From: an uncultured Lachnospiraceae bacterium
GTDB lineage: Bacteria; Bacillota; Clostridia; Lachnospirales; Lachnospiraceae
NCBI GenBank assembly: GCA_902779305.1
Contig: CACZBD010000002.1
Span: forward strand, 1-64,000
Reading direction: 5' to 3'
DNA: 64,000 bases
Positions 1 through 64,000 of the stretch are shown piece by piece. Within the stretch, counting starts at the first letter, position 1. The number at the start of each line of letters is the position of its first letter. The notes beneath the pieces were generated by a model. It was given only the letters and a program-made list of their open reading frames with translations. It was not told where the DNA came from and did no database searches. The translations under genes and the position numbers were made by a program.

Positions 1-2808
1 AGTTCAGCTACTTTGTCGTGGGATGCAGTGGAAGATGCCAATTACTATGCCGTGACTGTGAACGTGTATGAAACGGATGGTGAAACATTAATTGGATCCG
101 CAGAAACTGGGACTGTGGGTACCGGTTTGGACATCTTGCAAATCGTTCATAATGTTGTTGGCAACGCAGAATACGATGCTGTAAAGGTTGCGGTAACTGT
201 ATGTGCCCAAAAGAAACAGGAAGAAACGGTAATAGCACAGAGTTTCGGCCTGACATCAGAACAGAAAGAAATCCAGGTTTCAACATATGTACAGGTATCA
301 TTTGATCCGGGAGAAGGTACGGTAGATGAGACTTCCAGAATGGTTAAGACCGGAACTCCATATGGGGCACTTCCGATTCCGTACAGAAAAGGGTTTGAAT
401 TTGATGGCTGGCAAAATGAGAACAATGTAAGTGTTACTGCTGATACAGTTGTAAATATTCTCATTGACCACACGCTTACCGCTAAGTGGAGTGCAGCAAC
501 TAAAGGAATCAGATTAGACTATGATTCCCTTTCCTTAACTGTTAAGGAAACAAAACAAATTACCGCGAACTTACTTCCGCTTGGCTTAGATAATGAGATA
601 ACCTGGGCTTCATCTGAACCTGCGATTGCCTCTGTTGATGCGGGTTTAATCACGGCACTAGCAAGCGGAACGGCCAGGATCACTGCTACCACACTGGATG
701 GTGTTTCAGCTTCGTGTAATGTGCTTATTACACAGCCGGATACTGTGCATGAAGAGGAATTGAACGAAACATTTGATATTCCGGATGGTTTGTGGATTGC
801 CGGAATGGAAACTGCTTACCCATATACGGGTGATAAAATCACTCCTGAACCCAGAGTTTATTTTGGAAGTACGCTTTTAAGAAATGGCAGTGAATATAAG
901 TTATCGTATAAGAACAACACGAATGCCGGGACAGCGACGCTGATCATTACCGGAAATGGTGATTATGCCGGAAAATGCACCAAATTATTTGAGATAGTTC
1001 CAGTAGAACTTGAACAGGAAGATGTGGACGTCGTTGCAGGTGTGGAAGGGAACGGAAGATCAGCGATAAAACCCTCCGTGGTAGTCACCCACAATGGAAA
1101 GACATTAAAGGAAAACAAGGATTATCAGATAACATATGAGCCTATTTATTCGATGGGAACAACAGAGGTTACAGTTACCGGTATAGGCAACTATACCGGG
1201 GAACTTGATCCAATCGATTTTGTAGTCTGCGCGAAAGGCACACCATCCCTGAAGAATGCAACCGTACTCGGATTAGAAAAGAGTTACACATTAGCTGAGA
1301 TACGTGCACTGATAACTGATCCATCTAGACTGAGTGTGAAAAATATGGATCCTTTGGATTACCAGTTCAAATTTGAGGGGTGCGACCGTGTCGGGAAAGG
1401 TACTTTGGTTGTTCTTCCGTCCGGAAATGGTGTATATACCGGTGAAAAACGTGTGAACCTGACAATCACCGGGACAAAACTTGGTAGCCTTGTTTTAGGA
1501 TCCGGCGAGATCACTTATGATGCGACAAGCCAGAGACCAAATATCAGTGTCTATACCGGTACCAAGGGATCGGGAACCTTGATAGATCCTGAAAACTATG
1601 ATGTTAAATACAGCACGGATACGAAAAAAGCAGGCACGATAACTGTCACCGTAACCGCAAAATCTGAAAAAGGCTATACCGGTTCAGTATCAGCAAAACT
1701 CAAAGTGAAGCCTTGTCCGATCACGGATGAAAAGGTTAGCATTCTGATGCCTGACGGCATTCTTTTTGCTCAGGGTGGAACAATGCCATCTCCGCTAGTA
1801 ACGTATACAAACGGGATACAAAGTTGGACGCTTCGGGAAGGTGTGGACTATACAGTCAAATATGCCAACAATAAGGCAGTATCAGGAAATAAAACACCTA
1901 CTTACACGATAACAGGAAAGGGGAACTTTACAGGGAGCACACCAGCAACTCCGTTTGTGATCAGTAAACGCAACATCAACACGTTGTCGGTTGCCTGTGC
2001 TGATATAGCAGCCAATCAGGCCAAGAAAGGGAAGTATTACCTTTCCAAGCCTGTAATATATGATGTGAACGGAAAAGCACTGAAAGAGAATACGGACTAT
2101 ACAGTGACCTATACAAACCTGACCACAGGCAAGGAGATCGGAAAACAGGAAATAGTTCCTTCTGGCACAAAGATTAAGGCGTCAATTGTTGCCAAAGAGA
2201 TAAACTATACCGGAAAAACAGAGGTGGTTTACCGCGTGACCGATGTGGCTAAAAACATCGCTAATGCAACGGTAGGGAAGATCCCGGATCAGTACTACAA
2301 CGGGAAACCGATTGAACTGCAAAATCTTCCGCTGACATTCACCACCGGAAACGGTAGAAATAAAGAAACTATAAACCTTGTCAAAGATACAGATTATCGT
2401 ATCACTTCATACTACAATAACGTGAAGAAGGGAACCGCATCCCTTCGGATCGAAGGAAAGGGAGAATACACTGGATCCAAGATCATTAACTTCAAGATTG
2501 TTGCGGCCAATAATGCATTGTCCTGGAAGGGATTACTCAGTGGTGAGAATCTTGTAGGGTTTGATCCCACATCCATCTCTTTGGAGGACCAGACGATACC
2601 TGTTGGAACAAAGAGGCAGCTCGTGCCGACGTTTGCTCCGGAAGGCTGTGATATTCCAGAACTGGTATGGAAGAGTAGCAATCCGCAGTGTGTCTCTGTT
2701 GATAAGTATGGAAATATCACTGCAAAGAAAACAGGAACGGTAACCATTACGGTGACTTTGGCAACAAACAGTACAGTTAGTACAAGGGTGAAAATAACCA
2801 TACAGTGA
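1..2808 (+). CDS. Giant repeat surface protein, C-terminal part (5' end outside window)
   Basis: The reading frame is open from base 1, so the true start lies upstream; the TTG at 13 is only the first possible internal start. In order it holds an FN3-like strand pattern (to about 290), an InlB/Flg_new-type repeat ending in TAKWS (about 290-490), a BIG2-like Ig domain (about 510-735), then roughly seven MBG/Ig-like repeats of 70-80 residues recognised by YTG, a DY.I/V.Y core and a closing G.G.YTG (about 800-2495), and a final BIG2 domain (about 2560-2800). No LPXTG motif or C-terminal membrane anchor is present. The family is typical of secreted or cell-wall-associated adhesion proteins of Clostridia. 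The next gene has the same architecture, which suggests tandem paralogues. The exact ligand is unknown. Confidence 0.85.
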   Translation, partial: SSATLSWDAVEDANYYAVTVNVYETDGETLIGSAETGTVGTGLDILQIVHNVVGNAEYDAVKVAVTVCAQKKQEETVIAQSFGLTSEQKEIQVSTYVQVSFDPGEGTVDETSRMVKTGTPYGALPIPYRKGFEFDGWQNENNVSVTADTVVNILIDHTLTAKWSAATKGIRLDYDSLSLTVKETKQITANLLPLGLDNEITWASSEPAIASVDAGLITALASGTARITATTLDGVSASCNVLITQPDTVHEEELNETFDIPDGLWIAGMETAYPYTGDKITPEPRVYFGSTLLRNGSEYKLSYKNNTNAGTATLIITGNGDYAGKCTKLFEIVPVELEQEDVDVVAGVEGNGRSAIKPSVVVTHNGKTLKENKDYQITYEPIYSMGTTEVTVTGIGNYTGELDPIDFVVCAKGTPSLKNATVLGLEKSYTLAEIRALITDPSRLSVKNMDPLDYQFKFEGCDRVGKGTLVVLPSGNGVYTGEKRVNLTITGTKLGSLVLGSGEITYDATSQRPNISVYTGTKGSGTLIDPENYDVKYSTDTKKAGTITVTVTAKSEKGYTGSVSAKLKVKPCPITDEKVSILMPDGILFAQGGTMPSPLVTYTNGIQSWTLREGVDYTVKYANNKAVSGNKTPTYTITGKGNFTGSTPATPFVISKRNINTLSVACADIAANQAKKGKYYLSKPVIYDVNGKALKENTDYTVTYTNLTTGKEIGKQEIVPSGTKIKASIVAKEINYTGKTEVVYRVTDVAKNIANATVGKIPDQYYNGKPIELQNLPLTFTTGNGRNKETINLVKDTDYRITSYYNNVKKGTASLRIEGKGEYTGSKIINFKIVAANNALSWKGLLSGENLVGFDPTSISLEDQTIPVGTKRQLVPTFAPEGCDIPELVWKSSNPQCVSVDKYGNITAKKTGTVTITVTLATNSTVSTRVKITIQ

Positions 2809-2929
2809 TAAATGGATTATGGAATAAGATGATATTCGGCGAAAAACTTGATTCATAGAATGTACGTCATGCGCAAAACAGTATTTGGAGTCATGGATTC
2901 ATTTTGGAATCCGGAAAGAGGGTAAAAGT

Positions 2930-5900
2930 TTGAAAACAATGAACAAAATTTTATTGGTGGCAGCCCTGGTCCTGATCGGGTGTCTGGCAGGGACGAAGGT
3001 GGTAAAGGCGGATGCGACAGCTCTGACGCTTTCCTATGATGAGAATTTGACTGCATTAAGATATGAATTTGACGGCGAGCCCACAAATGTAACGCAGTTT
3101 GTTCTTTACTCCGACGAGCATGGTACTCTCGAGATATCTTCGATTGAGCGGACCGGAACGGTATCCGCAGATGATCTGCTGACTATAGTCGATGAAGGTG
3201 AACCCTATGGTAAAGGGTATACAATTAATGCTTATGTTACGACGGATCCGGTATATCCGGAGATTACCGTGACACCGGTTACTGTCACGGTCTATAGCCC
3301 GAATATCACGGTTAGGCATGGGGATGTGGATGTGTTCGGTGATTACGGATTGAAAGGGCAGACCTATTCTGCCGAATGGTATTCCTTGGATGAGTATGTG
3401 ATAGTCAGATGGAGTGACGGGAGCACTAATCCGGTGCGGGATGATCTGCAGTTTGGGGTACGCTATTATGTAGAAGCAGAGAAGGTTTCTGTTAGGATAG
3501 TCAAACCTAACGAATTATACGGGGGCTCATCATCGGTAGACCAATCGGTTAAGATCACATTGAACCCCGCTTCGGCAGACCCTTCGTTACTTTCATACGA
3601 GATCATCGATTGTTCCGCCACCTGCTCGGCAGATTGCGATGGTGATGGTTCCGATACTGTTACTTTTTCAAATGTTACAGGAGATGGAGTGTTTACTCTG
3701 GTAATCTATTATGATGGTATAGAGATAAAACAACAAATGATGGCGATTCGATCGACATTCCATTTTTCTTCGATCAGTTCCACTGAATTAATGGGAAACA
3801 TACCATCCCAGGAACAACAGGTTAAGATTGCTTTGAGTCCGGGTGGGGCGGACCCCGCGCTCCTGACCTATGAAATCGGTAATTATAGTTTTATAGGGGA
3901 TTATAGTTACGAATGGAACAGTAATGGTGATACGATCACTTTTACGAATGTCACCGGCGACGGCAGTTTTGACCTGAAGATATACTACAATGGTAACTGG
4001 GTCAAAACACAGAGGATGACTGTATGGTCAACAGTCAGCGTAACTTCGATCAGTACTACCGAACTAAGCGGACTCACTACGGAAGAACAGTCGGTTGAGA
4101 TCACCCTGAATACCGGGTCGGCGGATCCGTTTCTCCTGACCTATGGTATCGAAGAAATATCAAACTGCTCGGTAAATTATGATTATGACTGCGAAAATGT
4201 TAATTTCTATGATATTGCAGGAGATGGTTCGTTTACTCTGGTAATCTATTATGACGGCACAGAGATCAAACGGCAGAGGATGACCGTCAGATCGAGCGCT
4301 ATGGACATCGTGTCGGATTCCTACAGGATCCAGCCGGATGAATGCAAAACTTTTACAATCAGCACCGTGCCGATGGGAGGAACGATACAATGTATGACTA
4401 CGAATACTCCCGCAGGAGTCGCGGAATGGGAGTGGGATTTTTACGGAACGGAAGGAACACTGGATGTAACAACTAAAGAAAACGCTTCCGGAAATATCGT
4501 ATTCAGATTTCGATCAGGCTCATTGACAAAAGATATAAATATAAAAGTTGTCGAGGATGAAGAAGTTGATTCTGTAATGGCTTTCGGCCCTGAGCAGGTT
4601 GTGAAGAACGGAACGGCGACCTGCGAAGCAATAGTAACTCTGGCCAACGGAAAGACTTCCAGATACGGTGTTGACTGGATGGTAGATGATCCAAGCATTG
4701 CGACGATCACATCTTCTGGCCTCAACAAAGGAATACTGACTGCAAAGAAAGAGGGCATTGTAACGGTCACGGCGGTTGCCGTTGCGGATGAAAGCATATA
4801 TGACTTTTTTGAAGTCGAGATCGTAGATAAAATACTTGCCGGCGATCTGTACTTCAAATGCGCGGATGATTCCGGAACGATCAAAATCACGAAGGCAAGC
4901 GATTTTGATGGCCACAAACTCGATCTTTCCTGGGGCAAAAGTGTGCATGGTGAATACTATACTCCCTCGGTTTCCGGGATCTCGTACTCCTTATCAGCAG
5001 GAGATACATCTGCCGGATCGTTTAATGGAAGCGTATTTACACCAAGGCGCGGTGGTACAACATTGACGTATACGCCGGCCGTATCATACACAGATGGAAC
5101 TGTGGAAACAAAGGATGATATCACGATCGAAACCTTAGAAGACTGGACGACCGGTCTTCGTGCTGAGCAAAATGAAACCACCGGTGAACACGCTATCGTC
5201 TTTACGCTTGATAACGATGAGGTTTATACAGGGTATGACACGAACGTAAACATTACCGATATTACCGGATATAAGACGGAGGTTCTGTATGATGATACAG
5301 TATTGGCCGGCAGGATCAGTACCCCGTCTGCCATCCGTGTCGGTAGTACATACCGTGTGGATGAATCGACTTTGAATGATCTTCTGGATGATGCATCGGA
5401 CATCCTTTCCGGAGATTCGACTGATGTTACGTTCAGGGTCAGCCCTAGTGGTTATCGACAGAACGGGAAAGGAATTTCCACTACCACGGACGCCGGCAAA
5501 ACGCTCCCCTGGACTGTATACAGAAACGGTGACACTTACTGCATTGATGAGTCCGGATTGTTCGGTGATGTTCTTCCCGAGGACGTACCGGGTGGCAGTG
5601 CCTTAAATATTCCGCGGGATCTGTGGGTAGCAGGGATCAAAAATACCGGGTACGGATACACGGGTGGTAAGATCACACCGCAGATCCGTGTATACTTCGG
5701 GAATGTATTATTGACGGAAAAGAAAGATTACAGGATCACCTATAAAAACAACGTGAACGTAGCCACGTCAGACAGCAAGAAAGCACCCATGGCTGTGATC
5801 AACGGGATCGGTGATTACAGCGGCTCCACGACCGTGAAATTCTCCATTACGGATAAATCGATCCTGGACGCGGATGTTTCGATCCCGCAGATTATTCTGC

Positions 5901-7426
5901 CCTATACGGGAAAGCTCCAGAAGGCCGTGCCCGTTGTGTATTTTGGCGGCAAGAAACTGAAGTATAAGAGTGATTTTGACATAGAATACCTTGATACGGG
6001 AGCGGATGCCTATAAAGAGATCGGGGACTACCGGATCCTGGTCACCGGCAAGGGCAATTTTGGCGATGAGATGGAGATCACCGAGACGATCACCGCCTCC
6101 AACCTGATGAGCAAAGTCAGTGTCGCAAAGATCAAGGATCAAGCCTATACCGGCGAACCGGTCACTTTCCGGACAATGGATCAGGCACCTGTGGTCACGT
6201 ATAATAAAAAGACCTTGAAAGAAGGCGTGCACTTTACAATCAGCTATATGGACAACGTTGAGATCGGCAAAGCCACGGCTGTGCTTACCGGAACCGGTGC
6301 CAGTACGACCGAGGGCATTTTTGTCGGCACGAAAACCGTTACGTTTTCCATAACGGGCACGCCCATGAGCAAGGTGAAGGTGGACGGGTTCGTATCGTCC
6401 GTGACTTATACCGGAGATGAGATCGAACAGGACGATCTGGCCCTGACGGCGGGAACGGCGGAACTGAACGAAAACGTCGATTACATGATCACATACGAGA
6501 ATAATCAGAATGTCGGCACGGCAACGGCTCTGATCACCGGGATCGGTGCGTATAACGGAACGTTGAAAAAGACATTCCGGATCGTGCAATATGACCTCAC
6601 AACAGATCCCGACAATGCGCTGCAGATCTTCTACGCCCCGAGCTTCCGGTTTGTAAAGGGCGGCGTCACACCGGCCCCGCTGGTTTATTTTGCCGGAGAA
6701 CTGCTTACGCGCGATGAGGATTACACGTTGTCCTACCAGAACAACAAGGCCGTGAATTACGGCGAAAACGCAAATAAACTGCCTGCCATTGTCATAAAAG
6801 GGAAAGGCAATTTCAAAGGCAGTGCAAAGGAAACTGACTGGATCATTGAAAGCGCGGATCTTTCCGACGTTTCCATCATGACCGCGGACAGGATCTATTC
6901 CACAAAGCGCAATGACTGGAAATCCGTGCCGGTGCTGACCGATTCTGACGGTAAGACGCTGAAAGCCGGAACGGATTACGAAAAAGAAATGCTTTATGAG
7001 TATCTGAATGAGACGGTTTTAGAGGACGGAACCATCCGTTACATGGGAGATGACGTGGAAGCTGAAGATGTACCGCCGGTCGGGACGCAGATCAAGGTAA
7101 CGGTCTTGGGCAAAGGCGACAATTACGAAGGTGAGATCCAGGATGCTTATGCGATCACGGAAAAATCGATCGGAAGTTGCAAGGTCTCAGTCAAGAGCAA
7201 GGAGTATACCGGCAAATCGATCATCCTCTCCGTAAGTGACCTGACTGTCAGGGATGGCTTTACAACGCTTGAATACGGTACGGATTACGAGATCGCCGGC
7301 TATTCCAATAACTTAAAGACCGGGACGGCATTTGTCATCATCCGGGGTCTTGGCGACTACGGCGGCCTGCGGACCGAGAAGTTCCAGATCACGAAAAAGA
7401 AATTCCCTCTGGTTTTGTGGGATTAA
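2930..7426 (+). CDS. Giant exported Ig-like repeat protein
   Basis: I place the start at TTG 2930, eight bases after GGAAAGAGGG (2913-2922); ATG 2939 is the alternative. Either gives a short basic N-terminus and a hydrophobic signal peptide ending near VVKA, whereas the longest frame (2885) would bury the signal. After a degenerate N-terminal region come three related units of about 90 residues (about 3535-3750, 3805-4015, 4075-4280), each with a (V/I)(K/E)I(T/A)L start, a SADP/GADP turn and a (V/F)T(L/D)L.IYY.G end. A BIG2-like domain follows (about 4570-4830), then many MBG/Ig-like YTG..I repeats to the C-terminus, homologous to those of the upstream gene. No sortase signal is visible. Likely a secreted or surface structural/adhesion protein; ligand unknown. 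Confidence 0.85.
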   Translation: MKTMNKILLVAALVLIGCLAGTKVVKADATALTLSYDENLTALRYEFDGEPTNVTQFVLYSDEHGTLEISSIERTGTVSADDLLTIVDEGEPYGKGYTINAYVTTDPVYPEITVTPVTVTVYSPNITVRHGDVDVFGDYGLKGQTYSAEWYSLDEYVIVRWSDGSTNPVRDDLQFGVRYYVEAEKVSVRIVKPNELYGGSSSVDQSVKITLNPASADPSLLSYEIIDCSATCSADCDGDGSDTVTFSNVTGDGVFTLVIYYDGIEIKQQMMAIRSTFHFSSISSTELMGNIPSQEQQVKIALSPGGADPALLTYEIGNYSFIGDYSYEWNSNGDTITFTNVTGDGSFDLKIYYNGNWVKTQRMTVWSTVSVTSISTTELSGLTTEEQSVEITLNTGSADPFLLTYGIEEISNCSVNYDYDCENVNFYDIAGDGSFTLVIYYDGTEIKRQRMTVRSSAMDIVSDSYRIQPDECKTFTISTVPMGGTIQCMTTNTPAGVAEWEWDFYGTEGTLDVTTKENASGNIVFRFRSGSLTKDINIKVVEDEEVDSVMAFGPEQVVKNGTATCEAIVTLANGKTSRYGVDWMVDDPSIATITSSGLNKGILTAKKEGIVTVTAVAVADESIYDFFEVEIVDKILAGDLYFKCADDSGTIKITKASDFDGHKLDLSWGKSVHGEYYTPSVSGISYSLSAGDTSAGSFNGSVFTPRRGGTTLTYTPAVSYTDGTVETKDDITIETLEDWTTGLRAEQNETTGEHAIVFTLDNDEVYTGYDTNVNITDITGYKTEVLYDDTVLAGRISTPSAIRVGSTYRVDESTLNDLLDDASDILSGDSTDVTFRVSPSGYRQNGKGISTTTDAGKTLPWTVYRNGDTYCIDESGLFGDVLPEDVPGGSALNIPRDLWVAGIKNTGYGYTGGKITPQIRVYFGNVLLTEKKDYRITYKNNVNVATSDSKKAPMAVINGIGDYSGSTTVKFSITDKSILDADVSIPQIILPYTGKLQKAVPVVYFGGKKLKYKSDFDIEYLDTGADAYKEIGDYRILVTGKGNFGDEMEITETITASNLMSKVSVAKIKDQAYTGEPVTFRTMDQAPVVTYNKKTLKEGVHFTISYMDNVEIGKATAVLTGTGASTTEGIFVGTKTVTFSITGTPMSKVKVDGFVSSVTYTGDEIEQDDLALTAGTAELNENVDYMITYENNQNVGTATALITGIGAYNGTLKKTFRIVQYDLTTDPDNALQIFYAPSFRFVKGGVTPAPLVYFAGELLTRDEDYTLSYQNNKAVNYGENANKLPAIVIKGKGNFKGSAKETDWIIESADLSDVSIMTADRIYSTKRNDWKSVPVLTDSDGKTLKAGTDYEKEMLYEYLNETVLEDGTIRYMGDDVEAEDVPPVGTQIKVTVLGKGDNYEGEIQDAYAITEKSIGSCKVSVKSKEYTGKSIILSVSDLTVRDGFTTLEYGTDYEIAGYSNNLKTGTAFVIIRGLGDYGGLRTEKFQITKKKFPLVLWD

Positions 7427-7509
7427 TGACGTGAAATATAAATGTATTTATATCATTAATCTGTTTGTTCGAAAGAATGATACGGATTATAGGAAGGCAG
7501 AGATTTATG

Positions 7510-7545
7510 ACGCCCCGTACGACATTAGCTGTACGGGGTGTTTTA
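7510..7545 (+). terminator. Rho-independent terminator after the second repeat protein
   Basis: An 11-bp stem (ACGCCCCGTAC, 7510-7520, with GTACGGGGTGT, 7531-7541, one G-U pair) with a 10-base loop is followed by TTTA. It sits 84 bases after the stop codon at 7426 and would end the transcript before the next repeat-protein gene. Confidence 0.8.
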
Positions 7546-7716
7546 TGTCCTTTTCGTTCTCCAATATGCTGGTATTTGCTGTCTAGTTAGACTATAATGA
7601 TACATATTATCCGTGTATTAACTGGCATATACGTAAAATGGAAATAAACCAAAAACAATGATAATCATGTCAATTGAACCAAACATTCCTTGAAGAATAG
7701 AGGAGAAAACAGCGCT

Positions 7717-10700
7717 ATGAAATCTTACAAAATCTTTGCAACCATCGGACTTACTATTGCCCTGATAGTAACCAGCATTAGTGCTGCACCCATGACAGAC
7801 GAAAATTTAGCAGCAGTTGATACTATATCAGAGAATTCGAAGGAGAGTGAGGCTTTCAGTCCGGATCTTGAGGGAGAAAACGAGGTCTTGGAATCCGCAC
7901 TTAAATATGATGTAGAAGAGGTAGAGGAAGAAGCGGACGAAGAGTACTCCGAAGTTTCTGGGGAACAGGTTGATGTATCTGCATATATGCAGGAAATCCC
8001 TGACGACGGCTTGAAGGAGTCTGTTTTGGATCCTGTCACAGAGGATACGGATATTGGGTCGTCTGAACTGCTTAACGGTGTAACCAGTAAGATCACGGTT
8101 ACAGGTGGAACAGAAGGTGTTGATTATATCAAAGCAGATGACGGGACCCTTACGGTTATGACAGATACACCGCTTGTCCTTGACGGTGGCGGAAACAACA
8201 TTACAACTGAGCAGATCGTACTTGGCGTGGTAGGAGATGATGCCAGCGATATTAATGTGACATTAAAGGATTTAAAGATAATAAAAACTTCTGATACAAC
8301 GCCTGTTAAGATTCCGGATGGTTACAGCGAGAATGTCAGAATCACTATTGCGGGAGGCAATGAACTGCAGGCAGGCCAAAATCATGCCGCTATTGAAAAA
8401 AATAGTGATAGCAATGATGGAACGCTTTTTATATGTGGTGAAGGAAGCCTTTTAGCCGTTGGAGGGGAAAAAGCAGCCGGAATTGGCGCAGGACCTGACA
8501 CTTGTGCAGCGAATATTACAATCTCTGGTGGAACGGTAATGGCGGCCGGCGGACAATATGGATCTGGGATTGGCGGTGGATACCATGGAGCGGGAACGGA
8601 TATTCTGATAAGCGGTGGAAAAGTGAATGCAACTGGGGGAAGATATGGTGCAGGTATTGGTGGAGGAGAATATGCAGACGGAAGTAATATCGAGATAACT
8701 GGAGGAACGATTACTGCTACTGGTGTTTTCGGATCTGGGATTGGCGGTGGTAATTATGGAACCGGAGCTGATATTTCAGTATCTGGCGAAACAGTTATAA
8801 CTGCTAGCAGCGAGGAAGGGGCAGGTATTGGTGGCGGAAGACACGGCGCAGGGAAGGATATTCAAATTACCGGAGGAACGGTTACAGCGAAAAGCAAAGG
8901 TTATGGGGCAGGAATTGGTAGTGGTGGAGAATCTGGAAATGTGCAGAATATAACGATAGATGGCGGGACGATTACGGCGATTTCGGAGAAAGGAGCTGCT
9001 TCTATTGGAGTTGGTCAATTCGGTGTTTCCGATAGTATTTTTATCTCTAATGCAAGCGTAAAAACTGTTTTTTCAAAAAACAATCAACCTTTGTCCAGTA
9101 TTCCATACGATGAAGAAGGTAGTACGGTATATCCTATATCGATTCCGCATTACGGTGAGTCAAAGATATCATATAAACTTCATTCTACATCTGCATGGAA
9201 TAAACTGACATTTCCGTCCTTCCACAAAGATGATGATATGTATTATTTGTGGTTAGCAGAAGGAATTTATGATTTTAAAATCGGATCTCATGAATTGGAT
9301 TATATTCCGGTTAATGATGATACAGAAGTGGAAGTGCTAACTAAAAGAATAGTATTGGATGATATACCTGGATCAAGATTGGAGATACTTTCCGAAGATC
9401 AGTATAAAATTGATGAAATAGTGTATGATTGTTCCGGTGCAACAGATGGATATGTTATCGAGCAGAGATCTTCAGAACCTTTTAAAACGAAACATATCGT
9501 AATAACAGATGCCGAAAAAATTACTGTTAAGCATCTGAATGTGCAACCCGCACGAGATTTTGCGGCAATCTTGGATTTGTCTCAAAGTGATTTAGAGTTT
9601 AACGTTGAAGGAGAAAATACTTTTGTAAGCCCTGAATACTGTGCCGGGATAGAAAAACCACTTGAAACTGGAAATCTAACTTTTTCCGGAAACGGTACGA
9701 TTATTGCCAAGGGCGGCACACAAGGTGCCGGAATTGGCGGTGGAAGAAGCAAAGAGGAAATAGGAACTAATGATTCATCGTCTGATATAGTATTTAGTGG
9801 TCCTACAGTAGTAGCGACTGGCGGATCTGGTGGAGCCGGAATTGGCGGCGGATATGAAGGCTCCGGAATGGATATCACAATAACTGATGGGGCAATAACA
9901 GCATCAACCGTGGGAAGCCTTGGTGCCGGAATCGGTGGCGGTAATTATGGAGATGGGAAAAATATAACAATAACTGGAGGAACAGTAGTAGCAACCGGTG
10001 CTTCACCTTATGGTGCAGGAATCGGATCTGGAGGCGACGGAATTGGACAGAATATTTACATATCTGGGGGAATAGTGACAGCTACTGGTGGCCGGGATGG
10101 TGCTGGAATTGGTGGCGGAAATGGTGGACAAGGAACAGATATCAACATAACCGGCGGAACGGTAACAGCAACTGGAGTTAATAGCGCTGGTATAGGCGGT
10201 GGCAGATACGGAAACGGAACTAATATATCGATTTCAGGAGGAAACTGTGTTGTAAATGGTAACTTCGGTATCGGTGCCGGCAAGGATGGATCGACATCAA
10301 ATATATATATCACTGGTGGCAATATCAAGGCTAAAGAAATAGGTGCCACCCCAGTAAAATCATCCTTGGACTCGACACCGTTGGTTTTGAATGTAATAGC
10401 CGGGTATAATTCGGGAGATGGTATTCCTTTCGAATCTATTGAAGGAGCCGAGTACTATAATTTTGACGGTATTGTTGCTCATGATGACGGCTGTTTTTAC
10501 CTGTATCTACCGGAAGGTGTTAGCACATCTTCTTACAGTAAGTATAAGGTTTCATTTAATACAGATTGTGAAACGGACATTTCCCCACAGACAGTGTCTT
10601 TAGGAGAAAAGATTGTTGAGCCAACGGGACTGGTTAAGAGTGGATATCTGCTAGAGGGATGGTATAAGCAGCGATGGAGTGACAGGTGGAATTTTGATCA

Positions 10701-11898
10701 GGATTTAGTGACGGAAAACATTACGCTGTATGCACGCTGGTTGTCAGCCTATACGGTGAACTTTTATACCGGCTGTGATACGGAAATTTCTCCACAAACT
10801 GTAGCCAGTGGCGGTAAACTGACAAAACCTGAGGATCCTATAAAAACAGGCTATACATTCATGGGGTGGTTTACATCTCCATCATCCACAGATGCCATTT
10901 ATAAATGGGATTTTGACAATAATACAGTATCTCGAAATCAAACTCTTTATGCGGGATGGAAGGATAGCAGTACCGGGAAACCGGCATATACGATTACTTT
11001 TATTACCGGATGCGATGCTTCTGTTCCGTCACAGACGGTGATTTATGGGGAACGCATTGTAAAGCCTTCGAACCCTAAAAGGGATGGGTATATTTTCAAA
11101 GGCTGGTACACAAGAGAGAATACAATTGAGGAAAACTACAAGTGGAATTTTACCAGCAGAACAGTCAACAGTAATATGACGTTGTATGCCGGATGGGAAG
11201 AGGGGAGCAATTATGATTTTAGTGATCCTGATGCTGAATTAGAACCGGCAAATGATGGAACATATGCGTATACGCTACTGCTTGGCGAGAATTACACCAT
11301 TAATCTTCCGGGACTGGACAAAAAGTCGCTAAAAACAAGTGATTCCAAGGTCGCGGCGGTTACAAAAGCCGGTGTTGTACAGGGAAAGAAGGTTGGCGTT
11401 GCAGATGTTACTTGTGATGTGAATGGAGAAACAAAAACGCTGCATGTTTCAGTCATTTATCCTGCAATAAGTGCTACAAAGAATTACGTGCTTGTAGGAG
11501 AAGAACTCCCGCTTTCAGTTAAGGGAACGACCATGAGCAACATCACATGGTCAGTTAATAATGATAAGGCCAGTATTACGGATGACGGTATTCTTACTGG
11601 CAATGCAGCAGGTAATGTAAAAGTAACGGCCATTATTCATAAGAAGAAATATACTGTTTCTGTAACGGTGGAAAACCCGAAGTTTGCAAAAGCATCCTAT
11701 ACAATAAATGCTGGAAAAGCGACGAAGATAGCGTTAAGCGGAACCAAACAGGCCATGAGAGTTTCCTATTATATTGACGACGAGAATATAGCAACTATCG
11801 CACCGGATGGTAAAATTGTCGGGCTGTCTCCGGGGACGACCACGTTATCAGCGGTACTGGCTGGAAAGACCTACTCTACAGTCATCACAGTAAAATAG
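7717..11898 (+). CDS. Giant exported protein with glycine-rich beta-helix repeats, InlB repeats and BIG2 domains
   Basis: The start is ATG 7717, with AGGAGA at 7701-7706; it opens with a clear signal peptide (MKSYKIFATIGLT, then hydrophobic, cleavage near SAA). A Glu/Ser-rich acidic linker follows. Two blocks (about 8090-9060 and 9600-10330) carry about 20-residue repeats of the form I.I.GGTVTATGG..GAGIGGG, suggesting a parallel beta-helix. Three Flg_new/InlB repeats (about 10545-11200) each close with (L/M)TLYA(R/G)W. Three BIG2-like domains end the protein. No LPXTG is seen. This is a typical secreted adhesin-like protein of gut Clostridia. Function is inferred from architecture only. The strong DNA periodicity in the glycine blocks makes slippage or recombination likely. 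Confidence 0.85.
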   Translation: MKSYKIFATIGLTIALIVTSISAAPMTDENLAAVDTISENSKESEAFSPDLEGENEVLESALKYDVEEVEEEADEEYSEVSGEQVDVSAYMQEIPDDGLKESVLDPVTEDTDIGSSELLNGVTSKITVTGGTEGVDYIKADDGTLTVMTDTPLVLDGGGNNITTEQIVLGVVGDDASDINVTLKDLKIIKTSDTTPVKIPDGYSENVRITIAGGNELQAGQNHAAIEKNSDSNDGTLFICGEGSLLAVGGEKAAGIGAGPDTCAANITISGGTVMAAGGQYGSGIGGGYHGAGTDILISGGKVNATGGRYGAGIGGGEYADGSNIEITGGTITATGVFGSGIGGGNYGTGADISVSGETVITASSEEGAGIGGGRHGAGKDIQITGGTVTAKSKGYGAGIGSGGESGNVQNITIDGGTITAISEKGAASIGVGQFGVSDSIFISNASVKTVFSKNNQPLSSIPYDEEGSTVYPISIPHYGESKISYKLHSTSAWNKLTFPSFHKDDDMYYLWLAEGIYDFKIGSHELDYIPVNDDTEVEVLTKRIVLDDIPGSRLEILSEDQYKIDEIVYDCSGATDGYVIEQRSSEPFKTKHIVITDAEKITVKHLNVQPARDFAAILDLSQSDLEFNVEGENTFVSPEYCAGIEKPLETGNLTFSGNGTIIAKGGTQGAGIGGGRSKEEIGTNDSSSDIVFSGPTVVATGGSGGAGIGGGYEGSGMDITITDGAITASTVGSLGAGIGGGNYGDGKNITITGGTVVATGASPYGAGIGSGGDGIGQNIYISGGIVTATGGRDGAGIGGGNGGQGTDINITGGTVTATGVNSAGIGGGRYGNGTNISISGGNCVVNGNFGIGAGKDGSTSNIYITGGNIKAKEIGATPVKSSLDSTPLVLNVIAGYNSGDGIPFESIEGAEYYNFDGIVAHDDGCFYLYLPEGVSTSSYSKYKVSFNTDCETDISPQTVSLGEKIVEPTGLVKSGYLLEGWYKQRWSDRWNFDQDLVTENITLYARWLSAYTVNFYTGCDTEISPQTVASGGKLTKPEDPIKTGYTFMGWFTSPSSTDAIYKWDFDNNTVSRNQTLYAGWKDSSTGKPAYTITFITGCDASVPSQTVIYGERIVKPSNPKRDGYIFKGWYTRENTIEENYKWNFTSRTVNSNMTLYAGWEEGSNYDFSDPDAELEPANDGTYAYTLLLGENYTINLPGLDKKSLKTSDSKVAAVTKAGVVQGKKVGVADVTCDVNGETKTLHVSVIYPAISATKNYVLVGEELPLSVKGTTMSNITWSVNNDKASITDDGILTGNAAGNVKVTAIIHKKKYTVSVTVENPKFAKASYTINAGKATKIALSGTKQAMRVSYYIDDENIATIAPDGKIVGLSPGTTTLSAVLAGKTYSTVITVK

Positions 11899-11951
11899 TC
11901 TATGGTCAGTCAGCCATCTAATGGATGCCCAGAAGAAAGAAGTGTTTGAAT

Positions 11952-13418
11952 ATGTTGAATCAGAAAGAGTGTAAAACGTGTAATATAAAAACGCAGAAGC
12001 CAAGTTATAAACATTTTATATGCCTATTAGCTATGATCGGCTTGATAACTATGCTTTCCGCATTGATGTCAGGTTGCGGGTTAGAGGATAGATATTCTGA
12101 AGCATTGATCAACCCTGAAAAGAAAGCAGTTGGCATTTATGTTGGTGACGGAGGTGGTTTGCTATCTCTCATGGAGGATGGATCTGCGGAGTACTTTGAA
12201 AGCTCGTATTTCGTGCCTCGTGTTGGAAAAAAATGGACATACGCAGATAGAAAGATCCATATACATTATTACGATACCCTTGAGCTGTGTTCGGATGCGG
12301 CAGATTTGGAATCAAAAGAATACTGGTTTGTTAAAGAGAGCGGTTCTGGAAATTGGATTGATGAAACTTATACCAAAGTCTCGGATGATGCAATTCATTT
12401 GTCGTATGATATAGGAGTAAAGATCATAAAAGATGAGGTTCCTGAATTATACCCGGACAAATCTCAGGATATTATAGGGAAAATATCCCCAATAACATAT
12501 AAAGATTTTTCTTTTGGAGATGTAGTATTTCAGATTCCATCTCACTTTTCGAAATCTAGCGAAGGATGTTTTCTCAGCACAGACAGGTTCTCCAAGATTT
12601 CTCTGTTTACATATGAGCAGGGGGTAGTTTCTAATTCTGTTTTTATTTCACACTTATCTTCGTTGGATAGGGAATTTGACACGAAGATAATGGAGAGTGT
12701 AAACACTCCTAAGCGTTATTATGATACAGCGGGTTTGATTGCCGGCTTGCAAAGCAGTGAAGCATATTATACAGGAACTGTTAATAATTCCGATGTTCAT
12801 TGCAAGACGGCTTTGATTAACAACCCTCATTTCGGACGAGTGGTTAGAATTCTATTTATATATTGTGATGAAACACCTGACTATTCTGATGTTTACGACT
12901 ATATGCTTGAGACTGCAGTATTAGCAACCGAAGAGCACACGGCTACAGAATCGGCAGAGGGGATTTTAATAGAATCTAGGGAACTAGATGAGATGAAAAG
13001 AATAGATTGGTGTAAAGATTCAAAAGGAAATTCTTTTATAGAAAAATATAATAGCCTATATCCAACCGAGGCGATTAAACGGAGTGATATTATATTTAGT
13101 GGTTGGTTTAGTACGGAAATTCGAGTCACTCCCGATATCGTATATAATGTTTCAGAAGCAGATGGGGACCCTTGTTTTGAAATATATGGCTTTTCAGAGT
13201 ATGATGAAAAAAACCGAGCAACTATGGAGGAGTATGCACGGAGGCTATCCAAGGCCTCAGGAATAGGTTTTAATATAAAATCATATTATGGAGATTCTCC
13301 AATCCAGGCTAAGCATAAGAGTCTAGGAATGGTAATAAGTTATTACGAGGCTGAAGAACCTTTTGAGAAAACAGGTTTCCCCTGCACAATGTATTATTTT
13401 ATTTATACGGATTTCTAG
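11952..13418 (+). CDS. Predicted lipoprotein of unknown function
   Basis: About 488 residues. I chose ATG 11952, preceded by a purine-rich AGAAGAAAGAAG; ATG 11925 in the same frame has no ribosome site. A hydrophobic helix (FICLLAMIGLITML) leads to the lipobox LMSGC, so the protein is probably lipid-anchored after cleavage before Cys. The rest (many aromatic residues, no recognised catalytic motif) does not match a family I know. It follows the surface-protein genes by about 50 bases and may share their role at the envelope. Confidence 0.7.
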   Translation: MLNQKECKTCNIKTQKPSYKHFICLLAMIGLITMLSALMSGCGLEDRYSEALINPEKKAVGIYVGDGGGLLSLMEDGSAEYFESSYFVPRVGKKWTYADRKIHIHYYDTLELCSDAADLESKEYWFVKESGSGNWIDETYTKVSDDAIHLSYDIGVKIIKDEVPELYPDKSQDIIGKISPITYKDFSFGDVVFQIPSHFSKSSEGCFLSTDRFSKISLFTYEQGVVSNSVFISHLSSLDREFDTKIMESVNTPKRYYDTAGLIAGLQSSEAYYTGTVNNSDVHCKTALINNPHFGRVVRILFIYCDETPDYSDVYDYMLETAVLATEEHTATESAEGILIESRELDEMKRIDWCKDSKGNSFIEKYNSLYPTEAIKRSDIIFSGWFSTEIRVTPDIVYNVSEADGDPCFEIYGFSEYDEKNRATMEEYARRLSKASGIGFNIKSYYGDSPIQAKHKSLGMVISYYEAEEPFEKTGFPCTMYYFIYTDF

Positions 13419-13478
13419 ATATTGATCGAATGAAACAAGTTCATTCAGAAAATAATTGAAGTGAAAAATGGTATGAGC

Positions 13479-13497
13479 GGCCGTTATGGACGGCCGT
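13479..13497. other. GC-rich hairpin between lipoprotein gene and kinase relic
   Basis: Seven-bp stem CGGCCGT / ACGGCCG with loop TATGG. There is no T-run, so it is at best a weak terminator for the upstream lipoprotein gene. It sits about 20 bases before the ATG at 13519. Confidence 0.35.
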
Positions 13498-13518
13498 TCC
13501 GGAAACGGAGTAAGAAAG

Positions 13519-14500
13519 ATGTTTTGCAGATCCTGTGGAAAAGAAATTCCTGATAACCTGAATTTTTGCCCGAAGTGCGGGAATCCGGTGAAAGCGGCAG
13601 GAAATGTGCCACCGGCCGCACCTGTGACGCCTGCACCGGTACAGCCTGCACCCATGTAGTCTATACCCATGCAGCCTTCGCCTGAACCGGGCGTACCCGT
13701 AAAGCCGAAGAAAAAACTGCCCGGCTGGGCGCTGGCACTGATCATCGTATCCGCGGTGATCTTATCGCTTGCGCTCTGTGCGGGATCTTTTTTCCTGGTG
13801 CTACGGGTCATGAACTCCGGAACAAAGCAGACAAAAGAGGTCGAAGAAGTAGAGGATGAGGTAGAAGAATCGCTGGCTGAGGAGGAAGAAGTTTTAGCCG
13901 AGGAAGAACCTGCTTTTTCGGATGTAGAAGAGGACGGTGCGCAATGGGAAGAGAGTGCGGTTGCCCCGCCTGCCGTGGTAGCAGAAGAAAGCACGCCCTA
14001 TAGGATTAATCCCAACAGAAGAGAGATCACAGACACTGCCCTACTGGATCTGCGACGAATGCGGCGCGATGCTAAACATCCAGCCCGGGTTTTCGGAGGA
14101 CTGCGGGGAATGGACCTGCACGGAGTGTGGTTTTGTGAACCCGGTGAATGAAAAAGAGCTGTATGAATCGGAAGACGAATACCGGGCGCAGCTGCAAAAC
14201 CCGTACAGGGGCCTTTCGGATGAGGAGGTTTTGCAATTATCCTGTTATGAGGAACTGGGTCCGATCGGAGAGAGGCCAAACGTTTGGCTGATCAGGGAGC
14301 CCAAGACGCGTCATATTTTTGTAAAGAAGTACCTGACCACTTATAACAAGAGCGTTTACGACTATCTGCTCCGGCATCCGGTTGCGCACATGCCAAGGAT
14401 CGAGGTCCTGTATGAGAGTCACGCAGTATTATGCCGCGCCGGAACAGGCGTTATACGGCAAGGGAACTGATCGGGGCGCTTGAGGGGCTTGCGGATTGAC
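13519..14500 (+). pseudogene. Decayed zinc-ribbon / Ser-Thr protein kinase gene
   Basis: ATG 13519 (SD-like GTAAGAAAG) opens a zinc-ribbon start (CRSCGKEIP...CPKCG). An in-frame TAG at 13657-13659 interrupts a Pro/Ala/Met repeat and looks like a CAG-to-TAG change, because the next repeat reads CCCATGCAG. The frame then continues with a membrane helix (about 13720-13800) and a Glu-rich linker. Near 14035 the coding frame shifts: the continuation reads YWICDECGAML...CTECG, a second zinc ribbon, then a kinase N-lobe-like stretch ending LRHPVAHMPRIEVLYE. After about 14415 another frame encodes TQYYAAPEQALYGKG, resembling the kinase APE/P+1 segment. The catalytic HRD and DFG region is absent, so an internal deletion is inferred. 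At least one nonsense, one frameshift and one deletion: not functional as a kinase. Confidence 0.7.
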
Positions 14501-14510
14501 GCGGGACATC

Positions 14511-15761
14511 TTAGTTTGTACCGCTGACGGGGTTTCCCGAGAACTTCACGTATGCATCCGGATAGCCGGAACTTTTGACGGTGTTTAACATGGCCTTTGC
14601 GGCCTCTTCCGTTGCATACGTACCGGCACTGACCACGTACCAGGTTTCTTTGTTTAAGTTGCTCCATTCACTGGAAATGAACACGCGACCGTCGAAACCC
14701 TTTTCCGACAATGCATTGGCAGCTTTCTGGGCATCCTCCTGCTTTTTGGAAGCAGAACACCAGATCCCGTAAAACGCTGTAGGACGTGCAGTATAATTCT
14801 CTTCTTCAGAACCCTGATCCCCGCCAAACGTCTCCACGTAGTCTGCGATCATCGTGACGTGGGCTCTTGCGATCACAAGCCCGTATCCGGAGTCTTCACT
14901 TGGAACCAGTTCATAAGTGACTTCATAATTGGAAAATCCCGGCGCATTGGCAAGTTCGCCCCAATATCCCCAGAACATCTCGACTTTTCCGGTATATCCG
15001 TTTCCGTTCTCTTCCACCCGGTAAGTATGGCTCTCCTGATCCCGCTCCGATTCCGTTTCGGAATCAAGTAACAGGGCACAGTCCCCTTCGGGACCCGTAT
15101 AGCGGACCGCATCATACAATGGACATTGGATGGCAGTCTGAAACGCATTCCAGTCGGCGCTCACACCGAACAGATCCCTGCAGGCATCTTCCACACTCGT
15201 TTTGGAAACCGAATATCCGTGATAACCTTCGCCGTTAGGCCCTGCTTCGGCGGTTGGGTCAAGGACCATCTTGCCGCCTTTTTCGACAAAGATCCCATCA
15301 AACGCGCCATCCGGTTCGGATGCAAGTGCGGCAGCCCTGAGCCTCTGAGCATCTGATAATGGCAGATCGATCGTATCTCCGACTTTGGTGAGCCCCCTGT
15401 CATATACATACGACATCAGTATCACCCAAAGGTATCCGCTCATGTCATCATCAATCTCCTTCAGGACCGTCTGTGCCCGGTCGGGATCGATCCGCTCCGG
15501 CGCCATGTTTTTTTCGTTAGATTCCGCATCCGGGTCTTCCCAGATCACCGGCTCCGCTTTATTTTCACCTGCTTCATCTGCTCCAAAATCCGTGGCAGCA
15601 GGCTGTTCTTCAGTCATTTTCTGCGGTGGGTTCGACCCCAACAGCTGCTTTGTCAGCGTATGGATAAATCCGCAGCCTGTAAGTGAAAGTAACATTACCG
15701 CGATCATGACGATCGCCGTGATTTTCCGTCCGTTCATCCGTTTTGTCTTATTCGTAAGCAT
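14511..15761 (-). CDS. SPOR-domain lipoprotein
   Basis: The start at 15761 is set by AAGGAGG six bases upstream; the longer frame to 15791 has no ribosome site. A basic N-terminus and hydrophobic helix end in the lipobox LTGC. The middle part is acidic with no family I recognise. The last 90 residues (ending about 14511-14780) resemble a SPOR-type fold with two aromatic-rich halves (FYGIWCSASKKQEDA and WYVVSAGTYATEEAA), which in other proteins binds denuded peptidoglycan glycans. It is therefore probably anchored outside the membrane and bound to the wall. It is convergent with the kinase relic, with only about 10 bases between them. Confidence 0.75.
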   Translation of the reverse strand: MLTNKTKRMNGRKITAIVMIAVMLLSLTGCGFIHTLTKQLLGSNPPQKMTEEQPAATDFGADEAGENKAEPVIWEDPDAESNEKNMAPERIDPDRAQTVLKEIDDDMSGYLWVILMSYVYDRGLTKVGDTIDLPLSDAQRLRAAALASEPDGAFDGIFVEKGGKMVLDPTAEAGPNGEGYHGYSVSKTSVEDACRDLFGVSADWNAFQTAIQCPLYDAVRYTGPEGDCALLLDSETESERDQESHTYRVEENGNGYTGKVEMFWGYWGELANAPGFSNYEVTYELVPSEDSGYGLVIARAHVTMIADYVETFGGDQGSEEENYTARPTAFYGIWCSASKKQEDAQKAANALSEKGFDGRVFISSEWSNLNKETWYVVSAGTYATEEAAKAMLNTVKSSGYPDAYVKFSGNPVSGTN

Positions 15762-15917
15762 CGCGTGCCTCCTTATCGAGCCGGTCTTCATAGGGTATCA
15801 TATCACATTTCGAGAAGATGAACGGGGATTAAAGCATAAAAATGATTTTCACGAACGGGGATTAGCGTGTCTTGTGTATTGAAAACGATACATTTGGATA
15901 ACCATTACGGATAATCT

Positions 15918-15960
15918 ATAGCGGATAGCAAATCAGAAGGTGAGAAGCTATTCGCTATTT
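15918..15960. terminator. Hairpin with T-run in the 15.76-16.13 kb spacer
   Basis: ATAGCGGATAGC (15918-15929) pairs with GCTATTCGCTAT (15947-15958, one G-U), followed by TTATATAT. No + strand gene lies directly upstream, so it may be a relic, or the 5' leader of lost sequence. The remaining spacer (15762-16050) contains a short repeat GAACGGGGATTA twice (about 15820 and 15855) and nothing else I can name. Confidence 0.35.
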
Positions 15961-16050
15961 TATATATCAAAATCGAAGTAACATGAATAAAATTGGCTGT
16001 CGTGTTGATATCAAAGGACCCTTCAAATTTGATTTCCTATTGCCAAAATA

Positions 16051-16073
16051 GAATCCAAGTAATACTTGGATTC
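16051..16073. promoter_or_regulatory. Palindromic operator, copy 1
   Basis: A perfect 11-bp inverted repeat around a single A (GAATCCAAGTA - A - TACTTGGATTC). It overlaps the -35 box at 16066-16071, so a bound protein would block the promoter. Its inner 19 bp have the form ATCCAAG-N5-CTTGGAT and recur downstream of the HNH gene at 16976-16994. Confidence 0.7.
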
Positions 16074-16094
16074 GGTGAAACAACTCATTATAAT
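16066..16094 (+). promoter_or_regulatory. Sigma-A-type promoter for the HNH gene
   Basis: TTGGAT (16066-16071), a 17-bp spacer and TATAAT (16089-16094), about 37 bases before the start codon. The -35 box lies inside the palindrome of 16051-16073. Confidence 0.75.
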
Positions 16095-16130
16095 AAAACT
16101 ATCGATAACGATAGAAAGGATGAGTTTGTC

Positions 16131-16970
16131 ATGGCATTTGATCCGGGACTGAAAATTGGTGATGAGGTATCCAATACACAGCTTCAAAAGATATTTAGAT
16201 GCGGAAATATGGGCGGAATGCGTAAGTCCCAGAAGACAAGCACTTTGGTCATTATTTCAGACAAGACAAAACCGTTTTACCATGATAACTGGAAGGACGG
16301 TGTCCTGCTCTATACCGGAATGGGGAAACATGGAGATCAGAAGCTTGCGGGGAATCAGAATAGCACACTTTATGAATCTGATACAAACGGAATTGCAGTT
16401 TTCCTATTTGAGGTCATGAAAAAGACCGTATATACATACAGAGGCCAGGTAAAGCTGGTTGGAAAGCCATATCAGACCGATCAACCGGATGATGAAGGTC
16501 GCGTTCGTAAGGTGTGGATCTTCCCGGTTGCCCCAATAAATGGTATTGGAGATTTAGAGAACCCGGATCCGGCGGAACTGACCAAGCTGTCGATGTCGGA
16601 ATTAGTGGCTCGCTCGCAGATGATATCCGGCCCGCATGAACCTAAATTATCGCAGACAACGGTATACTTTCGAGATGCGTATCTGAAAGAAAGAGTAAAA
16701 AAGATTGCGGATGGGAAATGCCAGCTATGTGGGAATAATGCGCCGTTTATTGATAAGACTGGAGAACCTTATTTGGAGGAACATCACGTGAAGAGGCTTG
16801 CTGATGGCGGCACAGATACCATTGATAATGTTGTTGCAATCTGTCCAAATTGCCATCGAAAGGTACACATCTTAAATGATGAGAATGATACGATTATTCT
16901 CGAGGGAATTGCAGAGCATAATGCGGATGTGCTTGAGAGAATGCTGGCGTATGAAAAGAAGTTAAAATAG
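16131..16970 (+). CDS. HNH endonuclease with N-terminal SRA/YDG-like domain
   Basis: I use ATG 16131 (GAAAGGA at 16114-16120) instead of the longer frame from 15993, because the promoter and operator lie between the two. The protein is about 279 residues. The N-terminal part (about 1-170) with FRCGNMGGMR and YTGMG resembles the SRA/YDG-type domain that reads modified bases in ScoMcrA-like enzymes. The C-terminus carries an HNH nuclease: CQLCG, then EEHHVKRLADGG, then NVVAICPNCHRKVH (about 196-246) with two CxxC zinc pairs. The predicted role is restriction of modified or foreign DNA. No methyltransferase is next to it, which fits a type IV modification-dependent enzyme. Substrate is inferred, not shown. 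Confidence 0.8.
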   Translation: MAFDPGLKIGDEVSNTQLQKIFRCGNMGGMRKSQKTSTLVIISDKTKPFYHDNWKDGVLLYTGMGKHGDQKLAGNQNSTLYESDTNGIAVFLFEVMKKTVYTYRGQVKLVGKPYQTDQPDDEGRVRKVWIFPVAPINGIGDLENPDPAELTKLSMSELVARSQMISGPHEPKLSQTTVYFRDAYLKERVKKIADGKCQLCGNNAPFIDKTGEPYLEEHHVKRLADGGTDTIDNVVAICPNCHRKVHILNDENDTIILEGIAEHNADVLERMLAYEKKLK

Positions 16971-16975
16971 ATGAT

Positions 16976-16994
16976 ATCCAAGTAGCGCTTGGAT
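16976..16994. promoter_or_regulatory. Palindromic operator, copy 2
   Basis: ATCCAAG-TAGCG-CTTGGAT, with the same half-sites and the same 5-base spacing as the site at 16051-16073. It lies 6 bases after the HNH stop codon and about 70 bases before the next gene. A possible promoter follows (TTGACT at 17011-17016). Confidence 0.65.
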
Positions 16995-17062
16995 GACTTT
17001 GCCGGATACATTGACTATCCTTGATGTAGAAACACTATTTTTCAAAGGGATGGTTGGATGAG

Positions 17063-17641
17063 ATGGTGAAGATTTTTGGTGTTGAACTGAAGAATGTTGA
17101 AATTACAAACGGAATGGAAGACTTCCATGTAGAGGCGGAGGTTTATCTTAACGGGCAGCAGGTTGGCTTCTTTATTGATGAGGGCAGCGGGGGACCGGGG
17201 ATGCTGAAATTTAACTGCAATATCAGCACCAGGAAAGAATTCTACTACGTTGCCTGGCGCTATTTTGCTTCCTATCCTGAGATTGATTCCCTGGCGCTAT
17301 ATGAATTCACCCAGAAGGAATTTACAGAGTTAAAGGGCAGTCTTCCGAAAGTGAGTTATAAAGAGTGGCCTGATGATAAGGTGGCGATGTTCTTTATCAA
17401 TCGGATCATTTATTTGTATCAGCTGGAAGAACAATACCAACAGGCGGTAAGTGAAGGATACTCGGCGATCATCGTGGTGAAATATTACGCTTTGAAGAAT
17501 GCCAAGGCAGAACCCGAAAAAATATTCTTCACAGATGGCAGTGAAGAGATGCTTGGCCAGGTGATTGCGCTTGTTGAAAAGACGAATCGCAACTATGTGA
17601 TCTCACAGTATAAATCTACTGATGATTTTCTAATAGGGTAA
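17063..17641 (+). CDS. Protein of unknown function in the HNH-XRE cluster
   Basis: About 192 residues. ATG 17063 is preferred; TTG 17054 in the same frame is possible but sits only 4 bases from the AAAGGGA. No signal peptide or membrane helix; the middle is rich in Tyr and Phe (FYYVAWRYFASYP). I do not recognise the family. It lies between a putative modification-dependent nuclease and an XRE regulator, with an operator-like palindrome just upstream, so a role in the same defence-like unit is possible. Confidence 0.6.
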   Translation: MVKIFGVELKNVEITNGMEDFHVEAEVYLNGQQVGFFIDEGSGGPGMLKFNCNISTRKEFYYVAWRYFASYPEIDSLALYEFTQKEFTELKGSLPKVSYKEWPDDKVAMFFINRIIYLYQLEEQYQQAVSEGYSAIIVVKYYALKNAKAEPEKIFFTDGSEEMLGQVIALVEKTNRNYVISQYKSTDDFLIG

Positions 17642-17644
17642 TGA

Positions 17645-18010
17645 ATGATGAGAAATGATTCTTTTGTATATCCACAAATTGATCTGAAGAAGACAGGGAA
17701 CTGGCTTCGAACTCTTTGCAAATATCGTGGGATTTCCGTAAAGGATATTCAGGATTTTCTGCATATTTCGTCGAATCAGGCGATATATGAGTGGTTCAAC
17801 GGGCATACGCTGCCATCGGTCAACAATTTGCTCGCACTAAGCACATTGCTAGGCGTTTCGATGAACTATCTTTTGGTAGATGATGTGCATGATGTCATCT
17901 ATCGTGATGACAGAGAGTACATGAATGAAGCACTTTACAAAAGATGCCGTGGGTATCTGCTGTTGATGAATCAGAATAATATTATCCGCATGAAGAAACG
18001 CGGAGCATAA
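17645..18010 (+). CDS. XRE-family helix-turn-helix regulator
   Basis: 121 residues; starts 3 bases after the previous stop and is probably translated by coupling. Residues about 15-70 form a classic five-helix Cro/C1-type HTH (NWLRTLCKYRGISVKDIQ, SSNQAIYEWFNG, LPSVNNLLALSTLLGVS). The C-terminal tail is short and basic with no effector domain. It is the best local candidate for the protein that binds the two ATCCAAG-N5-CTTGGAT palindromes flanking the HNH gene; this is inference. Confidence 0.8.
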   Translation: MMRNDSFVYPQIDLKKTGNWLRTLCKYRGISVKDIQDFLHISSNQAIYEWFNGHTLPSVNNLLALSTLLGVSMNYLLVDDVHDVIYRDDREYMNEALYKRCRGYLLLMNQNNIIRMKKRGA

Positions 18011-18019
18011 AGGATTGTA

Positions 18020-18415
18020 ATGCAGAATAAAACAGTTCGTGTAGTGGCAGCAGTGATCCGTAAGGACGATATGATTTTTACTACCGCCAGAGGATATGGT
18101 GCATACAAAGGCTGGTGGGAATTTCCGGGCGGAAAGATCGAAGCGGGAGAGACACCGCAGGAAGCTCTGGTCAGAGAGATCCGGGAGGAACTGACTGCTG
18201 AGATATCGGTGGGTGAGCTGATCAAGACCATAGAATATGATTATCCTGATTTTCATTTATCGATGGACTGCTTCTGGGCGACGGTCAGATCCGGGAATCT
18301 GGAACTGAAAGAAGCCGAAGCCGCCAGATGGTTAAGCGTAGAGGAACTGGATGAGGTCAAATGGCTTCCGGCGGACTTAGAGCTGATCGACGTGATCCGG
18401 CAGGAATTATCGTAA
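18020..18415 (+). CDS. Nudix hydrolase (MutT/CTP pyrophosphohydrolase-like)
   Basis: 131 residues. The Nudix box is complete: GG(K)IEAGE followed seven residues later by REIREEL (about residues 37-58), the metal-binding core that cleaves nucleoside diphosphate-X bonds. The motif GWWEFPGGK just before it is typical of the 8-oxo-dGTP/CTP pyrophosphohydrolase branch, which sanitises nucleotide pools or hydrolyses CTP and dCTP. It begins 9 bases after the XRE gene and is probably co-transcribed. Exact substrate cannot be read from sequence. Confidence 0.88.
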   Translation: MQNKTVRVVAAVIRKDDMIFTTARGYGAYKGWWEFPGGKIEAGETPQEALVREIREELTAEISVGELIKTIEYDYPDFHLSMDCFWATVRSGNLELKEAEAARWLSVEELDEVKWLPADLELIDVIRQELS

Positions 18416-18454
18416 GCGAAGTGATTTTTATATCAGGAAAGAAGGGTGGAAACA

Positions 18455-18979
18455 ATGAAAATTCTGATCGTTGTAGATATGCAGAATGATTTTATCGATC
18501 AGGCGCTTGGAACCAAGGAAGCGGTCGGGATCGTTGAACACGTGGCAAAGAAGATCAAAGGCTTTGACGGGAAGGTGATCTATACCCAGGATACGCATCC
18601 GGAAAACTATCTGGAAACGCAGGAAGGAAAGAACCTTCCGGTGAAGCACTGCGTCAAGGGGAGTGAAGGATGGCAGATCTCGGCGATTTTGCCTGTAAAA
18701 GAGGATGATACGGTTATAGAAAAACCGACATTCGGATCCGTTGAACTTGGGGTTTACTTGAAAAAACTCGCCGAAGATGTTGAAATTGAAGAGATAGAGG
18801 TCATCGGTCTTTGTACGGATATCTGTGTCATTTCCAATGCGCTTTTGATCAAGGCGTTCCTGCCGGAAGTAAAGATCAGTGTTGACGCATCCTGCTGTGC
18901 AGGCGTTACGCCGGAGAGCCATAAGAATGCATTGGAAGCCATGAAGATGTGCCAGATCTCGATCACAAATGAAGCATAG
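18455..18979 (+). CDS. Cysteine hydrolase, nicotinamidase/isochorismatase superfamily
   Basis: About 174 residues from ATG 18455, eight bases after GAAGGG; GTG 18446 is too early. The catalytic triad elements are visible: Asp in VVDMQNDF near the N-terminus, a Lys in KPTFG, and the nucleophile Cys in GLCTDICV. A nicotinamidase-like metal site is partly present (TQDTHP and KHCVKG), but the third His of the usual DxH...H pattern appears as Tyr (ENY). Nicotinamide-to-nicotinate conversion in NAD salvage is the most likely role, with isochorismatase-like alternatives. Confidence 0.8.
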   Translation: MKILIVVDMQNDFIDQALGTKEAVGIVEHVAKKIKGFDGKVIYTQDTHPENYLETQEGKNLPVKHCVKGSEGWQISAILPVKEDDTVIEKPTFGSVELGVYLKKLAEDVEIEEIEVIGLCTDICVISNALLIKAFLPEVKISVDASCCAGVTPESHKNALEAMKMCQISITNEA

Positions 18980-19006
18980 GATTCTGCTTACGGCATAGGG
19001 GGATCA

Positions 19007-19735
19007 ATGTCAACATACGTGATTTCAGACATTCATGGACAATATGACATGTTCATGGAACTGCTTGGGAAGATCAAGCTGAAAGAAACCGATACGCTTT
19101 ATGTTTTAGGGGATGTGCTTGACAGAGGGCCGCATCCCATTCAGACACTCAGAAAGCTCATGGAAATGCCGAATGCGGTCTGCATGGTCGGGAATCATGA
19201 GCTTATGGCGTTGGAATGCCTGAAATTTCTGATGAAAGAGATCACGAACATGTCCATAGATGAACTGGATGAAGAAATGCTGGACAATCTGGTGACATGG
19301 CAATATAACGGAAGCAAAACAACGATCGATGAGTTCGGGAAACTGGACTTACAGGAAAAACAGGATGTGATCGATTTTATAGGGGATCTTCTGCTCTATG
19401 AAGAACTGACGGTTAACGGGAAAGACTATCTTCTGGTGCATGCAGGCCTTGGGAACTTTTCACCGGAAAAGGACATCGAAGATTATTCGCTGCATGACCT
19501 GATCTGGGTGAGAGCCGATTATGATGTACAGTATTTTGACGACACCTATGTGATCTCGGGGCATACACCGACGCAGACGATCGAAGACAATCCGCGTCCC
19601 GGCTATATTTACCGCAAAAACAATCATATCGCGATTGACTGCGGCGCGCATTATCCGGGAGGAAGGCTTGCAGCCATATGTCTGGACACGGGAGAAGAAT
19701 TCTATTCTTCAACGAATGATGAACAGGGAGAATGA
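19007..19735 (+). CDS. Calcineurin-like metallophosphoesterase (PrpA/ApaH-type)
   Basis: 242 residues with the standard PPP-family metal motifs: ISDIHGQYD at the N-terminus, GDVLDRG (about 36-42), VGNHE (about 61-65), then VHAG and ISGHTP in the second half. The length and motif order match bacterial PrpA-like Ser/Thr phosphatases and symmetric Ap4A hydrolases; sequence alone does not separate them. SD GGGGGA lies just before ATG 19007. Cytosolic. Followed within 4 bases by the zinc-ribbon gene. Confidence 0.85.
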   Translation: MSTYVISDIHGQYDMFMELLGKIKLKETDTLYVLGDVLDRGPHPIQTLRKLMEMPNAVCMVGNHELMALECLKFLMKEITNMSIDELDEEMLDNLVTWQYNGSKTTIDEFGKLDLQEKQDVIDFIGDLLLYEELTVNGKDYLLVHAGLGNFSPEKDIEDYSLHDLIWVRADYDVQYFDDTYVISGHTPTQTIEDNPRPGYIYRKNNHIAIDCGAHYPGGRLAAICLDTGEEFYSSTNDEQGE

Positions 19736-19738
19736 TCC

Positions 19739-20005
19739 ATGTATTATGTACCGGATGATACGAAAATAGCAGGATTTTACGAGTGCAGCGAATGCCATGA
19801 GAGATTTCTGGATGTGCGGGTTGTGCCGGCATTGGTGTGCCCGAATTGCGGAATTGAACCTGACATGGAACTGGGGCCTGATGACGAGATGCCGGAAGTA
19901 AAAGAGACGGCAAAGCTTTTGGAAACGTTGGAAGGCGAGGATGTGGAGCGGTATGATACGCTTTTAAGCTTAGCGATCACCGGGGGAGATTATTCGTGGA
20001 TATAA
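19739..20005 (+). CDS. Small zinc-ribbon (rubredoxin-like) protein
   Basis: 88 residues. Two CxxC pairs (CSECHERF and CPNCG, about residues 18 and 36) make a zinc ribbon; the C-terminal half is acidic and helical. ATG 19739 follows AGGGAG by 8 bases. Its stop overlaps the GTG start of the next gene by 10 bases. Function is unknown; it may be a metal-bound adaptor. Confidence 0.7.
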   Translation: MYYVPDDTKIAGFYECSECHERFLDVRVVPALVCPNCGIEPDMELGPDDEMPEVKETAKLLETLEGEDVERYDTLLSLAITGGDYSWI

Positions 20006-20343
20006 AGGCATTTTGGAATGCTGTCATAACGCAGAACAGGGATGCGCTTAGAGCTTATTTCAGCACGGATGCGATCATCCGGTGGCCGTGTACAAATGAA
20101 CAATTTACACTTGACCGGTACATCAGCGTCAACTGTGATTATCCAGGAAACTGGGAAGGCGAGATCGAGCGGATCGAAGAGAGGGATCCTGCCATCATTC
20201 TGGCGGGACGTGTTTATCCGCCGGATCGCAGTTCTTCATTTCATGTGGTGAGTTTTATCAGGCTGGAAAACGGTTTGATCACTGAAATGGATGAATATTG
20301 GGCAGAAGACGGGGAACCGCCTGCGTGGCGGAGGGAAATCTGA
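19996..20343 (+). CDS. SnoaL/NTF2-like fold protein
   Basis: 115 residues starting at GTG 19996, six bases after GGGGGAGA inside the preceding gene. The pattern (FWNAVITQNRDALRAYFSTDAII, then RYI...WEGEIERIEE, then VVSFIRLENGLITEMDEYW) is that of the SnoaL/DUF4440-type cone-shaped fold. No catalytic residue can be assigned with confidence. Last gene before the terminator at 20365. Confidence 0.75.
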   Translation: MDIKAFWNAVITQNRDALRAYFSTDAIIRWPCTNEQFTLDRYISVNCDYPGNWEGEIERIEERDPAIILAGRVYPPDRSSSFHVVSFIRLENGLITEMDEYWAEDGEPPAWRREI

Positions 20344-20364
20344 ACAACGAAAGATATAGAAATG

Positions 20365-20398
20365 AAAAACAGCTACGGCGATCGCCATAGCTGTTTTT
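20365..20398 (+). terminator. Terminator ending the Nudix-to-SnoaL gene run
   Basis: AAAAACAGCTA (20365-20375) pairs with TAGCTGTTTTT (20388-20398), enclosing GGCGATCGCC, itself a palindrome. A T-run is on the + side and an A-run on the other side, so it may work in both directions between the convergent genes. Confidence 0.8.
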
Positions 20399-20407
20399 CG
20401 TTATCAT

Positions 20408-20470
20408 CAGATGCAGGTTGCCGTTTCTCAGATGTAGGTCGCCATTTCTCAGATATAGGTTACCGTTTCG
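20408..20470. repeat. Three tandem 21-bp repeats at the nitroreductase 3' end
   Basis: Units at 20408-20428, 20429-20449 and 20450-20470 follow the form CAGATR(C/T)AGGTYRCC.TTTC. On the minus strand each encodes the nitroreductase C-terminus, E-x-x-T-x-I plus stop, so the last codons of the gene were copied twice beyond its stop. Confidence 0.8.
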
Positions 20471-20961
20471 CCGATGGGTTTGCGGCTGAAGTGATTGGGT
20501 AACGCTTCTGTGCCGTCAGCGGCATATCCAAGATCGAATAACGTCAGGATCTCTTCGTTTTCCGGAATGTGAAAGGCTTTCGCCACTTCATCCGGGTCAA
20601 AGAAGTTCACCCAGCAGCTTTCCACGCCGCAGTTCTTTGCGGCAAGCAGCATGTGCGTTGCCACGATGGTCGCATCTTCAATGCCGGAATCATATTTCTG
20701 TCCGGGATAGGTGAAGGTATTGTTCTTGTCAAATGCGATGATCAAAACGGTCGGTGCACCGTAACGGCAGGGCGTGAAGCTGTCGATCTTTGCAAGCCCT
20801 TCTTCAGACTGCACCACATAGATATGCTGTTCCTGCAGGTTCTTGGCGGTCGGCGCAAGCCTTCCAGCCTCAAGGATGGCATCAAGCTGCTCCTTCGTGA
20901 TCTGGTCAGCTTTGTACTTTTTGCAGGAATAGCGTTCCTTTACAACTTCCATAAATTCCAT
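20449..20961 (-). CDS. Nitroreductase family protein
   Basis: 170 residues from ATG 20961; AGGAGA lies 8 bases upstream, while the ATG two codons earlier is too close. The N-terminus (FMEVVKERYSCKKY and LEAGRLAPTAKNLQ) is the FMN phosphate-binding signature of the nitroreductase superfamily. The later VESCWVNFFDP and ILTLFDLGYA segments also fit. These flavoproteins reduce nitro groups or quinones with NAD(P)H; the physiological substrate is unknown. The C-terminal codons lie in the tandem repeat at 20408-20470. Confidence 0.85.
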   Translation of the reverse strand: MEFMEVVKERYSCKKYKADQITKEQLDAILEAGRLAPTAKNLQEQHIYVVQSEEGLAKIDSFTPCRYGAPTVLIIAFDKNNTFTYPGQKYDSGIEDATIVATHMLLAAKNCGVESCWVNFFDPDEVAKAFHIPENEEILTLFDLGYAADGTEALPNHFSRKPIGETVTYI

Positions 20962-21004
20962 GATCATTATCTCCTGTATTTATGCAGAAATCCTATTATC
21001 AGAA

Positions 21005-21038
21005 AATGAACCATTAACCCCGTCCCCAAGGGATCATT
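21005..21038. repeat. REP-like element, unit 1
   Basis: A single unit of the CCCTTGGGGACGGGGT family (here read as ACCCCGTCCCCAAGGG), flanked by AATGAACCATT and ATCATT. It abuts the stop codon of the truncated Rpn gene on the minus strand (TAA at 21040-21038). Confidence 0.8.
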
Positions 21039-21661
21039 TACAAGGTGGCGGTGCGCAAGCTTTCTTCAACGGCCTTGACCTGTTCAAACGGATAATTGCA
21101 GAAATCAGCGATCTCTTCCACGGTTTTGCCGCGGCGCAGCATTTCCTCGATTTTCTGTGTATCCCGGAGAGAGATACCCTGCTTAATACCCTCTTCAACG
21201 CCTTCTGCCTTGAACAATTCCATGGTTTCAGCTTCATTGTATTCAGTTAAGCACATGTTCTTTACCTCACTCTTATGCTCTGCCAGGAAGGCCTTGAGTT
21301 CGAAGTCATCCGGCATATCCTCTATAGCTTTGTCTATTGCAGGTTCGATCCCCAGCGTTTCCTTGTCCTTTCTGACTGCCTCAATGAACCATGAGTATTC
21401 CGACAGAACCTTGCAGTCGGCCAGCAGTCTGCTGCCATATTGGGGACGGATGTTATGCATATGCACTTTTACTTCAACATCCGGTTTTGAAGGATCATAG
21501 CCCTCAGGAAAGGAATCGCTCAGTTTCAATGTCACATCATCCCTATCGGCTTCACCATTATAGAAAACGGCTAGTCTCGGAATGGGAAGGGTCATCAGCT
21601 TTGAACCGTAGATGTTCTGCCTTGTACGTTTAATGTACTTGTCGTACTGCCTTCCCAGATC
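21038..21661 (-). pseudogene. Truncated Rpn/PD-(D/E)XK transposase-family protein, C-terminal part
   Basis: The frame encodes the C-terminal two thirds of a Rpn/PDDEXK-family protein: PRLAVFYNGEADR, then LSDSFPEG, YSWFIEAVR, MPDDFELKAFL and the Glu-rich EEGIKQG tail with IEEMLRRGKTVEEIA. The N-terminal nuclease part is missing: upstream of the ATG at 21595 the frame runs only to a TGA near 21661 and reads family-like sequence (YDKYIKRTRQNIYGSK). Complete members have roughly 300 residues, so this is a 5'-truncated relic unless a short product is made. These genes spread as recombination-promoting nucleases. Confidence 0.75.
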
Positions 21662-21792
21662 TCATGCTGTCTGTGCACGTTCCTGCCTATGTTTTGTTGG
21701 GTTTTATAAGCAGGAATTTCAGAAATGCTCAGATGAGATCATAGACGGCAGAAACTGCCATTCAGAAGAAAAACCGCTTACAGAGTAATTTT

Positions 21793-21828
21793 ATCACAGA
21801 TGATCGGCGTTGTTAATGCCCTTTTACA
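21793..21828. repeat. 36-bp direct repeat, copy 1
   Basis: Matches 22553-22588 at 30 of 36 positions, including the identical 16-mer CGGCGTTGTTAATGCC. The two copies bracket the riboswitch-gene-REP unit. Confidence 0.65.
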
Positions 21829-21849
21829 AAGTTTTAGCGGCTTTAACGG

Positions 21850-21878
21850 TTGCGGATCTGTTCGGAAACTGTTACAAT
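21850..21878 (+). promoter_or_regulatory. Promoter for the S-box transcript
   Basis: TTGCGG (21850-21855), a 17-bp spacer and TACAAT (21873-21878). It ends just before the riboswitch at 21881, at a fitting distance for a transcript starting at its first stem. Confidence 0.55.
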
Positions 21879-21880
21879 AA

Positions 21881-21985
21881 GATCACCATAAAGAGAGGGC
21901 GAGAGACAAGCTCAATGACCCCTCCGCAACCTACCGTATGGCAAGGTGCGAAAGCTTGCATGATGGGTCTTATATGTGTTGATAA
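21881..21985 (+). promoter_or_regulatory. SAM-I (S-box) riboswitch
   Basis: The conserved S-box string is readable: AGAG, the GAG(AGACAA)GCTC arm, ATGA and CGCAACC (21891-21931), then AAGGTGCGAAAGC (about 21943-21955), and GATAAG closing the aptamer. A 12-bp alternative pairing, GATGGGTCTTAT (21962-21973) with ATAAGGTCCATC (21982-21993, two G-U), can act as antiterminator by using up the left arm of the following terminator. With SAM bound the terminator would form and the gene would be off. Recognition is by consensus memory; the P1 stem has a bulge. Confidence 0.75.
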
Positions 21986-22012
21986 GGTCCATCAGTCGAT
22001 GGGCCTCTTTTT
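21986..22012 (+). terminator. Attenuator terminator of the S-box leader
   Basis: GGTCCATC (21986-21993) pairs with GATGGGCC (21998-22005), loop AGTC, followed by TCTTTTT. It lies 31 bases before the ATG of the next gene and overlaps the antiterminator, as expected for transcriptional attenuation. Confidence 0.8.
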
Positions 22013-22042
22013 GTGGGAATCTGCAAAAAGGAGGAAGTGAAA

Positions 22043-22507
22043 ATGGTGATTTTTTATCGGGAGAATTCGGGAGAGAAAACGTATGAAGAAGTAACGGAAG
22101 TTTGCAGAAAAGGTTATGGGATTAAAAATCCCGGGCGTGTCAGTGGCTTTCAGGGATTCTTCTTTAGACTCTTTGATGTTTACCTGTACGGAAAACTGGA
22201 GGACTGGGTGCGGAACAACCCGAAATTGGAAAAGCCTCTGGTAGAGTTTATCAGAAGATTTTCAGCTGAAGACTATGGTTTTGTAACCGTAGCGGAACGT
22301 AATAACAATCTGGAAGGCAAATGGCTTTGCGGAAGTTGCAGCTATACGATCGGGAGGTATTCCTTTGAGGACAGCGAACTGATGCACTATGGCGGTATCG
22401 TACTGGAGTTCTTCCGTGACCGGGGGTTTCTGTACAGTATAGATGAAGATGTATCGACTTTATATGCGGAATATGGAGATGCCGGTCACAAAAATCATGA
22501 TATATAA
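22043..22507 (+). CDS. Unknown protein under S-box control
   Basis: About 154 residues; the start at ATG 22043 is fixed by AAGGAGG at 22028-22034. No signal peptide, no clear membrane helix, aromatic-rich (FQGFFFRLFDVYLYGKLEDW) with a single close Cys pair (LCGSC). I recognise no family. It is the only gene between the riboswitch terminator and the next repeat, so if the leader is intact its expression should respond to S-adenosylmethionine. A role in methionine or methyl metabolism would be predicted from that, but the sequence itself does not show one. Confidence 0.65.
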   Translation: MVIFYRENSGEKTYEEVTEVCRKGYGIKNPGRVSGFQGFFFRLFDVYLYGKLEDWVRNNPKLEKPLVEFIRRFSAEDYGFVTVAERNNNLEGKWLCGSCSYTIGRYSFEDSELMHYGGIVLEFFRDRGFLYSIDEDVSTLYAEYGDAGHKNHDI

Positions 22508-22513
22508 TTTGAA

Positions 22514-22547
22514 AATGGACCATTAACCCCGTCCCCAAGGGACCATT
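22514..22547. repeat. REP-like element, unit 2
   Basis: AATGGACCATT, then AACCCCGTCCCCAAGGG, then ACCATT. It begins 6 bases after the stop codon of the S-box-controlled gene. GGACCATTA occurs on both sides of the core as a direct repeat. Confidence 0.8.
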
Positions 22548-22552
22548 ATACT

Positions 22553-22588
22553 ATCATAGAGAACCGGCGTTGTTAATGCCATTTCACA
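22553..22588. repeat. 36-bp direct repeat, copy 2
   Basis: Partner of 21793-21828 (30 of 36 identical) in the same orientation, directly after the REP-like unit. Confidence 0.65.
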
Positions 22589-22600
22589 TGATAGTGTCTG

Positions 22601-23476
22601 TTATTTTAACGAGCTTTCAACATGCTCCCTGTCCAAAACGATGGATTCGAGATAATCGACCATTTCCAGCTTGGACTTATAGTCTCCGCCGCCTTCGGAC
22701 AGAGCTAATTCTTCACTGCCTGAAGGAAGATAGGTCTTCAGCTCCTGCTCGTATTCTTCCCGGGATGTCTGCATGCGGCCGACAAACGGATCATCGAATA
22801 TGACATCCCCGTTCTCATCAAGGACAAAGCCACCCTGCTCATCCATCAATGCATCATAGCCGCCCATCCAGATCAGGCCGATCCCGTTCTGGTCAAGGGA
22901 ATAGATATTATACCATTCTCCGGCGCCTCCGGTACCGGTCTGCCAGGATACGATCTTACCTGAGTATGCCGTGGAATAAACAGAGCGGCTGTAGGTGCCG
23001 AGACCGAAAACGCCCTGTTCGTCATCCGGCGTACCGTCTTTATTAAAATCGATCAGATTACCGTTTTCATCAACAGAGAAAATGGACAGCGAATAACCGT
23101 CATGCAGCATGCACAATTGCGGGATCCTGTTTGCATCTATATTCATCAGGGCAAACGCCTCATAGTCCTGTCCATGCCGGCTGATCGCATCAAGATAGGC
23201 CTGTGCCATTTCCGGTGTCAGCATTTGCGCATTGTTTTCTTCTGCCGGTGTCTCGGGTTCCTTGGGCTCGTTAATGGGAGCAGGATCCGGAAGGTCCTTT
23301 TCTGTATCCGAAGTCTCTTCTTTTGGCGCTTCCCGGATGTTTTCCGGCTCCGCCTCAACCTGCTTTTGATCCGCCGCCTTGTGAACTGCAGTGGTAACAA
23401 CGGCAGCAGCGACACCTCCGCCAAGAGCAAGTACCAGGATCCCGGCGCTCAGGCCGATCAATAAACCTTTGTTCAT
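22601..23476 (-). CDS. Membrane-anchored extracytoplasmic protein of unknown function
   Basis: About 291 residues using the ATG at 23476 (GAGAAG upstream); the frame can be read back to 23545 but that would place a charged stretch before the membrane segment. One N-terminal helix (LLIGLSAGILVLALGGG) anchors the protein, followed by a Pro/Glu-rich linker and a C-terminal domain (about residue 110 onward) with DENGNLIDFNKDG and WQTGTGGAGEWYN, resembling predicted beta-rich sensor or EF-like repeats. The N-terminus resembles that of the DUF3160 protein at 59125. No enzymatic motif recognised. Confidence 0.65.
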   Translation of the reverse strand: MNKGLLIGLSAGILVLALGGGVAAAVVTTAVHKAADQKQVEAEPENIREAPKEETSDTEKDLPDPAPINEPKEPETPAEENNAQMLTPEMAQAYLDAISRHGQDYEAFALMNIDANRIPQLCMLHDGYSLSIFSVDENGNLIDFNKDGTPDDEQGVFGLGTYSRSVYSTAYSGKIVSWQTGTGGAGEWYNIYSLDQNGIGLIWMGGYDALMDEQGGFVLDENGDVIFDDPFVGRMQTSREEYEQELKTYLPSGSEELALSEGGGDYKSKLEMVDYLESIVLDREHVESSLK

Positions 23477-23599
23477 ATATCTTCTCGCCAGTGTGATCTC
23501 TTTGTCATTGAGTATCATTCTAAGATATGAAAAATCATCCGTCAAATAGATACAGGTAGCATTATGAAGCCAAATAACTTATGATAGATAGGTGGAAAG

Positions 23600-23653
23600 A
23601 TGCAGAGATCATCCGATAAAGTACTGAAAGGTTTGAAGAAGCAGTGGGCATGA
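23600..23653 (+). CDS. 17-residue upstream ORF coupled to the following gene
   Basis: ATG 23600 follows GATAGGTGGAAAG and encodes a 17-residue basic peptide (starts MQRSSDKVLKG, ends KKQWA). Its TGA (23651-23653) overlaps the ATG of the next gene at 23650 in the arrangement ATGA, the usual sign of translational coupling. It could be a leader peptide or a chance frame. Confidence 0.35.
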   Translation: MQRSSDKVLKGLKKQWA

Positions 23654-25593
23654 ACAAAAGCGAGAGAAAAGCATTTTCCAGGATGTTGCAGCGGCGCGAA
23701 AAGGCAGACAGGGCGAAGCGGGAAAAGCAGCAGGCCAAAGAGCAGGCGGAAGCCGATGAAACCGCTGTGACAGCGGAGGCGGCTCCGGATCTTGCCAAGA
23801 CCACGAAGCTTGTGTTTTTCAGGCACTATAATACCTATCAGGCGCTGCTGGAAGTGCATCCTCTGAAAGATCTTAACTTAGATGCCGTGTATGCCAAGGT
23901 GATCTTATACATCATGCGCTGGTTCAGAAACCGTCTGGGCGAGGGTGTCTGTTCGGAACGTGCGGATCTTGCGTTCTTAAGGGAGGATTACCCGGAACCG
24001 GAAGACTACGCAGCTTTTCGCCTTGAGGATGTATCGAATATCAACGGATTTGATTTTATTGATTTTGAAACCGCGTTCTTAAACCACAGGCAGGCCTGGG
24101 TGGTCCGCCTGGTGGAACCGGATAACGGACAGGAACGTAAGGACATTCAGGGGCGGACCTTCACCACGGAGATCTCCGTATACAAGCAGGAAAGATCGGT
24201 CGTTCTGGGTATCAGGGAAGCGTGCCGCGAGCCGGAGAAGAATACCGAGGATGCGTTCGGCTACAGGCCGGGATTTGTCAGGGATATCTTCTATGATCCG
24301 GATCTTTGCCTTACGGAAGAGGGACTGGATAAGGAATATGCTTTTGCAAAGGAAGCATACCGGCTGAACGGCAAGTCGGCGGAAGCAAGCAGAAATCTGT
24401 ATGAGAACCTGATCGTTTCTACGGGACGGCAGATGCCGATCCTCTTTATTCCGGGTACATATTATGATGATCATGCGGAGGACGTAAACAGGAAGACGAT
24501 CAGCCTTCTTGGATACTGTCATGTCGTGGTGCTTGAGAACGGCTGCCGCAAGCTGTTTGAGCAGGTCATGGAAAATGAAGAACTTGTCGAAGTTGCCGAA
24601 GAAGGGCAGCTGATCTTCTATCGGACCAACAGCCTGCAGGAATATGCGCCTGCTTATTACGAGGAGGATACGGAGGATCTGCTGGACCGGATCAAGACGG
24701 TGGCGCAGAACGAGCCGCTCAGGAAATTCTGTGATTTTAAGAAGTATTCCTTTAAACCTTCATGGTGGGAAAGTCCGCAGGAGGGCAGCGGCCTTGGGGG
24801 CGCAGAAGTTGATGAGATCAAAAGCCGCTATGAAGCAGAGATTTCGCAGCTAAGAAACGAAAAAAGTGATCTTGAGCGGGACAACGACCGCCTGCAAAGG
24901 AATCTGAACGAGATCACCGCGGAGAATAAGAAACTGGACAAACGAGTCACAGGGCATTTTTCGGATCTGTCCAGGATCAGGAAAAAACTGAATGATGCGA
25001 TCGAAGCGCAGAAACGGGCAGAAGAGGAAAAGAACAGGATTCAGGAAAGCGCCATGCGTGAGGGGATGATCGCAAAGGGCATGGTCAGCGAGGTGAAGGA
25101 ACGCTACAGGCCGATCATCAATCTGCCGGCTTTTGGCCTGCAGAATAAAGAGGAGATCTTGCAGTGGATCAGGACGAATTATTCGGATGTTCTTGTGATC
25201 CTGCCGAATGGGGAAAGATCGTTTTACGCTGACAGCCGTAATATCGACTGGCACCGTTTCTGCATGATGATCCATTATCTTGCGGGATATACGAGGGAGC
25301 GGAACTTAGGCGGGATCGCGCTTGATCCGATGGCGGCAAGGGATTATGATGCTGAGGATTCCGGGTATAAAGTGGAACCTGCGGGAAGCGGGCAGGGGGC
25401 GCTGGAATTTTACAAAGATAAATATACGGTCACGATCGAGGAAAAAGGCGAGAAGAAGGCTGTACTTCTCGATCTGCATTTAAAATACGGCAAGGGCATG
25501 GATGACAACATGATCCGGATCTATTTTCATTATTCGGCACCGGAGAAGAAGACCTTCATCGGATATATGCCGGGGCATCTGCCGATCCGGTAA
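23650..25593 (+). CDS. Large coiled-coil protein of unknown function
   Basis: About 647 residues. A strongly basic/acidic helical N-terminus (to about residue 50) is followed by a globular region (about 55-380), then a long coiled coil (about 390-480, ISQLRNEKSDLERDNDRLQ). The last 160 residues form another globular domain (VLVILPNGERSFYADSR, IRIYFHYSAPEKKTFIGYMPGHLP). No transmembrane helix. I do not know the family. The next gene, a Sel1/TPR-like protein, starts about 30 bases later and the two probably act together. Start ATG 23650 overlaps the stop of a tiny upstream ORF. Confidence 0.65.
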   Translation: MNKSERKAFSRMLQRREKADRAKREKQQAKEQAEADETAVTAEAAPDLAKTTKLVFFRHYNTYQALLEVHPLKDLNLDAVYAKVILYIMRWFRNRLGEGVCSERADLAFLREDYPEPEDYAAFRLEDVSNINGFDFIDFETAFLNHRQAWVVRLVEPDNGQERKDIQGRTFTTEISVYKQERSVVLGIREACREPEKNTEDAFGYRPGFVRDIFYDPDLCLTEEGLDKEYAFAKEAYRLNGKSAEASRNLYENLIVSTGRQMPILFIPGTYYDDHAEDVNRKTISLLGYCHVVVLENGCRKLFEQVMENEELVEVAEEGQLIFYRTNSLQEYAPAYYEEDTEDLLDRIKTVAQNEPLRKFCDFKKYSFKPSWWESPQEGSGLGGAEVDEIKSRYEAEISQLRNEKSDLERDNDRLQRNLNEITAENKKLDKRVTGHFSDLSRIRKKLNDAIEAQKRAEEEKNRIQESAMREGMIAKGMVSEVKERYRPIINLPAFGLQNKEEILQWIRTNYSDVLVILPNGERSFYADSRNIDWHRFCMMIHYLAGYTRERNLGGIALDPMAARDYDAEDSGYKVEPAGSGQGALEFYKDKYTVTIEEKGEKKAVLLDLHLKYGKGMDDNMIRIYFHYSAPEKKTFIGYMPGHLPIR

Positions 25594-25623
25594 GGCAGGC
25601 TGTATGTGAAAGGGAGCAAAACG

Positions 25624-26514
25624 TTGACGGCAGCAGAAGCAAGAAAGATCGCAAATGATTTTGACGAAAACAGGAACCCTTCGGCGGATGATGTGTTCCT
25701 GTTTACGGAAGCGATGAACTATCTGATCGAGGAAGAGCATAAGCCAAGCGACATGATGTATCTTGGCGGATATTATTATGAGATCAGGAAGTTTGATCTG
25801 GCCTTAAAGTACTATGAGATGGCGGCAACTTATGACTATGACCCCGCTTACGAATGTCTGGGGTATATCTGGTATTACGGCAGGACCGGGGAACGTGACT
25901 ACAAGAAGGCGTTTGAATACTTTTCAAAGCTCATGGAAAAGGGAGAACCGGTAGCGACATATAAGGTCGCGGACATGTATAAGAACGGGTATTACGTTGA
26001 AAAGGATCAGAAGAAATATGAACAGATCATTGAGGCACTGTATCCGAAGGTGATGGACATGGACAATGTGTTCGATCCGGTGCCGGAGGTGTTTACGAGG
26101 CTTGCAAGGATCCGCACTTTGCAGGGGAGGATCGAGGATGCGGTCGACCTCTATGAATATGCCAAGGATTTTCTGGCACAGAGGATCCGGTACAATGCGT
26201 TTTTCGGGAATCTGAACATCATGAAGTGGCTGATCGACGATCTGTATGAGCTGGTTGCATTTAATGAGCGGGCGTTTGATCTTTACGACATGTATTATCT
26301 GTTAAAGAGCCCGCATAAGATCTCATTTATGTACCGGAATGCGGAACAGACGGTCGAATCGGTCATGGAGGATGCAGAATGCGCCGTGTGCTTTAACGGA
26401 AAGTGGTTTCGCGACCGGGATGCCTTTTACAAGGATGCGTGCATCGGGAATACGAAACTGACGGCGGTCTATGATGATCTGTACGGGTTTCGGGTGAAGG
26501 AAGTACGGAAATGA
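25624..26514 (+). CDS. Sel1/TPR-like repeat protein
   Basis: About 296 residues. TTG 25624 is preferred because AAAGGGA lies 8 bases upstream; GTG 25606 is possible. Residues about 40-130 show helical pairs of the Sel1/TPR kind (YYYEIRKFDLALKYYEMAA, AYECLGYIWYYG, DYKKAFEYFSKLMEKG). Such proteins are usually scaffolds. Its last four bases overlap the start of the YczE gene (ATGA at 26511), indicating one transcript. Confidence 0.7.
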   Translation: MTAAEARKIANDFDENRNPSADDVFLFTEAMNYLIEEEHKPSDMMYLGGYYYEIRKFDLALKYYEMAATYDYDPAYECLGYIWYYGRTGERDYKKAFEYFSKLMEKGEPVATYKVADMYKNGYYVEKDQKKYEQIIEALYPKVMDMDNVFDPVPEVFTRLARIRTLQGRIEDAVDLYEYAKDFLAQRIRYNAFFGNLNIMKWLIDDLYELVAFNERAFDLYDMYYLLKSPHKISFMYRNAEQTVESVMEDAECAVCFNGKWFRDRDAFYKDACIGNTKLTAVYDDLYGFRVKEVRK

Positions 26515-27173
26515 AGAAAAAAAATCTGGCAAAACGGATCGGAATGTCCTTGTTCGGGGTGATCATCTGCGCGATCAGCGTGGGGATCTTTAAGATCGCA
26601 GCCCTTGGCGTGGATCCGTTCCAGTCCTTTATGGCGGGACTGGATGCGATCGTTCCGATCAGGTTCGGGACGCTGTATGTGATCACGAATGCGGTGCTGT
26701 TGCTGTTTGCGCTCATATTTGACAGGCATTACATCGGGATCGCGACTTTTATCAACCTGTTCCTGCTTGGCTATATCACGCAGTTTACGTACGATCTTCT
26801 GCAGAAAGTGATCGTATCCCCGTCCATTTTGGTGCGCATCATCTGTCTTGTGGTCGGCGTGGTCATCATCTGCTTCGGCTCTGCGTTCTACATGACGGCG
26901 GATCTCGGGGTGTCCACGTATGATGCGATCGCGCTGATCATCTGCAATACCTGGAAGAAGGGAAAATTCCAGTATGTGCGGATCATCACGGATCTTATCT
27001 GTGTTCTGCTGGGTGTGGGCCTGTTCCTGCTGTCCGGCGGAAAGTCAGCCGCGATCCCGACGATCGCAGGGATCGGAACGATCATCACGGCCTTTTTCAT
27101 GGGGCCTTTGATCGAGTTCTTTAACGTGCATGTGGCAAGACCGGTGCTTCGGGGAAAGAAAAAAGAGTCCTGA
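26511..27173 (+). CDS. YczE/YyaS family membrane protein
   Basis: 220 residues with about five or six membrane helices and a basic tail. Family features: an early G.ALGVDPF segment after helix 1, G.GTLYVITNAVLL, then ADLGVSTYDAIAL in the second half, which repeats the first half. The role of YczE proteins is not firmly known. A second member lies at 29463. Overlaps the Sel1-like gene by 4 bases. Confidence 0.8.
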   Translation: MKKKNLAKRIGMSLFGVIICAISVGIFKIAALGVDPFQSFMAGLDAIVPIRFGTLYVITNAVLLLFALIFDRHYIGIATFINLFLLGYITQFTYDLLQKVIVSPSILVRIICLVVGVVIICFGSAFYMTADLGVSTYDAIALIICNTWKKGKFQYVRIITDLICVLLGVGLFLLSGGKSAAIPTIAGIGTIITAFFMGPLIEFFNVHVARPVLRGKKKES

Positions 27174-27214
27174 GTGCGGCTTAAGAAACGAATCAAAAAT
27201 AAAGGAGAACGGAT

Positions 27215-27325
27215 ATGGAATTTACCATGATCGAAACCGGATGGCTGTCCATCCTGCCGCCGCTCATTGCGGAGAGTGTGATTTTGACAGGAACAGTACT
27301 GTTGATCGGGAAGAAAGCGAAATAG
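27215..27325 (+). CDS. 36-residue membrane micro-ORF resembling an NhaC N-terminus
   Basis: AAAGGAG lies 7 bases before ATG 27215, a near-ideal ribosome site. The peptide has one hydrophobic stretch and ends GKKAK. The segment GWLSILPPLIA matches, from memory, the opening of NhaC-type Na+/H+ antiporters, which normally continue for 400 residues or more; here a stop follows at once. It is either a relic of a deleted antiporter gene or a retained small membrane protein. It sits between the YczE gene and the macro-domain gene. Confidence 0.5.
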   Translation: MEFTMIETGWLSILPPLIAESVILTGTVLLIGKKAK

Positions 27326-27334
27326 GGAGTAATC

Positions 27335-28462
27335 ATGGCGTTTAAGATCGTTCGGAATGACATTACAAAAATGAATACGGAGGCCATCGTTAATACGGCA
27401 AACGATCACCCGACGGTCGGGACCGGGTGCGATCATGCCGTATATGAGGCGGCAGGGTACGAGGAACTCCTCTCTTACAGGACCGAGAAGATCGGCTTTG
27501 TGCCGGAGGGCGATGCGTTCATCACGCCCGGGTTTCATCTGCAGGCAAAGTATATCATCCACGCGGTAAGTCCGTTGTATACGGGCGGGGAAGACGGCGA
27601 GGAAGAGAAACTGCGCGCCTGCTACAGGAAAGCGCTGCAGCTTGCCAAAGAGCATGAGGTCCGCTCGATCGCATTTCCCCTGATCTCTACCGGTGGGTTC
27701 GGTTACCCGAAGGAAGAGGGCATGCGCATCGCGGTGGATGAGATCCATGCGTTCCTGCTGCAGAATGAGATGGATGTTTATCTGGTTGTCTTTGACGATC
27801 GGGCAAGATCGCTCGGCAAAAAGATCGATCCGGATCTGGAAGAATACATTGACAGGAACTACGTTGAGGAGAAGAGGGAAGCCGAGTATGGTATGGTCTT
27901 CTCACGCAGACCGGACCGGATGCCGGAGAGGCCGAAAGCGGCGCACATAGCAGGCGGCTTCGGATCGATATTAAAAAACAGGAAAAAAGAAGAGCGCACA
28001 GTGGAATCGTGTGCAATGCCCGAGGCCGTAGATGAAGACCTCTTCATGGGCAGCCCCTGCGCTGAAGCGTTTGATTTTGAAACGGAACACGAGAGCAAAC
28101 TGAATGAGAGGATGAAGCATATTTCAGATACGTTTTCCGAGTATCTTATGTATCTGATCGAAGACAAGAAGATGAAAAACGCGGATGTTTACAAGCGGGC
28201 GATCGTGGATAAGAAGATCTTTTCCAAGATCAAGAATAACCCCGGTTATCATCCGCAGAAACTGACGGCGCTGTGTCTTTGTGTCGGCGCAAGACTGAAC
28301 CTGGATGAATCCAAGGACCTTCTGGCGCGCGCGGGCTATGCGCTTTCGCCCTGTGATAAGACGGACATCATCTTCTCCTATTTTATCGAAAATGAGATCT
28401 ATGACATGATCGAGCTGGACATCCAGCTCGAAGAACACGGCCTGCCCTGCATCATTTCATAA
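27335..28462 (+). CDS. Macro-domain protein with C-terminal helical domain
   Basis: 375 residues. Residues 1-170 form a macro domain: AIVNTANDHPTVGTGCDHAV corresponds to the Asn- and Gly-rich ADP-ribose loop, and FPLISTGGFGYP to the second phosphate loop. Such domains remove ADP-ribose from proteins or deacetylate O-acetyl-ADP-ribose. After a linker, residues about 260-375 form an all-helical domain (FSEYLMYLIEDKKMKNADVYKRA, IDRKIFSKI-like, LNLDESKDLLARAGYAL) that looks like an HTH or death-like adaptor fold. It is followed by a vWA protein, and a paired role is likely. Confidence 0.8.
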   Translation: MAFKIVRNDITKMNTEAIVNTANDHPTVGTGCDHAVYEAAGYEELLSYRTEKIGFVPEGDAFITPGFHLQAKYIIHAVSPLYTGGEDGEEEKLRACYRKALQLAKEHEVRSIAFPLISTGGFGYPKEEGMRIAVDEIHAFLLQNEMDVYLVVFDDRARSLGKKIDPDLEEYIDRNYVEEKREAEYGMVFSRRPDRMPERPKAAHIAGGFGSILKNRKKEERTVESCAMPEAVDEDLFMGSPCAEAFDFETEHESKLNERMKHISDTFSEYLMYLIEDKKMKNADVYKRAIVDKKIFSKIKNNPGYHPQKLTALCLCVGARLNLDESKDLLARAGYALSPCDKTDIIFSYFIENEIYDMIELDIQLEEHGLPCIIS

Positions 28463-28471
28463 GCTTCAAAA

Positions 28472-28498
28472 AGGTCGCTTTCCCGGCGACCTGATTTT
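28472..28498 (+). terminator. Terminator after the macro-domain gene
   Basis: AGGTCGC (28472-28478) pairs with GCGACCT (28486-28492), 7-base loop, followed by GATTTTTA. It lies 10 bases past the stop at 28462. Confidence 0.8.
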
Positions 28499-28570
28499 TA
28501 TTTTCAGAACGTATAATGAGCCCGTAAACAGGAAACACCCGCAAGGGCATCAGACAGGAGGGCAATCATT

Positions 28571-29242
28571 ATGCGTAAAGATTTAACGGAAGTTGTTTTC
28601 ATTCTTGACAGAAGCGGTTCGATGAGTGGACTCGAAGCGGACACGATCGGCGGGTTCAATTCCATGATCCAAAAGCAGCAGAAGGAAGACGGGGAAGCCT
28701 ACATCTCTGCAGTGCTTTTCGACGATCAGACCGAGGTGCTCTATGACAGGACGCCGGTTGGTAAGGTAAAACCGATGACGGACAAGCAGTATTACGTCAG
28801 GGGCTGCACGGCGCTTCTGGATGCGATCGGCGGCGCGATCCATCATATTTCGAAGATCCACAAGAGCGAGGCTGAAGAAGACAGGCCGGAGAAGACGCTC
28901 TTCATCATCACGACCGACGGCATGGAAAATGCCAGCCACACCTACGACTACAAGAAGGTCAAAAAGATGGTGGAGAAGCGCAAGGAAAAGAACGGCTGGG
29001 AATTTCTGTTCCTCGGCGCCAACATCGATGCGATCGGGGAAGCGACAAAGTTCGGGATCAGCGCCGACAGGGCAGTCAACTATGAGTGCGACAGCGAAGG
29101 GACGGCCATAAATTTCCGGTCGCTTTCCAATACGGTGTCCGCGGTCAGACATGCCAAGAGCAGGGCGGAAATCGGGATGGCTATGGATCTGGGCTGCGCG
29201 CCGATCAGAGAGGACTATGCAAAAAGGCATAAGAAGAGTTAA
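28571..29242 (+). CDS. von Willebrand factor A domain protein (TerY-like)
   Basis: 223 residues, a single vWA domain. The MIDAS metal site DRSGSMSG is at residues about 14-21, with the conserved Thr in GCTALLDAIGG and Asp in TTDGMENAS completing it. No signal or membrane segment, so it acts in the cytosol, probably in metal-dependent protein assembly. AGGAGGG precedes ATG 28571. It has its own upstream terminator from the macro-domain gene but the pairing of macro and vWA genes suggests linked function in a stress or defence response. Confidence 0.82.
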   Translation: MRKDLTEVVFILDRSGSMSGLEADTIGGFNSMIQKQQKEDGEAYISAVLFDDQTEVLYDRTPVGKVKPMTDKQYYVRGCTALLDAIGGAIHHISKIHKSEAEEDRPEKTLFIITTDGMENASHTYDYKKVKKMVEKRKEKNGWEFLFLGANIDAIGEATKFGISADRAVNYECDSEGTAINFRSLSNTVSAVRHAKSRAEIGMAMDLGCAPIREDYAKRHKKS

Positions 29243-29311
29243 AATGCTGAAAGAACAGATCCTGCAGGGCATGGACCGTAGTATCATGAGGAACCGGAAA
29301 GGGGATACGGG

Positions 29312-29431
29312 ATGAACTTTAAGTACATGCCGGAACTCGGATGGAGATGGGGATATCCGCTCGTGATCCTCGTCTGCGTGCTGATCGCTGTCGGAAGCCT
29401 GCTGTTCTTTAAGAAGAAAAAATGGTTGTAA
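29312..29431 (+). CDS. 39-residue micro-ORF resembling the CorA C-terminus
   Basis: AAAGGGGA lies about 6 bases before ATG 29312. The peptide contains YMPELGWRWGYP, one membrane helix and the basic end KKKKWL, and with the codon before the ATG it reads GMNF, the signature of the CorA Mg2+ channel, whose last helix and tail it resembles. The rest of CorA is absent. A 23-residue ORF from 29244 ends at 29315, overlapping its ATG. Relic of a transporter or a retained small membrane protein. Confidence 0.5.
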   Translation: MNFKYMPELGWRWGYPLVILVCVLIAVGSLLFFKKKKWL

Positions 29432-29462
29432 AAAATGGTTGCAGGAAAGAAATGAAACAGAA

Positions 29463-30110
29463 ATGAAAAAGAAAGTTGCTTTGGAGTGGCTGAAGATCGT
29501 TGCGGGTTTGCTCGTGTTTTCCTTCGGCGTGCATCTGACGATCTTTGCAAATATCGGACTGGCCCCCTGGGACTGCCTCGGAATGGGGCTCGCAAAACAT
29601 ACGCCGTTTAATTACGGGGTGGCGATGACCTTGATCGCCATCACCGTGCTCCTGATCGATGTCCTTATGAAGGAAAAGATCGGGTTCGGGACCATCATCG
29701 ATGCCTGTCTGACCGGAAATTTCGTGCAGATGTTCAATTCCTTGAATCCATTTCCGCTAAATCAGAATGTCTGGTTCGGGATCGGCTACATGCTCGCAGG
29801 ATTTGTGTTCATGGCGCTCGGTATGTGGATCTATATGAGCGCGCAGCAGGGCTGCGGCCCGAGAGATGCGCTGCTTGTCGGTCTTGGAAAAAGAATGCCG
29901 AAAGTCCCCATCGGGATCGTGGAGGTCCTGCTGTGGGCTTTTGTGCTGCTCATCGGCTATCTTCTGGGCGGACCGGTCGGGATCGGAACGCTGATCAGCA
30001 CATTCGGGGCGGGACTTGTGATGCAATTTGTGTATAATATCATCAGGTTTGAACCGAGAAAACTGAAAAACCGTGATCTGTTTGCGGTGATCAGGGAACT
30101 GAGAGAATAA
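29463..30110 (+). CDS. YczE/YyaS family membrane protein, second copy
   Basis: About 215 residues from ATG 29463; the upstream signal is weak, so TTG 29439 cannot be excluded. Four to six membrane helices, with GLAPWDCLGMGLA in the first half and QQGCGPRDALLVGLG in the second, the paired loops that define the family. Only distantly similar to the copy at 26511. Function not firmly established for the family. Confidence 0.8.
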   Translation: MKKKVALEWLKIVAGLLVFSFGVHLTIFANIGLAPWDCLGMGLAKHTPFNYGVAMTLIAITVLLIDVLMKEKIGFGTIIDACLTGNFVQMFNSLNPFPLNQNVWFGIGYMLAGFVFMALGMWIYMSAQQGCGPRDALLVGLGKRMPKVPIGIVEVLLWAFVLLIGYLLGGPVGIGTLISTFGAGLVMQFVYNIIRFEPRKLKNRDLFAVIRELRE

Positions 30111-30143
30111 CCGGTACTTACCGGGTGGATTGGAGATCGTTTT

Positions 30144-31724
30144 ATGAGTTTCGGGTTTTCTTACATCGGGCTGATCTGGCTGGCAATGCTGCTTGTCCCG
30201 AATTTTATCTGGACGAAAAATAAGCCGAAGGATTATGAAAAATATGCCGTAAATGAAAATAAGATCCTGCTTGGACTGGAGCGGGCCGGGGAATTTATCG
30301 TGACGCCGGTCGCACTCCTGTTTTCTGATTTTAACTATAAGGGCTGGAACTTCTGGGCAGCCGTGCTGCTGTTGTCTTTTCTTTGCATGGTATTGTATGA
30401 GATCTTCTGGGTCCGCTATTTTCGCAGTGAAAAGACGATGCAGGATTTCTACAGCAGTCTGTGCGGTGTTCCGGTCGCGGGGGCGACATATCCGGTCATC
30501 GCGTTTGCGCTGCTTGGTATTTACGGCGGAAACATCCTGATGCTCATCGGTTCTGTCATTCTCGGTGTGGGGCATATCGGGATCCATTTGCAGCACAGGA
30601 AGGAAGTCTGCGGACAAAAGAAAAAGCAGAAACTTGTGATCCGTATCCTGAAAGGGATCGGTCTGGCAGTTCTTGCGCTGATCTTCGGAACGTTCTTTTT
30701 CTTTATCGCCGGTAGGAACATCAACCAGCTCAAACGCGCCAGCCTCTATATGGACGGTGTGAACGAGCAGACTTATGTGCTTCTTAACGATCAGGAAGAA
30801 TATGTTTCGATCTGCGGCAGGGATGTTACAAATCCGGTGATCATTTCCCTGCATGGCGGTCCCGGCTCTCCGACAACATTTGTTGATTATCTCTGGCAGG
30901 ACAGACTGACGGATCAGTATACCGTGATCGCCTGGGACGAGCGGGGTTGCGGAAGATCGTATTACAGAAATACAAAACTTGATCCTGACAACGTCACGCT
31001 TTCTTTCGAACAGCAGATCCTGGATCTGGATGCGCTGGTCGATTATGCACTGGAGCGCTTCGGACAGGAAAAGGTGATCATTCTCGGGCATTCCTACGGG
31101 ACGATGCTTGGCAGCAGATATGCACTTTCGCATTCCGAAAAAGTATCGGCTTATATCGGTGTCGGCCAGTGCGTGAACGAGGAAGACTATTACGGCGAGT
31201 TCTATTCCTATGAGGATGCGCTGAAGAAAGCACAGGAAAAGGGAGACGATACGACAAAACTTACGGCAGCTTACGAGAAGTTCAAAGCCGATATGAGTAT
31301 CGTCAATCTCATGAATTTAAGAGCGCTTGTCGAACCTTATCATCCCCTGACGTATACAAAAGGCAAGTCTACCATGGCGGCGCTGACCAGCCCGATCGCA
31401 GGTGTGGATGATATGAGATGGTATTTTCTGACGGTCGCGTCCACGATGGGAAATCCCAGGCATGAGCAGTTGATCAGGCCTCTGGAAGAGTATATGAAGC
31501 AGTTCAATGTGCTGTCTTCAGGGGATTCTTACGAGATGCCGGTGCTGCTGATCTCGGGAACCTGTGACTGGATCACCCCATACGGGTTGGTGCAGGACTA
31601 TGCTGCGGCCTTAAAAGCGCCGAAAGTGGAAGTCTGTCCGATCGAGGGCTGCGGGCATTCTCCGCAGGGCCAGGTGCCGGATGAATTTGCGGAGGCGGTA
31701 AAGAGGTTTCTTGGGGATCTCTGA
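30144..31724 (+). CDS. Membrane-tethered alpha/beta hydrolase, prolyl aminopeptidase-like
   Basis: 526 residues. The first 190 contain four to five membrane helices (for example LIWLAMLLVPNFIW and VLALIFGTFFFFIA). Residues about 205-526 form an alpha/beta hydrolase: HGGPGS oxyanion loop, WDERGCGRS, the nucleophile elbow GHSYG, a helical cap and a terminal catalytic His in GCGHSPQGQ. That combination marks the proline iminopeptidase (S33) branch. The fusion of a polytopic module to the enzyme is unusual; topology predicts whether the active site faces the cytosol or the outside, and I cannot settle that by eye. Confidence 0.8.
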   Translation: MSFGFSYIGLIWLAMLLVPNFIWTKNKPKDYEKYAVNENKILLGLERAGEFIVTPVALLFSDFNYKGWNFWAAVLLLSFLCMVLYEIFWVRYFRSEKTMQDFYSSLCGVPVAGATYPVIAFALLGIYGGNILMLIGSVILGVGHIGIHLQHRKEVCGQKKKQKLVIRILKGIGLAVLALIFGTFFFFIAGRNINQLKRASLYMDGVNEQTYVLLNDQEEYVSICGRDVTNPVIISLHGGPGSPTTFVDYLWQDRLTDQYTVIAWDERGCGRSYYRNTKLDPDNVTLSFEQQILDLDALVDYALERFGQEKVIILGHSYGTMLGSRYALSHSEKVSAYIGVGQCVNEEDYYGEFYSYEDALKKAQEKGDDTTKLTAAYEKFKADMSIVNLMNLRALVEPYHPLTYTKGKSTMAALTSPIAGVDDMRWYFLTVASTMGNPRHEQLIRPLEEYMKQFNVLSSGDSYEMPVLLISGTCDWITPYGLVQDYAAALKAPKVEVCPIEGCGHSPQGQVPDEFAEAVKRFLGDL

Positions 31725-31808
31725 TAAAAGAAGTTTCTCGGGATTCTCTGATACAGAAATATTTGTAGGAACGTGAGGGGACCGGGCTGATCCGGAAAAG
31801 GACGGGAT

Positions 31809-33830
31809 ATGGCGGAGTATTCGAAATTATGGATGGGATACGCAAAGAGAACGTGCAGGGACCGCGCTCTTCTGAAAACGATCCGGATCAAAGGGGCAGA
31901 TGAAAACGATCCCATCATAAAAAATGCGGTTGTGGAATTACGGGAAGGACTGAAGTATATGCTGGATCTTGATCCGGAGATTGCTTTCGGTCCTTTTGTT
32001 GCGTCTGAGGGCGGATCCTGCAATTTGTCAGCTTCAGCTACGGACGGGGAAGGCATGACGGAGAAAGAGTCTTACCGGATTTCGGTTTGTGAGGATGGGC
32101 TGGAGCTTAGCGGACACTCTTCCGTGGGAGTGCTGTATGCGGTATTCGATCTGCTCCGCAGTGTTTCCTGCGGGAAAGAGATTGGTAAAGTATATGCTTC
32201 GGGGAAGACGGTGACGCCTTCAAATCCGCTTCGGATGCTGAACCACTGGGACAACATGGACGGCAGCATTGAGCGGGGGTACGCGGGACTGTCATTTTTC
32301 TTTCAGGATGATGAGATCCTCGTGAATGAACGGACAAGGGATTATGCGAAATTGATCGCATCCGTCGGGATCAATGCGGTCGTGATCAACAACGTCAATG
32401 TAAAGGATGCGGCGACGTTTCTGATCAGTGAGAGATATTCTGACCGGTTGTCTGCACTCGGAAAGATCTTCGCCGAATACGGGATCGGGCTGTTCTTAAG
32501 CCTGAACTTTGCATCCCCCATCGAACTCGGAGGACTGAAAAGCGCCGATCCGCTTGATGAAAACGTGAGGACCTGGTGGAAGGCTCAATTTGCGAAGGTG
32601 TTTTCGAGGGTTCCGACACTTAAGGGATTTCTTGTAAAGGCGGATTCCGAGGGGCGCCCGGGGCCTTTTACTTACGGCAGAACACAGGCGGACGGAGCAA
32701 ACATGCTCGCAGAACTTGTCCGGGAATATGGCGGGATCATCATCTGGCGCTGCTTTGTCTACAACTGCATGCAGGACTGGAGAGACAAAAAGACGGACCG
32801 GGCAAGGGCCGGATATGACACGTTCATGCCGATGGACGGGAAGTTTTCGGATAACGTCATCCTGCAGATCAAGAACGGGCCGATGGATTTTCAGATCCGC
32901 GAACCCGTATCGCCGCTGTTCGGGGGCATGGAAAGAACCAATCAGATGCTGGAAGTGCAGATTGCGCAGGAATATACCGGGCAGCAGATCGATCTTTGTT
33001 ATCTCATTCCGATGTTCAAAGAGATCCTTGATTTTCAAACGTATTGTGGCGATACAGACGATGCGGTTGCGGACATTGTAAGCGGCAAGACGTTTGGCGC
33101 CGGATCATCCGGGATCGCTGCGGTCGCAAACACGGGCCGTGATTTTTACTGGACAGGAAATGTCCTGGCGGCTGCCAATCTCTACGGGTTCGGGCGGCTT
33201 GCATTTGATACATCGCTCAGCGCTGAAAAGATCGCGGAAGAATTTGTCAAAATGACGATCTCAGTGGATGAAGAGGTGGTGGAGACGATCGTGTCGATCC
33301 TGCTTCCATCCAGAGAGATCTATGAGAAATATACGAGTCCGCTCGGGATCGGCTGGATGGTCAATCCGGGGACGCACTACGGCTGCAATGTGGACGGGTA
33401 CGAATACGACAGGTGGGGGACTTACCACAGAGCCGACCATCTGGGGATCGGCGTGGACAGGAGCGAGCGGGGAACCGGGTTTGCAAAACAGTACAGGGAG
33501 CCGAATGCTTCGATGTATGGTTCTATCACCGATTGTCCGGATGAGTTGGCGCTGTTCTTCCATCATTTACCGTATACGCACAGGCTGCACAGCGGGAAGA
33601 CCGTGATCCAGCATATCTATGACTCCCACTTTGAAGGATATGAGGAAGCACAGGAACTGGCGGGGAAATGGGAGATGCTTGCAGGCAGGATCGATGATGG
33701 GGTCTTCGAAAATGTCAGGGAACGCTTTGCAAGGCAGCTTGAGAACGCCCGAGAGTGGCGCGACCGCGTGAATTCCTACTTCTACCGCAAGAGCGGCATC
33801 CCCGACGAACACCACCGCGAAATATTTTGA
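31809..33830 (+). CDS. aguA: GH67 alpha-glucuronidase
   Basis: 673 residues, the usual length of GH67 enzymes. Characteristic segments in order: LRMLNHWDNMDGSIERGYAG, VGINAVVINNVN, the catalytic-acid loop ADSEGRPGPFTYGRTQADGA (Glu near residue 282), IIWRCFVYN, a carboxylate-rich region with DFQIREPVSPLFG, and WGTYHRADHLGIGVDR near the C-terminus. It removes 4-O-methyl-glucuronic acid from xylo-oligosaccharides. No signal peptide, so it works inside the cell on imported fragments. No other xylan genes are adjacent. Its stop codon lies at the edge of a REP-like pair. Confidence 0.92.
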   Translation: MAEYSKLWMGYAKRTCRDRALLKTIRIKGADENDPIIKNAVVELREGLKYMLDLDPEIAFGPFVASEGGSCNLSASATDGEGMTEKESYRISVCEDGLELSGHSSVGVLYAVFDLLRSVSCGKEIGKVYASGKTVTPSNPLRMLNHWDNMDGSIERGYAGLSFFFQDDEILVNERTRDYAKLIASVGINAVVINNVNVKDAATFLISERYSDRLSALGKIFAEYGIGLFLSLNFASPIELGGLKSADPLDENVRTWWKAQFAKVFSRVPTLKGFLVKADSEGRPGPFTYGRTQADGANMLAELVREYGGIIIWRCFVYNCMQDWRDKKTDRARAGYDTFMPMDGKFSDNVILQIKNGPMDFQIREPVSPLFGGMERTNQMLEVQIAQEYTGQQIDLCYLIPMFKEILDFQTYCGDTDDAVADIVSGKTFGAGSSGIAAVANTGRDFYWTGNVLAAANLYGFGRLAFDTSLSAEKIAEEFVKMTISVDEEVVETIVSILLPSREIYEKYTSPLGIGWMVNPGTHYGCNVDGYEYDRWGTYHRADHLGIGVDRSERGTGFAKQYREPNASMYGSITDCPDELALFFHHLPYTHRLHSGKTVIQHIYDSHFEGYEEAQELAGKWEMLAGRIDDGVFENVRERFARQLENAREWRDRVNSYFYRKSGIPDEHHREIF

Positions 33831-33908
33831 GCCCTTGGGGACGGGGTCAGTGGTCCATTGTCGACTTTTAGGTTTACAATGAGCCACTGACCCCGTCCCC
33901 AAGGGCTC
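33829..33908. repeat. REP-like inverted pair (units 3 and 4)
   Basis: Two units in opposite orientation form a perfect 25-bp inverted repeat: 33829-33853 (GAGCCCTTGGGGACGGGGT...) and 33884-33908, with a 30-base centre, followed by ATTTTTG. The left arm starts inside the stop codon of the GH67 gene. RNA from it would fold as a strong terminator-like hairpin. Confidence 0.85.
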
Positions 33909-33917
33909 ATTTTTGTG

Positions 33918-33946
33918 TTGAATAATATGGGAAAGCGTGATAGAAT
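33918..33946 (+). promoter_or_regulatory. Promoter of the sulfur-transfer operon
   Basis: TTGAAT (33918-33923), a 17-bp spacer, TAGAAT (33941-33946). It predicts an RNA leader of about 80 bases. An imperfect palindrome CCTATTA-AAG-TAGTAGG (33954-33970) begins just after the likely start site and could be an operator. Confidence 0.65.
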
Positions 33947-33978
33947 AAATAAACCTATTAAAGTAGTAGGCAAATAGG

Positions 33979-34008
33979 AATCCCGGGAGAGTGACTTCCG
34001 GATTTTTT
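33979..34008 (+). terminator. Attenuator-like hairpin in the sulfur-operon leader
   Basis: AATCCCGGGAG (33979-33989) pairs with CTTCCGGATT (33995-34004) with one bulge and one G-U, then a T-run to 34008. It lies 23 bases before the start codon at 34032. CCTATT and AATAGG (33954-33978) can form a stem just before it. This suggests regulation by attenuation; the signal is unknown. Confidence 0.55.
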
Positions 34009-34031
34009 ATAATTGTTGGAGGAAAGAGAAA

Positions 34032-35093
34032 ATGAGCGAACAAGAGCAGTACAGACATATCTCGGCCGAAGAATTTGCGGCGCTTGATTTTAATACGGTC
34101 ACGCTTCTTGACCTGCGTGAGCCGGATGAAGTTCTGGTGAGCGGGATCGAGGGCGCGATCAATCTGCCGTTTTCCGGCGGCTTTGATGCGCTGGATACGG
34201 TTCCGAAGGATAAGCCGGTGGTCGTGTTTTGCCGTGTTGGGGACTGGAGTGAGCAGATCGCGGAGATCTTATCCGACAGGGGATATGATGTTGCAACGCT
34301 TGACGGAGGGTATCAGGCCTATCGTGCACTGCAGACGCAAAGCAGCCCTGCAGTCGCTGCAGGTCCTGCGCCTGTTCCGGTCCTGATCGACGCCAAAGGC
34401 CTCAAATGCCCCGGGCCGATCGTAAAGGTTGCGGATTATCTGCGGGATAAGCCTGTCGGCGAAACGATCCGTGTGGAAGCAACAGAAGAAGCATTTGAAT
34501 CTGATATCAAAGTCTGGTGCGCGCGCACCGGAAACCATCTGGATGAGCTGGTGATCAAAGACGGCGTGATCAGGGCGCAGATCACAAGGGCGGATAAACC
34601 GGAAACGGCTGCCGTAAAAGAACAGAACGATAAGACTTTTGTGGTATTCTCCGGGGATCTCGACAAGACCATTGCCGCGTTCATCATTGCAAACGGTGCG
34701 GCCGCAATGGGCAGGAAAGTCACAATGTTCTTTACTTTCTGGGGATTGAACATATTGAGAAAACCGAAGAAGATCAAAGTGGCCAAGACGTTTATCGAGA
34801 AAATGTTCGGGCTCATGATGCCAAGGGGAACAACGAAACTCGGGCTCTCCAGGATGAACATGGGCGGTGCCGGTGCGAAAATGATCCGCGGGATCATGAA
34901 GAAGAAGGGGATCAGTTCACTTGAAGAACTGATCGAGAGTGCAAAATCACACGGGGTCAGGATCGTTGCCTGCCAGATGTCGATGGATATCATGGGGATC
35001 CGACAGGAAGAGCTGATCGACGGGGTGGAACTCGGCGGCGTTGCGACTTTTATCGGATCGGGCGAGGAATCCGATATGAGTCTGTTCATTTGA
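34032..35093 (+). CDS. Rhodanese-TusA-DsrE fusion, sulfur-relay protein
   Basis: 353 residues with three modules. Residues about 1-100: rhodanese domain with active-site Cys in VVVFCRVGDWS. About 115-190: TusA-like domain with the CPGP motif (KGLKCPGPIVKV). About 200-353: DsrE/DsrF-like domain (NDKTFVVFSGDLDKTIAAF, MGIRQEELIDGVE). Each is known to carry sulfur as a persulfide, so the protein can pass sulfur through three sites. ATG 34032 follows GGAGGAAAG. The next gene is a rhodanese-TtcA-like enzyme, a plausible acceptor. Confidence 0.88.
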   Translation: MSEQEQYRHISAEEFAALDFNTVTLLDLREPDEVLVSGIEGAINLPFSGGFDALDTVPKDKPVVVFCRVGDWSEQIAEILSDRGYDVATLDGGYQAYRALQTQSSPAVAAGPAPVPVLIDAKGLKCPGPIVKVADYLRDKPVGETIRVEATEEAFESDIKVWCARTGNHLDELVIKDGVIRAQITRADKPETAAVKEQNDKTFVVFSGDLDKTIAAFIIANGAAAMGRKVTMFFTFWGLNILRKPKKIKVAKTFIEKMFGLMMPRGTTKLGLSRMNMGGAGAKMIRGIMKKKGISSLEELIESAKSHGVRIVACQMSMDIMGIRQEELIDGVELGGVATFIGSGEESDMSLFI

Positions 35094-35122
35094 TCGTGAT
35101 ATGTAAAGTGAGCGTTTAAGAC

Positions 35123-36268
35123 ATGAAAGAGATCACGATTTCGGAACTGAGTCAGCTGCAGGACGATTCTTATGTCCTGATCGATGTCCGCGATGAAGAC
35201 CACAGGGCTTATGGGATGATGGAGAACGCCATCGCTTTGGACCTTGACGCAGGAGAAGAAACGATCGGCGTGCTGATCTGTGAACTGCCTGTGGAAAAGA
35301 AAGTGGTCTTCTACTGCGAGATTGGGAAAAGGACTGGAGAACTGGACGAGCTGATTTTTCCGGCGGGACGGGAATACTACAGCCTTGCGGGAGGATATGC
35401 GGGATATATCCGTTCTTTGGTCGCAAATGAGGATCGGCGTGCAGAAACCAGGCAGAAAGCGGAAGAAAGCATCAGGAAGAGATTTCATAAGCAGCTGTTC
35501 ACGCCGTTTGCAAAAGCATGCAAGACCTACCGGCTGATCGAAGAGGGGGACAGGATCGCGGTCTGCATTTCCGGCGGCAAGGATTCCATGCTGATGGCGA
35601 AGCTGTTCCAGGAGATCAAAAAGCACGGAAAGTGTGATTTTGACCTGATCTTTCTGGTCATGGATCCGGGATACAACCGGGAAAACCGTGCACTCATTGA
35701 AAGCAACGCAGAAACGCTGGGGATCCCTGTCACAATTTTTGAGAGCACGATCTTTGATGCCGTCGATACGATCGAGAAAAGTCCCTGCTATATCTGCGCG
35801 AGGATGCGGCGGGGGTATCTCTACAGTAAGGCGAAGGAGCTGGGCTGCAACAAGATCGCGCTCGGACATCATTACGATGACGTAATCGAGACCATTCTGA
35901 TGGGGATGCTGCACGGGGCGCAGATCCAGACCATGATGCCGAAGCTGCACAGCACGAATTTTGAAGGGATGGAACTGATCCGGCCGCTTTATCTGATCCG
36001 GGAAAGTGATATCTGTGCCTGGCGGGATTACTGCGGGCTGCATTTTCTGCAATGCGCGTGCCATTTTACGGACACGTGCTCGACCTGCCATGAAGACGGT
36101 ACGACTTCGTCCAAACGACTGGAAACCAAGAAGCTGATCGCCATGCTGAAAAAGGACAATCCTTACATCGAATCCAATATTTTCAACAGCGTCCAGAACG
36201 TGAACGTTGATACGGTGATCGCTTATAAGAAGCATGGGATAAGACATCATTTTCTGGAGGAATACTGA
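35123..36268 (+). CDS. Rhodanese-fused TtcA-like PP-loop tRNA thiolase
   Basis: 381 residues. The N-terminal 100 residues are rhodanese-like (LIDVRDEDHRAYG, KVVFYCEIGKRTGELDE). The rest is an N-type PP-loop ATPase of the TtcA/TilS superfamily: SGGKDSM (about 152-158), a CYICARMRRG pair, GHHYDDVIETIL, then LQCACHF and DTCSTCHEDG in the C-terminal part. TtcA uses an iron-sulfur cluster to make 2-thiocytidine in tRNA; the CxxC pair and a later Cys are kept. The fused rhodanese and the preceding sulfur carrier suggest a direct persulfide supply. The target nucleotide is inferred. Confidence 0.82.
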   Translation: MKEITISELSQLQDDSYVLIDVRDEDHRAYGMMENAIALDLDAGEETIGVLICELPVEKKVVFYCEIGKRTGELDELIFPAGREYYSLAGGYAGYIRSLVANEDRRAETRQKAEESIRKRFHKQLFTPFAKACKTYRLIEEGDRIAVCISGGKDSMLMAKLFQEIKKHGKCDFDLIFLVMDPGYNRENRALIESNAETLGIPVTIFESTIFDAVDTIEKSPCYICARMRRGYLYSKAKELGCNKIALGHHYDDVIETILMGMLHGAQIQTMMPKLHSTNFEGMELIRPLYLIRESDICAWRDYCGLHFLQCACHFTDTCSTCHEDGTTSSKRLETKKLIAMLKKDNPYIESNIFNSVQNVNVDTVIAYKKHGIRHHFLEEY

Positions 36269-36363
36269 GGGACCGGCGGATATGATCCTGCAGCCTGCGG
36301 ACATGATTCTGGATTTGATCCTGGGGCTGTGGGTTCGGAAAACTTTGAATCGGGTAAGAATCG

Positions 36364-36414
36364 GGAAGGATTCAGGAAGGATTCAGGAAGGATTCGGAAA
36401 GGATTCTGGAAGGA
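36364..36414. repeat. 11-bp tandem repeat with ribosome-site-like units
   Basis: About 4.6 copies of GGAAGGATTCA (36364, 36375, 36386, 36397, 36408). The last partial unit, GGAAGGAG, serves as ribosome site for the gene at 36424. Confidence 0.8.
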
Positions 36415-36423
36415 GATGGAAGC

Positions 36424-36645
36424 ATGAGATCGATACTGATCAAGGATACAACAAAAGAAGAACGGGAACAGATCATCCGTGAGTCTCTGGACTGCGGCGG
36501 CGGATGCGAGAACTGCAGCGGTTGCTGGCTTGGCGGGGGCGCTCCCTGGGATATTTATCAGGACTATATTGACGGAAAACGTGAGATCAAAGAAATCAAT
36601 GCCGAATATATGTTACAATATCGGCAGGAGAGAAACATCCTCTGA
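36424..36645 (+). CDS. Small Cys-rich protein
   Basis: 73 residues. The centre reads CGGGCENCSGCWLGGG with four Cys in a row pattern suitable for a metal or iron-sulfur site; the C-terminal half is helical and charged. ATG 36424 follows GGAAGGAG within the 11-bp tandem repeats. I have no function for it. A REP-like unit begins directly after its stop. Confidence 0.65.
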   Translation: MRSILIKDTTKEEREQIIRESLDCGGGCENCSGCWLGGGAPWDIYQDYIDGKREIKEINAEYMLQYRQERNIL

Positions 36646-36680
36646 ATGATCCCTTGGGGACGGGGTTAGTGGTTCACTTT
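36646..36680. repeat. REP-like element, unit 5
   Basis: ATGATCCCTTGGGGACGGGG followed by TTAGTGGTTCACTTT. It starts at the base after the stop codon of the Cys-rich gene and ends 4 bases before the ATG of the GH114 gene. Confidence 0.8.
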
Positions 36681-36684
36681 GCAC

Positions 36685-37563
36685 ATGAAAAGGTTTCTGA
36701 AGATCTCAACAATTACATGGCTCATTCTCTGCATGTTTACTGCTTTTACCGGCTGCGCGGGGGATCATCATGCCGGACTGCGCACGGAATCTTTAGCCGG
36801 CTTAAACGGTTTCACGCAGAAACAATACGGAGTTTTTCTGGATTTTGACGGCGATATCGGTGAACTTTCAGACTATGAGTATCTTGTGATCGATGCGAGA
36901 TACCACGACAAGGACGAATTTCTTCAGAAACCTGAAGAACAGCACATCTACAGCTACCTGAACATCGGATCGCTGGAGGATTTCAGCGATTACTATGATA
37001 CCTATTCGGATCTGGCGCTTGGTGCTTATGAGCACTGGGAAGGTGAACAATGGGTCGACGTTTCCGATAAACGGTGGCAGGATTTCATTTTAAACGAACT
37101 TGCACCCGATCTACTGTCTAAAGGAATCGACGGATTTTTTGTCGATAACTGCGATGTCTACTATAATTACCCGACTGATGAGATCTTAAACGGCCTGGCT
37201 GTGATCATGAAAGGACTCAGGTCCATGGGGTGTGATGTGATCATAAACGGCGGGGATACGTTTCTGGATGCCTATACCGAAAAGATTGGTGCGTGGTCAG
37301 ATGTGATCACGGGGATCAACCAGGAATGTGTCTTCACGCGGATCGACTGGGAAGAGGACAGGCTGACTGCGGCACTTGATGAGGACCGGGAATATTTTAC
37401 GGACTATATTGAAAAGTATGCAGCGCTTGGCGCGAAGATCTTTCTGCTTGAATATGCAGACGAATCCCCTGAAAACGAGGCCCTCGAAAGCAGGATCGCC
37501 ACTTATTGCCGCGAGCAGGGGTTTCTGTATTATATTTCTAATTCTGTCAATTTAGACCGGTAG
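36685..37563 (+). CDS. GH114-like endo-alpha-1,4-polygalactosaminidase lipoprotein
   Basis: About 292 residues from ATG 36685. A signal helix ends in the lipobox FTGCAG. The body has the GH114/TM1410 pattern: YLVIDARYHDKDE, IYSYLNIGSLED, WVDVSDKRWQDF, GIDGFFVDNCDVY with catalytic-type acids, VIINGGD, and a LLEYAD near the end. Members cleave galactosamine-rich exopolysaccharide. There is no ribosome site before the ATG: the REP-like unit occupies that position, so expression may be impaired or leaderless. Confidence 0.8.
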   Translation: MKRFLKISTITWLILCMFTAFTGCAGDHHAGLRTESLAGLNGFTQKQYGVFLDFDGDIGELSDYEYLVIDARYHDKDEFLQKPEEQHIYSYLNIGSLEDFSDYYDTYSDLALGAYEHWEGEQWVDVSDKRWQDFILNELAPDLLSKGIDGFFVDNCDVYYNYPTDEILNGLAVIMKGLRSMGCDVIINGGDTFLDAYTEKIGAWSDVITGINQECVFTRIDWEEDRLTAALDEDREYFTDYIEKYAALGAKIFLLEYADESPENEALESRIATYCREQGFLYYISNSVNLDR

Positions 37564-37646
37564 TGAGCCCTTGGGGACGGGGTCAGTGGTCCATTGTAAA
37601 CTGCAAAGTAAACAATGAGCCCTTAACCCCGTCCCCAAGGGCTCAC
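37563..37646. repeat. REP-like inverted pair (units 6 and 7)
   Basis: GTGAGCCCTTGGGGACGGGG (from 37563) and its inverted partner (ending 37646) form an inverted repeat of 21 bp arms. The first base is the last base of the GH114 stop codon. Degenerate pieces (AAGGGACCACC, AAAGGACC) continue to about 37665. Confidence 0.85.
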
Positions 37647-37683
37647 CAAGGGACCACCAAAGGACCAAAACTATGAAAGAGAC

Positions 37684-37723
37684 TTGAATATTAGCTAAAA
37701 AATAGTATAATGAAATTAGCTAA
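37684..37723 (+). promoter_or_regulatory. Promoter-operator of the Phd/PIN operon
   Basis: TTGAAT (37684-37689), 16-bp spacer, TATAAT (37706-37711). The perfect palindrome TTAGCTAA occurs twice, at 37691-37698 and 37716-37723, flanking the -10 box with 25 bp between centres. This is the expected layout for autorepression by a Phd-type antitoxin. Confidence 0.7.
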
Positions 37724-37741
37724 ATAAGTGAGGTGATCAGG

Positions 37742-37990
37742 ATGATCAAAGATACAGCCGTTGCAACGGCAACAGAAATGCAGAATAATTTCGGACGCTA
37801 CCTTGCCATTGTTCAAAGCGGAAAGGAAGTTATTGTCACGAAGAACGGTAAGGAAGTGGGCAGGTTTGTTCCCAGAGAATCAGCGGTTTCTTATCTGACG
37901 GATTCCCTGACCGGCGTGCTGAATCATCAGGAAGGATTGGATGAAGCCCGTGAGGAGGGGCTGAAAGCAAAATATGAGATTGTTGATTGA
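37742..37990 (+). CDS. Phd/YefM family antitoxin
   Basis: About 82 residues; ATG 37742 with GAGGTG eight bases upstream. The N-terminus (VATATEMQNNFGRYL, VQSGKEVIVTKNGKEVGRFVP) is the Phd/YefM DNA-binding fold. The C-terminal tail (about 55-82) is the expected toxin-binding helix. It overlaps the PIN gene by 17 bases. It should repress its own operon through the TTAGCTAA pair. Confidence 0.88.
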   Translation: MIKDTAVATATEMQNNFGRYLAIVQSGKEVIVTKNGKEVGRFVPRESAVSYLTDSLTGVLNHQEGLDEAREEGLKAKYEIVD

Positions 37991-38381
37991 TGGAAATATC
38001 CTGTTGGATGTCCTTCAGAAACGTGAACCGTACTATTCCGATTCGGCAAATATCTGGAAAATGTGCGAGATTGATCGGGTCGAGGGCTATGTACCGGCAT
38101 TAACATTTGCAAATCTGGTTTATGTAATGCGGAAGGAATTGTCACCGGACAGAGTGGAAGAAATATTAAAAGCATTGTCATTGATTTTTCATTTTGAAGA
38201 CTTGAAGGGCTCGGATCTGGAAGGTGCAGCCGCTTTACATTGGACCGACTATGAAGACGCATTGCAGGCAGTAATAGCGCAGAGAGTCGGAGCAGATTAT
38301 ATTATTACAAGAAATGTAAAGGATTTTATCAACAGCAGGGTAACGGCTATCACACCGTCAGAGTTTTTGGCAAGGCAGTGA
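37974..38381 (+). CDS. PIN-domain ribonuclease toxin (VapC-like)
   Basis: 135 residues. PIN motifs: RLLIDGNILLDVL (catalytic Asp at 6, second Asp at 12), a central Glu-rich helix, WTDYEDALQAVIA and ADYIITRNVKDF with the C-terminal acidic residues. It would cleave RNA when free of its antitoxin. Its ATG lies inside the antitoxin gene, so the two are translated together. Two REP-like units follow immediately. Confidence 0.87.
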   Translation: MRLLIDGNILLDVLQKREPYYSDSANIWKMCEIDRVEGYVPALTFANLVYVMRKELSPDRVEEILKALSLIFHFEDLKGSDLEGAAALHWTDYEDALQAVIAQRVGADYIITRNVKDFINSRVTAITPSEFLARQ

Positions 38382-38386
38382 TGCGG

Positions 38387-38420
38387 ATGGACCACTGACC
38401 CCGTCCCCAAGGGACCAAAA
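38387..38420. repeat. REP-like element, unit 8
   Basis: ATGGACCACTGACCCCGTCC followed by CCAAGGGACCAAAA; begins 6 bases after the PIN stop codon. Confidence 0.8.
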
Positions 38421-38422
38421 AA

Positions 38423-38456
38423 GTGAGCCCTTAACCCCGTCCCCAAGGGCTCAAAA
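38423..38456. repeat. REP-like element, unit 9
   Basis: GTGAGCCCTTAACCCCGTCC followed by CCAAGGGCTCAAAA, in the same orientation as unit 8. GAGCCCTT and AAGGGCTC can pair across the core as an 8-bp stem. Confidence 0.8.
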
Positions 38457-38466
38457 ATATGGTAAA

Positions 38467-38496
38467 ATAAACACGACACACAGGTGTCGTGTTTAT
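38467..38496. promoter_or_regulatory. Palindrome upstream of the WYL regulator
   Basis: ATAAACACGACAC (38467-38479) and GTGTCGTGTTTAT (38484-38496) form a perfect 13-bp inverted repeat with loop ACAG, preceded by an AT-rich TGGTAAAAT that could be a -10 box. It suits an autoregulatory operator for the regulator at 38555; lack of a T-run argues against a terminator. Confidence 0.6.
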
Positions 38497-38554
38497 TATG
38501 TTACGATCATTTCAGAAGCTTCGAAACGTCAGAAGGAAGGAGGGCGTAAGAGCG

Positions 38555-39472
38555 GTGAAGACTGACAGGCTGATCGGGATTCTTTCCGTGCTGTTACAGA
38601 AGGATAAGACGACGGCGCCCGAGCTTGCGGAACGCTTTGAGGTGTCGAGAAGAACGATCAATCGCGATATCGACGAACTGAACAGGGCAGGCATTCCGAT
38701 CCTGACGACGCAGGGGGTCGGCGGCGGCATCCGTATTATGGACGGATACCGCATGGACCGGACGATCCTGACGTCAAAAGACATGCAGATGATCCTGGCA
38801 GGCTTAAGAAGTCTGGATAGCGTGAGCGGAAGCAGTTACTACGGGCAGCTGATGGAGAAGATCCGGGCGGGATCCTCTGAGTTCGTAAACGGCAGGGATT
38901 CCATTCTGATCGATCTGTCATCCTGGCACCGGGAATCACTGGCCCCGAAGATCGAGACCATACAGGATGCGATCGGTCTGAAGAAGACCATCCGGTTTCG
39001 GTATTATTCGCCGGGCGGAGATACCGAAAGGGAGATCGAACCCTACTATCTGATCTTCAAGTGGACGAGCTGGTATGTTTACGGCTATTGTCTCTTAAGA
39101 AACGATTTCAGGCTGTTTAAACTGGACCGCATGGAATATATCACACATGTGGCAACGTTTGAGGCAAACCGTGAAGTGCCGTTGCCGGATCTTTCCAACA
39201 AGACGGTCTTTCCCGCAAAAGATAAGGTAAAGGCATTGTTTGATCCCACCCTGAAATGGCAGCTGGTGGAAGAGTATGGGACCGGTTCGTTTCAGGAAAT
39301 GGATGACGGGAGGCTGCTGTTTGAACATGAGTATGCAGACGATGAGGAACTTCTTGCCTGGATACTTTCCTGCAGGGATCTGGTGACCGTGCTGGAGCCG
39401 GAAAGAATCCGGGAAAAGCTATACCGGATCACCTCTGAAATAGCAAAAAGATATGAAGGAGAACGGAAATGA
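38555..39472 (+). CDS. YafY-family WYL-domain transcriptional regulator
   Basis: About 305 residues from GTG 38555, ten bases after AAGGAGGG; the longer frame (38489) would run through the palindrome. N-terminal DeoR/HTH_11 winged helix (RLIGILSVLLQKDKTTAPELA, VSRRTINRDIDEL) and a central WYL domain (about 125-220, RYYSPGG, ISWYVYGYC-like TSWYVYGYC, FRLFKLDRM), which binds ligands or nucleic acid in relatives. It overlaps the next gene by 4 bases, so it likely controls the operon 38555-41155, with itself, through the palindrome upstream. Confidence 0.87.
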   Translation: MKTDRLIGILSVLLQKDKTTAPELAERFEVSRRTINRDIDELNRAGIPILTTQGVGGGIRIMDGYRMDRTILTSKDMQMILAGLRSLDSVSGSSYYGQLMEKIRAGSSEFVNGRDSILIDLSSWHRESLAPKIETIQDAIGLKKTIRFRYYSPGGDTEREIEPYYLIFKWTSWYVYGYCLLRNDFRLFKLDRMEYITHVATFEANREVPLPDLSNKTVFPAKDKVKALFDPTLKWQLVEEYGTGSFQEMDDGRLLFEHEYADDEELLAWILSCRDLVTVLEPERIREKLYRITSEIAKRYEGERK

Positions 39473-39972
39473 AAAACAAAGCGTTGGTCGTGATAGACCT
39501 TCAGAATGATATTACAAAGAATTATAAAATGATCATAGGACAGGTTAATGAAGCGATCGACTGGGCGGTGGCAAATGAAATGCACATCATCTATATCAGG
39601 CACTGCAATCTGTTCGAAAAGACAAGAACGTTTAAGCCGGAAACCAAAGGCGCTGAACTTGTTCCGGAACTGAAAGTCGTGACAGATCATGTTTTTGAAA
39701 AGTCAAAAGCCAGTGCGCTGACAAGTGAAGCCTTTGCGGAGTTTGTCAAGAAAAACAGGATAGCAGAGTTTTATATCACCGGTGCCGATGCAACGGCCTG
39801 TGTCAAGTCAACAAGCTATAATCTTGTAAAGGCGGGATACAAAGTGCACGTGATATCTGATTGTGTGACAAGTTATGATCTGAAAAAGATGGATGAGATG
39901 TTTCGGTACTATGCGGATAAGGGCTGCGAAGTATTGACACTCGAAGAGTGCATAAAGGAAAAGGAGGCTTGA
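39469..39972 (+). CDS. Cysteine hydrolase, isochorismatase-like
   Basis: 167 residues. Catalytic Asp in VVIDLQNDI, Lys in FEKSKASAL and nucleophile Cys in TGADATACVKST give the complete superfamily triad. The His metal ligands of nicotinamidases are not evident, so an isochorismatase-like amidase is more likely. ATGA overlap with the WYL regulator shows co-translation. A separate paralogue is at 18455. Confidence 0.83.
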   Translation: MKNKALVVIDLQNDITKNYKMIIGQVNEAIDWAVANEMHIIYIRHCNLFEKTRTFKPETKGAELVPELKVVTDHVFEKSKASALTSEAFAEFVKKNRIAEFYITGADATACVKSTSYNLVKAGYKVHVISDCVTSYDLKKMDEMFRYYADKGCEVLTLEECIKEKEA

Positions 39973-39976
39973 TGTT

Positions 39977-40390
39977 ATGAGACTGGACGGTTTTGGATTA
40001 TTGGTTGAGGACATGGCAAAGATGATCCGCTTCTACAGGGATGTCCTTGGATTTGAGATCAAAGAAGCAGAGGACACTTCCAATGTATACCTGGTAAAGG
40101 ACGGGACGTTGTTTCTGCTTTTTGGCAGGAAGGATTTTGAGAAAATGACAAACCGCAGGTATGAGTATGTGAAGGGGTTGAACGGCCATTCGGAGATCGC
40201 GCTTTATGTTGATACCTTTGAGGAGGTCGATACTGCCTTCAAAAATGCGGTAGAGCATGGCGCGACCCCGGTACTGGAGCCGGAGCTGGAACCCTGGGGC
40301 CAGAGGACCTGTTATATCGCCGATCCGGAAGGAAATCTGATCGAGATCGGCTCCTGGAATAAACCGTATGAAGTAAAGGATCCGGCATAA
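39977..40390 (+). CDS. VOC-superfamily (glyoxalase/dioxygenase-like) protein
   Basis: 137 residues. Two beta-alpha-beta-beta-beta halves: GFGLLVEDMAKMIRFYRDVLGFEI and HSEIALYVDTFEEVDTAFKNA, ending with the DPEGNLIEIGS metal-side signature. Possible metal ligands are His in GHSEIAL and the terminal Glu. Substrate unknown; relatives confer antibiotic resistance or degrade methylglyoxal. AAGGAGG lies 10 bases before ATG 39977. Confidence 0.82.
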   Translation: MRLDGFGLLVEDMAKMIRFYRDVLGFEIKEAEDTSNVYLVKDGTLFLLFGRKDFEKMTNRRYEYVKGLNGHSEIALYVDTFEEVDTAFKNAVEHGATPVLEPELEPWGQRTCYIADPEGNLIEIGSWNKPYEVKDPA

Positions 40391-40408
40391 CAGCGAGGAG
40401 GACAGCAC

Positions 40409-41155
40409 ATGGAATACATCAGAGTCACAAAGGAAAATCTGGAAAAGGAGCACATCTGCTGCGCCATTTCCAACAACAAGGATGTGCAGGTCTCTTCGAA
40501 GAAGGCTTGGCTGTCAGACAGGTTTGAGGAAGGACTTGTTTTCTTAAAAAGCGCGGAGCGGGGCAAGTGTTTTATCGAATATATCCCGGCGGAAAATGCG
40601 TGGGTCCCGATCGAAGCACAAGGATATATGTACATAGACTGCCTGTGGGTTTCCGGGTCGTTCAAAGGGCATGGGTATTCTTCGGACCTGTTAAATGCCT
40701 GTGTGGAAGACAGTAAAGCAAAAGGCAGGAAGGGGCTGTGCATCCTGGCGGCGTCGAAGAAACTGCCGTTCCTTGCAGATCCGAAGTTCCTTCAGTACAA
40801 AGGCTTTTCGGTTTGCGATGAAGCGGATAACGGGATCGGTCTCTGGTATCTGCCCTTTGAAACGGATGCTGGGAAGCCGCAATTCAAAGATTGCGCAAAG
40901 CATCCGCACACGGACGAAAAAGGCTATGTTCTGTATTACACGAGCCAGTGCCCGTTCAATGCAAAGTATGTGCCGGTTTTAGAGCAGACAGCAAAAGAAA
41001 ACGGGATCCCGTTTCATGCGATCCATATAGAAAGCAGGGAAGAAGCGCAGAACGCGCCGACGCCGGTCACGAATTATGCGCTGTTCCATGACGGTGTGTA
41101 TCTTACGAATGAGCAGATGAATGATAAGAAGTTCTTAAAACGCGTTGGTATTTAG
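40409..41155 (+). CDS. GNAT acetyltransferase with YoaP-like C-terminal domain
   Basis: 248 residues. The N-terminal half is a GNAT fold, with YMYIDCLWVSGSFKGHGYSS forming the beta-4/acetyl-CoA P-loop region (GHGYS corresponds to the Q/RxxGxG/A motif). The C-terminal half (about 175-248) matches YoaP-like proteins: YTSQCPFNAKYV, a thioredoxin-like CPFxA segment, then PTPVTNYALFHDGVYLTNEQM. Substrate unknown. Last gene of the WYL-regulated run. Confidence 0.78.
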   Translation: MEYIRVTKENLEKEHICCAISNNKDVQVSSKKAWLSDRFEEGLVFLKSAERGKCFIEYIPAENAWVPIEAQGYMYIDCLWVSGSFKGHGYSSDLLNACVEDSKAKGRKGLCILAASKKLPFLADPKFLQYKGFSVCDEADNGIGLWYLPFETDAGKPQFKDCAKHPHTDEKGYVLYYTSQCPFNAKYVPVLEQTAKENGIPFHAIHIESREEAQNAPTPVTNYALFHDGVYLTNEQMNDKKFLKRVGI

Positions 41156-41188
41156 GAAGAAAGATCGCGGCATCGAAGTGATATATTT

Positions 41189-41218
41189 TTGCAAAAGTCA
41201 TGTGACTCCATGTATAAT
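41189..41218 (+). promoter_or_regulatory. Promoter of the amidohydrolase gene
   Basis: TTGCAA (41189-41194), 18-bp spacer, TATAAT (41213-41218). The spacer contains the palindrome AGTCA-TG-TGACT (41196-41207), a possible operator. Confidence 0.65.
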
Positions 41219-41256
41219 ACAAGCGGTGACAAGATGACTATTCCGGAGGCGGACAA

Positions 41257-42858
41257 ATGAAAACACTCTTTCAAAACGGAGAGATTTACGATGGTACAGG
41301 GAATAAGCCATTTATCGGGGATGTGCTGATCGAAGACGATATGATCGTTGAGGTCGGCGCAAAAATCACCGCAGAAGCGGACCGGATCATCGATCTGACA
41401 GGTCGCCAGATCTGCCCGGGTTTTATCGATGCGCATTCCCACAATGACTTTTTCTACGATTATGAGAATGCCGAGAAATACTATAAACCGTTTATCGAGC
41501 AGGGCATCACGACCCAGATCACCGGGAACTGCAGCTTTTCGCCGTTTGGAGTGGATCCGGACACGCCTTACCGGGAACAGATCGGCGGTGGTTTATTTGA
41601 TGCAAAGCATCCCTGCAGTTTTGCAGAATTTAAAGAACGCGCAAAAGACAAGCTCTATGTGAACATTGCGCCGCTGATCGGTCAGGGCTCCGTCCGTGCG
41701 GGAATTGCCGGCTATGATCCGGCTCCGTTTAACAAGGAACAGATTGAAACGGAACTTGCCCATGTCAGGGAAGCCATGGAGGGCGGCGCATTCGGCGGGT
41801 CCTTCGGGTTCATGTACGAACCTGACCGTTATGCCAAGGATGAGGAGATCATCGCCTTTGCAAAAGAGATCGCAAAATACGACGGGATCGTGACGATCCA
41901 TCCGAGAGCCTGCTCCATCGTCAGCGCGGATTATCCGTTGTTTACGAAAAAATCACACCTTGAGCTCGGACTGGACGAAGCCGTAAGCATCATGGAAAGA
42001 TCCGACTGCAGACTCGAATACAGCCATCTGATCTTTACGGGACAGCGAACCTGGAAACTGCTTGATAAAATGCTGGCCACCTTTTACCGTGCGCGGGAAA
42101 AGGGCGGCGATATTGCTTTTGATAATTATGTGTTCCATTATGGCGCCTCTGTTATTACGGTCGTATTTCCGGAGTGGTACGCAAAGCTGACGCAGGAAGA
42201 AACGAAAAAACGCATCAACCGGCTGAAACTGCAGCTTACGATCTTAATGTACAGGAAAGTCCTTGGCATTGACTGGGATGATATCGTCATCGCATATATT
42301 TCCGACGAACACCCGGAATATGAAGGAAAAACGCTTCCGCAGTGTGCGAAAGAAGAGGGCCTTTCCTACCTGGACATGTACCTGAAACTGGTGGAACTTT
42401 CGAAACGCGCCGGGAGCATTTATCTCGGGAAATACTATAATGACAGGATCGTTCGCAGGCTGATGGAAGACGATCTGTCCGTATTCATGACCGATGCCTG
42501 GGTAGTGGATAAGGGCCTTCAGAATATAGCAGCGTTCCAGACATTTCCGCAGTTTTTTGTGCTGGCGAAAAAATATGGCATTCCCGTCCAGAACATTGTG
42601 CATAAGATGACCGGGAAAACAGCGGACCGCTATCGTATTTCAGGGAGAGGATATATCAAACCCGGATTTAAGGCGGATCTGACTGTGATCGATCTGGAGA
42701 AGATCAGTGTGAATGAGCAAAAGAGCGATGAAAGACCGAAAGGGATCGATTCCGTATACATCAACGGCAGATCCGTGATGGAAAACGGCGTATATCTTGG
42801 CGGATGCGCCGGCAGGATCCTCCTGAAAGAACGGAACAGGGCAGCGGAAAATCAATGA
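41257..42858 (+). CDS. N-acyl-D-amino-acid deacylase-like amidohydrolase
   Basis: 533 residues, the size of D-aminoacylases. The metal site HSHND follows GFIDAH near residue 60; GITTQITGNCSFSP supplies the Cys typical of D-aminoacylase, then TIHPRA and a C-terminal GYIKPGFKADLTVIDL. Members hydrolyse N-acyl-D-amino acids (or D-glutamate/aspartate derivatives) to free D-amino acids and a carboxylate. Cytosolic. SD GGAGG precedes ATG 41257. It lies directly upstream of the first uvrB fragment. Confidence 0.85.
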   Translation: MKTLFQNGEIYDGTGNKPFIGDVLIEDDMIVEVGAKITAEADRIIDLTGRQICPGFIDAHSHNDFFYDYENAEKYYKPFIEQGITTQITGNCSFSPFGVDPDTPYREQIGGGLFDAKHPCSFAEFKERAKDKLYVNIAPLIGQGSVRAGIAGYDPAPFNKEQIETELAHVREAMEGGAFGGSFGFMYEPDRYAKDEEIIAFAKEIAKYDGIVTIHPRACSIVSADYPLFTKKSHLELGLDEAVSIMERSDCRLEYSHLIFTGQRTWKLLDKMLATFYRAREKGGDIAFDNYVFHYGASVITVVFPEWYAKLTQEETKKRINRLKLQLTILMYRKVLGIDWDDIVIAYISDEHPEYEGKTLPQCAKEEGLSYLDMYLKLVELSKRAGSIYLGKYYNDRIVRRLMEDDLSVFMTDAWVVDKGLQNIAAFQTFPQFFVLAKKYGIPVQNIVHKMTGKTADRYRISGRGYIKPGFKADLTVIDLEKISVNEQKSDERPKGIDSVYINGRSVMENGVYLGGCAGRILLKERNRAAENQ

Positions 42859-42904
42859 TCTCATTTGATCCAAAAAGGAAAAAAGAGTAAAGGGTTTTAT
42901 ATCT

Positions 42905-43177
42905 ATGAATTTCAAACTGCACTCTGAATACAAACCGACAGGCGATCAGCCCAAGGCGATCGAAGCACTGGTCAAGGGCTTTCAGGAAGGAAATCAGTTT
43001 CAGACCCTGCTCGGTGTGACCGGCTCCGGCAAGACCTTTACCATGGCGAATGTCATCGCGGCGCTTAACAAACCGACGCTGATCATCTCACACAACAAGA
43101 CGCTTGCCGGCCAGCTTTACGGGGAAATGAAAGAATTCTTCCCCGAAAATGCCGTGGAATTCTTCGTCTCGTATTAA
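42905..43177 (+). pseudogene. uvrB: uvrB 5' fragment, copy 1 (probably the original 5' end)
   Basis: Encodes 90 residues of UvrB including Walker A ([11 protein letters not shown]) and stops with TAA directly after FFVSY, where normal UvrB continues [11 protein letters not shown]. Codon use matches the GC-richer host genes, unlike the start of copy 3. The final 40 or so bases before the break (from ATGAAAGAATTCTTCCCCG) are identical to copy 3. Alone it cannot work: it lacks the beta-hairpin and the other helicase motifs. It marks the left boundary of the first insertion. Confidence 0.9.
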
Positions 43178-43310
43178 TTCTTTCATAGATTACCACAATA
43201 TCTGGTGGTGAAGTCTCTAATGATATTACAAGATATGGTGTCAAGGTAACGCTATACGGAATACATAGACTATATGGACAGTATACTATTGGTTACCCAA
43301 TTGTCCGCGA
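43175..43310 (+). mobile_element. Left-end block of cassette A
   Basis: After the break the sequence shares landmarks with 47076-47210 at matching distances: TCTTTCATAGAT, ATACGGAATA (43254, 80 bases from the break), TAGACTATA, and TTACCCAATTGTCC 37 bases later. It contains no gene. The conserved spacing suggests a functional element end. Confidence 0.6.
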
Positions 43311-43349
43311 CGCAATTTCTTCGGCAAAATACATGTCTTCAGCGAAAAT

Positions 43350-43418
43350 CCTCAAAACACTAAAGCGAAAAACCTCAAAATACTAAAACAAAAAACCTCA
43401 AAACACTAAAACAAAAGT
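43350..43418. repeat. Three 23-bp iterons before the ATPase gene
   Basis: Units at 43350, 43373 and 43396 follow CCTCAAAAYACTAAARCRAAA with a constant 23-bp period. They end 47 bases before the GTG of the AAA ATPase. Likely protein-binding iterons for regulation. Confidence 0.75.
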
Positions 43419-43465
43419 TGCAAAAATGCCGATAATACGCTAAGATATCCAAAGAGGTAAGCGCC

Positions 43466-44749
43466 GTGAAAGAATATAGAAAAAGAATAATCGATGATTT
43501 GCTTGAATTAAATATGGAGGCATTTGGAGCCACCTGGATAAGGGGGCCAAAAGGTTGCGGAAAAACGACAACTGCAAAGCAAAAAGCCAGGTCTGTTGTT
43601 GAATTTCAGGACGAGGAAAAGAGAGATAATCTTTTGAAGATAGCAAATACTGCGCCCTCCAAATTGCTGATCGGAGACAAGCCAATCCTGTTTGATGAAT
43701 GGCAGGATGCACCGAAACTCTTCGGCGCGATCAGGAAGGATGTAGATGATACCGGAGAAAAAGGATGCTATATACTGACGGGATCATCTTCAAAAGAGGT
43801 TAAGACGCCCCATACGGGAACGCTTAGGATCAGTCGCTTGAAAATGTATCCGATGAGTCTTTATGAGAGCGGAGATTCAAACGGTTCAATTTCTTTGATC
43901 CAGCTGTTTGATGATCCGGATTCATTCGACGGCTGCCATTCTGATATGAGTATAGATGACATTATTTTTTCAATCTGTCGCGGAGGTTGGCCGGGTGCTC
44001 TTGACGCTAAGACAGAAAGAGCAAAACTTTTAGTTGCGAAAGATATATACAAGCAAACATATTCGACGGATATTTCGAATATCGACAATGTAAAACGTAA
44101 TTCGCAGATAACCATGGATATACTGAAATCATACAGTAGGAATCTGTGTACTTTTGCGGCCACAAAAACAATCCTGTCAGATGTTAAAGCGAATAATACG
44201 GTTTCAGACCCGACCTTGTATGACTATATAAATGCGCTTACCGAATTGTATATTATCGACGATATAGACGCATGGTGTCCTTCTATACGTTCAAAGACGG
44301 TCATAAGATCCGGTAAGAAACGAAACTTCATAGATCCGTCCATTGCCGTCGCAGCACTGGGGTTGTCTCCGGATTACTTTAATAAAGATTTTAAAACACT
44401 CGGCTTCCTGTTTGAATCATTGTGCATTCGTGACCTGAAAGTGTATTCGTCTGTATACGATGGATATATGTCTTACTATCATGACAGATATGGTCTTGAA
44501 GCAGATGGCGTACTTCACCTTAATGATGGCAGATACGCTTTAATAGAGTTTAAGCTTGGACAAACAGAGGTTGATGAGGGAGCGAAGCATTTGTGTGAGA
44601 TAGAGAAGCTTGTTGCTATGCACAATGAAAACGAACCGCAATGTCCATTAAGATTGCCGAATCTGAAATTGGTGATTACCGGTACAGAGTATGGTTACAA
44701 AAGAGATGATGGTGTTTTTGTTATTCCTATCGGATGCTTGAAGAATTAG
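43466..44749 (+). CDS. AAA_14/DUF4143 ATPase
   Basis: 427 residues from GTG 43466 (AGAGGT upstream). Walker A GPKGCGKTTTAKQ (about 28-40), Walker B-like ILFDEWQDAPKL (about 76-87), then TGSSSKE sensor-type motif. The C-terminal half (about 290-427) is DUF4143-like with a PD-(D/E)XK-like pattern: LEADGVLHLNDGRYALIEFKLG. These P-loop proteins are common in anaerobic gut bacteria; function unknown, possibly regulatory or defensive. First gene of cargo A. AT-rich compared with uvrB. Confidence 0.82.
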   Translation: MKEYRKRIIDDLLELNMEAFGATWIRGPKGCGKTTTAKQKARSVVEFQDEEKRDNLLKIANTAPSKLLIGDKPILFDEWQDAPKLFGAIRKDVDDTGEKGCYILTGSSSKEVKTPHTGTLRISRLKMYPMSLYESGDSNGSISLIQLFDDPDSFDGCHSDMSIDDIIFSICRGGWPGALDAKTERAKLLVAKDIYKQTYSTDISNIDNVKRNSQITMDILKSYSRNLCTFAATKTILSDVKANNTVSDPTLYDYINALTELYIIDDIDAWCPSIRSKTVIRSGKKRNFIDPSIAVAALGLSPDYFNKDFKTLGFLFESLCIRDLKVYSSVYDGYMSYYHDRYGLEADGVLHLNDGRYALIEFKLGQTEVDEGAKHLCEIEKLVAMHNENEPQCPLRLPNLKLVITGTEYGYKRDDGVFVIPIGCLKN

Positions 44750-44792
44750 AAAATATAGGGATTGATGCATCAGTTAGTGGGAAGGAAAAAAT

Positions 44793-45137
44793 ATGCCTAA
44801 ATATACAGATGATGAAATACGAAATATGAAGAAGATTACATGTAAGATTGCAGGTGAGTATTTAGGAATATCTTCGATGGCTGTGAGCATTGGGATGAGA
44901 AACAATCTTCTCCCTATTGGATTTGCAATTCATAATGAAGAAAACGATAGACCATATTCAGAAAGTTGGTCATATCAGATTATTGCAGAGCGACTAATAG
45001 CATACAAGTATGGGAGAATCTCGGAAGTGCAGGTTCAAAACATTGAAAAGAATCTGTCAACGATTATAGAGCAGTTTGAGGAAATGAAAAAAGACCTGGT
45101 TTTTCTATTAAGCGAAAACGGGGATCAGCAGAAATAG
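44793..45137 (+). CDS. Small HTH-like protein of cargo A
   Basis: 114 residues. The N-terminus (KITCKIAGEYLGISSMAVSIGMRNNLLPIGF) is arranged like a MerR/excisionase-type winged HTH; the C-terminus is a helical segment with LSTIIEQFEEMKKDL. GGAAGG precedes ATG 44793. An excisionase or DNA-binding partner for the cassette is possible but not shown. A short frame in the gap to 45214 (ELFDYAFSLGKYSNP..., ending near 45235) may be a relic. Confidence 0.6.
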   Translation: MPKYTDDEIRNMKKITCKIAGEYLGISSMAVSIGMRNNLLPIGFAIHNEENDRPYSESWSYQIIAERLIAYKYGRISEVQVQNIEKNLSTIIEQFEEMKKDLVFLLSENGDQQK

Positions 45138-45213
45138 AATTGTTTGATTACGCGTTTTCGCTTGGCAAGTATTCGAATCCACTAAAGAGATATGAAGGGA
45201 AAGAATTACCGGA

Positions 45214-46539
45214 ATGGAGAGTAAAAAAGGAATAGTAAAGCTGTCAAGAAAACAACTCTATAACGATATTTGGGAAATGTCTGTTGCAGGAGTTGCTCGA
45301 AAGTATAATCTGAATTATGCCAAGTTGATTGAGACGTGTAGGGTATCCGATATACCTTTTCCTTCTTCGGGCTACTGGACGAGACGGAATTGTGGAAAAG
45401 ATGTTTCTTCGGAGATAATACTGCTCAGTGGGGCTGAAGATGAAATAGTAGAACTACTCACCAATGATTCTGTGGTCAAGAGACTAAGAAAAAACAATAT
45501 TGCTAATGATATGCCTATTGAACAGGGGAATGAAGACAAATCCCCCAATATGATAGATACCTATGATGATAGTGTTATACAATCGCAGGTTTTGAGTTTT
45601 CTTAGTAATGAGGAAAGGATAAAAGTCCTTGCTGTGGCGTATAATCTGAAGATAGAGGGCAATAACAGACTTCATAAGGCATTGACACAATACAAGAAAA
45701 AGATTGCCGATTATAACGAACAGCTAAAAAAGGCGCAGAGTCAGAGATACTATAACCAACGATATAATAAGCAGGCGAATGAACCGAGTTTCTTTAGCGA
45801 GGTTTCGGATGAAGGGACAAAGAGATTTATGGGCATATTGGATGCTCTGTATAAGGCGATCGAGAAACTGGGCGGAACAGTAAATGAGGATCTGTCAATA
45901 AAACTCAATGATGATGTTGTCAGGCTCAGAGTAGCTGAATCAAAAGACAAAATCAAACATGAATTGACAAAGCAAGAAGCTCAGGAACTTCTAAAGTATC
46001 AGGATGAACTAAAAAGGCATTCATGGGCTTCGAAACCGCAAATCAGACAATATGATCACGTGTTCAATGGAAGATTGCGTATTGTATTTGGCGAAAAAAG
46101 TTATATTCGAGATTCCGAGAAAGAAAAACTTGAGGATCGTTTAGGGGATATTCTCATCACTATATATGAAAAAGCCGAAGAGAACAGAATAATACGCGAA
46201 AGACATGAAGAAGAGCAGCGTAGACGCGAAGCGGAGGCTCGAAGACAGGAAGAGATTCGTAAACGAAAAGAAGAGCAGATTAGATTAACAATGGAACTTG
46301 CCAACAAGGCGGAAGATTACAGAATTGCTTCAGAAATCAGAACTTATATAACTGCGATGATTGAAAAGGGTGATGAATCGGTAACGCAGCAATGGATTAA
46401 ATGGGCAAAAGAAAAGGCGGATTGGTATGATCCGACGATAGCGCGGGAAGATGAGTGTTTGGGGAAAAGAGATCACGGGAAGAACAGGGATGAGAAGGAT
46501 CTGGATAAAAAACAGGTAAACAGGAGCTGGTACTGGTAG
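45214..46539 (+). CDS. Cargo A coiled-coil protein with GYW-type N-terminal domain
   Basis: 441 residues. The N-terminus (LSRKQLYNDIWEMSVAGVARKYNLN...CRVSDIPFPSSGYWTR) resembles a widespread uncharacterised N-terminal module of mobile-element proteins, with LYxxVW, LAxxYG and IPxPxxGYW. It is followed by a helical region, and a strong coiled coil rich in Arg/Glu (about 325-365). The module looks like an HTH for DNA recognition. No catalytic motif. Ribosome site is weak, so start at 45214 is tentative. Confidence 0.65.
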   Translation: MESKKGIVKLSRKQLYNDIWEMSVAGVARKYNLNYAKLIETCRVSDIPFPSSGYWTRRNCGKDVSSEIILLSGAEDEIVELLTNDSVVKRLRKNNIANDMPIEQGNEDKSPNMIDTYDDSVIQSQVLSFLSNEERIKVLAVAYNLKIEGNNRLHKALTQYKKKIADYNEQLKKAQSQRYYNQRYNKQANEPSFFSEVSDEGTKRFMGILDALYKAIEKLGGTVNEDLSIKLNDDVVRLRVAESKDKIKHELTKQEAQELLKYQDELKRHSWASKPQIRQYDHVFNGRLRIVFGEKSYIRDSEKEKLEDRLGDILITIYEKAEENRIIRERHEEEQRRREAEARRQEEIRKRKEEQIRLTMELANKAEDYRIASEIRTYITAMIEKGDESVTQQWIKWAKEKADWYDPTIAREDECLGKRDHGKNRDEKDLDKKQVNRSWYW

Positions 46540-46747
46540 GCAAATAGTTTTATACCGATCGGAGTATATATGCGCACAATAATACATGATCTGAATTCTT
46601 TACGGGAAATAGTATGGTGATATATAATTCGTACAGTTTGGAATGTGTGTTCAAAGAATAAATAGTGAGAATTGCAATTAGGCGATTGTGAAACCGATAG
46701 TCGGCCGCTGCGAACAAACGTTCTATAATCTGTGGACAGACACATCA

Positions 46748-46781
46748 AAGAATGGTACACTACTTGTAGTTTACCATTCTT
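46748..46781. repeat. Inverted repeat before uvrB copy 2
   Basis: AAGAATGGTACACTAC / GTAGTTTACCATTCTT, 16-bp arms with one mismatch and loop TT, followed by GATTTTTG. It could terminate the cargo A transcript or act as a recombination or binding site. The rest of 46540-46747 holds a TCGTACAGTTT motif (46629-46639) also found before copy 3, and a possible TATAAT (46734-46739). Confidence 0.65.
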
Positions 46782-46805
46782 GATTTTTGAAGGATTTTGG
46801 CAAAA

Positions 46806-47111
46806 ATGAACTTCGAACTACACTCGGATTACAAGCCTACAGGCGATCAGCCGCAGGCCATAAAAGAATTAGTGGAGGGTTTCAAAGCGGGCAACCAGTT
46901 TGAAACCCTGCTTGGTGTTACGGGATCGGGCAAAACCTTTACTATGGCGAATGTTATAGCGGCACTGAATAAACCTACCCTGATCATCAGCCATAACAAG
47001 ACTCTCGCCGGACAGCTCTACTCGGAGATGAAAGAATTCTTCCCGAACAATGCCGTGGAGTATTTTGTGTCCTACTCTCTCACAGATGGACAGCTACAAC
47101 ATGTTGCGTGA
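46806..47111 (+). pseudogene. uvrB: uvrB 5' fragment, copy 2
   Basis: ATG 46806 (GAAGGA upstream) begins 90 residues of UvrB ending FVSY, then 11 unrelated residues ([11 protein letters not shown]) to a stop. The break falls after the same Tyr codon as in copy 1. The DNA differs from both other copies at many synonymous positions, so it came from a different organism. It is interpreted as the replacement 5' end brought in by cassette A, later cut off by insertion of cassette B. Confidence 0.88.
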
Positions 47112-47210
47112 AAAAGGGTTAGATATGACGATATATTGTATGTAGTTGTACCGATACGGAATATACGGACTATAAAAACTATAAGAACTTGTGACCCGAT
47201 TGTGCACGAA
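47076..47210 (+). mobile_element. Left-end block of cassette B
   Basis: Landmarks collinear with 43175-43310: TCTCTCACAGAT directly after the break, ATACGGAATA at 47154 (79 bases), TACGGACTATA (47164-47174), and GTGACCCGATTGTGCA 37 bases later (47191). No gene inside except the short read-through tail of uvrB copy 2. Confidence 0.6.
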
Positions 47211-47237
47211 GCAAATGTGTGAGGCTGGGGGATGCGT

Positions 47238-48173
47238 ATGAAAAAGGAAAATGAAATAGTTCTATTTAATGATGGGAATAAAAATATTGAAGTACAGGTA
47301 AGTCCTGATCAGGAAACAGTCTGGTTGACCCAGAAACAGATGGAAGAGCTGTTTGAAGTCAAGCAGGCTACTATCAGCGAACATATATCTAATATACTTG
47401 AATCCGGGGAGCTTGATGAGACTTCTATCGGTTTTTCCGATAAAAGTTCCGGAGGGCGAAAACCAAAGATATATAATCTGGATATGATCTTGTCCGTGGG
47501 CTACAGAGTCAATTCAAAACGTGGTATCGCATTCAGGAGATGGGCAAATAGTGTTTTGAAGGAGTACTCACTAAATGGCTATGCCATAAACGAAAAGCGT
47601 CTTCTGGCATTGCAGAAGACTGTCGAAATCCAGACAAAGATGTTAGCCAATACGATGGATATTGAGCAGGATGAAGTACTCAAGGCTGTGAATCTGTATA
47701 CTCAGGCATTGCAGCTTCTTGACCAGTATGACCATCAGGCATTGGCTAAACCTGAGGGAAATCAACCGACTTACAGGATAACCTATGATGACTGCAGAAA
47801 AATGGTTTCTCATATGGAAGACAGTTTTAAGTCGGACGTGTTTGGTGTTGAGAAAGAACCAGGTAAAGTCGAGGGAATACTGGCTGCTGTTTACCAGGAT
47901 GTGTTTGGGGGAGAAGTATACCCGTCCCTTGAGGAGAAGGCGGCAAACCTGTTGTATTTTATGATAAAAGATCATCCTTTTGCTGATGGATGCAAGCGGA
48001 TTGCAGCATCCCTGTTCCTGGAGTTTCTGAACAGAAACAATGCCCTTTTTAGGAATGGACAAAAAGTTATCAGCGATGGAGCGCTTGTGGCAATTACACT
48101 TATGATAGCGGAATCCGATCCGAAGGAAAAAGACATTATGACTATGATGGTTATGAATCTGTTGACTGTGTAA
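47238..48173 (+). CDS. RhuM-Fic/Doc family protein
   Basis: About 311 residues from ATG 47238 (GGGGG seven bases upstream). N-terminal RhuM domain (VWLTQKQMEELFEVKQATIS, SVGYRVNSKRGIAFRRWAN) and C-terminal Fic/Doc domain. The Fic motif reads HPFADGCKR, so the usual Asn of HPFx(D/E)(G/A)N(G/K)R is Cys; the catalytic His is kept. Fic proteins transfer AMP or phosphate to targets, and RhuM-Fic genes are common in defence and toxin-like islands. Whether the Cys allows activity is unclear. Confidence 0.83.
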   Translation: MKKENEIVLFNDGNKNIEVQVSPDQETVWLTQKQMEELFEVKQATISEHISNILESGELDETSIGFSDKSSGGRKPKIYNLDMILSVGYRVNSKRGIAFRRWANSVLKEYSLNGYAINEKRLLALQKTVEIQTKMLANTMDIEQDEVLKAVNLYTQALQLLDQYDHQALAKPEGNQPTYRITYDDCRKMVSHMEDSFKSDVFGVEKEPGKVEGILAAVYQDVFGGEVYPSLEEKAANLLYFMIKDHPFADGCKRIAASLFLEFLNRNNALFRNGQKVISDGALVAITLMIAESDPKEKDIMTMMVMNLLTV

Positions 48174-48223
48174 TTCGTATATGGATTGATAGAAAGAGAT
48201 AATCTACAAGGAGGAGCAGACGA

Positions 48224-48646
48224 ATGCTGATACAAGACATAAAAGGACAACGAATAGAATGGAAAAGAAAAGGTTGGTCAATTCCAGAATTCAGAGGGAG
48301 CAAACAATACTGGTATGCTATCCTGCAAGAATTGATGGGAAAAATAAACAAAAATGGGGCCGTGGACATAAATGCTAGTCTGGAATTAGAGTCTACAGAA
48401 GGCACATATTCATGGAGAACATATGCTCCCTTTTTGAAGGGGATAGGATTGGTTGAGAGTAAATCCGGAATGCTTGTTTTAACAAAACAGGGACAGCATT
48501 TTTGTGAAACACCAAACAAGAGATTTATAGCTAATCTGATTCATGATAGATATCGCATTTTTGGAGAAGTTCTATATCTAATTCGGAAAGAACCTAATAC
48601 TATAGAAAAGATAGATGAGATATTATGCAAGAGAATATATACTTGA
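48224..48646 (+). CDS. N-terminal part of frameshifted restriction enzyme
   Basis: 140 residues; AAGGAGGA precedes ATG 48224. It resembles a winged-helix DNA-binding region (GTYSWRTYAPFLKGIGLVESKSG). It ends at 48646, while the next frame opens at 48615 and continues the same kind of sequence, so the two are probably one gene split by a single-base shift near 48615-48645. Confidence 0.6.
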   Translation: MLIQDIKGQRIEWKRKGWSIPEFRGSKQYWYAILQELMGKINKNGAVDINASLELESTEGTYSWRTYAPFLKGIGLVESKSGMLVLTKQGQHFCETPNKRFIANLIHDRYRIFGEVLYLIRKEPNTIEKIDEILCKRIYT

Positions 48647-50273
48647 TTGGGCAAATTTAAGTAATACACGACGGAGAATGGATTGGCTAGAAGTTTTGGG
48701 GTTAATAGAGGCATTAGGCAATCGTAAATGGGGAGTGTCTGATGAAGGAAAAAGAGCTTTAGAAGATTGGCCAATTGTTTCACCCGAGGTTGTGGAGAAT
48801 TATGATGAAGATGGTCAAGAAGTGCAAATACTCCCCGCTCCAACAGAGATTGGTGTGTTATTGAGAAATCTGGTTGATAATCCGTCGCTTCATAAAAAAA
48901 GAAACACATATAATATATGGATTCCTAGCCCGAATCGAATAGAGAATTTGAGAACAATTGTTCAATATGCGTCAGAAAAAGTCTCAAAGAACGAACTTTT
49001 TAGTTATATTGAAAAAGAGTTTCAATTGAAAAAGGGCAGTATTGAATCTATGATGCCGTTCTTAAGAGCTGACGGACTGATTGCAGAAGTTGGTAAAAGC
49101 GTTTATGAGGCAACTTCTGCCGCAAGGGCATGGTGTGATTCGGGCAACGATTTGGACTTGATTAGAATAATTCATTCAAATAGAAGGTTTGTGGGCGAAA
49201 TGATTCTTGCTGCAAGAGAAGATATAACAAGAAATGAGATATACGCTGAAGGATTAAAATATGGAGTAAATAATGAAAAATGTAGATGGATAATGGGTTT
49301 GCTAATTGAAGCTGGAGTTTTGGAAGAAACGCAATATCTACATGTTAAAGCCACAAGGCTTGGAAACATGTTTGTTTCTGAATTACCTATGATGCCGAGT
49401 GAGTACTTGGAATCAAATTCTTGTGAGCAAGATAAAGAAAATGAGAACCCAGTAGAAAACAGAATTGATGATTACAAGACAGATCTGTTCAATGCATTAA
49501 GTGTATCAGCAAAAGACCCGATGGCGGAAGGGAAAGCCTCTGGCGCAGCATTTGAAGAGAATATTGCTTCTATTTTTCAATTGATGGGATTTGATGCAAC
49601 TCATATTGGCGGAGCAGGGAATACAGATGTTGTTGTAAAGTGGAGAGACATGAGTGGTAAAACAGTTACTGCTATTGTTGATGGGAAATCAAAATCAAGT
49701 GGAACAGTAACACATACGGATGTGAGCGATGTAGCAATTGAAACTCATAAGGATAAAAACAGCGCTGAGTATGTTGCTATAATTGGACCAGGGTTTAGCG
49801 GGGATACAATTAAGAATTTTGCTCGTAAAAAGGGCTTTGCACTTGTAACAGAAAGAGAGTTGATTGATATAGCTGTAAATTCCCAAGAATTAGGATTAAC
49901 GCTAGAGGAAATTGCTTTACTGTTTAAAGTACCAAATGGTCTTGCTTCCCTTGAAGAGTGTATTAATTCCAAAAAGAGACAGTTAGAAATAGTCTCTTTA
50001 GTTGTAAGGACATTCAAGCAAGAACAAGAGGCTATGGATAGTTTGTCAGCGAGAGATTTGTATTTCTTGTTAAGAGGAACGAATGTATCTCCATCACTTG
50101 AGGAACTCCTCAATGCATTCGAATTATTGGCTACTGAAGAAGTGGGGGTTTTGAATTTGGTTAAAAAGGGAACACCAGAAGAAAACACAACTTATGCTTT
50201 AAAAAATGGAGTACAGAGTGTTAATCGATTAAGAGCACTGGCAACTTCTATTGAAACAGGATTAGTTGAGTAA
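48615..50273 (+). CDS. Mrr-like restriction endonuclease, C-terminal part
   Basis: 552 residues, with no good ribosome site at 48615, supporting the frameshift reading. Helical HTH-type repeats fill residues 1-270. Residues about 310-420 are an Mrr_cat-type PD-(D/E)XK nuclease: GAAFEENIASIFQLMGF, GGAGNTDVVVKW and IVDGKSKSSG, where the usual ExK appears as DGK. The tail is helical. Likely a type IV or unusual type II enzyme, without a methylase nearby. With the RhuM-Fic gene it forms cargo B. Confidence 0.72.
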   Translation: MRYYAREYILDWANLSNTRRRMDWLEVLGLIEALGNRKWGVSDEGKRALEDWPIVSPEVVENYDEDGQEVQILPAPTEIGVLLRNLVDNPSLHKKRNTYNIWIPSPNRIENLRTIVQYASEKVSKNELFSYIEKEFQLKKGSIESMMPFLRADGLIAEVGKSVYEATSAARAWCDSGNDLDLIRIIHSNRRFVGEMILAAREDITRNEIYAEGLKYGVNNEKCRWIMGLLIEAGVLEETQYLHVKATRLGNMFVSELPMMPSEYLESNSCEQDKENENPVENRIDDYKTDLFNALSVSAKDPMAEGKASGAAFEENIASIFQLMGFDATHIGGAGNTDVVVKWRDMSGKTVTAIVDGKSKSSGTVTHTDVSDVAIETHKDKNSAEYVAIIGPGFSGDTIKNFARKKGFALVTERELIDIAVNSQELGLTLEEIALLFKVPNGLASLEECINSKKRQLEIVSLVVRTFKQEQEAMDSLSARDLYFLLRGTNVSPSLEELLNAFELLATEEVGVLNLVKKGTPEENTTYALKNGVQSVNRLRALATSIETGLVE

Positions 50274-50343
50274 AGGAAAAAGGATCAGACAGTTTCCTCA
50301 CAGGGGTTTTTCTGTATTATGAAATTGCGAGTTGATCATTCTG

Positions 50344-50391
50344 TATAGTCCGTACAGTTTTAATATGATGTTTTTTGTGACCCAATTGTGC
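50344..50391 (+). mobile_element. Right-end block of cassette B
   Basis: TATAGTCCGTA (50344-50354) is the exact reverse complement of TACGGACTATA in the left end (47164-47174). GTGACCCAATTGTGCA (50377-50392) repeats the left-end 16-mer in direct orientation with one change. AATTGTGCA here also pairs with TGCACAATT at 50418-50426. Confidence 0.6.
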
Positions 50392-50428
50392 ATTTACCGT
50401 TTTTTGAGCATGTACCCGTGCACAATTC

Positions 50429-50459
50429 TTGCCTTATAGACAACTTTTTTTACTATAAC
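50429..50459 (+). promoter_or_regulatory. Possible promoter for intact uvrB
   Basis: TTGCCT (50429-50434) with TACTAT (50451-50456, 16-bp spacer) or TATAAC (50454-50459, 19-bp spacer). It lies in sequence interpreted as element-borne, so the cassette may supply uvrB with a promoter as well as a 5' end. Confidence 0.4.
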
Positions 50460-50480
50460 TTTTAGGGAGCTTTTGCATAT

Positions 50481-52463
50481 ATGGAGTTCAAATTACATTC
50501 GGAATATCAACCTACCGGCGACCAGCCGCATGCCATAAAAGAACTTGTCGAAGGTTTCAAACAGGGTAACCAGTTTGAAACCTTACTTGGCGTTACGGGT
50601 TCCGGAAAGACCTTCACCATGGCAAACGTGATAGCTGCTCTGAACAAGCCGACTCTGATCATCAGCCACAACAAAACCCTCGCCGGCCAATTGTATTCTG
50701 AGATGAAAGAATTCTTCCCCGAAAATGCCGTGGAATTCTTCGTGTCCTACTATGACTATTACCAGCCGGAAGCCTATGTGCCCTCAACGGATACCTATAT
50801 CGAAAAGGATTCGTCGGTCAATGATGAGATCGATAAACTGAGACTGTCCGCAACGGCCTCTCTTTCGGAACGCCGTGATGTGATCGTGGTCGCATCCGTT
50901 TCCTGTATCTACGGCCTTGGCAGCCCGCAGGATTACCTGAACATGATCGTGTCGTTAAGACCGGGCATGACAAAGGACCGGGACGAGGTGATCCACGAAC
51001 TCATCAACATCAATTACGAGCGGAACCAGATGGATTTCGGGCGCGGGAAATTCCGCGTTTTGGGAGATGTGATCGAACTGTTCCCGGCATGGGATTCGGA
51101 TAGGGCGGTCCGGATCGAATTCTTCGGGGATGAGATCGACAGGATCACGGAGATCGATGCGCTGACCGGGGAAAAGAAAGCGCTGCTGAATCATTTTGCG
51201 GTCTTTCCCGCATCCCACTATGTGATCCCGCCGGATAAGATCAACCACGCCTGCGAGACGATCGAGGCGGAGCTTGAGGAGAGGATCCGGTATTTTAAAA
51301 GCGAGGATAAACTCTTAGAAGCGCAGCGGATCTCGGAGCGCACGCATTTTGATATCGAAATGCTCAAAGAAACGGGATTCTGTTCCGGCATCGAGAACTA
51401 TTCGAGACATATGTACGGGCTCGAGCCCGGCGCGACGCCGTATACGCTGATGAACTATTTTCCCGATGATTATCTGATCATCATCGACGAGTCGCATATG
51501 ACGATCCCGCAGATCAGAGGGATGTATAACGGCGACCAGGCAAGAAAGACGACACTCGTCGATTACGGCTTCCGTCTGCCGTCTGCCAAGGACAACCGTC
51601 CCTTGAACTTTAGCGAGTTTGAGAGTAAAATAGACCAGATGATGTTTGTGTCCGCAACGCCCGCGGAATACGAGGCGGAGCACGAACTTTTGCGCGTGGA
51701 ACAGGTCATCCGTCCGACCGGTCTTCTGGATCCGGAAGTGTCCGTCAGACCCACGGAAGGCCAGATCGACGACTTGATCTCAGAGGTCCGCAAAGAAACG
51801 GAGCAGCACAACAAGGTGCTGATCACGACGCTGACCAAGCGGATGGCGGAGGATCTGACCTCCTACATGAAGGAAGTCGGCATCCGGGTCAAATACCTGC
51901 ATTCCGATATCGACACTTTGGAACGCGCGCAGATCATCAGAGAGCTGCGGCTGGATGTGTTCGATGTTCTTGTCGGGATCAACCTGTTAAGGGAAGGTCT
52001 TGATATTCCGGAGATCTCGCTCGTGGCAATTTTGGATGCGGATAAGGAAGGGTTCCTACGTTCCGAAACGTCGCTCGTGCAGACGATCGGGCGCGCCGCA
52101 AGAAATGTGAACGGCCGCGTGATCATGTACGCCGATACGATGACGGATTCGATGAAAAACGCGATCTCGGAAACGAACCGCCGCCGCAAGATCCAGCAGG
52201 CATACAACGAAGAACACGGCATCACACCGAAATCGGTGCAGAAAGCGGTCAGAGATCTGATCAGCATCTCCAAGGAGATCGCCAAAGAGGAGATGCGCAT
52301 CGAAAAAGATCCGGAATCCATGGACCGCAAGGAACTCGAGAAACTGATCGCGCAGATCAAAAAGAAAATGCAGCAGGCCGCGACGGATCTGGACTTCGAA
52401 ACGGCTGCGGAACTGCGGGACAAGATGCTGATGCTCAGAAAACAGTTGGAGGATATGAAGTGA
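50481..52463 (+). CDS. uvrB: Excinuclease ABC subunit B
   Basis: 660 residues, full length. Walker [12 protein letters not shown] (about 38-48), the beta-hairpin region [20 protein letters not shown] starting at Y90/Y91, [12 protein letters not shown], helicase motifs V/VI ([22 protein letters not shown]), and a C-terminal UVR motif ([13 protein letters not shown]). UvrB receives damage from UvrA and holds DNA for UvrC incision in nucleotide excision repair. The first 220 bases differ in codon style from the rest, so the gene appears to be a chimaera of an imported 5' end and host 3' part. GTGA overlap with the next gene. Confidence 0.97.
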
Positions 52464-53224
52464 GTAAGATCTCGATCGTCGTACCAACATACAATGAAAA
52501 AGAAAATGTCGGAAACCTGGTCAACCAGATCGATTATGCCTTACGGGGCATTGACTATGAGGTGATCTTTGTGGATGATTCCACAGATGAAACGCCGGAT
52601 GTGATCAGAAAAGTGATGGGTGAAAATCACAATGTCCGCATGGAACACCGGACAACGGAAAAGGGACTCGCCACCGCGGTTTTAAAAGGTTTTACGATGG
52701 CAGAGGGCGATTATATTGCGGTCATGGATGCGGATCTGCAGCATCCGCCCGCGATCTTACGATCCATGTATGCGGTGCTTGAAACAGGGGTTGATTTCTG
52801 CGTACCGAGCCGGTTCATCCCGGGCGGTTCCGACGGGGGCCTCGGCCCTTACAGGAAACTCGTGTCCGCGGTTGCAAGATATATCGGCAAGATCCTGTTG
52901 CCCTGCCTCAAAAAGATCACGGATCCGACGAGCGGTCTGTTCATGTTCCGCCGTCAGGTGATCGACGGAGCGGATATGCGGCCGATCGGCTGGAAGATCC
53001 TGGTGGAAGTGCTCGCAACGGGCACGATCCGTACCGTCGTTGAGATCCCCTACAAGTTCCAGGCGCGTCCCGCCGGGGAATCGAAGCTTTCCTCTAAGGT
53101 TACGATGGAATATCTAAAACAGATCAAAGACCTGATGAAGAGAGGCAAAAAACAGAAAGGGATGAAGGTCATACGCTGGTCTTACGACAAAATGAAGGCA
53201 GCGGAAAAACAATATGGTATTTAG
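52460..53224 (+). CDS. GT2 glycosyltransferase, polyprenol-phosphate mannosyltransferase-like
   Basis: 254 residues from GTG 52460, overlapping the uvrB stop. GT-A fold landmarks: [26 protein letters not shown], the metal-binding DADLQHPP (about 91-98), [11 protein letters not shown] and a WKILVE segment typical of DPM1-like enzymes. It has no C-terminal membrane helices, so it is the soluble type that makes polyprenyl-phosphate sugar. Its stop overlaps the MBOAT start by 11 bases. Confidence 0.87.
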
Positions 53225-54704
53225 TTCTCTGGTTTTCTTATGCATATTTCTGCCGGTCATGATCATCGGCTACTACGTGCTTCCTAAAAAATGCAGAAAT
53301 GTTTTTCTGCTGATAGGAAGCCTGTTTTTCTATGCCTGGGGAGAACCGGGATACATCTTCCTGATGCTCGCATCCATTATCGGAAACTACGGTTTCGGGA
53401 TGCTGATCTATCTGGCAAGCAGACAGGAAGAAAAGAAGCAGTCGGAATTCGGCAGATCGGCTTTCCGCCGTCTGATGCTGATCCTGGCGGTTGCTTTTAA
53501 TCTTGGGATCCTGATTTATTTCAAGTATTTTAACCTCCTTGTTACGACCGTTGACGATCTGTTTCATGCGGATCTTACGATCCCCGAGATCGCGCTTCCG
53601 ATCGGCATTTCGTTCTATACGTTTCAGGGAATGTCCTACGTGATCGATGTGTTCCGTTCGGAAGGCAGACCGCTTGAGGACGGCAGCAGGGAAAGCCTGG
53701 TCCAGAAGAACTTCATCAATCTGGCGCTCTACATTTCGATGTTCCCGCAGCTGATCGCGGGACCGATCGTCCGTTATACGGATATCAGAGGATACCTGAA
53801 GGAAAGAAACTGCACGTTTGATGATTTTGCCAAAGGTGTTGAACGCTTTATCATCGGTCTTTGCAAAAAGGTCCTTCTGGCAAATACGATCGGCGAGGTG
53901 GCGGACAAGATCTTTTCGGGCGAGCAGGCTTACATGGGTACGGGCGTGGCCTGGGTCGGCGCCCTGTGTTATACCCTGCAGATCTTCTATGATTTTTCCG
54001 GCTATTCCGATATGGCGATCGGCCTCGGCCGAATTTTCGGATTCCGCTTCATGGAAAACTTCAATTACCCCTATATTTCCAAATCGATCACGGAATTCTG
54101 GAGAAGATGGCATATCTCTCTGTCCACCTGGTTCAGGGATTACCTGTATATCCCGCTTGGCGGAAACAGAAAGGGAAATGTCTATCTGCATCTTCTGATC
54201 GTATTTTTGGCAACAGGCATCTGGCACGGCGCCGCCTGGGGCTTCCTGGTATGGGGCCTCTGGCACGGCCTGTTCATGCTGATCGAGCGGATCGGCCGTC
54301 AGAAGAATGTAAAAGTCAGACTCCCTGGGATCGTCAAATGGCTTTATACGATGCTCGTCGTCGTGTTCGGCTGGGTATTGTTCAAGCTGGAGGAACTGCC
54401 GGAAGCGATCGGATATATCGGAAAAATGCTGCACATCGGCGTTGGAAGCTATACGGATTTCGGGGTCCGCTACTATCTGGATAACCGCACGATCTTCTTT
54501 ATGATCTGCGCAATCCTTGCATCCATCCCCTGGGCACAGGTTCTGCCGAGACGCTTAGGATGCAGGGTTTCCGAACTGACACTGAAAACAGAGACCGGCG
54601 CCGGCTGCGTGATCAAGAGAGTGCTCCTGCTCGCGCTGCTTGTCGTATGCATGCTGTTCATCGTCAACAGTAGTTACAACCCGTTCATATACTTCCGGTT
54701 CTGA
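53214..54704 (+). CDS. MBOAT-family O-acyltransferase (AlgI/DltB-like)
   Basis: 496 residues with about 10-12 membrane helices. Family signature: PIGISFYTFQGMSYVIDV, PQLIAGPIVRY, the FWRRWHISLSTWFRDYLYIP region, and the invariant His in TGIWHGAAWGF (about residue 340). It moves acetyl (or D-alanyl) groups across the membrane for attachment to an envelope polymer. The AlgX/DHHW-like protein just downstream is the expected partner, and the GT2 gene upstream fits a polysaccharide pathway. Confidence 0.92.
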   Translation: MVFSSLVFLCIFLPVMIIGYYVLPKKCRNVFLLIGSLFFYAWGEPGYIFLMLASIIGNYGFGMLIYLASRQEEKKQSEFGRSAFRRLMLILAVAFNLGILIYFKYFNLLVTTVDDLFHADLTIPEIALPIGISFYTFQGMSYVIDVFRSEGRPLEDGSRESLVQKNFINLALYISMFPQLIAGPIVRYTDIRGYLKERNCTFDDFAKGVERFIIGLCKKVLLANTIGEVADKIFSGEQAYMGTGVAWVGALCYTLQIFYDFSGYSDMAIGLGRIFGFRFMENFNYPYISKSITEFWRRWHISLSTWFRDYLYIPLGGNRKGNVYLHLLIVFLATGIWHGAAWGFLVWGLWHGLFMLIERIGRQKNVKVRLPGIVKWLYTMLVVVFGWVLFKLEELPEAIGYIGKMLHIGVGSYTDFGVRYYLDNRTIFFMICAILASIPWAQVLPRRLGCRVSELTLKTETGAGCVIKRVLLLALLVVCMLFIVNSSYNPFIYFRF

Positions 54705-54723
54705 TTTTTAAAAGGTATAGCGC

Positions 54724-56229
54724 ATGAAGAACAAGGTTTTAAACATCGTATTCATCATCCTGTTCATGGCGGTCCTGATCGTTCCCATGATCTTCCTGAA
54801 TACGAAGAAAAACCAAATATCCGAGATCGACAACAAGAGTCTGACCGAATGGCCGGGCTTCAAGTGGAACTTATCGTCCAGAGAAGAGATCGAGAACTAT
54901 TTAAATGACAGGATCGGTTTTCGTGAGCAGGCGATCGAAGCCTACATCGAACTGAACGACAAGCTGTTCCATGTCATGGTCCACCCGCTGTTCATGTATG
55001 GGGAGGAAGGACATATCTATTTTAAAGAGCCTTCCTACATTGCGGGTTACCAAAGACTGAACACTGACAAACAGTATCTGGATTCCATGGTCGATTTTCT
55101 GCAGAAGACGAACGATTACCTTGCGTCCAAAGGGATCCCGTTCCTGTACTATCTCTGCCCAGACAAGAAAACGATCTACCCGGAATATTTCCCGAAGAGC
55201 ATCCATGTCAAAACGGATAACGAGAGCGTGACCGACTACATGGAGGAAAAGCTTTCCGGGACGGATATTCCCTATATCATTCCCGTGAAAGAACTGCAGG
55301 AAGCCAAAAAGGATCAGGTCGTCTACAACAAAAAATACGACGCGACGCACTGGAATGAGTTCGGCGCGCTCTTGGGACATAAACTGATCGATGTGAAGAT
55401 GCAGGAATGGTTTGACGATATCCCGCCTCTTACGGAGGATGATTTTACCCTGACTTACACGACGATGGAAACACTCGATGTCGCAAAATTCCCGATCAAC
55501 GAGACGGTTCCTCTGTATATGTTAAAAGAGGATCACGCGGGAGATGCGTCGGATTATCTGAAGCCTTATATCCGCTGCACGACAACGAATTTCTACACGC
55601 ATTATATCAACCCGGAAGCACCGAACAACAAGCGGCTTCTGGTGTTTACGGACAGCTATTTTGCCAACTATGTCTGGTTCTACACCAACCGGTTTGAGGA
55701 AGTCTATTTCATCCACAGGCAGAACTACGATTACCTGCAGTACATGGTCAATCTGACGTTTCCGGATGTGGTGATCTTTGAAACCGCGGAACGGTCGATC
55801 ATGGGCGAGATGGTCTCGACGACCGACTTTACGGATTATTACTACGAGCCGCCTTATCCGGGCGAAGCGGAACTGAAAACGACGGACGAGGTCAGCTATC
55901 TGATCATTACTTCACAGGGTGTCCGACGGGACGGAACGACGATCTATCTGAATCCGGAATCCGGAGATAACATCATTTCGATCAGCGGCCGGATCAAGAA
56001 AAAGGATCCGGAGAAGACCTACAACATTTATGCGCATGTCGCAGAGGCGTACCTGGAAGCCGACTACTGCTCCTTGCACAGGATGGCGGAGTTTGACGGC
56101 CTGGACGAATTTTCGTTCAGTGTACAGCGGCGATACATGGAACAGGGGGAGATCGAACTGATCGCCGTGGACGCTGACAGCGGCGAACAGTATCTTCTCG
56201 ATACATTTGAGGTGGTTTATGGCAAATAA
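54724..56229 (+). CDS. DHHW/AlgX-like SGNH acyltransferase partner
   Basis: 501 residues. One N-terminal signal-anchor helix ([17 protein letters not shown]). The body has the AlgX/AlgJ/DHHW pattern: [37 protein letters not shown], then [10 protein letters not shown] (about 203-212, catalytic Asp/His pair) and the Ser in [12 protein letters not shown]. It should act outside the membrane, receiving acetyl from the MBOAT protein and placing it on a glycan. It overlaps the start of uvrA by 11 bases. Confidence 0.85.
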
Positions 56230-59047
56230 ATATATCAAGATCCGTGGTGCAAACGAGCATAACCTGAAGAATGTCAGCATTGATATTCCGAGAGATCAGC
56301 TGGTCGTTCTGACAGGTTTAAGCGGTTCGGGAAAATCAAGTCTTGCGTTTGATACGATCTATGCAGAGGGACAGAGACGCTATATGGAATCTCTGTCTTC
56401 TTATGCAAGGCAGTTTTTGGGACAGATGGAAAAGCCGGAGGTCGAGAGCATCGAAGGGCTTCCGCCCGCGATCTCGATCGATCAGAAATCGACGAACAGA
56501 AACCCGCGTTCCACGGTCGGGACCGTAACGGAGATTTACGACTATCTGCGCCTGCTCTACGCCAGGATCGGCACGCCTCATTGTCCGAACTGCGGCAAGG
56601 AGATCGCCAAGCAGTCGGTGGACCAGATGGTGGACAGTATCCTGCAGCTTGACGAGGGAACGAAGATCCAGCTGCTGGCGCCGATGGTCCGCGGCAAAAA
56701 GGGACGCCACGAAAAGGTGCTCGACCGGGCCAAAAAGAGCGGTTATGTCCGTGTCCGTGTGGACGGCAACCTCTATGAACTTTCGGAAGAGATCACGCTT
56801 GATAAAAACATCAAGCATGATATCGAGATCATCGTCGACAGACTTGTCGTCAAGGACGGGATCAAAAAACGTCTGACGGATTCCCTCGAAACGGTCATGG
56901 AACTGACAGACGGACTTGTGTATGTGGATGTCATCGGCGGGGAACAGATGACATTTTCCCAGAGTTTCGCCTGTCCGGACTGCGGGATCAGTATTGACGA
57001 GATCGAACCGAGAAGCTTTTCTTTTAACAACCCGTTCGGGGCCTGCCCGGTCTGCGCGGGTCTCGGCTATAAAATGGAATTTGACATGGATCTGATCGTT
57101 CCGGATCCTGCTTTGAGCATTGCGGAGGGCGCCATCGTCGTCCCCGGCTGGCAGTCCTGCAGTGACCCTTCGAGCTTTACCTATGCGATCTTAAAGGCAC
57201 TGACGAAGGAATATAAATTTGACCTTGCAACGCCCTATCAGGACTATCCGGACAAGATCAAAGACATCCTTGCTTACGGAACGGACGGTAAGGAACTGAA
57301 AGTCCATTACAAGGGCATGCGCGGCGTCGGTGTTTACGACATTGCGTTTGAAGGCATCATCAAAAATGTAGAGAGAAGATACAGGGAAACCTCTTCGGAA
57401 ACTTCCAAAGCGGAATATGAATCGTTCATGCGTTTTACGCCCTGCAGCGAATGCGGCGGCATGAGACTGAAAAAGGGAGCGCTTGCGGTAACGGTCGGGG
57501 ACCGGAATATTTATCAGCTTACGACCGTACCGATCACGGAAATGCTTGATACGATCAATGGCATTCCGTTTACCGAGCAGCAGCTTCTAATCGGCAGCCG
57601 GATCTTAAAAGAGATCCGCGCAAGGCTCGGTTTCCTGATCCAGGTCGGTCTGGATTACTTAACGCTTGCCAGAGGGACCGCGTCACTATCGGGCGGCGAA
57701 GCGCAGCGGATCCGGCTTGCCACGCAGATCGGCTCCGGTCTGGTCGGTGTCGCTTATATCTTAGATGAACCGAGTATCGGCCTGCACCAGCGGGATAACG
57801 CGAAACTGCTCGGTGCGCTCAAGGACTTAAGGGATCTTGGCAACACGCTGATCGTCGTGGAACATGATGAAGAGACCATGCGGGAGTCTGATTTTCTCGT
57901 GGATATCGGACCGGGCGCCGGAGAACACGGCGGAAAGATCATTGCCACGGGAACCGTGGAAGATATCATTGCCAATCCGGAATCCATTACCGGAAAGTAT
58001 TTGAGCGGGGAACTGAAGATCCCGGTTCCGGCAAAGAGAAGAAAACCGACCGGGTATATAGAGATCAAAGGGGCAGCGGAAAACAACTTAAGAAACATCG
58101 ACGTGCAGTTTCCGCTCGGCGTTTTTACCTGCGTGACGGGGGTTTCCGGTTCGGGAAAATCATCCCTTGTCAATGAGATCCTGCATAAAAAACTGGCGAG
58201 AGTCTTAAACCGGGCGCATACGATCCCGGGAAAACATAAAGATCTTACCGGCTGGGAACAGCTTGATAAGATCATCTGCATCGACCAGTCGCCGATCGGC
58301 AGAAGCCCGCGTTCCAACCCGGCAACCTATACGGGTCTGTTCGACCAGATCAGGGACCTGTTTGCCTCTACGGCGGATGCCAAAGAGCGCGGATACAGCA
58401 AAGGCCGTTTCAGTTTCAATGTCAAGGGCGGACGATGTGAAGCCTGCGCGGGAGACGGGATCTTAAAGATCGAGATGCATTTCCTTCCGGACGTGTATGT
58501 GCCCTGCGAGGTCTGCCACGGCAAACGCTACAACCGGGAAACACTGGAAGTAAAATATAAAGGAAAGAGCATCTATGATGTTCTGGATATGACCGTTGAG
58601 GAAGCGCTGCACTTTTTCGAGCATGTTCCTTCGATCCGCAGGAAGATCGAGACCTTAAATGATGTCGGACTGTCCTATATCAAGCTCGGGCAGCCTTCGA
58701 CGACATTGTCGGGCGGCGAAGCGCAGAGGGTGAAATTGGCAACGGAGCTTAGCAGACGCAGCACCGGCAAAACGATCTATGTTCTGGACGAGCCGACGAC
58801 GGGACTTCATTTTGCGGATGTCCATAAACTCGTGGATATCCTGCAGAAGCTGACGGAAGGCAAAAACACGGTCGTCGTGATCGAGCATAACCTTGATGTG
58901 ATCAAAACGGCAGATTATATTATAGACATGGGACCGGAAGGCGGCAGCGGCGGCGGAACGGTGATCGCCAAAGGCACGCCCGAACAGGTTGCAAAGAACA
59001 AAAAGTCCTATACCGGACAGTTCCTGCAGCAGATCTTAAAGCAGTAG
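56219..59047 (+). CDS. uvrA: Excinuclease ABC subunit A
   Basis: About 942 residues from ATG 56219 (GAGG upstream); the frame extends to 56207 but without a ribosome site. Two ABC ATPase modules: [12 protein letters not shown] and [12 protein letters not shown] (Walker A), [11 protein letters not shown] and [11 protein letters not shown] (signatures), [14 protein letters not shown] and [14 protein letters not shown] (Walker B). Zinc-binding [13 protein letters not shown]...CPVCAG and CEACAGDG...CEVCHG insertions are complete. It scans DNA for damage and loads UvrB. Overlap with the DHHW gene suggests translation from the same transcript. Confidence 0.97.
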
Positions 59048-59124
59048 CTGATCAGGCCGCAGCTTGGAAGGCCGGAGACATAAAGCAGAAGATGGAAGAC
59101 TGTCGAAAAAACGGAGGATGAAGC

Positions 59125-61392
59125 ATGAAAAAGGGATTGTTGATCGGACTGATCGCAGGGATCTTAGGACTCGGAGTCCTGTCGGGTGTCACGTTCGCTG
59201 TTGTGCGTACGGTGGTAAGGAACGTTGCAGAGAAAGTGAAAGACGACAGCGACGGAAAAAAAGATAAAGACGGATCCGGCAGTTCCGGTAAGAAACAGGA
59301 CAAGAAGAAAACGGAGGAAGACATTGACGTAAAAGCTGCCCCTGCGGGACTGGAGAGGCCGCAGTTCTTAAGCGCGGAAACTTCTTCACTCACATATACG
59401 CCTTCCGTGCAACCGTATCACACCGATACAAATCTGTCCAATATCGTAAACAAGGACTATGTAGGGCTCCAGGAAGCACAGATCGAGAAACTGGTGGAAA
59501 ACAATTTTGTCGTGGTTGGCAAATACAATACGGAGTTCTTTGAGCAATATGAGGATAACCGGTATTTCCAGTTTCCGAACTTTGTCACGACGGATTCCAT
59601 GATGCACACGTATCACCTGTATTTTTCACTGTTGCAGAAAAAGACGGAAAAAGAATATCTATCTGACAAGGTAGAGAACATGAGCAAACTTCTGCTTGAT
59701 GAGAGCAGATCGATGTATGAGGAATTAAAGGGAAGCGAATGGGAAACGGCTGCGCTGAAAAACTACGCGTTCTTTACGGTCGGCGCAATGCTGCAGGATC
59801 CCTCCCTTTCTGCCGACGGTGCTGTCAGCGACATTGCGAATGCGGAACTGGATAAGATCAAGGCGATGGGCGGGATCGATACCTCCGCGATCACCGGAGG
59901 ATATGAAGATTACACCCAGTATAAGCCGAGAGGCTATTATGAAGGCGACGAACAGCTGGAGCGTTATTTCAGAGCAATGATGTGGTACGGAAGGATCAAT
60001 TTTGCGCAGGGTGAAGAAGACCTTGACCGCTGTGCCCTGCTGATGACGCTTGCGCTTGACAAGGCAGGCCTTGAAGACTGGGAAGCGGTGTATTCCGTGA
60101 CTTCCTTCTTTGCGGGTGCTTCCGATGACAACGGATATTATGAATATATGCCGCTGATCCGTGAGATATACGGAGAAAACCCTTCCGTAAGCGATCTGAA
60201 GGGTGATGATGATAAGTTTGCAGCTTTTCATAAACTGACGGCCAAGCTTGATCCGCCGAAGATCAACTCGGTCCCGTTTGATGATGACGAAGGAAAGACG
60301 GACAAAACAGAGGTCGCAAAGGGATTCCGTCTGATGGGACAGCGCTTCAGTCTTGACGAGGCGATCTTTACGCAGCTGACTTACAGCAAAGTAAAGGAAA
60401 CAAGCGATGACGGCAAGCGCCTTCTGCCGGATGCGCTGGATGTGCCTGCGGCACTCGGTTCCGAAACCGCATACGAACTTTTGCAGGATATGGATAAGAC
60501 CGATTATCCGAACTATGATGACCAGCTGCACAAGGCACAGGAAGAGATCGAAAAGATGCCGCAGCTTTGGACCGGCAGCCTGTATGCCGCGTGGATGAAT
60601 ACACTGAATCCGCTTCTTACCGAAAAAGGGGAAGGCTATCCTTCCTTCATGACCAACAGGGAATGGACCAAAAAGAGTCTGGAAACCTATCTGGGAAGCT
60701 GGACGGAACTGAAGCATGATACGGTCCTGTATTCCAAGCAGATGATGGCGGAAATGGGCGGCGGTGACGAAGAGGTCATCGACGACAGAGGATATGTGGA
60801 TCCTGTTCCGGAACTTTACGATCATTTGAAGAATCTGACGCTGGAAACAAAGAACGGCCTGAAGCACTACGGCCTTCTGGATCCGAATGATGAGGAAAAT
60901 CTGGACAGACTGGCGGACTTATCCGGACAGCTTTGCACGATCTCGATCAAGGAACTGGAAAACGAAACCCTGACCGATGACGAATACGAACTGATCCGTT
61001 CCTACGGCGGCTCACTCGAGCATTTCTGGAACGAAAACGTGAAGTACACGACCGGGGAGGATTACAATTCCAGCAGCGAATTCCCGGCGGCCCTTGCCGT
61101 GGATGTGGCCACGGATCCGAACGGCGTTGTTTTACAGGAGGCGATCGGCGGGCTGAGCGACATTTATGTTGTGGTTCCGGTCGACGGTACCTTAAGGATC
61201 GCTTCGGGTGTCGTCTATAATTACTATCAGTTTACGATGCCGATCGACAAGCGCTTAACGGACAGTGAGTGGCGCACGATGGCCGGCCTGCTTTGCGACG
61301 ATAATTACGAGTATCACGAAGATCCGGATCTCGATAAGAAGAAGCCGGACTGGACAAAGAGCTACCGCTGCGAATACAACTATGACAGGTAA
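59125..61392 (+). CDS. Membrane-anchored DUF3160 protein
   Basis: 755 residues. One N-terminal helix (LLIGLIAGILGLGVL), a Lys/Asp/Ser linker, then a large extracytoplasmic domain of the DUF3160 type: FVTTDSMMHTYHLYFS, YFRAMMWYGRINF, FRLMGQRFSLDEAIF, LDVPAALGSETAYELL and, near the end, VYNYYQFTMPIDKRLTDSEWR. The family is probably exported in many bacteria; its activity is unknown. CGGAGGA precedes ATG 59125. The last 11 bases overlap the CapA-like gene. Confidence 0.85.
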   Translation: MKKGLLIGLIAGILGLGVLSGVTFAVVRTVVRNVAEKVKDDSDGKKDKDGSGSSGKKQDKKKTEEDIDVKAAPAGLERPQFLSAETSSLTYTPSVQPYHTDTNLSNIVNKDYVGLQEAQIEKLVENNFVVVGKYNTEFFEQYEDNRYFQFPNFVTTDSMMHTYHLYFSLLQKKTEKEYLSDKVENMSKLLLDESRSMYEELKGSEWETAALKNYAFFTVGAMLQDPSLSADGAVSDIANAELDKIKAMGGIDTSAITGGYEDYTQYKPRGYYEGDEQLERYFRAMMWYGRINFAQGEEDLDRCALLMTLALDKAGLEDWEAVYSVTSFFAGASDDNGYYEYMPLIREIYGENPSVSDLKGDDDKFAAFHKLTAKLDPPKINSVPFDDDEGKTDKTEVAKGFRLMGQRFSLDEAIFTQLTYSKVKETSDDGKRLLPDALDVPAALGSETAYELLQDMDKTDYPNYDDQLHKAQEEIEKMPQLWTGSLYAAWMNTLNPLLTEKGEGYPSFMTNREWTKKSLETYLGSWTELKHDTVLYSKQMMAEMGGGDEEVIDDRGYVDPVPELYDHLKNLTLETKNGLKHYGLLDPNDEENLDRLADLSGQLCTISIKELENETLTDDEYELIRSYGGSLEHFWNENVKYTTGEDYNSSSEFPAALAVDVATDPNGVVLQEAIGGLSDIYVVVPVDGTLRIASGVVYNYYQFTMPIDKRLTDSEWRTMAGLLCDDNYEYHEDPDLDKKKPDWTKSYRCEYNYDR

Positions 61393-62809
61393 GAGACAAT
61401 TCTTGTTTATATTGGCAGCTGCCGTGTTCGCGGCGGCTGCCTTCTTGTTGTTTTTATGGAAGGGCGCTTTTCTGAATGAAGGGATTGCCTGGGAAGAAAA
61501 GTGCTTTTCTTTTTCCGGGATGGAACTGCGATTAACCGACAGACAGGCGATATTGTATCGCGATAATACGAAAGTATGGAACTCAGACTGGGACTGGAGT
61601 GTGCAGAATGCGGTTCACTCAGACATCGATCATGACGGGGCGGAAGAACTTCTGCTGCTCGTCTGGAAGCGCGGCAGTTACGGCAGACATAAGCCGTTCT
61701 GGGTAAAGAAGAATGACAGGAACTTAAAGCAGCATATCTTTATCTACCGCGGGGAAGAAGAGCGCAGAAGCGGGATCCGCGCGATCTGGATGTCTTCGGA
61801 ACTTGCGAGGATTGAAAATATCGCAACGGATTCGGACGGTAACGTGCTTGTTACGGAAGAGAACGGAACCGTCAGCATGTGGGCCTGGGAAAATTTCGGC
61901 CTGAAACTGAAAAAGGATAAGGTTGATACGGTCACGTTTTATGCCTGCGGAGACCAGCTGCTGCACAAATCTCTTCTGGTAAGAGGACTGCCGGAGGATA
62001 ATTACGACTATTTCTACAAAGATCTGAAGAAATACATGGAAGGTGCCGATCTTGTGAGTCTGAATGCGGAAACGGTGCTGGTAAGCGACAAGGCTCTGGT
62101 TTCCGATTATCCGAGATTCGCGTCTCCGGAAGCCGTTGCGGATGCGGTGAAAGATCTGGGTGTCGATGTGGTCTCTACCGCAAACAATCATGCGCTCGAC
62201 CAGGGGATGTACGGTATTGAGGAAACGATCGAAGCCTACCGGAAACGAGGGATCCTGACGGTCGGCACATACGGAGCCGGCGAGGATACGGATATCGTGC
62301 CGTCTGTCCGGTATCTGACCGTAAATGATATGAAGATCGCTTTTCTGGCATTTACCTACGGAACGAACGGCAGGAGTGCAGAAGGTCATGCGGTGGATCT
62401 TCTGTCCGATGAAGAAAGGATGGTCTCTTTACTCGATGAGGCAAGAGCAAAAGCCGATGCTGTTATCGTGTTTGCGCATTGGGGAACGGAATACAGTGAG
62501 GAAACGGATGCGGAACAGGAGAAGTACGCAAAACTGTTTTTACAGCACGGCGTGGATGTTGTGATCGGAACCCATCCTCATGTCGTGCAGAAATATGAAC
62601 TGCTTTCATCGGATGAAAAGGATGGAAAGAAGACGCTGATCTATTATTCTCTCGGAAACCTGATCAGCGCACAGAAGGAAGAAAACTGCAGGACCGGCGG
62701 GATCGCCGGCCTGACACTGGTAAAGATCAAGGACGGGAAAGTCACGATCAGCGATGAAACATTGCATGAAGTCCAAACGGTACAGGGAAGCGTCCAATGG
62801 GTGAAATGA
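61382..62809 (+). CDS. CapA-family (poly-gamma-glutamate-type) metallophosphatase-like protein
   Basis: About 475 residues from ATG 61382, inside the end of the DUF3160 gene; the longer frame is antisense-like noise in another frame of that gene. N-terminal signal-anchor helix. Residues about 30-175 form an FG-GAP-like region (SDIDHDGAEELLLLVW). About 180-470 is the CapA domain: TFYACGDQLLHK, SLNAETVLV, STANNHALDQG, VFAHWGTEY and IGTHPHVVQ, which carry its metal ligands. Relatives take part in poly-gamma-glutamate synthesis or anchoring; no other Pgs genes are here. Confidence 0.82.
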   Translation: MTGKRQFLFILAAAVFAAAAFLLFLWKGAFLNEGIAWEEKCFSFSGMELRLTDRQAILYRDNTKVWNSDWDWSVQNAVHSDIDHDGAEELLLLVWKRGSYGRHKPFWVKKNDRNLKQHIFIYRGEEERRSGIRAIWMSSELARIENIATDSDGNVLVTEENGTVSMWAWENFGLKLKKDKVDTVTFYACGDQLLHKSLLVRGLPEDNYDYFYKDLKKYMEGADLVSLNAETVLVSDKALVSDYPRFASPEAVADAVKDLGVDVVSTANNHALDQGMYGIEETIEAYRKRGILTVGTYGAGEDTDIVPSVRYLTVNDMKIAFLAFTYGTNGRSAEGHAVDLLSDEERMVSLLDEARAKADAVIVFAHWGTEYSEETDAEQEKYAKLFLQHGVDVVIGTHPHVVQKYELLSSDEKDGKKTLIYYSLGNLISAQKEENCRTGGIAGLTLVKIKDGKVTISDETLHEVQTVQGSVQWVK

Positions 62810-64000
62810 TCAAAAACAGGAAAAATGAAACATTCCGGATCCTGCTGTTCCTTGCGCTTCCGACCATGCTCGAGCATCTTTTGTCCACGCTGATGCAGTA
62901 TGTGGATACGGCGATGGTGGGGAGACTCGGCGCGGATGCGACCGCAGCCGTTTCGACGACCACGACGATCACCTGGCTGACCGGAAGCCTCAGTGCGGCC
63001 GTTGCCGTATCGTGCATGACCATGATCGCGACCGCGATCGGGGCAAGAGACACAGAGCGGGTCAGAAAGATCGCAAGCCAGTCGGTTCTGCTTGCGATCC
63101 TGACAGGCGGTCTGATCATGATCGTTTCGATCGTTTTAAGCCCCGTGATCCCCGTTTGGATGGGGATCGATGTCTCCGTGCAGAAGGCCGCATCGGACTA
63201 TTTTCTGATCATCAGCATTCCCGCCATCTTTCGGTCATTGAGCATTATCCTGTCTTCGGCCGTACGCGCCACGCACGATACGAAGAATCCCATGATCATC
63301 AGCTTAAGCTCCAATGCGTTAAACGTTGTCTTAAACGCGGTCCTGATCTACGGGCTGCATCTTGATGTGACCGGGGCGGCACTTGCTACGGCGATCTCGA
63401 CTGTTGTTTCGGGGGTCTGGATGCTGGTGTTGTTCTTAAGAACGGACGTGCTGCGATTTTCACGCAGGGATCTCAAACCCGATAAAGAGATCCTGTCGGA
63501 AAATGCGAAGCTCAGTCTGCCGGTGCTTGCGACCGCATTCACGTCCTGCATGGGGTATGTGGTCTTTGCGGGGATGATCACGGGACTCGGAAAAGTCATT
63601 TTTGCGGCGCATTCCATCGCGGTGACCGCGGAAGAACTGTTCTATCTGCCGGGATACGGCTTAAGAAGCGCCACACAGACGCTGGTCGGAAACAGCATCG
63701 GGGAGAGGGACCAGGATAAATTCCGGGGCGTCAGCAGGGCAGGGATCGTCATCACGGTCGTTCTGATGACGTTCAGCGGTCTGCTGCTGTTTGTGTGTTC
63801 CTATCCGCTGATGTGTGTGTTCACGAGTTCTGAAGAAGTCGCCAGGACCGGCGCATATGTGCTTAGAATGGTGGCATTTACGGAACCGTTCTTCGGACTT
63901 CAGGTCGTTTTGGAAGGGATCTTCTACGGCGTCGGCAAGACGCGCTTTCCGTTTCTTGTCGATACGCTCAGCATGTGGGGGATCCGGATCCTTTTCACGT
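62797..64000 (+). CDS. MATE family efflux transporter, N-terminal part (3' end outside window)
   Basis: Open to the window end, about 401 residues visible. ATG 62797 is set by AGGGAAG about 6 bases upstream; ATG 62806 (ATGA overlap) is the alternative. At least ten membrane helices in two bundles, starting LLFLALPTMLEHLLSTLMQYVDTAMVG, the usual MATE first helix with its PxM...D/N pattern. Second bundle starts near LPVLATAFTSCMGYVV. It exports cationic drugs or metabolites using Na+ or H+. Confidence 0.9.
   Translation, partial: MGEMIKNRKNETFRILLFLALPTMLEHLLSTLMQYVDTAMVGRLGADATAAVSTTTTITWLTGSLSAAVAVSCMTMIATAIGARDTERVRKIASQSVLLAILTGGLIMIVSIVLSPVIPVWMGIDVSVQKAASDYFLIISIPAIFRSLSIILSSAVRATHDTKNPMIISLSSNALNVVLNAVLIYGLHLDVTGAALATAISTVVSGVWMLVLFLRTDVLRFSRRDLKPDKEILSENAKLSLPVLATAFTSCMGYVVFAGMITGLGKVIFAAHSIAVTAEELFYLPGYGLRSATQTLVGNSIGERDQDKFRGVSRAGIVITVVLMTFSGLLLFVCSYPLMCVFTSSEEVARTGAYVLRMVAFTEPFFGLQVVLEGIFYGVGKTRFPFLVDTLSMWGIRILFT

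Follow-up and report, generated by a model that had tools for sequence, protein, structure and literature searches.

The window, the whole 64,000-nucleotide stretch of DNA that was analysed, comes from an uncultured Lachnospiraceae bacterium (contig CACZBD010000002.1) and contains codons 1–90 of uvrB three times, in copies that start at 42905, 46806 and 50481 and that we refer to as W1, W2 and W3. W1 consists of 90 UvrB codons followed by TAA. W2 is UvrB-like up to 47075 and then runs through 11 foreign codons to a stop, and W3 (50481–52463) is an intact uvrB of 660 aa. Between the copies lie two cassettes, the cargo genes of which all share one direction, as a first-pass annotation of this DNA had stated. 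The features of the locus are:

42905–43177, + strand: W1, uvrB codons 1–90, at the attL-like upstream junction, with a stop right after the break
43127–43167, + strand: 41-bp run, the same as 50703–50743; candidate direct repeat of the outermost att sites
43292–43307, + strand: putative left arm-type site of cassette 1, GTTACCCAATTGTCCG, 117 bp past codon 91
43466–44749, + strand: cassette 1 cargo, AAA_14/DUF4143 ATPase, PADLOC candidate PDC-S01 (Pfam, PADLOC)
44793–45137, + strand: cassette 1 cargo, 114-aa protein without a Pfam family
45214–46539, + strand: cassette 1 cargo, 441-aa protein without a Pfam, NCBIfam or PADLOC family
46712–46723, + strand: exact LexA-type box GAACAAACGTTC upstream of W2, with TATAAT immediately after it
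46806–47111, + strand: W2, the second uvrB 5′ end, UvrB-like to 47075, which presumably arrived with cassette 1
47164–47174, + strand: left end of cassette 2, TACGGACTATA, which recurs as its reverse complement at the right end, 50344–50354
47191–47207, + strand: putative left arm-type site of cassette 2, GTGACCCGATTGTGCAC, 115 bp past codon 91
47232–48173, + strand: cassette 2 cargo, RhuM/Fic protein, PADLOC candidate PDC-S23 (Pfam, PADLOC)
48224–48646, + strand: cassette 2 cargo, 140-aa protein without a Pfam family
48615–50273, + strand: cassette 2 cargo, 552-aa protein with an Mrr_cat restriction endonuclease domain (Pfam)
50377–50427, + strand: putative right arm-type module of cassette 2, upstream of W3, comprising GTGACCCAATTGTGCA (50377–50392) and an inverted TGCACAATT (50419–50427)
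50481–50750, + strand: W3 codons 1–90, a replacement that probably came with an element and reads in frame into the host 3′ part
50744–52463, + strand: host 3′ part of uvrB, with a putative crossover at or just before about codon 88–90

A DNA search matched the first 271 bases of W2 to W3 at 80% identity (E = 1.8e-66) and the first 272 bases of W1 to W3 at 76% (E = 2.6e-49), which rules out chance similarity. When W3 was searched as DNA against the whole assembly, no uvrB copy besides these three appeared; the triple 5′ end described in the first-pass annotation stands. Similarity among the copies falls from 0.73–0.81 over codons 3–68 to 0.28–0.31 past codon 91. That annotation had both fragments stopping at the residues FVSY, which is true of W1 but not of W2, where the frame continues into the foreign codons. 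It had also found the last 40 or so bases before the break alike in the first and third copies; these are 41 identical bases that reach up to the divergence point. As for the host-like codon style that it attributed to W1 and the 3′ part of the intact gene, the GC3 of W1 (0.68) is indeed near that of the W3 3′ part (0.71), compared with 0.58–0.59 for W2 and the W3 5′ part, but four neighbouring genes have values of 0.59–0.66, which leaves this argument weak. W1 is probably the native uvrB 5′ end of the host, consistent with a cassette model. Rank correlations of distances (0.27, 0.06 and 0.10, none significant) left the native 5′ end of the window undecided.

The cassette model of the first-pass annotation, in which DNA bringing a substitute 5′ end and promoter enters uvrB at a fixed site and seems to have done so twice in succession, was to be judged by partial uvrB copies in relatives and would be contradicted by variable end points or an assembly artefact. 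An extra uvrB 5′ piece is present in 15 of the 83 same-family genomes with a uvrB match, compared with 0 of 53 in the other families of the order (Fisher p = 4.4e-4), and a control family of 22 genomes has none. In 12 of these 15 genomes the piece breaks off close to codon 90, and in the other three it is shorter and decayed. In the 23 distinct partial copies whose junction could be read, the sequence first leaves UvrB at codon 90 (eight copies), 91 (six) or 92 (nine), and identity across the junction drops from 0.70–0.92 to 0.19–0.33 in all 17 copy pairs compared. Two of the genomes with an extra piece are single contigs (G071 and Hungatella hathewayi DSM 13479, or G082), and the model withstood this comparison. 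Stops or frameshifts interrupt the stranded pieces of G055, G064, G082 and G058, and tandem arrays of elements occur at database loci L109, L127 with L153, and L160 with L166. In G061, ftsX–ctpA precede the stranded piece, as they precede uvrB in 5 of 19 single-copy genomes; ctpA is upstream of none of the 81 uvrB copies in loci with a recombinase.

In relatives, two adjacent tyrosine recombinases, TR1 and TR2, are encoded directly upstream of uvrB. Of the 80 database loci kept, 65 have the start of uvrB, or of a 5′ piece of it, within 600 bp of TR2, the second recombinase gene (median 322 bp), and 53 of the 54 full-length uvrB copies at this distance are open beyond 640 codons. In seven loci uvrB lies at 1.0–4.5 kb, and in two TR2 loci (L105 and L149) it is missing although 10 kb of flank is present. 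Both recombinases match Pfam Phage_integrase (in G082 and G061), are 25–30% identical to each other and have overlapping genes in four of four pairs. The Arg, His-x-x-Arg, His and Tyr positions, which we take to be the catalytic residues, are invariant in four aligned TR1 and four aligned TR2 sequences. The pair adjoins an intact uvrB in G061, G067, G082 and G088, and in G082 and G088 it is preceded by a small HTH_17-like gene scoring below the Pfam cut-off. The elements are up to about 128 kb in size. A type IV secretion system (T4SS) coupling protein is encoded within the G061 element (C33:170929–172146) and, in G082, about 18 kb past the stump; ParB is also found in G082. No relaxase-family match lies inside the G061 interval, and the one in G082 is 33 kb past the stump on the other strand. 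Only 1 of 37 genomes of the window's genus has the recombinase. In G017, which belongs to that genus, TR2 and part of TR1 remain beside uvrB, and the right end resembles that upstream of W3; in G049 the recombinases are broken. Named isolates carry the pair beside uvrB (H. hathewayi DSM 13479, [Clostridium] citroniae WAL-17108 and Extibacter muris DSM 28560), which makes the mechanism directly testable.

Putative arm-type sites recur at the element ends. Of 19 left ends, 16 have a left arm motif 105–118 bp past codon 91, those of both window cassettes among them, when 0.84 would be expected by chance in a 95–150 bp interval. The left arm-type site of cassette 1 has the word ATTGTCCG in common with the right end of the recombinase-bearing G017 element and with left ends in G015 and G077. 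Arm words match at both ends of cassette 2, and the right end of cassette 1 contains no recognisable arm sites. With ends on separate contigs assumed to belong to one element, a word matching at the two ends is absent in 7 of 16 presumed elements (window cassette 1, G049, G071, G035, G088, the first G082 cassette and the L109 cassette). The longest words common to an element's own left and right ends average 10.3, compared with 8.5 for unrelated ends, a difference so small that matching arms were told case by case. A regulatory RNA in the leader of element-borne uvrB was also considered. No Rfam family was found there in six loci, and arm-type DNA sites are the simpler reading because a GTGACC..ATTCGT word recurs at left ends.

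Element-borne promoters mostly have a LexA-type box further upstream, which is exact in 28 of 41 right ends compared with 0.12 expected. There is no such box upstream of W3, where the nearest approach has three mismatches, nor in G017. Within 250 bp of nine native fragments, the box is exact in G067, has one mismatch in G061 and is absent in seven. We therefore do not claim that SOS control was lost.

In the window's genus, codons 1–88 follow a history separate from that of the rest of uvrB (r = 0.21, compared with 0.56–0.75 for control windows), and the correlation steps up at about codon 90, an effect that was not found in an element-free family. Short windows elsewhere in uvrB are also low (0.19–0.34 for codons 353–393 and 0.30 for codons 481–505). 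The value for codons 1–88 is not distinctive in one-per-genus family members (0.393, with controls of 0.358–0.685) and is not clear in protein distances from the recombinase loci (0.470, with controls of 0.474–0.706). The step at codon 90 suggests that elements reshaped uvrB across the window's genus, including in genomes in which no element is now seen.

These observations make it very probable that both cassettes of the window, which lack recombinase genes, belong to a family of site-specific integrative elements whose attachment site is in uvrB at about codon 88–90. The family is marked by a fixed junction, extra 5′ ends, stacking in tandem, arm sites and, in relatives, the recombinase pair adjoining uvrB; in the window's genus, codons 1–88 also have a history of their own. 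The relatives' fixed junctions, recombinase-bearing versions and tandem arrays all support the cassette model of the first-pass annotation. Judging from the sequences, the elements would move by excision, circle formation and transfer. The recombinase pair would exchange strands between a circular element and uvrB at a short core, for which we propose about TA[T/C]TTTGT at codons 86–88, with GGAG...CTCC flanks in several copies. On the circle there would be arm sites, a promoter region that usually contains a LexA-type box and, ahead of the core, a uvrB 5′ end of its own (codons 1–90). Integration would leave the resident codons 1–90 stranded upstream, cut short by an early stop, and would join the promoter and 90 codons of the element in frame to the resident 3′ part, so that the cell continues to make UvrB. 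Another such event at the junction just formed could then give the array W1–cassette 1–W2–cassette 2–W3.

None of the six cargo proteins of the window matches a recombinase or transfer family in Pfam or PADLOC, and tblastn with five TR2-type, five TR1-type (one partial) and two small HTH queries detected no recombinase remnant in either window cassette, in agreement with the first-pass annotation. The best match to TR2 in the window's own assembly is 27–28% identical, and no orthologue is present. The cassettes are therefore either remnants, that is, CIMEs, or were moved by the recombinase pair supplied in trans. We lean somewhat towards the former, in which they are immobile decay products of recombinase-bearing elements. 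Like CIMEs, they lack integration and transfer genes, and their att sites are related to those of ICEs or IMEs through the codon-90 junction and left arm motif, with a right arm site in cassette 2 and not in cassette 1. Decay would account for the missing right arm sites of cassette 1, the interrupted stranded pieces and the broken recombinases of G049. It would also explain why TR2 pieces persist in two of the ten cassette stretches tested (three of which are cut by contig ends): the last 40–64 TR2 residues survive in the G064 cassette (lowest E = 1.4e-10) and two TR2 pieces in the first L160 cassette, and the idea that short cassettes never keep recombinase traces is thus wrong. However, the other eight stretches, both window cassettes included, show no convincing recombinase remnant (matches at E = 0.36–0.96 were taken as chance), cassette 2 has kept matching arms at both ends, and several short cassettes are made of a few defence-type genes, all of which would fit movement in trans better.

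Ordinary homologous recombination, in which incoming linear DNA bears cargo and a 5′ end of uvrB from elsewhere and recombines through uvrB homology, would need no dedicated recombinase. This would suit window cassettes without a recombinase or remnant in a genome without a TR2 orthologue, the 41 identical bases at the junction in W1 and W3, the cassette 1 right end without arm sites, and the wide exchange of uvrB 5′ ends within the genus. However, homologous exchange would end anywhere, whereas the breaks are confined to codons 90–92 in all 23 copies, and it would yield no 90-codon stump. Two further observations speak against it, namely the near-constant distance of the arm-type sites and the 65 of 80 loci in which the recombinase pair adjoins uvrB, and we regard it as very unlikely. 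Random degraded uvrB duplications or an assembly artefact, to which the mostly multi-contig assemblies, the three short pieces and scaffold gaps at the junction in L017 and L100 might point, are scarcely credible for the family, because the end points are fixed, the control family is negative, the junction is associated with recombinases, single-contig genomes have the extra piece and the window copies, at 73–81% identity, are too divergent for assembly collapse.

A phage origin was considered separately and rejected. Among 'Bacteriophage sp.' records, the three that match uvrB best have a uvrB of host type (two intact, the third cut by a contig end) and therefore look like host DNA. A scan of viral contigs with the 90-aa query gave no relative, and one with TR2 gave only two 24% matches. 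All 188 plasmid records with a match are below 80% identity.

Site-specific integration in uvrB would explain duplicate uvrB stumps that are easily mistaken for plain pseudogenes in a large family of gut-type bacteria, and it would make the codon-90 site an exact, searchable address of mobile elements and candidate defence genes. A core repair gene survives invasion, as each invader brings a replacement front part, mostly with an SOS-type box. More speculatively, and with the odds somewhat against it, uvrB might be a family-wide, integron-like docking gene at which a two-recombinase system moves large conjugative-type elements and also acts in trans on short defence cassettes that, like window cassette 2, have no recombinase of their own. 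Each visit would swap the SOS-type promoter and the N-terminal 90 codons, with their nucleotide-binding motif, and repeated insertion and excision would shuffle UvrB 5′ ends between species.

SXT/R391 elements also bring a new 5′ end and promoter for prfC. These ICEs resemble the uvrB elements in integrating at the 5′ end of a housekeeping gene (PMC4542580) and differ in gene, host group and recombinase set; the target here is uvrB, not prfC, and 90 codons arrive, usually with a LexA-type box. The large relatives (G061, G067, G082 and G088) have their own integrase at one end, as ICEs do. G082 TR1, G082 TR2 and G017 TR2 fall far short of the NCBIfam cut-offs for integron integrases. RIT and Tn554-type elements likewise group several tyrosine recombinases (PMC3414803); the uvrB elements have two such genes, not the three in a row of RIT elements, and use only one target gene. 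Like the elements described here, the 'Tyr duo' IMEs MTnPi1–3 of Prevotella have a tandem pair of distantly related tyrosine recombinases; they are listed with low target specificity (PMC5704250), whereas the uvrB elements use one point in uvrB. Titles and abstract openings listed in searches of the PMC open library gave no description of integration in uvrB, and the word uvrB is absent from the main text of the review PMC5704250. The closest parallel, from that review, is the ICESt1-type accretion of CIMEs, ICEs and IMEs in arrays at a conserved gene, in which the att junctions are likewise site-specific, elements stack in tandem, members without a recombinase lie between att sites and the target gene stays whole. 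Unlike those arrays, the present ones lie about 90 codons inside uvrB, replace about 270 bp together with the promoter region and have a recombinase pair in place of a single integrase. The uvrB elements are a variant of integrative elements with accretion.

The window holds three 5′ ends of uvrB:

42905–43177, W1, uvrB codons 1–90
46806–47075, W2, uvrB codons 1–90, followed by 11 foreign codons and a stop at 47111
50481–52463, W3, intact uvrB

With W3 DNA as the query, the full 3.25-Mb assembly of 32 contigs yielded no further uvrB copy; the sole extra match was 34 bases inside W3 itself. Identity between the copies is 0.73–0.81 at codons 3–68 and falls to 0.28–0.31, approximately chance, past codon 91; W1 and W3 are identical over the 41 bases immediately preceding divergence. 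Cassette 1, between W1 and W2, encodes three proteins: an ATPase of the AAA/DUF4143 type and two that match no Pfam family. Cassette 2, between W2 and W3, also encodes three: a RhuM-Fic protein, an Mrr-type endonuclease protein and, between them, one of 140 aa. None of these six proteins matched a recombinase family in Pfam or PADLOC, and a remnant search of both cassettes found no recombinase remnants. The genes upstream of the array are unlike those of the nearest relatives.

The same break point recurs in relatives. A 90-aa query was searched against 145 genomes, of which 137 matched: the window's own, 83 from the same family (which we take to be the Lachnospiraceae) and 53 from other families of the order. 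Extra pieces occurred in 15 of the 83 same-family genomes, compared with 0 of the 53 others (Fisher p = 4.4e-4). Twelve of the 15 extend to about codon 90 and stop there; in two of these, G058 and G077, the front part is broken, and G077 departs from UvrB at codon 91. Three are shorter, ending at codons 34–51 (G002, G034 and G036); beside the G002 piece, the match to other left ends (the DNA after the break of a stranded piece) is retained. Among 23 distinct partial copies, some closely related to each other, the first non-UvrB residue falls at codon 90 (8), 91 (6) or 92 (9); this count excludes copies whose junction contains N runs and, except for W1, copies flagged as odd by the script, which include the short pieces. 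In 17 compared copy pairs, the drop in identity at codon 91 is as sharp as that in the window. Loci L017 (G031) and L100 carry N-run scaffold gaps at the codon-88/90 junction inside uvrB, perhaps from a mix of occupied and empty sites in the sampled population. In G042 (C55:2060–2402), uvrB lies in two overlapping frames, codons 1–59 and 74–130, reflecting either a frameshift or an assembly error close to its 5′ end. Three unverified ‘Bacteriophage sp.’ scaffolds from human faeces (MT835502.1, MT839619.1 and MT839146.1, the last with uvrB cut by the contig end) carry an ordinary host-type uvrB and are probably host DNA.

Directly upstream of intact uvrB in four relatives (G061, G067, G082 and G088) lie two tandem tyrosine recombinases, TR1 (393–397 aa) and TR2 (427–442 aa); in G082 and G088 a small HTH_17-like gene, scoring below the Pfam cut-off, comes before the pair, and in G049 the pair is decayed. 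TR1 and TR2 share 25–30% identity with each other and 41–63% within each type; in the alignment of four sequences per type, the Arg, His-x-x-Arg, His and Tyr positions do not vary. Of 397 genomes from the family, 24 match a profile built from the four TR2 sequences at E ≤ 1e-70. G082, a Hungatella hathewayi genome of the same family, has a TR2 identical to that of CP102274.1. A named genome collection contains at least 415 TR2 relatives, the best 80 of which were kept as loci. Among these best 80, uvrB or its 5′ piece starts less than 600 bp from TR2 in 65 (223–484 bp, median 322 bp) and lies 1.0–4.5 kb away in 7; 6 loci without uvrB have less than 700 bp of flank. The remaining two TR2 relatives, L105 and L149, have no uvrB in a 10-kb flank and may lie inside rearranged elements or act on another target. 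The 65 adjacent copies comprise 54 classed as full-length, 53 of them open beyond codon 640 (the exception, in L094, is interrupted by a stop near codon 123), 2 that run off the contig and 9 classed as partial, namely six stumps, or stranded 5′ pieces (L091, L109, L115, L117, L127 and L160), two scaffold gaps (L100 and L112) and one contig end (L120). The TR1/TR2 elements are a dedicated uvrB-targeting family. The window's own genome has no TR2 orthologue; within its genus, a TR2-type recombinase was found in 1 of 37 genomes (E ≤ 1e-40), G017, beside uvrB and with a TR1 cut by the contig end.

In most copy pairs, the core before the break reads TA[T/C]TTTGT, then a variable third base, then TCCTA; in W1 and W3 it reads TTCTTCGT. 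Several copies show GGAG-TATTTTGT-CTCC at the core, an arrangement that would fit an 8-bp spacer in a tyrosine recombinase core. After near-identical and short ones were dropped, 16 of 19 distinct left ends contained the motif GT[GAT]A[AC]...ATT[CG][GT], starting 105–118 bp past codon 91 (expectation between 95 and 150 bp, 0.84). The TR2–uvrB gap holds a like word, often plus an inverted copy. An element-specific arm part is common to both ends in 8 of 16 presumed elements for which both ends are available (G061, G055, G067, G064, the second G082 element, L127/L153, L160/L166 and window cassette 2), a shorter part is shared in the first L160 cassette, and no left/right match was found in 7 (window cassette 1, G049, G071, G035, G088, the first G082 cassette and the L109 cassette). 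The cassette 2 arms carry ATTGTGCA at 47191–47207 and 50377–50392 and inverted at 50419–50427, and its ends also share TACGGACTATA, inverted. The right end of G017 (the DNA upstream of element-borne uvrB) resembles that of cassette 2, and its arm word ATTGTCCG is the left-end word of cassette 1, G015 and G077.

The replacement 5′ end carries its own promoter region. Across 41 distinct right ends (39 from the best 80 of at least 415 TR2 loci, G017 and W3), GAAC-N4-GTTC, presumably the LexA binding sequence in this bacterial group, occurs between TR2 and uvrB exactly in 28 and with at most one mismatch in 37; mononucleotide shuffles gave expectations of 0.12 exact and 3.6 with at most one mismatch. 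The W3 and G017 right ends lack the box, and W2 has an exact one adjoining TATAAT. In the right ends of L088, L089, L093, L096, L163 and others, the leader of element-borne uvrB (about 20–130 bp upstream of the gene) has the potential to form a roughly 20-bp hairpin with a T run after it, close ahead of the ribosome-binding site; this is either terminator-like or simply inverted arm sites. Element-borne uvrB leaders from six loci gave no Rfam match; L157:7568–7665 matches the pemK RNA (RF02913) above the gathering score.

In G061, gene order indicates which 5′ end is native: ftsX and ctpA are followed by the uvrB stump, and the intact uvrB comes 128 kb later. Of 19 single-copy family genomes, 7 have ctpA in the 6 kb upstream of uvrB, 5 of them together with ftsX; ctpA is upstream in 2 of 10 stump loci examined and precedes 0 of 81 uvrB copies in the best 80 of at least 415 recombinase loci, where the element itself occupies most of that space. 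Because ctpA and ftsX precede it, the G061 stump occupies the original position, and the front of the intact gene is that of the newcomer. We infer the same assignment for the window's 5′ ends.

In the window's genus, codons 1–88 also have a separate history. Among 28 sequences from 37 genus genomes, own included (the others lacked a complete enough copy or a match), pairwise nucleotide distances at codons 1–88 correlate with those at codons 100–580 at r = 0.21, compared with 0.56–0.75 for 100 overlapping 88-codon control windows. In 25-codon windows, r is below 0.28 for those ending by codon 97 and 0.54–0.60 for those starting at 89 and 97. Single short windows are noisy, as isolated low values farther along the gene show (0.19–0.34 at codons 353–393 and 0.30 at 481–505). 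In an element-free control family, with a single uvrB copy in 22 of 22 genomes, codons 1–88 gave r = 0.87, exceeding all controls (0.58–0.85; 21 sequences). For 63 sequences from the best 80 of at least 415 TR2 loci plus the window, r was 0.48 versus 0.57–0.75, and 0.470 versus 0.474–0.706 with protein distances; a set of 21 sequences, the window and one single-copy family member per genus, was not distinctive (0.39 versus 0.36–0.69). These distances show an apparent exchange of uvrB 5′ ends in the gene history of the window's genus.

Cassettes without recombinases often hold PADLOC candidate defence families, given here as cases and not as an enrichment: RhuM (PDC-S05/S23) in window cassette 2, G071, G082 and beside the G055 stump; DUF1016/YhcG nuclease (PDC-S02) in L109 and G082; DUF4143 (PDC-S01) in window cassette 1; IrrE-type genes (PDC-M69) in G064; and a P-loop ATPase (PDC-M28C) in both G071 and L109. 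By eye, the L053 (G058) cassette past the stump has a putative PIN-type gene pair, its PIN-like protein without a PADLOC match, and a Y-family polymerase-like gene with a small neighbour. Recombinase remnants were found in 2 of 10 cassette stretches, a TR2 end in G064 and two TR2 pieces in the first L160 cassette, and decay therefore explains some short cassettes; the other 8 had none. Contig ends truncate three of the ten stretches. The window's two cassettes could be either decayed or not.

The distance from stump to intact uvrB ranges from about 3.1 kb (G071 and G064) through 25 kb (G049) to the 128 kb of G061. Stacks occur as TR2, stump, 3-kb cassette and intact gene in L109, as L127 with L153 and L160 with L166, each on one contig, and as two stumps in G082. 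A type IV secretion system (T4SS) coupling protein lies inside the G061 stretch, and another about 18 kb past the G082 stump with a ParB gene near; a Relaxase-family match lies 33 kb past that stump on the other strand. The G061 interval contains no Relaxase-family match. Conjugation of the large elements, putative from gene content, is thus likely. In H. hathewayi (L041/L042, G082:C1), some 4 Mb separate the stump side from the side with the recombinases and intact uvrB, and the two are on opposite strands (about 5.45 Mb, minus; 1.457 Mb, plus), which suggests a large rearrangement through the element.

The first-pass annotation, which had proposed a cassette entering a fixed uvrB site with a replacement 5′ end and promoter, twice in series, was right in outline. 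The system is best described as a family of tyrosine-recombinase-pair integrative elements that accrete at about codon 90 of uvrB and bring a 90-codon replacement and promoter region, and the window shows two recombinase-less members in series. No description of such a uvrB system was found in the open-access literature (PMC). The family resembles SXT in prfC, from which it differs in target, and CIME arrays; from the arrays reviewed in PMC5704250 it differs in its recombinase set and in the depth of the site.
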